This document shows positions 1 to 39,535 of a DNA stretch of 39,535 nt, in pieces. Under the pieces are notes generated by a model. That model saw nothing but the letters and a program-made list of their open reading frames with translations. It was not told the DNA's origin and did not search any database. The first letter of the stretch is position 1, and every line of letters begins with the position of its first letter. Position numbers and translations under genes: made by a program. The stretch lies in assembly GCA_903897785.1 (NCBI GenBank), contig CAIUCZ010000060.1:1-39535 (forward strand). The letters are read 5' to 3'. Source of the stretch: Candidatus Falkowiibacteriota bacterium. GTDB lineage: Bacteria; Patescibacteriota; Patescibacteriia; Patescibacteriales; Patescibacteriaceae.

Positions 1-131
1 AAAATCTGGTTGGCGGTGCGGTTATCGACCTTGATCGCTTTTTGGCCGATATCAAAACCCATCAAAGGCAGCTTGTCGTGCAGCTCTTGCGGGGTAACAC
101 GTAATAGTCGGGCGAGTTCTGTTATATTCAT
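1..131 (-). CDS. infB: Translation initiation factor IF-2, N-terminal fragment (runs off window)
   Basis: Reading the minus strand from an ATG at 131 gives an open frame of 43 complete codons to the window edge. It begins MNITELARLLRVTPQELHDK and continues through GFDIGQKAIKVDNRTANQI. This matches the short N-terminal domain typical of IF-2 in CPR bacteria, with its ELARxLxVxPxEL...LGFDIGxKAIKVDxxTA pattern. IF-2 is the GTPase that brings initiator tRNA to the 30S subunit; the GTPase domain itself lies outside the window. The gene is divergent from murA, and a repeat-filled 305-base spacer separates them. I see no Shine-Dalgarno sequence before the ATG. The remaining uncertainty is that only the N-terminus is visible. 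Confidence 0.8.
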   Translation of the reverse strand, partial: MNITELARLLRVTPQELHDKLPLMGFDIGQKAIKVDNRTANQI

Positions 132-139
132 AAAAGCGT

Positions 140-347
140 AATCCGAATGCTACGAATTAACATCCGAATTTACGAATGCTACAAATGCCAAAAAAATGAC
201 CATTTGTAGATTCGCATGGTTTATTTGTAGATTTGCATTATCTTGTTTGTAGCTTACAAGATTTGTTTGGTTTAGTCAAATCAAGGCCGCATTCGCATCT
301 TTCGCGGTGTCATTCGCGGTATTCGCATCCAATTCGTAGATTCGCAT
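140..347. repeat. Intergenic inverted repeat, ATTCGC/ATTCGTAG word class
   Basis: The infB-murA spacer is built from variants of GAATGCTACGAATT and its complement. The left arm is about 143-190 and the right arm about 297-346; they align as an imperfect inverted repeat with shared blocks such as CTACGAATT. Between them, ATTTGTAGATTYGCAT occurs twice (202-217 and 223-238), and a small perfect hairpin is formed by ATCTTGT/ACAAGAT (240-246 and 256-262). No coding frame is credible here. Confidence 0.6.
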
Positions 348-382
348 TAAATACCAGCTTTACCGTACTCAAGGCGTGACCA

Positions 383-411
383 TTGAAAAATTAGCCACTT
401 TAGGTTATAGT
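383..411 (+). promoter_or_regulatory. Predicted sigma-70-type promoter of murA
   Basis: TTGAAA (383-388) is followed after exactly 17 bases by TATAGT (406-411). This predicts transcription from about 418 and a 5' leader of only about 19 nt before the murA ATG at 437. No Shine-Dalgarno sequence fits in that leader. Confidence 0.55.
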
Positions 412-436
412 CAATAATTATACCTAAACCAAACAA

Positions 437-1696
437 ATGTCTAAATTCTTAATCACAGGCAATGCCCGGCTGTCCGGCTCGATTGCCGTCGGCGGTGCCA
501 AAAATTCAGCTTTAAAAATCATTCCGGCTGCCATTTTGTCCGACCAGCCAATCACTATTTCTAATCTGCCCAGAATCGAAGACATCGATCGTTCCTTGGA
601 ATTGTTGGTTGATTTGGGCGCCCAAGTCGAGCGCCAAGAGCATCAAGTGATTATTACGGCGGCCAAGCTACAAAAGCACGAACTGTCCCCGACTTTTGCC
701 AACAAATTGCGCGCTTCGATTATGTTTGTCGGCCCGCTTTTGGCGCGCTATGGCCGGGCCAGATTCCCTCATCCGGGCGGCTGTGTCATCGGCGCCGGCA
801 CGCGGCCGATTGATTTGTTCTTGGCCGGCTGGCAAGCGATGGGCGCGGAAATTAAATTTAATCACGGTTTTTACGAACTCAAGGCCAAGCGCTTGCGCGG
901 CTGTGATTTTTTCTTTACAACGGTCAGCGTCACCGGCACAGAAAGCATGATTCTCTCTGCTGTTCTGGCTGACGGCAAAACTATTTTGAAAAATTGCGCC
1001 ATGGAACCGGAGATTGTCGCTTTGGCTGATTATTTGAACGCTCAAGGCGCACAAATTTCCGGCGCCGGTTCGCCGACAATTATTATCGAAGGCTGCGACA
1101 GCTTAATGGCCGGCGAATTCATCGTGCCGCCGGATCGGATCGAGACCGGTACCTTTGCCATCATGGCCGCCGCCACCAACAGTGAAATCACGATTACCGC
1201 TTGCCGGCCGGCCGAAATTGAAATTTTATTAAATATTTTCAAAAAAATCGGCATAACCTTTACAACCACGGAAAATCAATTAATTATCCATAAACATCAC
1301 GGCTTGATTGCTTGCGACATCAAGACTCACGAATACCCCGGCTTGGCCACCGACTTGCAATCGCCTTACACCGTCTTAATGACCCAGGCTCAAGGTGCCA
1401 GTTTGATTCATGAAACAATTTATGATCGCCGTTTGCTGTTCACTGATATGTTGACGCAAATGGGTGCCAACATTGTGATGTGCGATCCGCACCGCGTCGT
1501 GGTCAACGGCCAGACCAAGTTGACCGGTCACAAACTGACTTCGCCCGACTTGCGCGCCGGCATCGCCATGGTCATCGCCGGCTTGATTGCCGACGGCCAA
1601 ACGGAAATTGATAATATTTATCAAATCGATCGAGGCTATGAAAACATCGATCAACGATTAAGGGCGTTGGGCGCGAAAATTGAGAGAATTGATTAA
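437..1696 (+). CDS. murA: UDP-N-acetylglucosamine 1-carboxyvinyltransferase (MurA)
   Basis: Catalyses the first committed step of peptidoglycan synthesis: transfer of enolpyruvate from PEP to UDP-GlcNAc in the cytoplasm. At 419 residues it has normal family length. Visible hallmarks are the N-terminal GGAKNSALK segment with the conserved Lys22, and the PHPGGCVIGAGTRPIDL loop with the catalytic, fosfomycin-target cysteine at residue 116. It also has the C-terminal DLRAGIAMVIAGLIADG and IDRGYENIDQRLRALGAKIERI blocks typical of EPSP/MurA folds. The start follows a short leader from the 383-411 promoter without an SD. The presence of Cys116 predicts fosfomycin sensitivity by family knowledge. Downstream is an inverted repeat and then a membrane-anchored propeller protein on the same strand. 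Confidence 0.97.
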   Translation: MSKFLITGNARLSGSIAVGGAKNSALKIIPAAILSDQPITISNLPRIEDIDRSLELLVDLGAQVERQEHQVIITAAKLQKHELSPTFANKLRASIMFVGPLLARYGRARFPHPGGCVIGAGTRPIDLFLAGWQAMGAEIKFNHGFYELKAKRLRGCDFFFTTVSVTGTESMILSAVLADGKTILKNCAMEPEIVALADYLNAQGAQISGAGSPTIIIEGCDSLMAGEFIVPPDRIETGTFAIMAAATNSEITITACRPAEIEILLNIFKKIGITFTTTENQLIIHKHHGLIACDIKTHEYPGLATDLQSPYTVLMTQAQGASLIHETIYDRRLLFTDMLTQMGANIVMCDPHRVVVNGQTKLTGHKLTSPDLRAGIAMVIAGLIADGQTEIDNIYQIDRGYENIDQRLRALGAKIERID

Positions 1697-1700
1697 ACGT

Positions 1701-1777
1701 TTTGAATCTGGAATCTAGAATCTAGAATTTTGCATTCGCATTTTCCAGATTCCAGCTTCCAGATTCCAGATTCTAAA
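1701..1777. repeat. Intergenic inverted repeat, CCAGATTC word class
   Basis: The left arm (1701-1727) is built of GAATCTGGAATCTAGAA units and the right arm (1744-1777) of CCAGATTCCAGCTTCCAG units. The right arm is close to the reverse complement of the left. It fills the whole space between the murA stop and the next start codon, and could fold as a hairpin in RNA. Confidence 0.75.
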
Positions 1778-1779
1778 TT

Positions 1780-3174
1780 ATGAACAAGCATCAGCGTGAT
1801 AATCTTACAATCTTATTTATCATCATCTTCTGTTTCATCTCCCCCGTCATTATTCTTTACGGCTACGGCTATAAAATAAATTGGCGCCGTTTAAGTTTGG
1901 AGCAAACCGCCGCCCTGACCGCCGAAAGCTCGCCCAAGAACGCCACGATTTTGTTAAACAATCGGCCACAAACTTCTTGGCTTAACGCTTGGTGGCCGCA
2001 AACTAATAATTATCAAAAAACGCCCAACAAAATCAAGGGCCTTTTGCCGGACACTTACACTGTCACTTTACAGCTCGACGGTTATTGGCCATGGGAAAGA
2101 AAAATCTCGTTTGCGCCGGGGCAATCGGTTTATTTAAAAAACACCAAACTCTTCCGCCAGAGCCAACCGACGCTTGTATCCGCCTTGAACGCCAAGAGCC
2201 AGACCAAAACCTTGCTGTCACCCGACAAAAATCAGCTCGCTATCTTAACCGACAACAACTTATTGATACTTAACCTGACTTCCGGCCAATTTTCCACCAC
2301 CACCCTGCCGACCACCAATCAGCAATCACGCGCCGACAGCGCCGACAACTTTGCTTGGTCGCCCGACAGCCAACAAATTTTAGTCCAAACGGCCGTAGTC
2401 AGTCTGGCAACCAAAAAAATCAATCAACTGCCGGCGATTTTTGTCGGCCGCAAATTAGTTTGGCTAAATGATAGTCAGCGTTTGCTCTTCTTGAATAAAA
2501 CACAGTGGTTTATTTTGAGTTTAAATAATAATCAAAGTACGCAATTTTTAGCTGTGCCCAACAGCCAAACGGTCGGCGATTTCTTTGTCAAAGCCAATCA
2601 GCTTTATTTTGTCGCCCAACCGGCCGGGCAAATCAACCAACAACTAACTTTAGTCGACTTGAGTACCAAACAAAGCGCCACCAGCAGCTTGTCCGCCGAA
2701 GAGGCGGGTCTGAATTTTTTTGGCGATTTTTCCATCAAGTTTTCCGGGGATCACTTGGAATTGTATGACACCGGCCGACAAAGATTATTTGTGCAGAGCA
2801 ATCAGACAAACGCTTGGTCGGAAGCCGGCAACCGCGTCACGAATTTTATCCGCACCGCTGACGGCCGCCTGATCTATGCCAACAATTTCGAATTATGGCA
2901 AGCCGACCCGACATTTATTAACGAACAGCTGGTTAATCGCTTGAGCCAGACAATCGCTTCTTTGGCTTGTTACCAGGATAATCAAAATTTATTTTATTCC
3001 ACCGGCGACAGCATTGTTTTGTTTGATTTGGATAATCGCTTCGGCTATTATCAATCGCTCAAGATTATGGACGGCAAAAATATTTCTGATTTGCAATTTA
3101 ACCCCAACGAGGACGAACTTTATTTCTTGGGAAACATTAATAATAAGTTCGGACTCTATCGCTTAGCAATTTAA
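1780..3174 (+). CDS. Membrane-anchored PEGA-domain protein with TolB/WD-like propeller repeats
   Basis: Function not known. Residues about 9-29 (LTILFIIIFCFISPVIILYG) form one transmembrane segment near the N-terminus, which predicts an outward-facing remainder. Residues about 53-125 look like a PEGA domain: a short beta unit with NATILLNNR, then a LLPDTYTVTLQLDGYWPWERKI pattern. The rest (about 130-464) has repeated short strands with LLSPDKNQLAIL, FAWSPDSQQILV and FNPNEDELYFLG motifs, typical of TolB/WD-like beta-propeller blades. Proteins with this layout are common in CPR genomes and are inferred to act at the cell surface. The ATG sits directly after the inverted repeat and no SD is visible. 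Convergent with galU. Confidence 0.75.
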   Translation: MNKHQRDNLTILFIIIFCFISPVIILYGYGYKINWRRLSLEQTAALTAESSPKNATILLNNRPQTSWLNAWWPQTNNYQKTPNKIKGLLPDTYTVTLQLDGYWPWERKISFAPGQSVYLKNTKLFRQSQPTLVSALNAKSQTKTLLSPDKNQLAILTDNNLLILNLTSGQFSTTTLPTTNQQSRADSADNFAWSPDSQQILVQTAVVSLATKKINQLPAIFVGRKLVWLNDSQRLLFLNKTQWFILSLNNNQSTQFLAVPNSQTVGDFFVKANQLYFVAQPAGQINQQLTLVDLSTKQSATSSLSAEEAGLNFFGDFSIKFSGDHLELYDTGRQRLFVQSNQTNAWSEAGNRVTNFIRTADGRLIYANNFELWQADPTFINEQLVNRLSQTIASLACYQDNQNLFYSTGDSIVLFDLDNRFGYYQSLKIMDGKNISDLQFNPNEDELYFLGNINNKFGLYRLAI

Positions 3175-3185
3175 ATAGCGCAGAA

Positions 3186-3312
3186 TATAATGCGAATCTA
3201 CGAATTGTATGAGAATACCGCGAATTTAAACCGCGAAAAATGCGAATACGAATTCGCGGATTTTGCGGTGCCGTTTGCGGCATTTGCATGTAATTTGCGG
3301 ATTCGCGTTATA
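3186..3312. repeat. Long inverted repeat between convergent genes (ATTCGC class)
   Basis: Arms of about 60 nt (3186-3249 and 3253-3312) match as an imperfect inverted repeat that starts TATAATGCGAATC on one side and TATAACGCGAATCCGC on the complement of the other. The right arm includes the galU stop codon. Its position between two convergent genes suits a bidirectional transcription terminator, although there is no classical U-tract. Confidence 0.75.
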
Positions 3313-4177
3313 CTATTCCTTGCAGAAATTTCTTAAGATCGTCGCCGATCTCTTTATTTTTTAATCCCAGCTTAATCGTTGCCTTAATCAACCCCAGCTT
3401 GGAGCCGGTGTCCAGCCACTCACCCACAATTTTTTTGCCATAAATCGCTTCTTGCTTTTCCAAAAGCAAATGAAAAGCATCGGCCAGCCGAATCTCGCCG
3501 CCCTTGCCCGGTTTAACTTGGTCCAAAATTTCAAACACTCTCGGGGTAATCACATAAATTCCGACGGCCGCCAAACTAGACGAGGTGGAACCGATGGCCG
3601 GTTTTTCTATCATCTCGTTTATTTTATACGTCCCATCGGCCAGCGTCTCGCCGGAAACAATGCCAAACTGATCGATTTCTGTCGGTTTGACTTCGGACAA
3701 GCCGATCACCGGACCGCCCAGCTGATTGTAGGCATCAAGCACTTGCTTGACCGGCGAAACGGCCGAATCATAAAGCGTATCGCCAAAAATAATCAACACC
3801 GGCTCGTCGTCGACCAAGTGCCGGGCGCAATTGATGGCATGCCCGTCCCCCAGCGGCATGCTCTGGCGGACATAAGAAAATTTGGCCAAGTTGGAAATGC
3901 GGCGCACCTGCTCCACCAGATCCAACTTATTTTTTTCCACCAGCGTCTGGTCAAGCTCAAACGAATAATCAAAATGATCTTCGATCGCCCGCTTGCCACG
4001 GCCGGTAACAAAAATAATTTCTTCCACCCCGGCTTCCGCCGCCTGCTCGACAAGATATTGGATCACCGGTTTATCCACCACCGGCAACATTTCTTTGGGC
4101 TGGGCTTTGGTGGCCGGTAAGAATCTGGTGCCAAAGCCGGCAACCGGGAAGATTGCTTTTTTAACTTTCTGCGTCAT
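3308..4177 (-). CDS. galU: UTP--glucose-1-phosphate uridylyltransferase
   Basis: Makes UDP-glucose from UTP and glucose-1-phosphate, supplying sugar nucleotide for surface polysaccharide. At 289 residues it is full length. The nucleotide-binding motif GFGTRFLPATKAQPKEMLPV lies at about residues 14-33. It is followed by DKPVIQYLVEQAAEAG, the central FGDTLYDS segment (the metal-binding Asp region) and IEKPAIGSTSSSLAAVGIYV, all characteristic of GalU. The C-terminal GEWLDTGSKLGLIKA is also typical. It lies upstream (in minus-strand order, downstream) of three GT2 glycosyltransferases, so the context supports glycan biosynthesis. Bases 4178-4315 separate it from the next gene and hold an inverted repeat. 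Confidence 0.95.
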   Translation of the reverse strand: MTQKVKKAIFPVAGFGTRFLPATKAQPKEMLPVVDKPVIQYLVEQAAEAGVEEIIFVTGRGKRAIEDHFDYSFELDQTLVEKNKLDLVEQVRRISNLAKFSYVRQSMPLGDGHAINCARHLVDDEPVLIIFGDTLYDSAVSPVKQVLDAYNQLGGPVIGLSEVKPTEIDQFGIVSGETLADGTYKINEMIEKPAIGSTSSSLAAVGIYVITPRVFEILDQVKPGKGGEIRLADAFHLLLEKQEAIYGKKIVGEWLDTGSKLGLIKATIKLGLKNKEIGDDLKKFLQGIV

Positions 4178-4201
4178 ATGAAAATTTTAATTTGTAATAT
4201 T

Positions 4202-4310
4202 GATACGAATACAACAGATTAAAATCCGAATCTACGAATGTTAATTTCTAAGCACGAAAGAAGTAGAAAGATATCCGTAGATTCGGATATTAATTCGTTG
4301 TATTCGGATT
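4202..4310. repeat. Intergenic inverted repeat (ATTCGTAG class)
   Basis: Arms 4202-4241 and 4271-4310 are 40 nt each and align along their full length as an inverted repeat. The shared block is ATCCGAATCTACG and the outer word is CGAATACAAC. The loop is about 29 nt. It separates galU from the glycosyltransferase gene on the same strand. Confidence 0.75.
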
Positions 4311-4315
4311 AAAAC

Positions 4316-5128
4316 TTAAATCTTTTTAACTATTGGCTTCTTAATTCCCCACTTACAAAGGTATTTCAACCACGAAACAATATGATACCGCCCGGCAGAA
4401 TTAAAAATCAAGATATGCAATGGTACGCCGGCACTAGCCCGGCCATGGTTATGAGTAATCTGCGCTTCCGGATCATAAATCACTTTGTACCCGGCTTGCC
4501 AGACGCGGCGACATAAATCCGTATCCTCAAAATAAAGAAAAAATCGCTCGTCAAACAAACCGATTTTTTTAATTAAATCGGCGCGGCACATGAAAAATGA
4601 ACCCAATAGCCAATCAACCGCTGTGATTTTGTCATGGCTAAAATCTTTCATTAAAAATCGGGCCAAATCTTTCTTGCCCGCCGATGTTTTACCTAAAGCG
4701 GTGCGCCGATAAAACGGCGTCAACAACGAATGCCAGCGATAACCGGTGTCTTGCAAAGTCATGTCCGGATTAAACTGCTTTGGTCCGACCAAGCCGACAT
4801 CCGAATGGCTTTCCATAAAAGCATAAAGTTTTTTAATGGTGTCAGGAAAAACCAAGGTATCATAATTGGCCACCAACAAGTATTTGCCATGAGCCACGGC
4901 CGCACCTTGATTATTGGCCGCGCCCATGCCCAAGTTTTTTTGGTTGACAATAACCTTTACTGCAGGGTATTGCTGCTGTAAAATTTTGGCTAAATTATCG
5001 GCCGGATAATTATCAACCACAATTATTTCATAAGTCAGATTTGCCAAATCAGCCGCTTTGATTGATTTTAGGCAATTTAAAGTCAGACCTTGATTTTTGT
5101 AATTGACGATGATAATTGATAAATCCAT
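4316..5128 (-). CDS. Family 2 glycosyltransferase (rhamnosyltransferase-like)
   Basis: GT-A fold glycosyltransferase, 270 residues, likely cytoplasmic or membrane-associated and acting in surface glycan assembly. The N-terminus MDLSIIIVNYKNQ and the nucleotide-sugar motif VVDN (37-40) are standard. The usual NPD metal-binding position reads NYD (88-90), a small deviation from its two neighbours. The acceptor-side block GSFFMCRADLIKKIGLFDE and FLYFEDTDLCRR (EDTD at 201-204) contains the catalytic-base region of GT2 rhamnosyltransferase-like enzymes. The donor and acceptor cannot be read from sequence. It is one of three related but non-identical paralogues in a row, all minus strand. Confidence 0.88.
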   Translation of the reverse strand: MDLSIIIVNYKNQGLTLNCLKSIKAADLANLTYEIIVVDNYPADNLAKILQQQYPAVKVIVNQKNLGMGAANNQGAAVAHGKYLLVANYDTLVFPDTIKKLYAFMESHSDVGLVGPKQFNPDMTLQDTGYRWHSLLTPFYRRTALGKTSAGKKDLARFLMKDFSHDKITAVDWLLGSFFMCRADLIKKIGLFDERFFLYFEDTDLCRRVWQAGYKVIYDPEAQITHNHGRASAGVPLHILIFNSAGRYHIVSWLKYLCKWGIKKPIVKKI

Positions 5129-5131
5129 AAA

Positions 5132-5213
5132 ATTTGGAAGCTGGAAGTTGGAATCTGGAATAATTTAGTGGTCTCGTCATAGTCTCTCCGACTTCAAGTC
5201 GAAGAACTATGAC
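5132..5213. repeat. CCAGATTC-class arm plus CATAGTC-core hairpin
   Basis: 5132-5162 is a single arm of the GGAAGCTGGAATCTGG word class with no partner nearby. 5176-5213 is a hairpin with outer stem GTCATAGT/ACTATGAC and inner stem CGACTT-C-AAGTCG, followed on the plus strand by GTTTTT. The CATAGTC core recurs at 6121-6215, 28222-28316, 29406-29447 and 29534-29599 with different flanking stem sequences. Confidence 0.7.
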
Positions 5214-5252
5214 GTTTTTCATGTGTTATCCAAGCATTTCATCGGGATGGCA

Positions 5253-6107
5253 CTAATTGGCACGACGATAAGCTGCCCAGCCGAAGAAGAATACCAATGC
5301 GTCTCCGATAAACCAGGCTAGTTTTAACGCGGTGACTTGCCATGGCCGCCCCCATTTACCAAAATAAATTAACATTGAACGTTTAAAATAATTTTGCTTA
5401 GCCTTCTGTTTAACCTGAGAAAAACTTTGTCCCACGTAATCAACGCAAGTCGCGGCCGGCGTATACCAGACTTGCAAACCAAGTGCTTTGGCACGCCGGC
5501 AATAATCAACTTCTTCAAACCAAATAAAAAATCTTTCGTCGAGCATCCCAATTTTTTCCAGAGCCGCCCGGCGAATACAAAAAAACGAACCGCGAATCGA
5601 ATCAACCGCCGCAGCTTTATCATAATTAAAATCATGACACAAATATTTATTCAGTAGCCAAGGCATTAAACGACCTAACTTACTGGCTACACAAAACTGA
5701 TCACAAGCTGTCGGAAAACGTCTGACATGCGGTATAATTTCACCTTGCTCGTCGATTAATTTGCAGCCGATAATCGCCGCTTGCGGATTGTTCTTTAGCC
5801 AAACAAGCAATTTGCTCAAAGTATCCGGCTGAACCAGCATATCCGGATTTAATAATAAAACAAAATCACCGCTTGATTGCTTGATGGCCAGGTTGTTAGC
5901 TTTGGCAAAGCCCAAATTGTCATCATTAACTATTAATTTTACTTGCGGAAATTCTTGTTGCACCATTTCCGCCGTCCCGTCGCCCGAATTATTATCAACC
6001 ACAAAAACTTCAAACTTAACCTCACCGGCAGACGCAAACAAAGCCTGCAGGCTGTTGTGCAGCTTGTCTTTAACCTTCCAGGAAACTGTAATAATACTGA
6101 AATCCAT
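5253..6107 (-). CDS. Family 2 glycosyltransferase with C-terminal membrane segment
   Basis: A GT2 enzyme of 284 residues. It shows MDFSIITVSWKVKDKL at the N-terminus, VVDNNSGDGT (36-45), the metal-binding NPD at 87-89, and GSFFCIRRAALEKIGMLDE followed by FEEVDYCRR (197-205). The last 40 residues contain a hydrophobic stretch (ALKLAWFIGDALVFFFGWAA) that probably anchors it to the membrane, as in WbbL/rhamnosyltransferase-like proteins. The sugar specificity is unknown. It lies between two further GT2 genes, each separated by repeat hairpins rather than overlapping. Confidence 0.9.
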   Translation of the reverse strand: MDFSIITVSWKVKDKLHNSLQALFASAGEVKFEVFVVDNNSGDGTAEMVQQEFPQVKLIVNDDNLGFAKANNLAIKQSSGDFVLLLNPDMLVQPDTLSKLLVWLKNNPQAAIIGCKLIDEQGEIIPHVRRFPTACDQFCVASKLGRLMPWLLNKYLCHDFNYDKAAAVDSIRGSFFCIRRAALEKIGMLDERFFIWFEEVDYCRRAKALGLQVWYTPAATCVDYVGQSFSQVKQKAKQNYFKRSMLIYFGKWGRPWQVTALKLAWFIGDALVFFFGWAAYRRAN

Positions 6108-6120
6108 AAAAACTTTAAGA

Positions 6121-6221
6121 CTGCCGCAGTCCCCCGACTAACGTCGGGGAGACTACGGCAGGGCGGAAAGTCCCACCGCCGTGCCATAGTCTCCCGTACT
6201 CGGGGACTGTGGCACTCTTTT
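6121..6221. repeat. Two tandem CATAGTC-core hairpins
   Basis: 6121-6161 pairs CTGCCGCAGTC with GACTACGGCAG around an inner stem CCCCGAC/GTCGGGG. 6181-6215 pairs GTGCCATAGTC with GACTGTGGCAC around CCCG/CGGG and is followed by a T-run on the plus strand. The outer bases differ from the other copies but stay paired. The genes on both sides are minus strand, so the T-run is on the wrong side for their terminator. Confidence 0.75.
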
Positions 6222-7109
6222 TTATTTAAAAATTTTCTCCCACACAATCCCCGCTAACCAATAAAACATAATCATAAATTTATTAGCTAGCGTCTGTTGT
6301 TTCCAATATTTTTTCCAAATCAATCGCTGATTTTTTATCGACCAGCCTTGCACACGCCGGTTTTTATTTTTTTGATTAGCCATCGCCGCCAGCAAACCTT
6401 GACCCCGCGCCGAGGCCGTGCGATCATGATAAACTATTGCCTGGCTCACCAGACAACTTTTCCAACCAGCCAGAAACAAGCGATAAGCCAAATCGCAATC
6501 TTCTTTATACATAAACATCCGTTCGTCAAAAAATCCGTGCTCATCTTTTATCGCCCGCAAAGCCGTCAGACGATACATAGCCGCGGCGCCGGACGGACCG
6601 AGAATTTTAGCTTGATCATATTGGCCGCTATCCGGTTGACCTTGGCCTAAGTCAATAAAACGTAAACCCGGCTGCAAAACAATACCGCAACTGTCGATAA
6701 CTTTTGTCAACTTCTTGCCGACAAAATCCCATCGCAATATTTTTGGCGCCACCGAACCCAATCTCGGCTGCTCATCTAATTTTTTCATCATTAATTTAAG
6801 CGCCGCTGGGTCGATCTGCGTATCCGGGTTGATGGCCAAAAAATAATCAGCACCCAATGCCATTGCCTGCTCGATCATTAAGTTAAACGCCGCGCCAAAA
6901 CCGAAATTTTTATCAACGTGTTTGAAAACAATTTTCGGCTCATGAGTTGAAATAAAATTTGCGTTGTCATTGTCCGGATTTTCGCTGTTGTCGATGACTA
7001 AAATTTCTGTCTCAACCGGCAAAGCTTTATGCAGACTGGATAAAAAATCAGGCAAATACTTTGCCGTGATTTCGTTATAGGTGATAAAACCGACTACCAG
7101 CTTTGACAT
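6222..7109 (-). CDS. Family 2 glycosyltransferase
   Basis: A GT2 enzyme of 295 residues. It has MSKLVVGFITYNEITAKYL, VIDN (38-41), the metal-binding INPDTQ (94-99), and the acceptor-side GPSGAAAMYRLTALRAI and MYKEDCDLAYR (EDCD around 203-206). The C-terminus carries KFMIMFYWLAGIVWEKIF, an amphipathic or membrane-associating tail. It is the first gene of the three-GT run in transcription order and is preceded by a REP-like hairpin (7128-7209). The substrate is unknown; its position with galU suggests exopolysaccharide or surface glycan synthesis. Confidence 0.88.
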   Translation of the reverse strand: MSKLVVGFITYNEITAKYLPDFLSSLHKALPVETEILVIDNSENPDNDNANFISTHEPKIVFKHVDKNFGFGAAFNLMIEQAMALGADYFLAINPDTQIDPAALKLMMKKLDEQPRLGSVAPKILRWDFVGKKLTKVIDSCGIVLQPGLRFIDLGQGQPDSGQYDQAKILGPSGAAAMYRLTALRAIKDEHGFFDERMFMYKEDCDLAYRLFLAGWKSCLVSQAIVYHDRTASARGQGLLAAMANQKNKNRRVQGWSIKNQRLIWKKYWKQQTLANKFMIMFYWLAGIVWEKIFK

Positions 7110-7127
7110 ATCGCCATTCTTTAATGT

Positions 7128-7209
7128 TTTGTCATTCCGAGCCTTGCGAGGGATCTCTTACTCCTCCAGCTTGTGGTTTAAGAGATCCCTCGTTCCTCGG
7201 GATGACAAA
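7128..7209. repeat. REP-like hairpin with GTCATTCCGAGC ends
   Basis: TTTGTCATTCCGAG at the left pairs with CTCGGGATGACAAA at the right, and the inner GAGGGATCTCTTA pairs with TAAGAGATCCCTC. The loop is about 18 nt. The GTCATTCCGAGC...GAGGGATCTC sequence is a dispersed-repeat type I recognise from many bacterial genomes. It lies between the HIT gene and the third glycosyltransferase. Confidence 0.8.
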
Positions 7210-7222
7210 TGCCTGTCGTTTT

Positions 7223-7627
7223 CTAATTTGTTCTAAGTTTGGATAATACTTCCTCCATCTCCCCGACCGCATAATCCTGCGCCGCCGGCCATGGCTTTAA
7301 ACCGTCATTGAACTGCCGCGGAATCAAGTGCCAATGCAAGTGTGGCACCACCTGCCCGGCCACCGCGCCGTTGTTGATCACCACGTTATAGCCCGGCACG
7401 CCAAGATTTTGAATAATCTTGTTGCCTAATGTTTTAACCAAACGCGCCGCCGCGGCCATCAATTCCGGATCGGCATCTTCCACGTTTTCCACGTGTTTTT
7501 TTGGCATTAACAGCATGTGGCCTTTGACCGTCGGATGGGTATCCATAATCGCCAAAAAATCATTATCATCATAAACTTTGCCCGCCGGTAAGTTGCCGGA
7601 GATAATTTGACAAAAAACGCAATCCAT
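7223..7627 (-). CDS. HIT (histidine triad) family protein
   Basis: Small nucleotide hydrolase/transferase of the HINT branch, 134 residues, cytoplasmic. The active-site triad HLHWH is at residues 96-100 in VVPHLHWHLIPR. The N-terminal DCVFCQIISGNLPA carries the zinc-type C3-x2-C6 pair seen in many bacterial HIT proteins, and the GHMLLMPKKHVE block is also typical. By family knowledge it hydrolyses adenosine phosphoramidates or dinucleotides; the physiological substrate is not known. It is divergent from asnS. Confidence 0.93.
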   Translation of the reverse strand: MDCVFCQIISGNLPAGKVYDDNDFLAIMDTHPTVKGHMLLMPKKHVENVEDADPELMAAAARLVKTLGNKIIQNLGVPGYNVVINNGAVAGQVVPHLHWHLIPRQFNDGLKPWPAAQDYAVGEMEEVLSKLRTN

Positions 7628-7703
7628 AGGTTTAGGGTTATTTATTGATTAATTCTGCTCCAACTTTAACACAAAGCGGGCAAAAAAACAATCGAACGAG
7701 AAT

Positions 7704-7732
7704 TTGACAAATGGCTAATTATTCATTAAGAT
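7704..7732 (+). promoter_or_regulatory. Predicted promoter of asnS
   Basis: A consensus TTGACA (7704-7709) is followed after 17 bases by TAAGAT (7727-7732). Transcription would begin near 7739, giving a leader of about 97 nt that contains a small TTAAGATT/AATCTTAA hairpin edge and the 7761-7824 inverted repeat. Confidence 0.6.
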
Positions 7733-7760
7733 TAAAAAATCTTAACGTAGCTCTATGATT

Positions 7761-7824
7761 AATTCATAAAGTTATAAAGTTCGTAAAGTAAATTACTTTA
7801 TGAACTTTATAACTTTACGAACTT
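7761..7824. repeat. Intergenic inverted repeat, TATAAAGTTC class
   Basis: Left arm TTCATAAAGTTATAAAG..., right arm TTACTTTATGAACTTTAT...; each is about 30 nt, with almost no loop. It ends 11 bases before the true asnS ATG and would form a hairpin in the asnS leader. Confidence 0.8.
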
Positions 7825-7835
7825 TTAACTTTTTT

Positions 7836-9224
7836 ATGCCGACTCTCGATGTCAAACAAATCTTATTAAATCCCAAAACCCACCTCGACCAAAAACTAAC
7901 CGTCTCCGGTTGGGTCCGCACTTGCCGCGTTTCTAAAAACGTCGGCTTTATTGAGCTAAGCGATGGCACCAGTTTTACCGGTTTGCAAATTGTTTTTAAC
8001 GAAAATCTAACCAATTTCGCCGAAATCGAAAAAATTACCATTGCCAGCTCGCTGGAAGTCAAAGGTAAATTAGTGGCTTCACCGGGCGGCAAACAAGCCT
8101 TTGAATTGGCGGCCGAGGAAATTAAAATTATTCATTTGGCCGAAGCCGATTATCCTTTGCAAAAAAAACGCCACTCATTTGAATTTTTGCGCACCATCGC
8201 CCATTTGCGGCCGCGCGGCAACACTTTTGCCGCCGTCTTTCGCGTCCGTTCGCTCCTCTCTTTTGCTTTGCAACAATTTTTCCAAGAACAAAATTTTGTT
8301 TGTGTCCATGCGCCGATTATCACCACCTCCGATGCCGAAGGCGCCGGCGAAATGTTTCGCGTCACCACACTCGACCTAGAAAAATTACCAACCAAAGATG
8401 GCAAGGTGGATTTTTCGCAAGACTTTTTCTCTGAACCAACTAATTTAACGGTTAGCGGCCAGCTGTCAGCCGAAGCCTTTGCCTTGGCTTTTAAAAAAGT
8501 CTATAGTTTTGGCCCGACCTTCCGCGCGGAAAATTCTAATACAAAGCGGCACTTGGCCGAGTTTTGGATGCTCGAACCGGAAATCGCTTTTGCCAGTCTG
8601 GTTGATGATATTGATTTGGCCGAAGCGATGTTGAAATATGTAATTAAATATGTGCTCGACCACGCGCCGGAAGAAATGAAATTTTTTGATCAATTTATCG
8701 AACCGGGCTTGATTGAGCGTTTGCAAAAACTGATCGCTCAACCGTTCGCGCGCATTACTTACACCGAAGCAATGGAAAAATTAAAAGCTTCGGGGCAAAA
8801 ATTTGAATTGCCGCTGGAGTGGGGCATGGACTTGCAAACCGAACACGAGCGATATTTGTCCGAAAAGATTTACCAATCGGCTGTTTTTGTGACCGATTAT
8901 CCCAAGGAAGTAAAAGCGTTTTATATGCGCCAAAACGACGATGGCAAAACCGTCGCCGCCGTGGATTTGTTGGTGCCGGGCGTAGGCGAAATTATCGGCG
9001 GCAGCCAGCGCGAAGAGAGATTGGAAAAATTAACTGAACGAATGAAAGAAATGAAATTAAAGCCAGAAGATTATGCTTGGTATTTGCAGTTGCGCCAATA
9101 CGGTAGCGTACCGCACGCCGGTTTTGGCCTGGGGTTTGAACGATTAGTGATGTATGTCACCGGCATGGAAAACGCCCGCGACGTCATCGCTTTTCCCCGC
9201 ACCCCAGGCTCGGCGGAGTTTTGA
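7836..9224 (+). CDS. asnS: Asparaginyl-tRNA synthetase
   Basis: Class II aminoacyl-tRNA synthetase that charges tRNA-Asn. The N-terminal OB-fold has [11 protein letters not shown] and [10 protein letters not shown]. Motif 2 reads [20 protein letters not shown], with AEFWMLEPE typical of Asn[18 protein letters not shown] and the C-terminal motif 3 [15 protein letters not shown] followed by [12 protein letters not shown] are also present. I place the start at ATG 7836 (MPTLDVKQ), giving 462 residues. An in-frame ATG at 7800 would only add a translation of the inverted repeat ([11 protein letters not shown]), which is not part of the family. No SD is visible. Confidence 0.95.
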
Positions 9225-9323
9225 ACGCGTAACACATAACATAAAACACGTAACAATCGTTTTTACTAAGCGCTCTAAGAGTAAAAATGTTACGTGTTTT
9301 TTGTTACGTGTTATATGTTACGT
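9225..9323. repeat. Inverted repeat between convergent genes, ACGTAACA class
   Basis: Arms 9225-9266 and 9281-9323 are made of ACGTAACA/ACATAAC words and their complements, with an inner GTTTTTAC/GTAAAAA stem and a loop of about 14 nt. It separates asnS from the convergent glycine-rich gene and could end transcription from both sides. Confidence 0.8.
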
Positions 9324-9326
9324 GCT

Positions 9327-11168
9327 CTAGTTAGTTCTATAAGTTCTAACCGAACCATTGCCGCCATTACCGCCATTACCGCTACAACTGGCATGAGCGC
9401 CGCCGGTAGCCGTAATAGAGCCGCTGTTAGTTAAACTGCCTTTATAGAGCAGGTTAACCGAACCGCCGCCCGAAGCGCCGCCGCCCGAAGAGCAGGAACC
9501 AGAGCTGGCATTGGTGCCATTAGAGGAAATCACCCCGCCGGCGCCAATAGTGGTGTTGCCGCGCACAATAATAATTAATAAACCACCCGTGCCACTGGCA
9601 TTAGAACCGCCTGCATTGTTTACTCCGCCCGGATTACCAACCCCGCCCTGACCATTACTAGCTGAGTAGCAACCTCCTATACCATATTGACTATTGCCAG
9701 CACCGCCAGCACCGCCGTTAGCCCCGGCATCGGCGGGACCGCTAGACAAAGTGCAGCTCGTCTGGGGAGAAAGAGCTTCTATACCGCCGCCGCCCGAACC
9801 GCCAGAGTAAGATGTGCCGGCTGAACCGGCACCTGAATAAGCATTAGCATAAAGAACGCGCATCCCGCCCGAACCGCCACCGCCCGAACCGCCATTTGTG
9901 CCAGCCGCACCGTTACTACCATTATAATATCCATTAATATAATTATAGGCCGCACCGCCACCGCCACCGCCAGCCGCCGGAATATGATAAGTTGCCTGTA
10001 AATCACCGGTATCGGCCGAATAAGAACAGCCGGCCGTGTAAACAGCGGTAGAAGTGGAGTTGGTCGGTGTAATACAAATATTGGCGCCAGCCGCATTGGC
10101 GCCGCGCGCTGTCATGGTAATGGCGCCGTTAACCGTTAAATTATTATCAATATATAAAATCAAACCTTTATTACGATTGGAAACAGTTAAAGTTTTGCCG
10201 CTATTAACAATTAAATTCTCATACTCTTGCACCACCCAAGCACCGTCGGTTGCGCTCGTCAAACTGGTATCGGTGGCGATAGTTGTTGTACTATAAGTCC
10301 CACAGATACCGCGCAACAAACAAACACCGTTAACGCATTCATTGCTGCCGGAACAAGTGGCGCCGATCGGCTTGAACATAACAACGCTGTTGCCGGTAAT
10401 ATAAGCATTGGTCATGGTGCCGGCTTGCCAATCGGCATCGGTCGTATCAGTCGTCGTGCTGGCGGTCGTGCTCGCCGTCAAGCTGGCGCCCAAAGTTAAA
10501 TTAGAACTGGCTGAATAATATTTTGTCCAGCCGCTTTTGTCGCCAGGATGAACGGCTATGGCCGTTGACGAAGCGCCGCCGCTCCAATCGGTTTGCGTCC
10601 AGGGAAAAGTGGCGGCATTCAAAAAATTAAACGAAGGAAAAATAAGCGCCGCCAAAATGATCACCGCCGTTGCCGCCGAAGAAGCACCCAAAGACCAAGC
10701 CACCACTTTCTTTTTGATTGATTGGTGAAAAGCGAATGATTCGGCCACCGCGCCTTTTTTACTTTTACCGAACTTGGCGTCAAAAATCAAAGTTTTCTTC
10801 TTGGCGTCAAAGCTCAAAGCCAGCGGCGTCTCAGCCTGGATTAACAAAGCAAAACTTTTTTGCGAGTTTAAAAATAAAATTAAAAAATATTTTAACAAAC
10901 CGAGCCAAACGCGATTTTGCGGCGACTTTGCTTTGACGCGCAGATATTCTTTAGCCAGCATGGTCTCCAAAAAGGGCACCGCGACATCGCGCCGATAAGA
11001 CAAGAACATCACAATGTCCAATCCGCCCAAAACGACAATCATAAAGGTCCACCAACGAACCAGCCACCACAGCAGCGCCCAAGACAAAAGCAACAAAGCC
11101 AAAAATAAAATCAACCTGACTTTTTTGTTCGACTTGAGCCATGATTTAATTTTTCGCTTTACGTTCAT
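9327..11168 (-). CDS. Membrane-anchored glycine-rich surface protein
   Basis: No assigned function. The first 50 residues hold hydrophobic segments (VRLILFLALLLLSWALLWW and a second near TFMIVVLGGLDIVMF). Another membrane span lies at about residues 158-182 (SLGASSAATAVIILAALIF). The region after it should be outside the cell. It starts with WTQTDWSGG and GWTKYYSASSNLTLGA, contains a six-cysteine stretch (CSGSNECVNGVCLLRGIC), then a beta-helix-like NLTVNGAITMTARGANAAG block. It ends in a Gly/Ser/Asn-rich half with many GGxGG runs. Low-complexity composition makes homology hard to judge. It follows the permease gene in minus-strand order but has its own promoter at 11197-11225. Confidence 0.7.
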   Translation of the reverse strand: MNVKRKIKSWLKSNKKVRLILFLALLLLSWALLWWLVRWWTFMIVVLGGLDIVMFLSYRRDVAVPFLETMLAKEYLRVKAKSPQNRVWLGLLKYFLILFLNSQKSFALLIQAETPLALSFDAKKKTLIFDAKFGKSKKGAVAESFAFHQSIKKKVVAWSLGASSAATAVIILAALIFPSFNFLNAATFPWTQTDWSGGASSTAIAVHPGDKSGWTKYYSASSNLTLGASLTASTTASTTTDTTDADWQAGTMTNAYITGNSVVMFKPIGATCSGSNECVNGVCLLRGICGTYSTTTIATDTSLTSATDGAWVVQEYENLIVNSGKTLTVSNRNKGLILYIDNNLTVNGAITMTARGANAAGANICITPTNSTSTAVYTAGCSYSADTGDLQATYHIPAAGGGGGGAAYNYINGYYNGSNGAAGTNGGSGGGGSGGMRVLYANAYSGAGSAGTSYSGGSGGGGIEALSPQTSCTLSSGPADAGANGGAGGAGNSQYGIGGCYSASNGQGGVGNPGGVNNAGGSNASGTGGLLIIIVRGNTTIGAGGVISSNGTNASSGSCSSGGGASGGGSVNLLYKGSLTNSGSITATGGAHASCSGNGGNGGNGSVRTYRTN

Positions 11169-11196
11169 AAAAATAAGTTTTTTCTTGGTTAATTAT

Positions 11197-11225
11197 ATTA
11201 TACAGGTTTGCTTTGCGCCTGCAAA
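11197..11225 (-). promoter_or_regulatory. Predicted promoter of the glycine-rich protein gene
   Basis: On the minus strand, TTTGCA (11220-11225) is separated by 17 bases from a consensus TATAAT (11197-11202). Transcription would start near 11190, about 20 nt before the ATG at 11168. This suggests the gene can be expressed separately from the permease upstream of it. Confidence 0.5.
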
Positions 11226-11232
11226 GAGCTGT

Positions 11233-12432
11233 TTATTTATAGCGCAAGGCGTCCAGCGGATTTAATTTAGCGGCGCGAATGGAAGGAAAAACACCGGTTA
11301 AAAAACCGACAATCGTGGAAAACAAAATAATAAAAAATATAAAAATCGGCGGCGTATAAAACAAGCTTAACGCCTTGCCGCCCAAATTGTTGGCCAAAAA
11401 GTTAAAGCCCAAATTGACAATCGAGCCGGCCAAATAGCCGACAATCACGCCGCCGACGCCGCCCAAAAAACCCATAATCCCGGCTTCCATAAAAAAGATT
11501 TTTTTAATGTCGCGGCCGGTAATGCCCAACGAGCGCATAATGCCGATTTCGTTGGTCTTTTCCAACAAAGAAATCGTCATCGTGTTGAACATACCGATCG
11601 CCGACACCAGCAAAGCGACAAAACCAAAAGCAAATAAAACAATTTGAATAATTTGAAAAATTTTATTAGCTTGATCAATCGTATCAGACAAAGACGAGAC
11701 CAAAAAACCTTGATCCATAATTTGGCTTCTGGCACCGGCCATTAAATTATTATCAGCCACTTTTACTTTGAGTTGGTCATACTTAGTCAAACCGACATCG
11801 GCGATCGATTTTAACGGAATATAAGCAAAGACATTGTTATCATCATTGATGACGCCGACAATAGTGTAAGAGTCTTGGCGCTTGACGGTTTTGATTTGCT
11901 CGGAGCCGTCATTATCCACAGAAGTGACATACAAAGTCAACTGCGCCTTTTGGCCGATCGCTTGCGCTGGCGTCAGATTAAATAAAGACAGCGCGGCCGA
12001 AGAAACAACCGTTTCCAGGGCGTCATCGCCGGCAAATTCGCGGCCGGAGTTAAGATTAACTCCATTCAAACGAAAAAAAGTTTTATCGCTGGCAAAAATC
12101 TGGCCGTCGGCAGTTTTGTCGCCTAAAGTGATTTGCGCCGCCACATTGGCTAAGCGGCCGGTCTCCGTCACGCCTGGCAGATGCGCAATCTTGTCGATAT
12201 TATCTTGCGACAGTTGCACCAGGTTTGACACGCCGGGACTGACGTCCAAACTCAGCAAAGAATCGGCGGTGGTAATTTTATTCAAAACAACCTGCTGCAA
12301 ACCATAGCCCAAAGAAACCAAAAATAATACCGTACCGATACCCACACTGACACCGAGAATCGTCAAAAACGTGCGCATCGGCCGATTTTTAAACATGCGC
12401 GTCGACAAAGTTAAAGCGTCAAAAAATTTCAT
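11233..12432 (-). CDS. ABC transporter permease, MacB/LolC/FtsX-type
   Basis: Membrane subunit of a type VII (mechanotransmitting) ABC system, 399 residues. There is one N-terminal transmembrane segment (MRTFLTILGVSVGIGTVLFLVSL), then an extracytoplasmic domain of about 210 residues. Three C-terminal spans follow (IIQIVLFAFGFVALLVSAIGMF, GFLGGVGGVIVGYLAGSIV and IFFIILFSTIVGFLTGVFP). The EIGIMRSLGITGRDIKKIFFMEAG coupling segment and the C-terminal PSIRAAKLNPLDALRYK are diagnostic of the MacB/FtsX family. It starts one base after the ATPase stop, so the two are translationally coupled. Its substrate is unknown; context with a giant FN3 protein suggests a surface-protein role. Confidence 0.9.
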   Translation of the reverse strand: MKFFDALTLSTRMFKNRPMRTFLTILGVSVGIGTVLFLVSLGYGLQQVVLNKITTADSLLSLDVSPGVSNLVQLSQDNIDKIAHLPGVTETGRLANVAAQITLGDKTADGQIFASDKTFFRLNGVNLNSGREFAGDDALETVVSSAALSLFNLTPAQAIGQKAQLTLYVTSVDNDGSEQIKTVKRQDSYTIVGVINDDNNVFAYIPLKSIADVGLTKYDQLKVKVADNNLMAGARSQIMDQGFLVSSLSDTIDQANKIFQIIQIVLFAFGFVALLVSAIGMFNTMTISLLEKTNEIGIMRSLGITGRDIKKIFFMEAGIMGFLGGVGGVIVGYLAGSIVNLGFNFLANNLGGKALSLFYTPPIFIFFIILFSTIVGFLTGVFPSIRAAKLNPLDALRYK

Positions 12433-12433
12433 A

Positions 12434-13765
12434 CTATATTTTACCTAAAATTAATAATTCCAACCGCTTGGCGATTTTTTTAACCAGCCGTTTGTCCAAA
12501 CCCGCACCATTATCCATAATCGGCTGACGGAACAACAAGCGCGTTTCTTTGGCGCCGCTGCCGCCGCTTAATCGGTCCCTGATAATGCTGTCAAAATTAA
12601 GCAAGGCTCGAGAATCTTTTAACTTAACATCAAACTGCTCCAATAAATAATGGCGAATCTCCACGATTTCTTGCGTTGAATCTCCGGCAAGTTGATTTTT
12701 ACTTTTTTGTTCGGCTTGCTGCAAGATTTTAATTTCCGCCAAAACATCTTTTATTCTGCCGGACAGTTTGTGCGCCAAGCGAGTATCCAGCCCCAAGCCA
12801 TGGCCGGAATCATCAAAGTAATCAAGTAGAACTTGGCCACTTTGACCGCCAATCATTTTGGCGACAATTTTTTCAATCCGGCCGAGTTCTTCCAGCGACA
12901 AGCCGGTCAGCGCTTCGGCGACAATTTCTCGCGCCTTAATCTCGGCCAAGATTCCGGCCGGCTCCGCTGGCGGCAAAACTTCAATCGTTTTATTTTCCGA
13001 AACTTTTCCCAAATCTTTAGCCAAAACATCGGCCGACAAAACAGCCGATTGCAATGGCTGTTGCCGCTGGCGATTAACTGTTACGCCGATAATTTTTCCG
13101 TCTTTCATATGAAAAACGCGATGGGCGTAAGCCAAACTGCCGGGACTGTGCGTCACCAAAACAATTGTCTTGCCTTTTTTCTCGTTCAACTCCGTCAAAA
13201 GATTCATTACGTCGGTCGCCGCTTTGGAGTCGAGATTACCAGTCGGTTCGTCGGCCAAGATCAAATCCGGTTCGTTCATCAGGGCGCGGCAAATAGCAAT
13301 GCGCTGTTGCTGGCCGCCGGATAATTCATTAGGATATTTATCTTTTTGCTGGCCGACGCCAAAAAAATTCAACAGCTCGTCGGCTTTTTTGGTTCGTTCT
13401 TTTTTTCCGGTCTTCAAAGAAAATTGCGGCAAAATAATATTATTGGCAACGCTCAAAGAACTGATCAAATAATAAGCCTGAAAAATCATGCCGATCGTAT
13501 GCTGGCGATGATCGTCCAATTCTTGGCGATTAAACTTGGCCAAATTTTTGCCGTTAACCAAAACATCACCCTGGATATTCCTTTCCAGACCGGCGATCGA
13601 ATAAAGCAAAGTCGACTTGCCGCAGCCGGACGGCCCAAAAAAAATCACAAACTCCCCCGGAAAAATTTCCAAATCAACGTCAGTCACGGCGTTAACTTGA
13701 TTGGGTCTGCCCAAAAAATAGACCACGTTTAATTTATCGGTTTTAATTAACGGCTGTTCGACCAT
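12434..13765 (-). CDS. ABC transporter ATPase, LolD/MacB-type, with long C-terminal extension
   Basis: ATPase partner of the adjacent permease. Using the ATG at 13765, Walker [10 protein letters not shown] is at 44-52, the signature LSGGQQQR at 148-155, Walker [10 protein letters not shown] at 168-176 and the H-loop histidine at 206. The ABC domain ends near residue 230. About 210 further residues are charged and predicted helical. They contain two related segments ([20 protein letters not shown] and [18 protein letters not shown]), which ordinary LolD/FtsE proteins lack. A longer frame from a TTG at 13801 would overlap the upstream gene by 29 bases; the ATG at 13765 gives a 7-base gap and is preferred. 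Confidence 0.9.
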
Positions 13766-13772
13766 AAAATTT

Positions 13773-16700
13773 TTATTTAATCCAACCAAAGATATCTTCA
13801 AAATTCTTGATAATCACTTCAAACACCGATTCTTTCTGTTTGGGCGCCAAAACCGTGTAAATGCCGGAAGCGGCCAGGTTATTGCTAGAATCCGAGCTTT
13901 GAATCTTGAATTGATAAATTTGCCCCGGCTCAAACTTGGTCAAAACAACAATGTGCTTTTTGGCATAATTACCGTCCAGCGGCGTTTTTTGCCAAGCGTC
14001 GTCCTGCACCGCACCCGCACCTTTTTGATACAGCACTTGGGCGGTAGCGTTTTCATTGGTTAGCCAAGAGATAACCGTTTGCACGTTGGAATCTTTACCG
14101 CCGGTAGACAAGGCCGATTCGGTTTGCACTTGAGAAATAATCGGCGCCAAATTGTCTTGGCCGGTGGAAAAAACAATAATTTCTTTGCTGATTACCTGGC
14201 CTTTAATATCTTGGCCGCTCAATTCGATGTCATAAACCACGCCGGATTCAAAATCATTAATCGCCACTTCATGCAAAACGCTATAATTCTTGTCTTCCAC
14301 TGTCTTGCCGGCATCGACGGCTAAAATCCCATTGCGATAAGGCGTGTATTTAACTGTCGAATTTGTCTCGTTATTGGTCAACCATTTGAAGGTGGCGGTT
14401 TGCGGACCGATATTCTGCACGACGTAATTGGTAATTTCCAATTTGTCCGAGCTGGTTTTAAAGACAAAATCTCCCGACTGGCCCAAAGAACCGATGCCGG
14501 TTTCCGATCGGACTTGATAATGATAAATCGTATCCGGTTGCAAATCAAAAATAGTTACCGCATGATTTTTCACTTGGCTTTCGGCATCGCCCGCCACTTG
14601 CCGATAAGCGGCCTCGCCTTTGGTCGGATCATAATTAGCCTCGGGCGAAAAAGCCACCAAAGAATTTGCCGCTTTGTCGCTGGTCCAGGTGATGGTGGCC
14701 GTTCTGGCTGTCACCAAAACTCGAGGCTCGCCGGCCAGCAAAGGCACCGGCACTGTGGCCGACAGCTGTCTGATCAGATCATATTGATCATTCAATTTTG
14801 CTTCCAGCGTATTGACGGAGACTTGACCGGATGCGGTTATTAAATAAGCCGACACCTTGTCCATGGCCGCCGTAAAAACGGCATCTTGATTGTCGGCGGT
14901 GCTGGTGGCGTCGGGCAAACCGATGGCGTCGCCGGTTGTAAAATTATTTTCTGCCGAAGTGCCCAAATTACCAAACTCGTCGGACGTCAAGGCGTTGAAA
15001 AAATACTTGGTGCTCGCTTTCAAACCGGTCAAGGCAATTTTATGGGTCAAGCCGCTGTCAAACACGCCGACTGTTTTATCGTCGTTGATGGCCGCCCAAA
15101 ATTTAACAAAACTGCTGCCTTTACGATCGCTGGTCCAGCTGACGGTCGCGCCGTCGCCGGTCAGGCCGTCGACTTTGACCTCGCTGATCAACGGCTTACT
15201 GCGATCAATATCTTTATAAACAGTCACTGTACCCCCGCCTCCGCTATAAGTCGGGCAAACAGAGGACGTGGTGGTCGCCGCCGCTTCGCCCGCCGCCTTG
15301 GCTTTTGCTTCGCGCACCAACACCGCCGATTCGGTCGACAGCGGCTCCGAAGTGTTAAATGTGTGCTCGCTGGATGTGGCCACGTTGCCGGAGGCGTCGG
15401 CCGAAGTGACTTTATAATAATACTGGGTTGAACTGGCCAAATCGCTCAACAGTAAAAAATGATCCAATCCCAGACTGCTGTCTGTTTTAGAAAAAGAATA
15501 AGTGCCGGATTGCAGGCCGTAGTCCACTTTGGCATCGGCCGGTTCGGAAGTCGTCCAAGTGATCAACGCCTTGCTATCGATGGCCACCGAAGAAGTGACC
15601 GCGTCAATCACCGGCGGAATATTGTCAATCGGCGTGCTAAAGGTATAATAATTGCCGCCGTTATTATCCAAACCGACCCCGGATTTAACATAGTAATAAT
15701 AAACTGTGCCTTTGGCTAAATTGGTTAGCGTCACCGTATGATTAATAACCGACGCGGCCGCTGTTCGACTGTCAAAAGACGAGGCGCTGGTGGAAGTGGA
15801 AAAATAAACCGTGGAGTCGGACGCATCGCTCGTATTCCAAATGATTGTTGCGCTGTTATTGGTCACACTGCTGACCGTCGTGCCGCTAATCGTCGGGCCG
15901 GACAGCGTAGTAAAATTGTAATACGCTCCGCCATTGGTGTCTGTGCCGGAAACGCCCAAGATATTGCTAGATTGAACCGTGTAATAATAAGTATGATTCG
16001 GCAACAAGCCGGTTAACACAACATGGTGCTTGCCGATATCGCTCGCATCGTCAACCATGGTTTTTGAACCGATGGTGCTGGTGGCGGAACTGGTGCTGTC
16101 GGCATAAGCGACATTAGAATCGGATAGCGCGTCCGTTTCCCATTCGATGGCCGCACTTTGCGTGGAAATTGACAAGGCCTTGACATTGGAAATAATCGGC
16201 GGATTGGTACTGGCGCCGCTGGAACCGTCGGCCACGTCGTTAATAATCGTAGAATAATAAGAAGCGTTGCCCAAAGAATCCAGGCTATAGACGCGATAAT
16301 AATATTTTTGCTGCGACACCAGGCTCTGATGAAAATAATAATTGACGGAAATGTCATTAATCGCTTTTAAGTCTTGATAAGTCGAGCCGTCGGTGGAATA
16401 TTCGATTTTATAATCGGCAAAAGTGCCTTGCGGCGGCGGCGCGATCGCTTTCCAAGCCAAAAACTCTTGATAAATCCCCAAGGTTTGGTCGGAAACATCT
16501 TTGATAATCAAGCGCGTCGGTGTTTCCGGCGTTTGCACGCTGGTCGCCGTGACGTTTTGGTATTTATCGACAAACTTGACATAAACCACGTCCGGATCGG
16601 TCGCGATCATGATCGAAGATGTGGCATTATACAGATGGCAATTGGTTTGCGTGTTATCCAAAGTGACGCACATCTGAAAATTATCGGCCGTTTGATCCGA

Positions 16701-17999
16701 AGCGTTCAACGTCAACAAGGCCGGATGATTGGCGTCATTTTTAACGGCATTCTTGGCGTCAATCACTGCGCTTGGCGAACCGAGCGCCGGATTAGCCACG
16801 TCCAAGGTAAATGCCGGGGTGGCGGCGATAACGGTATTGTTGCCGCCTTCTTTATCGTTCAAGGTAACTTCAAGCTTGGTACTGGTGGCAAAGACGCCGT
16901 TAATATTACTCTTGGCGTCCCAAATAACGGCATAGGAAGTGGAGGCGGTGGCGATAGTGGACGTGCCAAAGCCCAAATTGGCACCGGCCGGCGTGGACAA
17001 ATACTGGCTGGGGATAGTCGTCCAAGACGAACCGTTGTCCAGCGAATAGCGCAAAGAAGCGACCACGCAATTGGGGCAATTGACGCCGCTGGCGGCGGTA
17101 TCGGGATCAAGCGCGGCATAATCCAATCTGACCTTGCCGTCAACCGCGCTTTGACTGGCGGTCGGCGCGGTAGCAAACTCCGGCGGCGCGTTGACGACGT
17201 AGGTCAAGGTAACATCGTTTAGGGTGGCGGCCGTTTGGCCGGCGGAAGTAAAAATAACTTGGTATTGAAAATAGCGATCATTGCCGCCGTGCAGCAACGG
17301 ATGATTGGTGTCGGTGATTTGTTTGCCGTTTTGGCTGTCGTCAAAATAATTATTGCCGGAGCAAGCATCGCCCGTATCGGCAAAGCCGCACCACGGCGCT
17401 ACGGCCAAGCTGGAAGTGGAAGCGGCCGATCTGATTTGAAATTTCAAACCGGCGGCCGTGGAGGTGCCACTGCCGTTCCAACTGATTCGCGGGACCAGGT
17501 TGGCGTCACTGCCCGAATCATAAGGCGAAGAAATTAAAGACGACGTGGCGGGAATAGCCGACGAGCCGATGGTTACATCATTCAAAGCCGGCACTTGGTT
17601 GATATCGGTCGAGGTCAAAGTGGCGCGATATTGAAAATAGCGATTGTCTTTCAGCGGCGAAGCCAGACTGGCGCCGTTGGTGGCCGTCGTCCAGGTTGTC
17701 CAATTGGCATCGCTGTCGGAGGTTGGCACGGCCGTAGTGCCGGAACGAACCTGCATTGTCACAGCGGTGGTGCCGGTGGCAATGGTTGCCGACCAAGAAA
17801 AGGTCAAACTGACGCTGGCCCCGCCCAGATCCTTAACCGCCGAAGTAAAAACCGCGGAATTGACAATATCGGCCTCGGCCGGCCTGGCGCCAAAAAAAAC
17901 AAAAACCAAAGCCAGCGCTAATAGGCTCGAAAAAATAAATTTTTTGCAAATTGACGGAATCACATGAGCGATATATTTATTTTTATATAAAAAAAACAA
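13773..17999 (-). CDS. Giant secreted fibronectin type III repeat protein
   Basis: Probable surface adhesin or stalk protein, up to 1408 residues. The signal peptide has a hydrophobic core FSSLLALALVFVFFGARPAEA with an AEA-type cleavage site before DIVNS. Two similar beta-sandwich units follow (about 50-150 and 155-270). From about residue 590, a series of purple-acid-phosphatase/FN3-like repeats shows PPIISNV...SAAIEWETD...LPNHTYYYTVQSS patterns, seven or more in all, with TYYY/IYHYQV strand motifs. Around 1050-1110 is a helical interruption (DKVSAYLITASG...LEAKLNDQYDLIRQL). The C-terminus ESVFEVIIKNFEDIFGWIK is an amphipathic helix. The frame opens with TTG at 17999; a GTG at 17963 would give a more compact signal peptide and cannot be excluded. 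It heads an apparent operon with the ABC ATPase and permease. Confidence 0.85.
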   Translation of the reverse strand: MFFLYKNKYIAHVIPSICKKFIFSSLLALALVFVFFGARPAEADIVNSAVFTSAVKDLGGASVSLTFSWSATIATGTTAVTMQVRSGTTAVPTSDSDANWTTWTTATNGASLASPLKDNRYFQYRATLTSTDINQVPALNDVTIGSSAIPATSSLISSPYDSGSDANLVPRISWNGSGTSTAAGLKFQIRSAASTSSLAVAPWCGFADTGDACSGNNYFDDSQNGKQITDTNHPLLHGGNDRYFQYQVIFTSAGQTAATLNDVTLTYVVNAPPEFATAPTASQSAVDGKVRLDYAALDPDTAASGVNCPNCVVASLRYSLDNGSSWTTIPSQYLSTPAGANLGFGTSTIATASTSYAVIWDAKSNINGVFATSTKLEVTLNDKEGGNNTVIAATPAFTLDVANPALGSPSAVIDAKNAVKNDANHPALLTLNASDQTADNFQMCVTLDNTQTNCHLYNATSSIMIATDPDVVYVKFVDKYQNVTATSVQTPETPTRLIIKDVSDQTLGIYQEFLAWKAIAPPPQGTFADYKIEYSTDGSTYQDLKAINDISVNYYFHQSLVSQQKYYYRVYSLDSLGNASYYSTIINDVADGSSGASTNPPIISNVKALSISTQSAAIEWETDALSDSNVAYADSTSSATSTIGSKTMVDDASDIGKHHVVLTGLLPNHTYYYTVQSSNILGVSGTDTNGGAYYNFTTLSGPTISGTTVSSVTNNSATIIWNTSDASDSTVYFSTSTSASSFDSRTAAASVINHTVTLTNLAKGTVYYYYVKSGVGLDNNGGNYYTFSTPIDNIPPVIDAVTSSVAIDSKALITWTTSEPADAKVDYGLQSGTYSFSKTDSSLGLDHFLLLSDLASSTQYYYKVTSADASGNVATSSEHTFNTSEPLSTESAVLVREAKAKAAGEAAATTTSSVCPTYSGGGGTVTVYKDIDRSKPLISEVKVDGLTGDGATVSWTSDRKGSSFVKFWAAINDDKTVGVFDSGLTHKIALTGLKASTKYFFNALTSDEFGNLGTSAENNFTTGDAIGLPDATSTADNQDAVFTAAMDKVSAYLITASGQVSVNTLEAKLNDQYDLIRQLSATVPVPLLAGEPRVLVTARTATITWTSDKAANSLVAFSPEANYDPTKGEAAYRQVAGDAESQVKNHAVTIFDLQPDTIYHYQVRSETGIGSLGQSGDFVFKTSSDKLEITNYVVQNIGPQTATFKWLTNNETNSTVKYTPYRNGILAVDAGKTVEDKNYSVLHEVAINDFESGVVYDIELSGQDIKGQVISKEIIVFSTGQDNLAPIISQVQTESALSTGGKDSNVQTVISWLTNENATAQVLYQKGAGAVQDDAWQKTPLDGNYAKKHIVVLTKFEPGQIYQFKIQSSDSSNNLAASGIYTVLAPKQKESVFEVIIKNFEDIFGWIK

Positions 18000-18029
18000 A
18001 AAATGGCTGACGTCAAGTCTTTGGTTAAT

Positions 18030-18038
18030 ATTATAACA
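18030..18038 (-). promoter_or_regulatory. Extended -10 promoter upstream of the FN3 protein gene
   Basis: On the minus strand TGTTATAAT matches an extended -10 (TGn-TATAAT), with the TATAAT at 18030-18035. No good -35 is seen. Transcription would start near 18023, giving a leader of 24 nt to the TTG or 60 nt to the GTG start. The leader contains the palindrome TGACGTCA (18008-18015). Confidence 0.5.
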
Positions 18039-18100
18039 TACCGTTTAATAAAAAAATAGCCGTCGAATAGCCAATTTTCCACCTGATTTACGCGGATTTT

Positions 18101-18193
18101 GGTTTGTAGCGAGTAGCTTGTAGAAATTTAACCAAAATAAAGCAACCGCTAGGCTGCTTTATTTTCCACCAACTACCCACTACAAACTACTCA
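18101..18193. repeat. Intergenic inverted repeat containing a terminator-like hairpin
   Basis: The outer arms are built of GTTTGTAG, GAGTAG and CTTGTAG words (18101-18123) and complementary CTACCCACTACAAACTACTCAC words (18172-18193). Inside, AAAATAAAGCA (18134-18144) pairs with TGCTTTATTTT (18155-18165). This is a bidirectional terminator-like stem just after the endonuclease Q-like gene. Confidence 0.7.
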
Positions 18194-19441
18194 CTAAAAC
18201 AATTTTCTTTGCCGCGCTTCCCTTTCTTTTTGCGTGAAAATCTTGACCACGCCGTATTGTCCGTCAAATCCGGGCACTACTTCCAGCTCGCCGCGGCGCA
18301 CCCGCGCCACGCCCAAAGCAATTTGTCCGCCGGCCACTCTTTCTATTTCTTTAATGTCAATTTCTAATAAAATTTTCAACTCGCTGCCCAGTTCATTAAT
18401 CAATTTATTATAAAATGCCTGTACCTTAGTTGAGCTGCGCGTTTTGATGTCCAAACTGTCGGCGATAATCTTGTCCAGCTCGACCAGTTTGACATAGTCG
18501 CTCGCACCAACCGGCTTGAAACCAATTTCTCTGTCGGCCAGCTCCTCGACGCGATTTTCCACCCCGATAATCAAGGGCTTGCCGCAGACCGGGCAAATAT
18601 TTTTTAATTTTTTTGACTGCTCGGGCGGGCAAGAAAAATTACAGGCGCGATGGCCGTCCCAATGATACATGCCTTCTTCCGGATAAAATTCAATCGTTTT
18701 GACTAAACTTTTCTGATTATTTTTTAATAAATTATAAAAACGATCGTAAGATAATTCGTCTAAATCTAAAATATTGGCTTCACGCGCCAAGTTATGGCAA
18801 GAATGCGCGTCGGAGTTGGACAGCATTAATAATTTATCCAATTGCGACACGCGCCAGTTCATCGCCGGGTCGCTGGACAAACCGGTTTCAAAGGCATAGA
18901 TATTTTCCGTCTGCTCGTCAAAACACTCTTCCAAAGTATCAAAACCCGACTTGGAACCAAAAACGGAAAACCACGGCGTCCAGATGTGCGCCGGGTAAAT
19001 TAAAAATCTGGGATTAATTGACAGACATAATTTTACCAAATCCGGCGCTTTGATGCCCAAAATCGGCCGACCGTCCGAGCGAATATTATACTTGCCGTCC
19101 AGAAAATCATTCAACTCTTTGACCGCCTGCAAATTTGGCGCGTGCACCACCAAATGAATGCGCCGCGTTTTGCCTTTATCTTTATAAACCAAAGACAGTT
19201 CGGTCGATAATAACCAGCGCACTTTTGTCGGCGCGGCTTTTAAATAATACAAACCGCTGGAGCCATCCTCGGCCAGCTGATTGTGCAGATTGCCAAACCA
19301 AGCCGGATGGGTAAAATCGGCCGAACCGATAATGTCAATCCCCTTTTGCAAACAAGCGGCCTGAATGTTGGGCAACTCCAAGTCACGCGAGCAAGCGCGC
19401 GAATAGCGGGAATGAAGATGAAGATCGGCAACGTATTTCAT
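18194..19441 (-). CDS. Endonuclease Q-like PHP-domain protein
   Basis: Predicted DNA repair nuclease. The N-terminal PHP metal site is clear: DLHLHSRYSRACSRDL (about 6-21), IGSADFTHPAWF, and later SNSDAHSCHNLAREAN. It is followed by a zinc-finger-like segment with ACNFSCPPE and NICPVCGKPLIIGVENRVEEL (paired cysteines), then a helical C-terminus. This order, PHP then Cys4 finger then helical tail, and the 415-residue length match endonuclease Q as I know the family. That family cleaves 5' of deaminated bases (uracil, hypoxanthine) and is best studied in Thermococcales archaea. The activity here is inferred. A terminator hairpin follows its stop. Confidence 0.8.
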   Translation of the reverse strand: MKYVADLHLHSRYSRACSRDLELPNIQAACLQKGIDIIGSADFTHPAWFGNLHNQLAEDGSSGLYYLKAAPTKVRWLLSTELSLVYKDKGKTRRIHLVVHAPNLQAVKELNDFLDGKYNIRSDGRPILGIKAPDLVKLCLSINPRFLIYPAHIWTPWFSVFGSKSGFDTLEECFDEQTENIYAFETGLSSDPAMNWRVSQLDKLLMLSNSDAHSCHNLAREANILDLDELSYDRFYNLLKNNQKSLVKTIEFYPEEGMYHWDGHRACNFSCPPEQSKKLKNICPVCGKPLIIGVENRVEELADREIGFKPVGASDYVKLVELDKIIADSLDIKTRSSTKVQAFYNKLINELGSELKILLEIDIKEIERVAGGQIALGVARVRRGELEVVPGFDGQYGVVKIFTQKEREARQRKLF

Positions 19442-19482
19442 GGGTTTATCTTAGAACTAATTTACCAAAAACAAAAGAGCAG

Positions 19483-19517
19483 AAAAAAAATAAAGCCCTT
19501 GGAAAAAACCAAGAGCT
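19483..19517 (-). terminator. Rho-independent terminator after the gamma carbonic anhydrase gene
   Basis: On the minus strand AGCTCTTGG pairs with CCAAGGGCT (one G-U) around a T6 loop, followed by TTTATTTTTTTT. It lies just after the stop of the gene that ends at 19523 and before the endonuclease Q-like gene. Confidence 0.8.
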
Positions 19518-19522
19518 ATTTT

Positions 19523-20101
19523 TTAAAAATTAAATTTAAATTTTTGACTTTTGTAATGATGGCACAAAAGCTTGTTGTAATCGACTACCTCTTTATTAAA
19601 TTCTTTGATGTTCTCTGGCATCACCGGCAATTTTGCCACGTCCGCTTGCTTGGTTAAAATACAACCGTGCGGCACATAGGTGTTGGCCGGCAAAGTAACC
19701 CCTTCTACGATCGCGCCGTGATGAATCACGCAATTTCTGCCAATCACCGAGTTATGAATCACCGCGCCAAAACCGACAAAAGTCTTTTTGCCGATCTTAG
19801 TCGGACCATGAATCAACGCACCGTGAGCAATTGAACAGTGCGAATCGATATAAACCGAATATTGCTTATCGCCAACTTCGACAAACTTATTCAACAGACC
19901 GTGAATTACCACGCCGTCTTGAATGTTGGTGCCTTTGCATATTTTAAACGGACTGCCTTCGTCGGCGCGAATGGACGCATGAGGCAAAACCACCACGTCA
20001 TTATCGATTTCCACCATGCCAAACACTTCAGCCGCTTCACTGACAAAGCTGTCGGCATGAATCACCGGGCAGCCAAAAACATTACTGTCGCTTTCTTTCA
20101 T
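19523..20101 (-). CDS. Gamma-class carbonic anhydrase-like left-handed beta-helix protein
   Basis: Predicted zinc/iron enzyme for CO2 + H2O to bicarbonate + H+, 192 residues, cytoplasmic (no signal peptide). Hexapeptide repeats run through the centre. All metal ligands of the Cam-type site are present: His67 (GVVIHG), His93 and His98 (IAHGALIHGP). The conserved Arg45 and Glu48 (IRADEG), Gln61 and Asp62 (IQDG) are also kept. The acidic loop that carries the proton-shuttle residue in Methanosarcina Cam is shortened here (LLNKFVEVGDKQYSVYI), as in CamH-type proteins. The ATG at 20101 has a strong SD (AAGGAGGAGG), unlike most genes in this window. A terminator follows. Confidence 0.85.
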   Translation of the reverse strand: MKESDSNVFGCPVIHADSFVSEAAEVFGMVEIDNDVVVLPHASIRADEGSPFKICKGTNIQDGVVIHGLLNKFVEVGDKQYSVYIDSHCSIAHGALIHGPTKIGKKTFVGFGAVIHNSVIGRNCVIHHGAIVEGVTLPANTYVPHGCILTKQADVAKLPVMPENIKEFNKEVVDYNKLLCHHYKSQKFKFNF

Positions 20102-20117
20102 TAAAACCTCCTCCTTA
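20102..20117 (-). promoter_or_regulatory. Strong Shine-Dalgarno of the gamma carbonic anhydrase gene
   Basis: The minus strand reads AAGGAGGAGGTTTTA directly before the ATG at 20101. It is by far the best ribosome-binding site in the window, where most starts have none, and it supports high or independent translation of this gene. Confidence 0.75.
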
Positions 20118-20122
20118 AATTG

Positions 20123-20152
20123 AAAAAGAACTAATTTTATTCAGTTCTTTTT
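20123..20152 (-). terminator. Terminator-like hairpin after the beta carbonic anhydrase-like gene
   Basis: AAAAAGAACT (20123-20132) and AGTTCTTTTT (20143-20152) form a perfect 10-bp stem whose A/T ends act as the U-tract in either direction. It lies just after the last gene coupled to the ATP synthase operon, so it may end that transcript or attenuate read-through into the gamma carbonic anhydrase gene. Confidence 0.6.
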
Positions 20153-20161
20153 AACGCTTTT

Positions 20162-20602
20162 TTATTCAATTGTCAAGATGTCTATTTGCCGGCCGTTATC
20201 AATCAGCTCGGCAAACAACAAAATCACTTCCGCATCCGGATGCTTGGCCAAAATCTTCGCCTTGGCCTTGAGCAACTCTTGTTTATGAAATTCGACTTCG
20301 GCATCCAGCGATTCATGTTTGTCGGCGCCGCCATAAGCGCCGCAATCGGCATGATTAACTATGATAATTTTTTTGGCCTCATGCAATTGCAACGGAATCG
20401 TCACACAACTCATGGCCAAACCGTCCGGCTCGCCGTCGTTAATCGCCTTGGCCGAGCCGGGCACAGACGGGAAATCAAAGTCAGCGATGCCCAGTTCATT
20501 GTGAACATACTCGACAATCGTTTGCCAAAAACGAAAATCAATGCAAGACAAAACCGCGGCCGGGCAATGATGTTTGCCCTGATAATTAAATTGATAAGAC
20601 AT
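20162..20602 (-). CDS. Beta-class carbonic anhydrase-like protein, short form
   Basis: A 146-residue protein that keeps the zinc site of beta carbonic anhydrases: Cys20-x-Asp22-x-Arg24 in LSCIDFRFW, and His84-x2-Cys87 in VNHADCGAYGG. The usual family length is about 190-220, so the N-terminal arm and part of the C-terminus are missing. I choose ATG 20602 over an in-frame TTG at 20620 because the latter overlaps atpC. ATG 20602 lies one base after the atpC stop, so the gene is probably translated by coupling with atpC. Enzymatic activity is likely but not certain; it could be a binding protein of the same fold. Confidence 0.8.
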   Translation of the reverse strand: MSYQFNYQGKHHCPAAVLSCIDFRFWQTIVEYVHNELGIADFDFPSVPGSAKAINDGEPDGLAMSCVTIPLQLHEAKKIIIVNHADCGAYGGADKHESLDAEVEFHKQELLKAKAKILAKHPDAEVILLFAELIDNGRQIDILTIE

Positions 20603-20603
20603 A

Positions 20604-21044
20604 TTAGTTGATTGATTCAATGTTTTTTATTTTTTTCCACCGTCTGACGGCATGATGACGCGCCATTTCTTTGTCTAACAGCGCAGTCGCCTGAGCAAAG
20701 GCTTTGACGTCGCCCACTTTTTCCTGCTTTAAAATTTCGGCCTTCGCCCGCGCTTCCATAATTCGCGTTTCGTCGAGTTCGGCGGCGGTTTCGGCCGTGT
20801 CGGCCAGGATGACAATTTTATCGGTCAGCACTTCCAGTAAACCGCCGGACACGGCCATCACTTCCGCTTGGCCGTCGGCTTTTTTCAATTCCAAAACCCC
20901 GGCTTTAACAATCGAAATCAATGGTAAGTGGCCGGGCAGAATGGTAATTTCGCCGGTGGTCGTGGGGATGCTGGCCTGCAGAACACTCTCTTTCAAGACT
21001 ATCCGTTCGGGTGTCACAATCTCAAATTTAATTAATTTATCCAT
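20604..21044 (-). CDS. atpC: ATP synthase F1 epsilon subunit
   Basis: Central-stalk subunit, 146 residues. MDKLIKFEIVTPERIVLKE, the beta-sandwich core TTTGEITILPGHLPLIS and VMAVSGGLLEVLTDKIVILADTAE are characteristic. The C-terminal helical part is present. I use the ATG at 21044; an in-frame ATG at 21074 would add ten residues that are only translation of the 21048-21218 inverted repeat. It is followed after one base by the beta carbonic anhydrase-like gene. Confidence 0.95.
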   Translation of the reverse strand: MDKLIKFEIVTPERIVLKESVLQASIPTTTGEITILPGHLPLISIVKAGVLELKKADGQAEVMAVSGGLLEVLTDKIVILADTAETAAELDETRIMEARAKAEILKQEKVGDVKAFAQATALLDKEMARHHAVRRWKKIKNIESIN

Positions 21045-21047
21045 ATA

Positions 21048-21218
21048 ATTAATGCGAAAAATGCGAATTTGCATGCGAATACCGCAAATGACATAGCGAA
21101 AAATGCGAATAAAATCCCAAAGCTTAAGATTTAGACTAACATTATTAAAAACGAATTCGCATTTTTTGCGGTTTTAATTCGTGGTATTCGCATGCAAATT
21201 CGCATTTTTCGCATTAAT
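21048..21218. repeat. Largest inverted repeat, between atpD and atpC
   Basis: The outermost 36 nt are a perfect inverted repeat (21048-21083 against 21183-21218; begins ATTAATGCGAAAAATGCG). Imperfect pairing then continues through about 21115 and 21149, giving arms of about 68 nt of GCGAAAAATGCGAAT words. The loop is about 33 nt. It starts 4 bases upstream of the atpC ATG and ends 8 bases before the end of the atpD stop codon region. Confidence 0.9.
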
Positions 21219-21225
21219 GATCAAC

Positions 21226-22617
<1,392 letters not shown>

Positions 22618-22634
22618 TTATGAATCTATATTTT

Positions 22635-22715
22635 AAGTTCATAAAGTTCGTAAAGTTATAAAGTTTATAAAGTAAATGCTCCCACTTTATGGACTTTATA
22701 ACTTTATGAACTTTC
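22635..22715. repeat. Inverted repeat between atpG and atpD, TATAAAGTTC class
   Basis: The left arm is about 22635-22673 (AAGTTCATAAAGTTCG, GTTATAAAG) and the right arm about 22683-22713 (ACTTTATGGACTTTATAAC, TTTATGAACTTT). They are close reverse complements with a loop of about 10 nt. Confidence 0.8.
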
Positions 22716-22717
22716 AA

Positions 22718-23680
22718 CTAGCTTAGCGCATTTGCCCCCGCGCTAATCTCGGCAATCTCCGCCGTGATGCTCGCCTGCCGCGCCTTGTTGAAGAACATCG
22801 TCAGCTCGCCGGCCATATCGCTGGCCGCTTGGCTGGCTTGATGCATCGCCGCCATGCGCGCGCTGTGTTCGGAAGCGTTGGCTTCCAGCATCGCCTGGTA
22901 TAGCTGCACTTGAATTAACTTGGGAATGGAATTATCCAAAACGGTTGTCGCGTCCGGTTCAAACAAATATTCACGGGCAAACTGCCCGACATTGACATGC
23001 TCGCGATGCTTGGCTTCGATCATTTCCGCCGACACCACGGCCGCCGACTCTCGACCCATCACACCCAAAGTCCGTTCAGCCAAATTTATCGGCAACAATT
23101 GTTTGACTTGCGGCCGCTGTTTGACGGCGTTGATAAAATCGGTGTAGGCCAAAAGCACTTTGTCATATTTGCCGCTCAAAAATTCATCGATCAATAATTT
23201 AAACACCGGATGGGCATCAGTCGAATCGGTCACCAAATCGGCTTTGGCAAAATCCGCCGCCACTTCATAGCCATAGCGCCGCACAATCTCACCTTTGCGG
23301 CCGAGCAAGATAAATTCTGTGGCAATCTTTTCACCCAGCTCGTTTTGTAAATGTTTATCGATCGAATAACGCACTTTGGCCAACAAGGCCGAAGCCAATG
23401 AGCCGCACAAACCGCGATTCGGCATCACCAAAACGATGGCCACTTTTTTAATGCCGCTGCGCGGGGCTAAAAGCGGATGCAACGGTTCATGGCGCGCCGA
23501 AGACATGGCGGCCAAGTTTAACACCGTCTCCCAACTCAAATTGGCATACGTTCTGGTTTTCAACACCGCCTCAATCGCTCGGCGCATTTTGGCCGCCGCC
23601 ACCATTTCCATGGCTTTGGTGATTTTGTTGATGCTGTTAACCGATTTAATTCGGCGTTTAATGTCTCCGGTTTGAGGCAT
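22718..23680 (-). CDS. atpG: ATP synthase F1 gamma subunit
   Basis: Rotor shaft subunit, 320 residues. The N-terminal helix IKRRIKSVNSINKITKAMEMVAAAKMRRA and the C-terminal YQAMLEANASEHSARMAAMHQASQAASDM are diagnostic, and VMPNRGLCGSLAS is the central conserved segment. It is slightly longer than the E. coli protein (about 287), with the extra length in the middle domain. It is separated from atpA and atpD by inverted repeats. Confidence 0.96.
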   Translation of the reverse strand: MPQTGDIKRRIKSVNSINKITKAMEMVAAAKMRRAIEAVLKTRTYANLSWETVLNLAAMSSARHEPLHPLLAPRSGIKKVAIVLVMPNRGLCGSLASALLAKVRYSIDKHLQNELGEKIATEFILLGRKGEIVRRYGYEVAADFAKADLVTDSTDAHPVFKLLIDEFLSGKYDKVLLAYTDFINAVKQRPQVKQLLPINLAERTLGVMGRESAAVVSAEMIEAKHREHVNVGQFAREYLFEPDATTVLDNSIPKLIQVQLYQAMLEANASEHSARMAAMHQASQAASDMAGELTMFFNKARQASITAEIAEISAGANALS

Positions 23681-23688
23681 ACTCTTGA

Positions 23689-23757
23689 GTTGAAAGTTAT
23701 AAAGTTCATAAAGTTATAAAGCATTTTACTTTCAACTTTATGAACTTTATGAACTAA
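23689..23757. repeat. Inverted repeat between atpA and atpG, TATAAAGTTC class
   Basis: GTTATAAAGTTCATAAAG words (23689-23721) face CTTTATGAACTTTATG words (23729-23757), with a 7-nt loop. Same class as 7761-7824, 22635-22715 and 30978-31132. Confidence 0.8.
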
Positions 23758-23772
23758 TTAACACTTTAATCT

Positions 23773-25299
23773 TTACTTTATCAAATAATCTACCGTCTCC
23801 TTGTATTCATTAATCAACTTCTTTAAACTTTCTGTTGTTTCTTCTGCCAATTCACCTGTTTTTGCAATCGCCTCTAAAACTTCTGTCCCTTGGGCGCGCA
23901 CATAAACCAATAAACCAGCTTCGAACTCGGTAATTTTTTCCACCGGCACATCGTCCATCAGATTATTAATCAAGGCAAAAAAGACCGCCACTTGTTCAGC
24001 CGCAGAGAGCGGCTGGTATTGGCCCTGCTTGAAGACTTCGGTCAAACGCTGGCCGCGCGCCAATTTTCGCTTGGTGTCTTCATCCAAATCAGAACCGAAC
24101 TGAGCAAACGAAGCCAGTTCGCGAAACTGCGCCGCTTCCAAACGCAATTTGCCGGCCACTTTTTTCATGGCTTTAATCTGCGCGGCCGAACCGACGCGCG
24201 AGACGGACAAACCGGCGTTGACCGCCGGACGATTGCCTTGATAAAACAAATCCGCTTCCAAGTAAATCTGGCCGTCGGTAATGGAAATGACATTGGTCGG
24301 AATGTAAGCCGAGACGTCGCCGTTTTGTGTTTCAATAATCGGCAAAGCGGTAATCGAACCGCCGCCGCAATCTTTATTCAGTTTGCAAGCACGCTCAAGC
24401 AAACGAGAGTGTAAATAAAAAACATCGCCCGGATAAGCTTCACGGCCCGGCGGACGGCGCAAAAGCAAAGACACTTCGCGATAAGCCACGGCGTGTTTTG
24501 ATAGATCGTCATAAACAATTAAAACATCCTCGCCTTTGTCCAAGAAATATTCGGCCATGGCACAGCCGGCATAGGGCGCGATAAAGGATAGCGATGCCGG
24601 ATGACTGGCACCCGCCAAGACGATGGTCGTATATTCCATGGCGCCCGCCTCTTCTAACTTGGCGACAATGCCGGCCACTTTTGATTCTTTCTGGCCGATA
24701 CCGACATAAATACATTTCATGTTCTGGCCTTTTTGATTGATAATCGTATCAATGGCAATGGCGGTTTTGCCGATTTGGCGGTCGCCGATAATCAGCTCGC
24801 GCTGACCGCGGCCGATCGGCACCATGGCGTCAATCGCTTTGATGCCGGTCTGCACCGGCTGGGTGACTGATTGGCGCGCCATGACGCCTGGGGCAATTTT
24901 TTCAATCGGATAAAAATCTTTGGTCGAAATGGTACCTTTGCCGTCAATCGGCTTGCCCAACGAATCAACCACGCGGCCGATCAAGTTGTTGCCCACCGGC
25001 ACGGATAAAATCTTGCCGGTCAAACGCACCTCATCGCCTTCTTTGATGTCGATATATTCGCCCAAAATAATGGCGCCGACAACGTCTTCTTCCAAGTTCA
25101 AGGCTACGCCGTCGATAATCTTATCGCCGCTGACAAATTGTAAAATCTCACTCATCATCGCGCCCGACAAACCGGACACCAAGGCGATGCCGTCAAATAA
25201 TTTTTCCACCCGGCCGACCGTCATCTCTCGCGCCACGGGTTTAAAGCCGGCGATCTGTTCTTTTAATTGCTCAATGATAAAATCTTTAGTCTTTGACAT
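23773..25299 (-). CDS. atpA: ATP synthase F1 alpha subunit
   Basis: Regulatory nucleotide-binding subunit, 508 residues. The P-loop GDRQIGKT is at 172-179 (most alphas have GDRQTGKT). [15 protein letters not shown] and the C-terminal [21 protein letters not shown] are standard, and [30 protein letters not shown] is the typical alpha block. It starts 5 bases after the atpH stop, tightly coupled in the operon. Confidence 0.98.
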
Positions 25300-25303
25300 A
25301 CTT

Positions 25304-25711
25304 TTATAAAGTTACTAATTGCTGTTTTAATTGTTGCAAATGATAAGCCAAACTGCCGTCCAATACTTTGTCCTGATAACTGATGACTACCCCGCCCAAT
25401 AATTCCGGCTCGACAACTTTCTCGATGACAAAAGTTTTAGCTTTTGTTTGATGCTGTAATTTAGTCGTCAACCAAGTTTGTGCTTCGTCAGACAACGGCG
25501 CGGCACTGGCAATCTTGACCGGTAAAATTCCCTGTTCTTGATTTTGTAAAAGCTGCAATCGTTGCAAGATCGCCGGCAATTTGGCGCTGTCATTATTTTT
25601 TTTGAGCAGTTGCCAAAAATTAGCGGCCACGATTTTAATCTCCGGCGACTGATCATCGTCGAACACCGCCATCATGGCCTGCGCGTATTGTTTGGCAGAA
25701 AATCGAGCCAT
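25304..25711 (-). CDS. atpH: ATP synthase F1 delta subunit
   Basis: Peripheral-stalk connector between b and alpha, 135 residues, shorter than the usual 175-180. The N-terminal [19 protein letters not shown] helix and the C-terminal [33 protein letters not shown] are the OSCP/delta signature. The ATG follows the atpF stop by one base, with a GAGG SD inside the atpF 3' end. Confidence 0.9.
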
Positions 25712-25712
25712 A

Positions 25713-26207
25713 CTATTCCTCTTTCAACAATTTTTTAATTAAATCTTTATCTCCGGCTAATGTCTCTTTTTTGCCTAAAACCTTTTCGACAGTGGCAATC
25801 ACCAGCTCGGCTGTCTCGGCTTTAATTTCGCGCAACGTCGCCACTTTTTCTTGCTGCATTTTTTCTCGTTCGGCGCTAATGATTTGGCCGATGTCCTCTT
25901 TGGCTTTCATAATCGCTTCATTGCGTTTGATCTCCGCCGCCTTTTGCGCCTCGGCGATTAATTCGGCGGCTTCGTGCCGGGCTTGCTTCAAAACTTCGGC
26001 TTTGGCGATTTCCGTATCGGCCAGCAAAGTTTCATTCTTCTTGGCATCGGCCAAACTTTTGGCGATTGTTTCACTGCGCGTGCCCATGACGCTAAAAATC
26101 TTTTTGAAGACAAAAAAATACAGCACGCCAAAGACAATGGCAAAGTTTACCAGCTGCGCCAAGAACAACTTCCAGTCAAGATGAAAAATTTCGATTAGGG
26201 AATTCAT
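25713..26207 (-). CDS. atpF: ATP synthase F0 b subunit
   Basis: Peripheral stalk subunit, 164 residues. A single N-terminal membrane span (FLAQLVNFAIVFGVLYFFVF) is followed by a long charged coiled coil with AKKNETLLADTEIAKAEVLK and AQKAAEIKRNEAIMKAKEDI. This layout defines AtpF. It is tightly coupled to atpH. Confidence 0.93.
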   Translation of the reverse strand: MNSLIEIFHLDWKLFLAQLVNFAIVFGVLYFFVFKKIFSVMGTRSETIAKSLADAKKNETLLADTEIAKAEVLKQARHEAAELIAEAQKAAEIKRNEAIMKAKEDIGQIISAEREKMQQEKVATLREIKAETAELVIATVEKVLGKKETLAGDKDLIKKLLKEE

Positions 26208-26232
26208 AATTTTAATTTAAAATATTCTACTT

Positions 26233-26305
26233 GGTCACCCCGGCGCATGCCGGGGTCCAGTTTAATGGCACAAACATCTGGATACCGGCATGCGCCGGTA
26301 TGACC
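26233..26305. repeat. Pair of facing REP-like units between atpE and atpF
   Basis: GGTCACCCCGGCGCATGCCG...CCAG (26233-26260) and the reverse-oriented CTGGATACCGGCATGCGCCG...GACC (26278-26305) are two copies of the GTCATxCCGGCGCATGCCGGxATCCAG type. Each is itself palindromic. This sequence type is widespread as a dispersed bacterial repeat. Confidence 0.85.
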
Positions 26306-26366
26306 ACTAAAACTTTTCTACTAAACCCAAACCTGTCTTCAAAAACTTGAAGACAGAAAAGATTTA

Positions 26367-26597
<231 letters not shown>

Positions 26598-26613
26598 TTA
26601 TATTTTTATTTTA

Positions 26614-26718
26614 ATACTAATACTACGAACATTATGCAAATACTACGAACGCTACAAACTTTAATTCGTTGTTTCGTAGCGTTCGTAGTATTCGCATTCT
26701 AATTCGTAGTATTCGTAT
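26614..26718. repeat. Inverted repeat between atpB and atpE (ATTCGTAG class)
   Basis: Arms of about 45-48 nt (26614-26658 and 26671-26718). The shared blocks ATACTACGAAC and CTACGAA repeat within each arm, and the loop is 12 nt. Confidence 0.85.
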
Positions 26719-26725
26719 AAAAATA

Positions 26726-27607
26726 TTAATGTTCTTCAGCTGTGGTACTAATCGACAGATAAATCAAAACCAAAATCGCAAAGATCAATGCCTGAATCAA
26801 CCCGACCACGATTTCCAAAAACATAAACGGCACGGGCAAGGCAAAGGCTAAAATGGCTGACATCGCCGCCAACAGCACTTCGCCGGCAAACACATTGCCG
26901 AATAACCGGAAAGACAAACTGGCAATCTTGGCCAACTCGCCGACGATTTCGATAATGCCGACAAAGGCGTGAATCGGATTAACCAAAACGACCGTCGGGT
27001 CTTTGACAATTTTCTTGGGAATATCCAGGAACGCTTTGATGTTAACAAACTTATTCAAATATTTCCACCAGCCCACGGCCACGACGCCGCAAATGTGACT
27101 GACCACCACAGCCATCGTCGCCAAGGCCAATGTCGTATTCAAATCAGCCGTCCCGCCGCGTAAATATGGCACAAACACTTTTTGCCCGTTTTGTAAAATG
27201 ACTTGGCCGATGGAGTTGACGCCCGGCAGCATGCCCAGCCAATTGTTAATCAAAATAAAGAAAAACAGGCTCAAAATCAAGGGCGCGAACTGTAAAGACT
27301 TACTGCGCGAGTTGGTAATGCCGTCGGCGATGTTTAAAAACTGCTCAATCACAATTTCAAACATGGTCTGCAATTTCTTTGGCACTAGCGTTACTTTTTT
27401 GCGAATCGCCAAGGCGATGACGCACACAATCAGCACCGCCAAACCGGAACTCAACCACGCGTTGGTCACGGGAAAACCACCAACATGGCCGACCGTTTCG
27501 GCGTATAAAGTTGGCTTATCCACCGGCTCGGCGCTTTGCGCGCTTTGGTCCAAAGCCGAATGTAATGGGCCGCCGGTGGCTAAATTATTGGTTGAAACTT
27601 GACTCAT
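26726..27607 (-). CDS. atpB: ATP synthase F0 a subunit
   Basis: Stator channel subunit, 293 residues with about six membrane spans. The essential arginine is in SLSFRLFGNVFAGEVLLAAM. The preceding NPIHAFVGIIEIVGELAKIA and FILINNWLGMLPG match the family. The N-terminus is longer than average, with an Asn/Gln/Ser-rich lead. It begins 3 bases after the atpZ stop. Confidence 0.96.
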   Translation of the reverse strand: MSQVSTNNLATGGPLHSALDQSAQSAEPVDKPTLYAETVGHVGGFPVTNAWLSSGLAVLIVCVIALAIRKKVTLVPKKLQTMFEIVIEQFLNIADGITNSRSKSLQFAPLILSLFFFILINNWLGMLPGVNSIGQVILQNGQKVFVPYLRGGTADLNTTLALATMAVVVSHICGVVAVGWWKYLNKFVNIKAFLDIPKKIVKDPTVVLVNPIHAFVGIIEIVGELAKIASLSFRLFGNVFAGEVLLAAMSAILAFALPVPFMFLEIVVGLIQALIFAILVLIYLSISTTAEEH

Positions 27608-27610
27608 AAT

Positions 27611-27868
27611 CTATAAATCAGTCTTATCTATTTTCTTTTCTGACTTCTTTAATTTCTTGCGGTAGGCCATAGTTTTGCTAATTAGTCCAGTCATTGAGAC
27701 AACAAAGGCGCAACCGACCAAAACTAATAGCCAAAAAGGCGAACTGGCGTATTTCTGGTCCAGCCATTTGCCAATAAACAAGGCAAAAATCACCGGAACG
27801 GTTATCAAGCAGGATAGCTCGGCAAACAGCGTGACGCTTTCTTGCCACCAGGGCTCATTCTTATGCAT
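27611..27868 (-). CDS. AtpZ/AtpI-family small membrane protein
   Basis: An 85-residue protein with two membrane helices (CLITVPVIFALFIGKWLDQK and PFWLLVLVGCAFVVSMTGLI) and a basic C-terminus. The GKWLDQKY...SPFWLL pattern is that of AtpZ (a relative of AtpI), which is usually first in atp operons and is linked to Mg2+/Ca2+ or ring assembly. It is the first gene of the operon here. Confidence 0.8.
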   Translation of the reverse strand: MHKNEPWWQESVTLFAELSCLITVPVIFALFIGKWLDQKYASSPFWLLVLVGCAFVVSMTGLISKTMAYRKKLKKSEKKIDKTDL

Positions 27869-27880
27869 AAAAAAGCAAAA

Positions 27881-28060
27881 TAAGATGGCTATAAATCTGT
27901 TTTTTTTTAACGAAATTTAGATATTTTTTGTCTAGATTAGGAAGGCCAGCAAAATAATTGAGCCGTAGTTAATCTACGGTGAAATTATTTTGCGCCAGCC
28001 TGACGACATCTAGGCGAAAAATAGCAAATTGCAGTAAAAAATAGATTTATAGCCATCTTA
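27881..28060 (-). promoter_or_regulatory. Structured leader or MITE-like element before the atp operon
   Basis: Bases 27881-27898 and 28043-28060 form an 18-bp perfect inverted repeat (TAAGATGGCTATAAATCT). Nested inside are CTAGAT/ATCTAG pairing, an 11-bp stem GCAAAATAATT/AATTATTTTGC (27949-27959 and 27983-27993) and an apical stem CCGTAG/CTACGG (27963-27968 and 27974-27979). The outer stem ends 12 bases before the atpZ ATG, which has no SD. It lies downstream of the 28108-28136 promoter, so it should be transcribed. The ends TA...TA would also fit a TA-flanked miniature transposon. Confidence 0.65.
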
Positions 28061-28065
28061 CATAT

Positions 28066-28080
28066 AAGGAACCGGTCCTT
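28066..28080. promoter_or_regulatory. Near-palindrome downstream of the atp promoter
   Basis: AAGGAACCGGTCCTT is a near-perfect palindrome (one unpaired base) about 20-35 bases downstream of the predicted start of transcription. It could be an operator site; no regulator is identified. Confidence 0.3.
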
Positions 28081-28107
28081 ACATTTCACAAATAAGCTAC
28101 CACTTAA

Positions 28108-28136
28108 TTTATAGCCAAAAGGCGGGGAAAAGTCAA
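28108..28136 (-). promoter_or_regulatory. Predicted promoter of the ATP synthase operon
   Basis: On the minus strand TTGACT (28131-28136) and TATAAA (28108-28113) are separated by exactly 17 bases. The predicted start near 28101 leaves a leader of about 230 nt before the first ATG at 27868. Confidence 0.6.
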
Positions 28137-28221
28137 ACGAATATCGGGTGTCAGTTTTCGGATGTCAGATTTCGGTTTAGCCTCTGCTAACCAATCTTGC
28201 CGTTCAGATATTTTCATCGCC

Positions 28222-28316
28222 CAGTCGTAGTCTCACGAAGTGGACTACGACTGTCTTAAAAATTCATCTCTGTCTCGCCGCAGTCTTCCCGATGTACTCG
28301 TCGAGAGACTGCGGCG
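28222..28316. repeat. Two CATAGTC-family hairpins
   Basis: 28222-28253 is a perfect 11-bp stem, CAGTCGTAGTC/GACTACGACTG. 28276-28316 pairs CGCCGCAGTCT with AGACTGCGGCG and is followed by a T-run on the plus strand. They lie in the 466-base space between atpZ and the rhuM-like gene; the rest of that space is the atp promoter, its leader element, and low-complexity sequence with the direct words TCGG(G/A)TGTCAG (28140-28175). Confidence 0.75.
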
Positions 28317-28334
28317 TTTTTCGTGATGTGTATT

Positions 28335-29294
28335 TTATCCAATTTTATTCTCTAAACTTTTCTGATTAAATTTCGCCAATTCCGAGCGCACTTTTTGTTC
28401 CATCACCTGATGCGAGACGCCGCCGGCATTATCCAAAATTTCTTTGTCGTTCAATACCAAAAAGCCGTCTAATTTTTTCACCCAATCGCGCATATACATT
28501 ACCCGCTGTTCCACGCTTTGCAATTCGGCAAACGACAAAAATTGCTCCACCAACAAATTTAATCTTTTTAATTCCAGCTCCTCCAAATAATTTTTGGCAA
28601 TTTGCGCTTGCTCGCGGGTAATAATTTCACCCTGCCAATTGGTTAAGCCTAAATTTGTTTTGCCGCTGTCCACGCGGCTGGCGACAATCTCCGCCGCCGT
28701 CTGACCGGTGATGGCAAAATGGAATTTATTTTGCACCACGGCAAAAAATCTCTGGGCGTAATCAGTCTTGGGATTATAATCGACGCTGGTGGCAAACACT
28801 GCCCTGACTTTTTGATAAAAATTAGCCTCCGAAGTTCTGATGCGGCGCACCCGTTCTTCCCATTCCTGAAAATAACTTTTGGCCACCCCGCCGTTAGCCA
28901 AACGATTATCGTCCATGACAAAACCTTTAACAATATATTCTTTGAGCTTTTGCGTAGCCCAAATACGAAATTGCGTGCCGCGTAGAGATTTTACGCGATA
29001 ACCAACAGAAATAACAACGTCAAGGTTATAATATCTCACCGATTGTTCTTGGGTTCTTTCTTTCATGGCCCCGTGTTGAGTGGTATGTCGGAAATCCCGA
29101 CATACCACTTCTTCACCCAGCTCACCCTCTCTAAATACATTTTGTATATGTTCGGCGATAGTTGATCGTCCTTTGTCAAACAAAACCGCAATTTGGTCTT
29201 GTGTAAGCCAAACCGTCTCGTCTTGCAATTTGACTTCAATTTTCGTTTGGCCGTCCTGGCTTTTGTAGATGATGATTTGGTTATTTACTTCCAT
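28335..29294 (-). CDS. RhuM-family (virulence RhuM-like) protein
   Basis: A 319-residue protein of the RhuM family. It shows an N-terminal winged-helix-like segment (ETVWLTQDQIAVLFDKGRSTIAEHIQNVF), the conserved YYNLDVVISVGYRVKSLRGTQFRIWATQKL block and FVMDDNRLANGG. These are the family hallmarks. RhuM is named after a Salmonella pathogenicity-island gene; its biochemical role is not established, and it is frequent on accessory DNA in free-living bacteria. A palindrome and possible promoter lie immediately upstream (29300-29360). CATAGTC hairpins flank it on both sides. Confidence 0.9.
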   Translation of the reverse strand: MEVNNQIIIYKSQDGQTKIEVKLQDETVWLTQDQIAVLFDKGRSTIAEHIQNVFREGELGEEVVCRDFRHTTQHGAMKERTQEQSVRYYNLDVVISVGYRVKSLRGTQFRIWATQKLKEYIVKGFVMDDNRLANGGVAKSYFQEWEERVRRIRTSEANFYQKVRAVFATSVDYNPKTDYAQRFFAVVQNKFHFAITGQTAAEIVASRVDSGKTNLGLTNWQGEIITREQAQIAKNYLEELELKRLNLLVEQFLSFAELQSVEQRVMYMRDWVKKLDGFLVLNDKEILDNAGGVSHQVMEQKVRSELAKFNQKSLENKIG

Positions 29295-29299
29295 ACTTT

Positions 29300-29330
29300 T
29301 TGAACTACCAAGGATTACTTAGTAGTTCAA
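29300..29330 (-). promoter_or_regulatory. Palindrome directly upstream of the rhuM-like start
   Basis: TTGAACTAC (29300-29308) and GTAGTTCAA (29322-29330) form a perfect 9-bp inverted repeat ending 6 bases before the ATG at 29294. Just upstream on the minus strand is a weak promoter match TTGCCG-17-TAAAAT, which would start transcription at the palindrome. An operator or 5' hairpin is possible. Confidence 0.45.
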
Positions 29331-29405
29331 TTTTACAGCAAAAAAGTTGCTACGGCAAACTTGAGTATGCTGGAATTTCCGGCAGACTGATTTTTTTTGG
29401 GGGGG

Positions 29406-29599
29406 GTGCCATAGTCCGACGCGGCACTCCGAGGAGTGCTGTGGCACCAATTATGAGAAAAGTTGAGGATAGCCGTAGGGCCTATCTTTGTTGTAGCATT
29501 TAGTATTCTAAAAATAAACTTTTCTCACGTTTCGGTTCCACAGCCCCGCTAGCAAGTTTGTGCTACTATTTTAGTTAATGCTGGCGGGACTATGGAACC
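29406..29599. repeat. CATAGTC-family hairpins in the rhuM-tatD spacer
   Basis: 29406-29447: GTGCCATAGTC faces GCTGTGGCAC, with an inner GCACTC/GAGTGC stem. 29534-29599: GGTTCCACAG faces CTATGGAACC, with inner GCTAGCA/TGCTGGC; the loop contains a TTTGTGCTACTATTTTAG stretch. Between them GAGAAAAGTT (about 29455) faces AACTTTTCTC (about 29519). A G8 run at about 29399 precedes the first. No gene is credible in 29295-29625. Confidence 0.65.
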
Positions 29600-29625
29600 G
29601 CCGAATGCAACACCAAAAATTACCG

Positions 29626-30450
29626 TCAAATCCCGAATAGCTCCTTGGCATTCGCACTGGTCAGCTCCGCCACCCGCTCCATAGTAAGATTCTTAATCTC
29701 GGCAATCCGCTTAGCAACTAATTGCACCAGCACCGGTTCGTTGCGCGCCCCGCGATACGGCTCGGGCGTCATATAGGGGCAATCGGTTTCAATCATAAAC
29801 TTGTCATCCGGCAATTTGCGAATTAAATCGTCCCATTGCTTGGAGAAAGTAATCAAGCCGGTGAACGAGACTATCAAGCCCAGATTAAAATATTGCCAAG
29901 CCAAATCATCGTTGCCGGAAAAACAATGCATCACGCCCCACGGTTTATTTTTGCGCCAATTTTTATTTTCTTTGCGCCACTCGCCCAGCAGTTTTAGCAT
30001 ATCGTCATGCGCCTGGCGGCAATGAATAATCACCGGCAAATCCAAATTCAAAGCCAAGGTCAATTGTTCTTTGAGCAAGTGCTGTTGATTGCGCTTGATT
30101 AAAGCGACGTCTTGATCAATGTCCAGATGATAATAATCCAAACCGATTTCGCCGATGGCCACCGTCTTGTTAAAGCGCGCCAGCTTTTCATACATCTCGT
30201 AATTAAAAATTTCATGCTCGCCCGACGGCCGGTCAGCCAAACCGTCCGGATGCAAACCGACGGCGCAATAAACCCCGGCTTGATATTTGTTGGCCAAATC
30301 CAAAGCGCGGCGCGAACTTTTGTAGTCCGTCCCGGCAATCAGCATGGCGACATTGTTATTGAGCGCGCGACGAATCACTTCATCGGCATCGTCGCGATAA
30401 TCATTCAAATTAACATGGGAATGGGTATCCACATACAAGTACTGCGGCAT
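29626..30450 (-). CDS. TatD-family metal-dependent DNase
   Basis: A 274-residue TIM-barrel nuclease. The metal site motifs are VDTHSHVNL (residues 7-15), AIGEIGLDYYH, LPVIIHCRQAHDD, MHCFSG and FMIETDCPYMTPEP, all expected for TatD. By family it is a 3'-5' exonuclease or DNA-repair/degradation enzyme. It overlaps the region upstream of cvpA: its start at 30450 is one base from the CvpA stop (30452). Probable operon. Confidence 0.94.
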   Translation of the reverse strand: MPQYLYVDTHSHVNLNDYRDDADEVIRRALNNNVAMLIAGTDYKSSRRALDLANKYQAGVYCAVGLHPDGLADRPSGEHEIFNYEMYEKLARFNKTVAIGEIGLDYYHLDIDQDVALIKRNQQHLLKEQLTLALNLDLPVIIHCRQAHDDMLKLLGEWRKENKNWRKNKPWGVMHCFSGNDDLAWQYFNLGLIVSFTGLITFSKQWDDLIRKLPDDKFMIETDCPYMTPEPYRGARNEPVLVQLVAKRIAEIKNLTMERVAELTSANAKELFGI

Positions 30451-30451
30451 A

Positions 30452-30967
30452 TTAGATAATCGGTTTTAACTCTTTCAACAAAACGGGCAAGAGCGGGGTC
30501 AAAATTTGCGCAAAGCCGAGCAAGAACGGCGCCAAGTGCGAGCCTGTCAACCATTGGCTGATCGGCTGCTGGGTGCCGACATAGCGCGAGACAACGTATA
30601 AAATTAAACCGACCACCAGCGAGCCTTCAATAAAACCAAAGACTGCGCCCATCAAGCGATTGATGGTTTTTAAAAACGGGATGATCGTCAGGATGTCAAA
30701 AAATTTATTAAGCAAAGAGAAAAGCAGACAGGTTAAACGATTGGCCACGGTAAAAATCAACATGAAGACAATAATTTTTCCCCAGTTATCAAAACCAAAA
30801 AAAAGATTATGGCACCAGCCGGAAACTATCAAGTACGTCTGCCCGGCCGCCCAAGTGCCGACCAGAATGCCGGCCAACGAGCCGATGGCGCGGATCAAAC
30901 CGAAAAAGAGGCCGTAAAAAACAAAGGCGGCAATGACGAGCAACAATATAATATCTAAGATGGACAT
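30452..30967 (-). CDS. CvpA-family membrane protein
   Basis: A 171-residue protein with about four membrane segments. The opening MSILDIILLLVIAAFVFYGLFFGLIRAIGSLAGILVGTW is the CvpA signature. CvpA is needed for colicin V production in E. coli and has a more general envelope role; its function here is not known. Coupled with tatD. Confidence 0.85.
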   Translation of the reverse strand: MSILDIILLLVIAAFVFYGLFFGLIRAIGSLAGILVGTWAAGQTYLIVSGWCHNLFFGFDNWGKIIVFMLIFTVANRLTCLLFSLLNKFFDILTIIPFLKTINRLMGAVFGFIEGSLVVGLILYVVSRYVGTQQPISQWLTGSHLAPFLLGFAQILTPLLPVLLKELKPII

Positions 30968-30977
30968 AAAAAAAATA

Positions 30978-31132
30978 GTTTATAAAGTTATAAAGTTCAT
31001 AAAGTTGACCCGCCTGCAACGCTATGCCGGCCCGCAGAGCTATGCTCAGCATTGCTGGCGGGCGTAGCATTACGGGCAGAAAGTTATAAAGTGAATTTAC
31101 TTTATAACTTTATAAACTTTACAACTTTCAAC
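30978..31132. repeat. TATAAAG-class inverted repeat interrupted by a GC-rich repeat
   Basis: Left part (30978-31007): AGTTTATAAAGTTATAAAG and similar. Right part (31081-31132): AAGTTATAAAGT with its own hairpin ACTTTATAACTT, then TATAAACTTTACAAC. Between them 31009-31062 is a GC-rich palindrome with ends CCCGCC/GGCGGG and internal GCTATGC words. The GC-rich unit looks inserted into the AT-rich one. Confidence 0.7.
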
Positions 31133-32815
31133 TCACAGATTCTCCTTCCTCTCATGCGCGTAGTTCGTCCACTCCTCGGCAATATCCACAAAAATCTTAA
31201 ACGGCGCTTCAATAATAAAATCCAAAATAAAGATAAAGACATTGATCTTGGAAAACTTTCCGGACAGCCATTTGCCGGTGGCGATAATCGGCGTGGCAAA
31301 CAAATCAAAAATAAATGTCAGCAAATTTTCTTTGCGATTGACAATCGTCATCTCGCGAATGTTTTTGCGGATGCGGATGGTAAAGAAACTGACAAACGCC
31401 AAAAAGAAAATAAAGATAATGACGCTGACCCACGAGAATTGCCACAGCTTCAAAATCTTGATAATCAAATAAAACGACAGTAAGAAAGTGGCCGTGTAAA
31501 CGACGTGCAAAATACCGCTGATAATCGGGCCGCGGCGCATCGCGTTGCGCAAAACAATCTGCTTGGCCGCTTTTTCTTCATAAACCATCGACTCCACGCC
31601 TTCGATAATTTTTTGCGTGTTATCATCGTGCGGCACGCGCGTCATGGCCACGGTCACAAACAAAAGCAAAGCCGGAAAAGAAATATTGATCGCCAAAGCC
31701 AGATAACTGATTTGCTCATGAAAAAATTGGATGGCTGGGATTTCCAGCAAAACCACAAAAACCGACTTGGTCAGAAAGATATAAATAATACTGCGGCCGG
31801 CCGAACGCCACAGCTTGGCTTTGGCCGCGGCATAACGCCGGTTGCAAACGGCTTTGATTTTTTTGGCAAAGCCTTGACTGTCGGTTTCCAACTCGCGATA
31901 AGTGGCGACCGGATCGCCCTCGGCGGTTTCACGCAACACGCTGGCATACAAAACATAGCGATTAATGACTTTGCGCAATTGCTGGCCGAGCGGATGGTTC
32001 AACTGATAATCAATCGCTTGATAGAGGCGGTTGATATTGCCGGCCAAATCTTCCAGCATTTCCGGCGTCGCTTTATCCCATTCCGGTTGAAAATATTTTA
32101 ACAAAATAAAACCGAGCATGTCATCGTCATATTGCAACCACTGGCGATACAGTGCCAGATAAATTTGAATCGGCAAATCGGTTTCGTGTTGCGAGGTCGG
32201 CGGCAATTTGATTACGTCCAGCAACAATTGATAAAGCCCGTTGACCATATCGGCCGTGCGCGCCTCTTGGCCCAGATTGGCTTCGATTTCACTGGCCATC
32301 AAACCAATCAGCCAATTGTTAACCTTGGTGCGGACTTCCATTTCGTCTTTGACGCGGCCCCAACCGGATAAACCGGTGATTTTGCTTAAACTAAATTTGC
32401 GCCAGAGCAAATACTTGTGGATAATCGCCGCCAGTTCGTCGATTTTACTTTCCGGCAGTTTATTGTTGGGTAAATAACCGGCGCGAATCAATTCGGTCAG
32501 CAGACCGCGGGAAATTTCATGCGCGTCTTCCTCGCTGACCGCTTTGAGCAAGCGCTCCACTACGATTTGCCGCTTTAAAATGCGCGCCACGCCGTCTTTA
32601 CGCATCAAAGAATCGTCTTTGTAATCAACGGCGTTGCGAATTTTTTCGTAATAAAAAGAAATCTTGGAAATCAACTCCGAGACGTTGATTTTTGCTTCAT
32701 CGCTGTCGACCGGCGCATGTTCGCGCTGATATAGAGCGCGAAAAATCCGCTTGGCGGTCAGGGTCGGGCTCAAGGCTGTGCCTTTTTTGGGTTGAGTTAA
32801 GATGGGGCTGGGCAT
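31133..32815 (-). CDS. Conserved polytopic protein of unknown function
   Basis: I do not recognise a characterised family. The first 330 residues are soluble and alpha-helical, with charged helices (TELIRAGYLPNNKLPESKID, EVRTKVNNWLIGLMASEI). Hydrophobic spans follow at about 350-395 (IIYIFLTKSVFVVLLEIPAI, ALAINISFPALLLFVTVAM) and about 440-490 (ISGILHVVYTATFLLSFYLI, FSWVSVIIFIFFLAFVSFFT). The C-terminus is membrane-near and ends in charged HERKENL. Its start ATG is preceded by a run of repeated TTAAAAGTTGAAAG words (about 32827-32857). Long proteins of this kind seem common in CPR genomes, but I cannot assign a role. Confidence 0.7.
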   Translation of the reverse strand: MPSPILTQPKKGTALSPTLTAKRIFRALYQREHAPVDSDEAKINVSELISKISFYYEKIRNAVDYKDDSLMRKDGVARILKRQIVVERLLKAVSEEDAHEISRGLLTELIRAGYLPNNKLPESKIDELAAIIHKYLLWRKFSLSKITGLSGWGRVKDEMEVRTKVNNWLIGLMASEIEANLGQEARTADMVNGLYQLLLDVIKLPPTSQHETDLPIQIYLALYRQWLQYDDDMLGFILLKYFQPEWDKATPEMLEDLAGNINRLYQAIDYQLNHPLGQQLRKVINRYVLYASVLRETAEGDPVATYRELETDSQGFAKKIKAVCNRRYAAAKAKLWRSAGRSIIYIFLTKSVFVVLLEIPAIQFFHEQISYLALAINISFPALLLFVTVAMTRVPHDDNTQKIIEGVESMVYEEKAAKQIVLRNAMRRGPIISGILHVVYTATFLLSFYLIIKILKLWQFSWVSVIIFIFFLAFVSFFTIRIRKNIREMTIVNRKENLLTFIFDLFATPIIATGKWLSGKFSKINVFIFILDFIIEAPFKIFVDIAEEWTNYAHERKENL

Positions 32816-32902
32816 GGTGAACGAGTTAAAAGTTGAAAGTTAAAAGTTAAAAGTTGTAGCTAGTCATAGTCTTTAGCTTAGCAAAAAGGCGGACAAAAAG
32901 CA

Positions 32903-32927
32903 AAAACAAAAAACGGCCATTGGGCCG
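32903..32927 (-). terminator. Rho-independent terminator after the GIY-YIG gene
   Basis: On the minus strand CGGCC-CAAT-GGCCG is followed by TTTTTTGTTTTTG. It lies 30 bases after the stop of the gene ending at 32958 and is a classical hairpin plus U-tract. Confidence 0.8.
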
Positions 32928-32957
32928 CTCTTCGTTATTTATTCAATTAAATCAAAA

Positions 32958-33281
32958 TTACTGTTTCTTCCATACGCCTATAATTAAATTTATTTTCTTT
33001 TTCACTGTCCAGCCTTTTAATTGCGTCTCCCTCCTTCTAGCGGCCAATAGGGATTCTTGTGTTTCATAATAAACCAGTTTTACCGGTCTTCGCATTTTAG
33101 TCCATAGAGCACCTTCGCCATGATTGTGCTTTTTTAGCCTATTTTTAAGGTCAAATGTTGAACCACAATAGATACTGTCATCTCTACAGAGCAATAAGTA
33201 AACGAAGCAGATCCCTTCGACTCCGCTATCGCTCCGCTCAGGGCATTCGACTTCTTTAAATTTAAAGATCGTTGGTTCCAT
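32958..33281 (-). CDS. GIY-YIG nuclease domain protein with repeat-encoded N-terminus
   Basis: A small UvrC/homing-endonuclease-type GIY-YIG domain: CFVYLLLCRDDSIYCGST (GIY-YIG core), then LKNRLKKHNHG and ETQLKGW. Using ATG 33281 gives 107 residues; a TTG at 33320 would add 13 more, which look like translation of repeat sequence. Residues about 10-24 (KEVECPERSDSGVEG) also appear to be encoded by a GC-rich dispersed palindrome, since the DNA (33195-33250) reads CCCTTCGACTCCGCTATCGC and so on. The function is unknown; single-domain proteins like this are common in CPR. A terminator follows. Confidence 0.85.
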   Translation of the reverse strand: MEPTIFKFKEVECPERSDSGVEGICFVYLLLCRDDSIYCGSTFDLKNRLKKHNHGEGALWTKMRRPVKLVYYETQESLLAARRRETQLKGWTVKKKINLIIGVWKKQ

Positions 33282-33510
33282 AAATGACGGTCGTAGACCA
33301 TGAGCGTAGCGAAGCCTCAAGGCCGAACGAAGTCGAATGGTCGGGCTGCGCGGAATTGGCTCCGGTCGCTAAGCCTCGCTAGCACCTCCCGTTGGTCAGC
33401 GCGTCGCTCGCTAAGCGCCCCAGCCCGGCCTCACCTGTGCCTTCGCTACGCTCCGGCACATGGTTCCGGCTTTCAATTCCGCCGCAAGCCAAGCAGTTGG
33501 CTTGCTGCAG
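33282..33510. repeat. GC-rich repeat cluster between the GIY-YIG gene and tRNA-Pro
   Basis: The segment contains GACCAT/ATGGTC (about 33296-33301 and 33337-33342), GCGTAGCGAAGCC-type words, a GTGCC/GGCAC hairpin (about 33438-33462) and a GGAATTG...CAATTCC pair (about 33352-33358 and 33470-33476). At 33340-33358 it carries a 19-base exact copy of the tRNA-Pro 3' end. No protein gene is supported. Confidence 0.6.
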
Positions 33511-33518
33511 CCCTAGGC

Positions 33519-33561
33519 ATAAAAATAATACTCCGACCAAATGTCGGAGCATTATTTTTAT
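33519..33561 (-). terminator. Bidirectional terminator hairpin after tRNA-Pro
   Basis: ATAAAAATAATACTCCGAC and GTCGGAGCATTATTTTTAT pair almost perfectly (one mismatch) around a 5-nt loop. It begins directly after the tRNA 3' end on the minus strand and carries T-runs both ways. Confidence 0.85.
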
Positions 33562-33562
33562 G

Positions 33563-33633
33563 TCGGGCTGCGCGGAATTGAACCGCGATTACACGCACCC
33601 GAAGCGTGCGTAATACCGTTATACCACAGCCCG
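33563..33633 (-). tRNA. tRNA-Pro (anticodon CGG)
   Basis: A 71-nt cloverleaf: acceptor CGGGCTG/CAGCCCG with C1-G72 and A73 as in bacterial tRNA-Pro; D-stem GTA/TAC; anticodon stem CACGC/GCGTG with loop TTCGGGT (U33, anticodon CGG, G37); T-arm CGCGG-TTCAATT-CCGCG. The CCA end is not encoded, so the window's CCA-adding enzyme is needed. A terminator follows immediately. Nineteen bases of its 3' end are duplicated 222 bases away. Confidence 0.92.
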
Positions 33634-33637
33634 CAAA

Positions 33638-33704
33638 TGGAATTTGGAAGCTGGAATCTAGAATTTGGAATTCGAATTCTCCAGATTCCAGATTCCAGAT
33701 TCTA
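33638..33704. repeat. Intergenic inverted repeat, CCAGATTC class
   Basis: TGGAATTTGGAAGCTGGAATC units face CCAGATTCCAGATTCCAG units around a central GAATTCGAATTC. It lies between the mscL stop and the 5' end of tRNA-Pro. Confidence 0.75.
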
Positions 33705-33714
33705 AACTCATAGT

Positions 33715-34065
33715 TTATTCCTCTATTTTTTTCTCAAATCTTTCTTTTTTTAACAATTTCTTCACCACGATATATAACACTAGAACAACCAGCACGAATG
33801 TCAAGCCCGAGCTGATAATACTGCCAAAAGCAAAGCTTCTGCCATGCCAGTGCCAGATGATCTGATCCCAGCTGGTAATCGGCAAAATCAAACTGATCGC
33901 CGGCAAAATAAAACCGGACACCAAGTTATTAATCAAATCCTTGGCCACCTCGGCAAAAATCACGCCAATCGCCACCGACAAAGCCGAATATTCTTTCAAA
34001 AAATCCCAAACGCCCAGCACTAGTTTTTGCCGTTGCTTTTCAATTTTTTTAAGTTTATTAAGCAT
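33715..34065 (-). CDS. mscL: MscL-family mechanosensitive channel
   Basis: A 116-residue protein with two membrane spans. The first-helix region reads FLKEYSALSVAIGVIFAEVAKDLINNLVSGFILPAISLI, which corresponds to MscL's TM1 (LAVGVIIGAAFGKIVxSLVxDIIMP). TM2 is ISSGLTFVLVVLVLYIVVKKLLKK. The pore-lining first helix is more divergent than in typical MscL, and the periplasmic loop (WDQIIWHWHGRSF) is short. Acts as an emergency valve against osmotic downshock. Confidence 0.75.
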   Translation of the reverse strand: MLNKLKKIEKQRQKLVLGVWDFLKEYSALSVAIGVIFAEVAKDLINNLVSGFILPAISLILPITSWDQIIWHWHGRSFAFGSIISSGLTFVLVVLVLYIVVKKLLKKERFEKKIEE

Positions 34066-34070
34066 AAAAA

Positions 34071-34288
34071 TGGAATTTGAAATCTAGAATATAGAATCTG
34101 AAAAATCCGATATCCGACAGCTGATATCCGATTTGTGGACTTACCGGGAGTCGAACCCGGACTTCGGCAATGCGAATGCCGCGTAATACCATTTTACTAT
34201 AAGCCCAAATTCTAACATTAAAAAATGATAAAATCAAAAATCTGTAATTCGGAAAATCCAGATTCCAAATTCCAGATTCCAGCTTCCA
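34071..34288. repeat. Inverted repeat arms flanking tRNA-Ala (CCAGATTC class)
   Basis: 34071-34100 and 34259-34288 are 30-nt arms that match 24 of 30 as an inverted repeat (ends TGGAA...AATCTG). The tRNA-Ala gene lies in the loop. Inside, ATATCCGA occurs in direct repeat near 34109-34132. Confidence 0.65.
34136..34206 (-). tRNA. tRNA-Ala (anticodon CGC)
   Basis: 71 nt: acceptor GGGCTTA/TAAGTCC with the G3-U70 wobble pair that specifies alanine; D-stem GTA/TAC; anticodon stem CGGCA/TGCCG with loop TTCGCAT (U33, anticodon CGC, A37); T-arm CCGGG-TTCGACT-CCCGG; discriminator A73. No encoded CCA. Confidence 0.92.
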
Positions 34289-34302
34289 CCCAGTTAAACA
34301 CA

Positions 34303-34968
34303 TTACTGTTTTTTTATCAAGTCAATGCCTAAAATCACCACATTTTTCACAGGATGGTAGTTTTGGTTCACGGCCACGTTCTCGATTTGCTGTACCACGT
34401 CCAAACCGCGAATTATGGTGCCAAAGTTGGTGTATTTACCGTCCATCCACGGCGCGCTGTCAGCCAGCAAAATAAAAAATTGCGACCCGGCCGTGTCCGG
34501 TTTGCCGTTGTTGGCCATGCCGACACTGCCTTTAACAAACAAATGGCTGTTAAACTCATCTTTAATAAAGTAGCCCGGCCCGCCCAAGCCATGTGTCTCC
34601 CAATTGGCATTGCGGCTGTTGGGGTCGCCGCCTTGAATCAATGAACCGAGCACCACCCGATGAAACAAGGTGCCGTCATAAAACTTGCTTTGCGCCAGTT
34701 TCAAAAAATTATTTACTGTGTTAGGCGAATCGGCGCCATAAAGTTGAATGCCAATAATGCCAAAATTAGTGCGAATATCCGCTTGATCATAAGCCGCAGC
34801 CAAAGGATTAATATTTGTTTTGGCCACAATCGACGGCTGGGCCACGCCGGCCGTGGCCAGCTGTTGTTGCAAATCGCTGGTTTGACTGGACAAAATACTG
34901 CCTGTCTGCGGCGCGGCGCAACCGGACAAGCAAAGTGTGGCGATTAATAAAAACAGGAACTTTCTCAT
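34303..34968 (-). CDS. Cyclophilin-type peptidyl-prolyl isomerase, lipoprotein
   Basis: A 221-residue protein. The signal peptide ends in a lipobox LSGC (14-17), so it is probably anchored at the outer face of the membrane. The cyclophilin domain shows KFYDGTLFHRVV, LIQGGDPNS, GSVGMANNGKPDTAGSQFFI and YTNFGTIIRGLDVVQQI. It accelerates proline isomerisation in secreted proteins. I use ATG 34968; the frame also opens with a TTG two codons earlier (34974). Confidence 0.93.
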   Translation of the reverse strand: MRKFLFLLIATLCLSGCAAPQTGSILSSQTSDLQQQLATAGVAQPSIVAKTNINPLAAAYDQADIRTNFGIIGIQLYGADSPNTVNNFLKLAQSKFYDGTLFHRVVLGSLIQGGDPNSRNANWETHGLGGPGYFIKDEFNSHLFVKGSVGMANNGKPDTAGSQFFILLADSAPWMDGKYTNFGTIIRGLDVVQQIENVAVNQNYHPVKNVVILGIDLIKKQ

Positions 34969-34978
34969 ACACAAATTT

Positions 34979-35077
34979 AATTACTACAAATACAAATTTT
35001 TATAAACATACAAACACTGCGCGCCTAGCAAAATTCATAGATTTGTATATTTGTAAAAATTTGTATTTGTAGTAATT
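34979..35077. repeat. Intergenic inverted repeat, TACAAATACAAA class
   Basis: Arms 34979-35014 and 35042-35077 are 36 nt each with two or three mismatches (AATTACTACAAATACAAATT on one side). The loop is about 27 nt and GC-rich. It lies upstream of the cyclophilin start and after the CCA-adding enzyme stop in minus-strand order. Confidence 0.85.
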
Positions 35078-35107
35078 ATAACGCAAAAACTTTAAACACA
35101 CAATAAA

Positions 35108-36601
35108 CTATGAGACCTTAAAATCTTTTTTAATCTTCACGTCTTCTTCTTCCCGTTTTTGTTCAATCACACTGCGAGCGCGTTGTCGCAACTGGCCCAA
35201 ATCCAATTCAGCCAAAGCGCGAGCGCGCTCCAACAAATTGTCAGCGATGTTTAATTTTGGTTCATCGATTACTTCGGCCAGCAAGACATCCAAAATCATG
35301 CCGATTTTTGGGCCGGGCGCCAAATTTAATTCTTTCATTAAAATATCACCGTTGATATTTAACATCTTGACCGACACCGGGTCGTGCTGTACTTTTTCCA
35401 TCATGTATTGCAAATGGCGCAATTTATACGGCATAGCCTTTGGCGTGCCCGAACCCAAGCGATCGGCCACGCGCAAGTCAATCAGGTCGCTCAAGTTTTG
35501 CTTGCCCACTTTGGCAATCAAGCGCCGTACCGACGCCGCCGTTACTTCATCAACCTGATAATAAAACATGTGGTTCTTGACTAAGCTCACTACGCGCGCG
35601 CTGTCCTCGGCCGAAAATCGTAAACGCTTCATAATTTTTTCCGTCATTTTGGCGCCGACATATTCATGATTATAAAAAGTGGCCTGGCCGTTAAGCTCTT
35701 TCTTGGTTTTTGGCTTGCCGACATCGTGCAACAAAGCCGCCAACCGCACTTGCCAATCTTGGTTGGGACAATTTTTTAAGGCTAGTAGGCAATGCTCAAA
35801 GACGGAATAAATATGATGGCCGTTTTGCGCCATACCTACGCCGTCATTCAGCTCCGGCAAAATATATTGCAATAATTTTGTGGCATGCAGAAGCTCGATA
35901 CCAAACGCCGGCCGATCAGAGGCTAAAATTTTGATCAGCTCGTCTTTGATTCTTTCCGCGGCGATAAATTTCAAACCGCCGGCGAACTTAATCATCCCCC
36001 GTTTGGTTTTGTCTTCAATCGTAAAATCCAATTGGCAAGCAAAACGCACGGCGCGCAACAAGCGCAAAGCGTCTTCTTTAAACCGATCGCTCGGCTCGCC
36101 GACGGCGCGAATTATTTTTTTGCCCAAATCTTTTTGTCCGCCGAATAAATCAATAATTTGATATATCTTATTTTTAAAATTCAGGGGGTTGACAAACTTT
36201 TGCAAATCTTCGTCCGGCGCAAATTTGCTGTCCGCCAAGGCCATGGCATTGATGGTAAAATCGCGGCGCGCCAGATCTTTGTCCAGCTTGTCTTCAAAAA
36301 TAATTTTATCCGGCCGGCGATGGTCACTATAACCTTGCTCGCTTCTGTAAGTGGTAATCTCCACCACCGCCAACAGTTCACCTTCATACTTAATCGGCAC
36401 AATCACCGTGCCAAACATATTTTCATATCTGGAGTCCGGAATAATCTCAATGATTTGTTCCGGTCGAGCACTGGTCGTCAAATCCCAATCTTTCACTTCA
36501 CGACCAAGCAACAAATCGCGCACCGAACCGCCTACGATAAACACCTCGTGGCCGGCGCGAGTCAGATCGTCTAATAATTTTTGGACATAATCGGGAATCA
36601 T
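35108..36601 (-). CDS. cca: CCA-adding enzyme / poly(A) polymerase family with HD domain
   Basis: A class II nucleotidyltransferase of 497 residues. The catalytic site reads GGSVRDLLLG (24-33) and DWD (38-40), then RRDFTINAMA. A later RAVRFACQLDF and an HD domain (LAALLHDVGKPK; TFYNHEYVGA) follow. By family it adds or repairs the tRNA 3'-CCA, which agrees with both tRNA genes here lacking CCA. A poly(A) polymerase role cannot be excluded from sequence. Confidence 0.9.
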   Translation of the reverse strand: MIPDYVQKLLDDLTRAGHEVFIVGGSVRDLLLGREVKDWDLTTSARPEQIIEIIPDSRYENMFGTVIVPIKYEGELLAVVEITTYRSEQGYSDHRRPDKIIFEDKLDKDLARRDFTINAMALADSKFAPDEDLQKFVNPLNFKNKIYQIIDLFGGQKDLGKKIIRAVGEPSDRFKEDALRLLRAVRFACQLDFTIEDKTKRGMIKFAGGLKFIAAERIKDELIKILASDRPAFGIELLHATKLLQYILPELNDGVGMAQNGHHIYSVFEHCLLALKNCPNQDWQVRLAALLHDVGKPKTKKELNGQATFYNHEYVGAKMTEKIMKRLRFSAEDSARVVSLVKNHMFYYQVDEVTAASVRRLIAKVGKQNLSDLIDLRVADRLGSGTPKAMPYKLRHLQYMMEKVQHDPVSVKMLNINGDILMKELNLAPGPKIGMILDVLLAEVIDEPKLNIADNLLERARALAELDLGQLRQRARSVIEQKREEEDVKIKKDFKVS

Positions 36602-36640
36602 ATGGATAACTTATAACCTATTTGGCGGCAATTGGCAAAT

Positions 36641-38947
36641 TTAAAATTTCAGTTCGCAACTCGTTTTGTCTGTAATTTCTGACATATCGCGGCAGGCAGA
36701 ATAAACCGTCTGGTTGGCAGCGTCATATTTTAACGGTTGATTGTTGGCATCAAAAACATCGACCGGTATCTTGTCTAAATAATTTGGCACCAAAACATCC
36801 AAAGACTGCGGCCAAGTGCCATTATCCGCTTTATACATTTTGCTAGCCAACAATACTTGCACTAGGTTTTCCCTGGAATCAAGCTCTAACTTCTTTGTAT
36901 AACTATCGGGCCAAGTGCTTAAATCAAAACTAATACTTGATAAAAATTGCGTTATAGAGTTGGGAACAAAATACATCTTAAACATCAAGCCAAGCGGCGG
37001 CAAATTATTGTTAATAAGATAATTCAGTTCATCAAGACTGCTAAAGTCATCCTTTAAGGTAACCAGTTCCGGATTCGTTGATTGCAATTTTTTAACAACA
37101 GAAGAATTATAATCCAACCCCGACCAACTCAAAGCATTCAAAAATTCGGCTGCATGCTGGTTGTCCACCAACACCGGATTAGAATAAAAAGGCAAAAAAG
37201 ATAAAACCTTATTAAAATCATTATCAAGATCATCTATTCTTGAATGCACAAAATAATAATTTCCTTCGCCGCTAACGCCCAATGCCCAAGCAGCATTATT
37301 ATCAAAAAATTCGTTCATTGATTTTTGGTAATTGCGCAAAATTTGGCTTGGCAACTTTGTGTTATCCAGTTCATAGGTCAACACTTGATAGGAAATATTT
37401 TTATCAGAAAGATCAACTAGCAAGGAGATTAAAGACGGCTCAATCTCAGTTAAACGATTACTAAAGGCTAAATTTTTAATCATTTCATCTAGTGCCAAAC
37501 TCTCTTGCCCTTGGTGAAATTTGTTTAAAGAATCAACCGCCACAATTCTCACCACCGAGCGAGCAGCGTTTAGCGATAGAACATTGCCATCAAGAGCTTT
37601 GTTATTAGCTAATGAATAATCGCTAGAACTGGCAATTTGATTAAAGAAAACTAATCCCGGCTGGCTGGAGGCCAGATATTGATCAACCTTTTTTTGATCC
37701 CATGCCCCCTTTAGCAACTCCGCGCCAATCAAAAATGATCCGTCAGGCACGGTCTCCAAATTAACTTTTTTATTCTGAATATCGTCATTGAGCTGTTGGT
37801 ATAAAGCAAAATTAGCTTGGCTTTGTGCTGTTGGTTGATAGACAAAATTCATCAGCTTGCTAACATCCGTTTTGGCAATGCTATTGTTAGCTAATCGATT
37901 TAATAGATTAAAGCCAAACAATGTTATGGTCGCCAGCACAAAAATAATTGCCACAACGCCGCTCCATAAATAACCATGGACTTTTTTACCGGTCAACTTG
38001 GTTGATACATTAGTTACAGCCAAATCTTGATATAGTAATCGACCGGCAAGCAAGACAATGGTGTAAAAAAACAAAAACAAAACCACACAAACAGGCAAAA
38101 CTAATAAAACCGGGTAAGAATAAATCATGAACGCCAAAGTATGAGCTATTTCGGAAATATAAATCATGTCGCTTGGTATTGTCGGGAAATATGAAGCAAA
38201 ACCCGCGCTTAACAGACCCTTGGTTAATAGCCAATAAACAATCGCCAACAAGACGGCCGCTATCAACGTCGGCACTATCAATCTGATGACGGCCGACCAT
38301 AAACGTTTTTCCATCAGCTCCTTGCTGCGCTTTAATGCTAGCGAGCCTCTTAGATTTTCTTGCAGCAGTGTCCATAAAAACAGGCAACGAGAAATGCAAT
38401 AACGGAAAATAAGATAAACAACAAAAAGCCACCAAATAAAAAGTGAAATCAACAACCAGTCTGGATATGGTACAACAAAATAAATTTGATGAGTAATAAA
38501 AGCCCCCACTGAATCCACGATGAGCAGCGGAGCGATAAACAATAGAGCGAACAGAAAAACTGATATTTTGAACAAAATTATTGCCACCTGGACATGCCAC
38601 AAATGTTGCCAAGCAAAGATTATTTGCTCCTTAATTGTTTTGATTGCTTGATTAACCTGATCATTAATCAGAACAACGATAAAACTAACCAGCCAACAAA
38701 GACCGATTAGCGGCAAAAGCGACAGTAGCAAGGCAATCGCCCACATCAGCCAATCAAAAAGATTAAAAACAACGGGCGGCCGCTGCCAAAAAAAATAAAC
38801 CGCCTGGTGCAAGCCGACAAGCAAGCCCAATGGAATAAAGGTGGCCAGCCAGAGCAAAATGCCAAGCCACAATCTTTTTTGCAGAGAAAAAAACAAAGCA
38901 AAAATATCACGCATGAACAGCCCAAAAGGACGAAATGAAGTAGTCAT
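36641..38947 (-). CDS. Polytopic membrane protein with pseudopilin-like C-terminus
   Basis: Function unknown. The first ~370 residues hold many hydrophobic spans, probably eight or more (LWLGILLWLATFIPLGLLVG, WLMWAIALLLSLLPLIGLC, VAIILFKISVFLFALLFIA and others). An extracytoplasmic region of about 390 residues follows. Its last 90 residues read ENLVQVLLASKMYKADNGTWP, then LDVLVPNYLDKIPVDVFDANNQPLKY. This resembles the C-terminal body of type II/IV pseudopilins (GspG-like), where YKADNGxWP and P.DPxxxxxxY patterns occur. The combination is unusual. Convergent or divergent partners give no further clue; it sits between cca and an NrdG-like gene. Confidence 0.65.
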   Translation of the reverse strand: MTTSFRPFGLFMRDIFALFFSLQKRLWLGILLWLATFIPLGLLVGLHQAVYFFWQRPPVVFNLFDWLMWAIALLLSLLPLIGLCWLVSFIVVLINDQVNQAIKTIKEQIIFAWQHLWHVQVAIILFKISVFLFALLFIAPLLIVDSVGAFITHQIYFVVPYPDWLLISLFIWWLFVVYLIFRYCISRCLFLWTLLQENLRGSLALKRSKELMEKRLWSAVIRLIVPTLIAAVLLAIVYWLLTKGLLSAGFASYFPTIPSDMIYISEIAHTLAFMIYSYPVLLVLPVCVVLFLFFYTIVLLAGRLLYQDLAVTNVSTKLTGKKVHGYLWSGVVAIIFVLATITLFGFNLLNRLANNSIAKTDVSKLMNFVYQPTAQSQANFALYQQLNDDIQNKKVNLETVPDGSFLIGAELLKGAWDQKKVDQYLASSQPGLVFFNQIASSSDYSLANNKALDGNVLSLNAARSVVRIVAVDSLNKFHQGQESLALDEMIKNLAFSNRLTEIEPSLISLLVDLSDKNISYQVLTYELDNTKLPSQILRNYQKSMNEFFDNNAAWALGVSGEGNYYFVHSRIDDLDNDFNKVLSFLPFYSNPVLVDNQHAAEFLNALSWSGLDYNSSVVKKLQSTNPELVTLKDDFSSLDELNYLINNNLPPLGLMFKMYFVPNSITQFLSSISFDLSTWPDSYTKKLELDSRENLVQVLLASKMYKADNGTWPQSLDVLVPNYLDKIPVDVFDANNQPLKYDAANQTVYSACRDMSEITDKTSCELKF

Positions 38948-38989
38948 ATTTAAAGTTTAAAAATAAACCATAGAAAATTTAAACGGACT

Positions 38990-39535
38990 TTATCTGACTT
39001 GGCAAAGCTGCACCAATCCCCGCCCCGCTACCATTGCCGCCATTTTCTCCAAATCAGACAGCCGATAAACCCGTGAATTTTGAAATTGCCCGTCTACTAA
39101 CTCCTTGGAGCTGTCGCAAACCTGCAAATACCATTTCTCGGCATGGCGGATGGTTTCGGCCATCGTTAAAATATCTGCTTCGTCGATTAATTCCGGCGAC
39201 ATAGTGGTGCGAAATTCATACGGCACACCGGCCGACATAATAAGTTTAACACTTTGTACGATTTTAGAAAAATCCAATTGCACTTTGACGGTCGCTTCGT
39301 ATTTTTCCAGCGGTGCCTTGAAATCCATGGCGATATAATCCAATAATTTTTGGTTTAAAAGTTCTTGCAGCATCTGCGGGTTGGTACCGTTGGTGTCTAA
39401 TTTAATTTGAAAGCCTAGATCTTTAATTTCGGCAATAAACTGCGGCAAATCCGGATGAATCGTCGGTTCACCGCCGGTAATCACCACCCCGTCCAGTTTA
39501 CCGACACGTGATTGCAAAAACAACAACAAATCCGC
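38990..39535 (-). CDS. Radical-SAM activating protein, NrdG-like, C-terminal part (runs off window)
   Basis: The frame is open to the window edge and lacks its N-terminus, so the CxxxCxxC iron-sulfur motif is outside. Visible parts: GVVITGGEPTIHPDLPQFI (the GGEP SAM-binding motif), FQIKLDTNGTNPQML and YIAMDFKAPLEKY. These fit the anaerobic ribonucleotide reductase activase group (NrdG-like), which generates the glycyl radical in NrdD. The family is inferred from the second half only. Confidence 0.8.
   Translation of the reverse strand, partial: ADLLLFLQSRVGKLDGVVITGGEPTIHPDLPQFIAEIKDLGFQIKLDTNGTNPQMLQELLNQKLLDYIAMDFKAPLEKYEATVKVQLDFSKIVQSVKLIMSAGVPYEFRTTMSPELIDEADILTMAETIRHAEKWYLQVCDSSKELVDGQFQNSRVYRLSDLEKMAAMVAGRGLVQLCQVR

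Follow-up and report, generated by a model that had tools for sequence, protein, structure and literature searches.

Bacterial MITEs such as Correia/NEMIS, RUP, ERIC and QMITE2 are shorter than 200 bp, carry terminal inverted repeats and are flanked by a target duplication; they are non-coding, A+T-rich and mostly intergenic, and their transcripts would form long stem-loops (PMC2229807, PMC10969869). The Rickettsia palindromic elements (RPEs) comprise several dispersed families of palindromes of ~100-180 bp in small-genome, host-dependent bacteria and encode peptides that are fused in frame to host proteins (PMC2229807, PMC10969869), while their target duplication is given as unknown (PMC2229807). 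The hairpin described here, which lies ahead of the atp operon in the window (the whole 39,535-nt stretch of DNA analysed), shares all of these properties of MITEs, and is like the RPEs in being palindromic, of similar length and dispersed in small-genome, host-dependent bacteria. It differs from Correia/NEMIS, RUP, ERIC and QMITE2 in its 3-bp duplication, its GAG ends, its Patescibacteria hosts and its partly exchangeable interior and ends. It differs from the RPEs in that its copies are mostly intergenic, in that the clear gene insertion found breaks the reading frame, and in having a demonstrated target duplication. No sequence relation to any described family was found in Rfam, plasmids or phages.

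Structure and dispersal of the hairpin

The segment 27881-28060 folds as a single long imperfect hairpin of 180 nt. The element itself measures 178 bp (27882-28059), or 180 bp if the outermost T/A pair is included. The features of the locus are as follows.

27882..28059, plus strand (family-model orientation): element, very probably an old MITE copy, AAGATGGCTATAAATCT ... AGATTTATAGCCATCTT; covariance model score 174 bits
27882..27905, plus strand: left terminal inverted repeat, equal to the outer stem; family consensus GAGATGGTTACAAAACTATTT
28036..28059, plus strand: right terminal inverted repeat, complementary to the left one
27904..27920, plus strand: left subterminal motif, approximate position from alignments; family TTTCGTARCGAAATTT
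28020..28036, plus strand: right subterminal motif, approximate position from alignments; family AAATTGCAGYARAAA
27949..27993, plus strand: internal 11-bp stem with 6-bp apical stem-loop CCGTAG/CTACGG, from sequence and folds
27879..27881 and 28060-28062: left flank AAT and right flank ACA, no exact target duplication left
27611..27868, minus strand: AtpI/AtpZ-like gene, first of the atp operon, 85 aa, PF09527
26726..27607, minus strand: atpB, F0 subunit a, PF00119
28108..28136, minus strand: predicted sigma-70-like promoter match TTGACT-17-TATAAA, from sequence, outside the element

A preliminary description of this DNA had named an 18-bp outer, an 11-bp internal and a 6-bp apical stem, and all three are present in the sequence and the folds. 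The outer stem is perfect over 18 bp and belongs to arms of 25 nt (27881-27905 / 28036-28060) that are 96% complementary in an inverted-repeat comparison; the internal stem pairs 27949-27959 with 27983-27993, and the apical stem 27963-27968 with 27974-27979. The fold is far more stable than expected for its composition, both as minus-strand RNA (27860-28110, z-score -7.8) and as plus-strand single-stranded DNA (27870-28070, z-score -11.6), with 0 of 200 shuffles equally stable in each case. The element has no visible coding capacity. When Rfam was searched with the hairpin, nothing scored above the gathering score, and the sub-threshold matches, mostly to miRNA-type hairpins, are matches of shape only.

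The same element recurs at many unrelated places, as the preliminary description had anticipated for a MITE. Its own genome (869 kb, 96% complete) contains the window copy and four others, five in all, at unrelated places, and 11 of 61 genomes (this one and 60 relatives) gave a match. A covariance model trained on 13 copies then detected the element in 23 of the 111 genomes examined from the order and, among genomes sampled across the class, in 35 of 381 (31 of 292 genera), a single genome holding at most about a dozen copies. A Falkowbacteria MAG (G063) holds about ten near-identical full copies together with several 51-bp palindromes, all at unrelated sites, and a Taylorbacteria MAG holds 13 copies. 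The copies are mostly intergenic and A+T-rich. Plasmids and phages gave no match; in viral contigs there was one, single-ended and within coding-like sequence, which we take as chance.

Minimal palindromes of 35 and 51 bp exist alongside the full-length copies. These look like internal deletion products, some of which are perhaps themselves mobile. Solo ends of ~18-26 nt (GAGATGGTTACAAAACTA...), unaccompanied by a second end in the vicinity, were also seen in G063 and G057 (L107, L110, L111, L116, L120, L121), and are probably remnants of hairpin deletion.

Ends, target duplication and the putative mobilising transposase

Since copies in G063 that are otherwise identical vary at the outermost base, the true ends are placed one position inward (GAGATGG...CCATCTC). 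On this definition of the ends, identical 3-bp direct repeats border 35 of 60 distinct copies in relatives, whereas random re-pairing of the flanks (2000 rounds) produced 6.9 such cases on average and never more than 16; identical 4-bp flanks were found at 0 of 60. The 3-bp duplication is present at every one of the 11 complete Taylorbacteria copies. Insertion without duplication was rejected, because the repeats appear once the ends are moved inward. The preliminary description had offered, as its alternative, a TA-flanked miniature transposon of ~176 bp; the transposon holds good, at 178 bp, but the TA flanks do not, as this lineage has a 3-bp duplication. TA-only (IS630/Tc1-like) insertion is accordingly rejected for the window lineage, although other end types are flanked by TA.

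One Taylorbacteria copy (L165), with TTT on either side, has inserted into a PaaX-like gene and disrupts it. Removal in silico of the element and one TTT restores a 201-aa frame, in which a PaaX_M domain (residues 113-185, E 2.5e-20) crosses the junction; it is this reading frame that marks the presumptive empty site. A 51-bp copy (L064) sits within an IS481-like transposase gene. Separately, a divergent copy (L045/L247, G068:C91:4474-4982) splits a DDE_Tnp_1 transposase gene.

In the own genome, an exact duplication is absent from the window copy and from two other checkable copies. The outer stem of the window copy has drifted from the family consensus through paired changes and, together with the AAT/ACA flanks, this indicates age: the window copy would be an old insertion whose target duplication has decayed.

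Terminal inverted repeats, a target duplication of fixed length and short dispersed copies without a transposase are the hallmarks of MITEs, and the element has each of them. We therefore consider it very probable (roughly 0.94) that it is a non-autonomous MITE moved by a DDE-type transposase, with an old copy ahead of the atp operon. Its basis is a repeat family, the dispersal of that family, the 3-bp duplication, the interrupted gene and the absence of the element from the atp loci of relatives. The class of transposase is suggested by the duplication length and the ends. Such an enzyme, acting in trans, would cut at GAGATGG...CCATCTC, and insertion would duplicate 3 bp of target, mostly A/T-rich; the window copy would be an ancient insertion between atpI and a promoter that was already there, and its duplication would have decayed afterwards.

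Three observations stand against the MITE reading. An exact duplication is missing from the window copy and the two other checkable copies of the own genome, covariation along the whole stem exceeds what transposition of a MITE needs, and an autonomous element with GAGATGG...CCATCTC ends was not found in 17 genomes at 2-3 mismatches. An autonomous partner in the Falkowbacteria and Taylorbacteria lineages would be expected to carry the end sequence GAGATGGTTACAAAACT. At 2 mismatches, no element with matching ends 0.5-5 kb apart was present in 16 genomes, whose MAG assemblies are fragmented, nor was an autonomous element with matching ends found in the Taylorbacteria MAG at 3 mismatches or in viral contigs. 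The own genome yielded no partner transposase. The IS1031, ISL2 and IS427 groups of the IS5 family have GAG-type ends and 2-4 bp duplications, which the GAG ends and 3-bp duplication of the element resemble. Membership of an IS5-derived group is nevertheless not borne out: PF13340 (IS5-type) occurred in 0 of 40 genomes searched, and PF01609 transposases, which 13 of 38 genomes contain and the own genome lacks, do not bear GAGATGG...CCATCTC-type ends.

Covariation and exchangeable parts

Among 42 distinct copies, pairing holds in 97% of cells; two-sided changes occur in 39 of 61 stem pairs, a number that none of the 500 shuffles and none of the slid controls reached. These changes could reflect selection for the fold. 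However, in one G063 copy (L061, 1053-1227) the outer left arm reproduces the right arm exactly in inverted form, which we read as direct evidence of arm-to-arm copying (template switching), and such copying makes covariation possible in the absence of selection. In a first set, an excess of G.U over A.C pairs (38:14) was suggestive of a strand preference, but it was not reproduced in a second (22:13, sign test p = 0.52).

The ends and the interior also appear to be partly separable. In G464, matching ends surround an unrelated 152-bp interior, again a hairpin, with flanks TAG/TAG and ATG/ATG. Conversely, a subterminal motif (TTTCGTARCGAAATTT ... AAATTGCAGYAGAAA) is common to elements with different ends: the AGGGTCTGTTGC end type has this motif together with 3-bp repeats. 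Elements with GACCTG or GAGCCT ends share the motif as well and have TA on both sides in 14 of 14 cases, where the TA, being self-complementary, may be part of the ends rather than of the flank. In G046, the whole apical stem is replaced by a different hairpin. GC-rich hairpins (CCTGCCCG..., CCTCGCAAATGCGAGG, CCCCGCATTTGCGGGG) were further seen inserted in, or swapped for, parts of the element in L068, L069, L062, L041, L055 and L070; these are nested palindromes of another kind.

We think it unlikely that the hairpin interior is a selected RNA or single-strand DNA cargo, carried in many Patescibacteria genera between exchangeable ends (the 3-bp-duplicating GAGATGG, the TA-flanked GACCTG/GAGCCT and AGGGTCTGTTGC) and not the by-product of one transposase. 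Quite unlikely, too, is a structured element, RNA or single-strand DNA, whose fold is under selection and which spreads by shared or swapped transposon ends. The frequency of two-sided changes, which none of the 500 shuffles equalled, the conservation of asymmetric internal loops, the exchange of an entire apical stem in G046 and the retention of the subterminal motif despite different ends would all fit selection for the fold; yet the copying seen in L061 can mimic covariation, the second set establishes no strand, and the 51-bp copies are dispersed although they have no interior.

The atp operon and remaining alternatives

Downstream of the hairpin, the minus strand carries atpI/atpZ, atpB, atpE, atpF, atpH, atpA and atpG. 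Immediately upstream of the element lies a Virulence_RhuM family gene (28335-29294; PF13310, E 6.7e-97). The main claim of the preliminary description was that the hairpin is a regulatory leader of this operon, and several of its particulars are accurate. The promoter match is present on the minus strand (TTGACT 28136-28131, a 17-nt spacer and TATAAA 28113-28108, the -10 element missing the final T, for which reason the promoter scan does not list it), but such sites are common by chance, with one found in this stretch against 1.5 expected. Likewise, the gap of 12 nt between the outer stem and the ATG at 27868 and the absence of an SD are correct; however, SDs are missing from nearly all atp genes of the own genome, so their absence at atpI is nothing special. 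The leader running from the promoter match would be ~233 nt long with the element and ~55 nt without it. Since the latter is an ordinary length, the arithmetic suggests that the element inserted into a pre-existing leader, between an existing promoter and atpI.

The element was absent from all 29 atp loci of relatives, fetched by AtpB homology, of which a few are truncated by contig ends. The pairing is not conserved at these loci, and there are multiple genomic copies, the two observations that the preliminary description had named as refuting a regulatory leader. The compensatory changes that it had proposed to look for do exist, but among dispersed copies instead of atp leaders. A 5' UTR hairpin or riboswitch governing access to the atpI start would be in keeping with the position of the stem 12 nt ahead of atpI, the upstream promoter match and the very stable fold; we reject it as highly improbable, given the 29 relatives' loci, the unrelated genes that adjoin other copies, the lack of an Rfam family and the generality of SD absence among the atp genes here. 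Should the promoter be real, a 180-nt hairpin ending 12 nt before the start codon would form part of the atp transcript, assuming transcription through the element. Any influence of the element on the expression of the atp genes would be secondary and lineage-specific.

Least credible of all, and rejected, is a REP/REPIN-type element mobilised by an IS200-like Y1 transposase (RAYT): the hairpin shape, the 35- and 51-bp palindromes and two Y1 genes in the Falkowbacteria MAG (G063) are in its favour, but Y1_Tnp is absent from the own genome and from G005, G009, G049, G056 and G062, all of which have copies, and Y1 transposition is not known to make a target duplication, in contradiction to the 3 bp seen here.

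The window contains other repeats. A palindrome between atpE and atpF (26232-26306) has 29-nt arms that are 86% complementary, and its reading frame is presumably the 'IPAHAGIQ ... PACAGVT' type peptide of widespread bacterial intergenic repeats; two unrelated repeats may thus have inserted in the atp operon. GC-rich hairpins sharing CCGYAGTC/GACTRCGG, possibly a REP-like family or terminators, occur at 28222-28253, 28276-28316 and ~6117-6160, and at ~1438-1475 of L004; the one at ~6117-6160 is closely similar to a hairpin adjoining the own-genome copy C28. Elsewhere in the window, a putative GIY-YIG endonuclease-like reading frame (32958-33320, VYLLLCRDDSIYCGSTFDLKNRLKKH) was recognised by eye only.

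Returning to the MITE reading, its first consequence is that a tempting but false riboswitch ahead of the atp genes is removed. A caution also follows: a functional RNA should not be deduced from strong covariation alone when the palindrome is dispersed, one copy here showing arm-to-arm copying. Among the open-access papers searched, none described MITEs or palindromic repeats from Patescibacteria/CPR. The element is apparently a new, widespread and undescribed MITE family of Patescibacteria, of a well-known kind (PMC2229807, PMC10969869).
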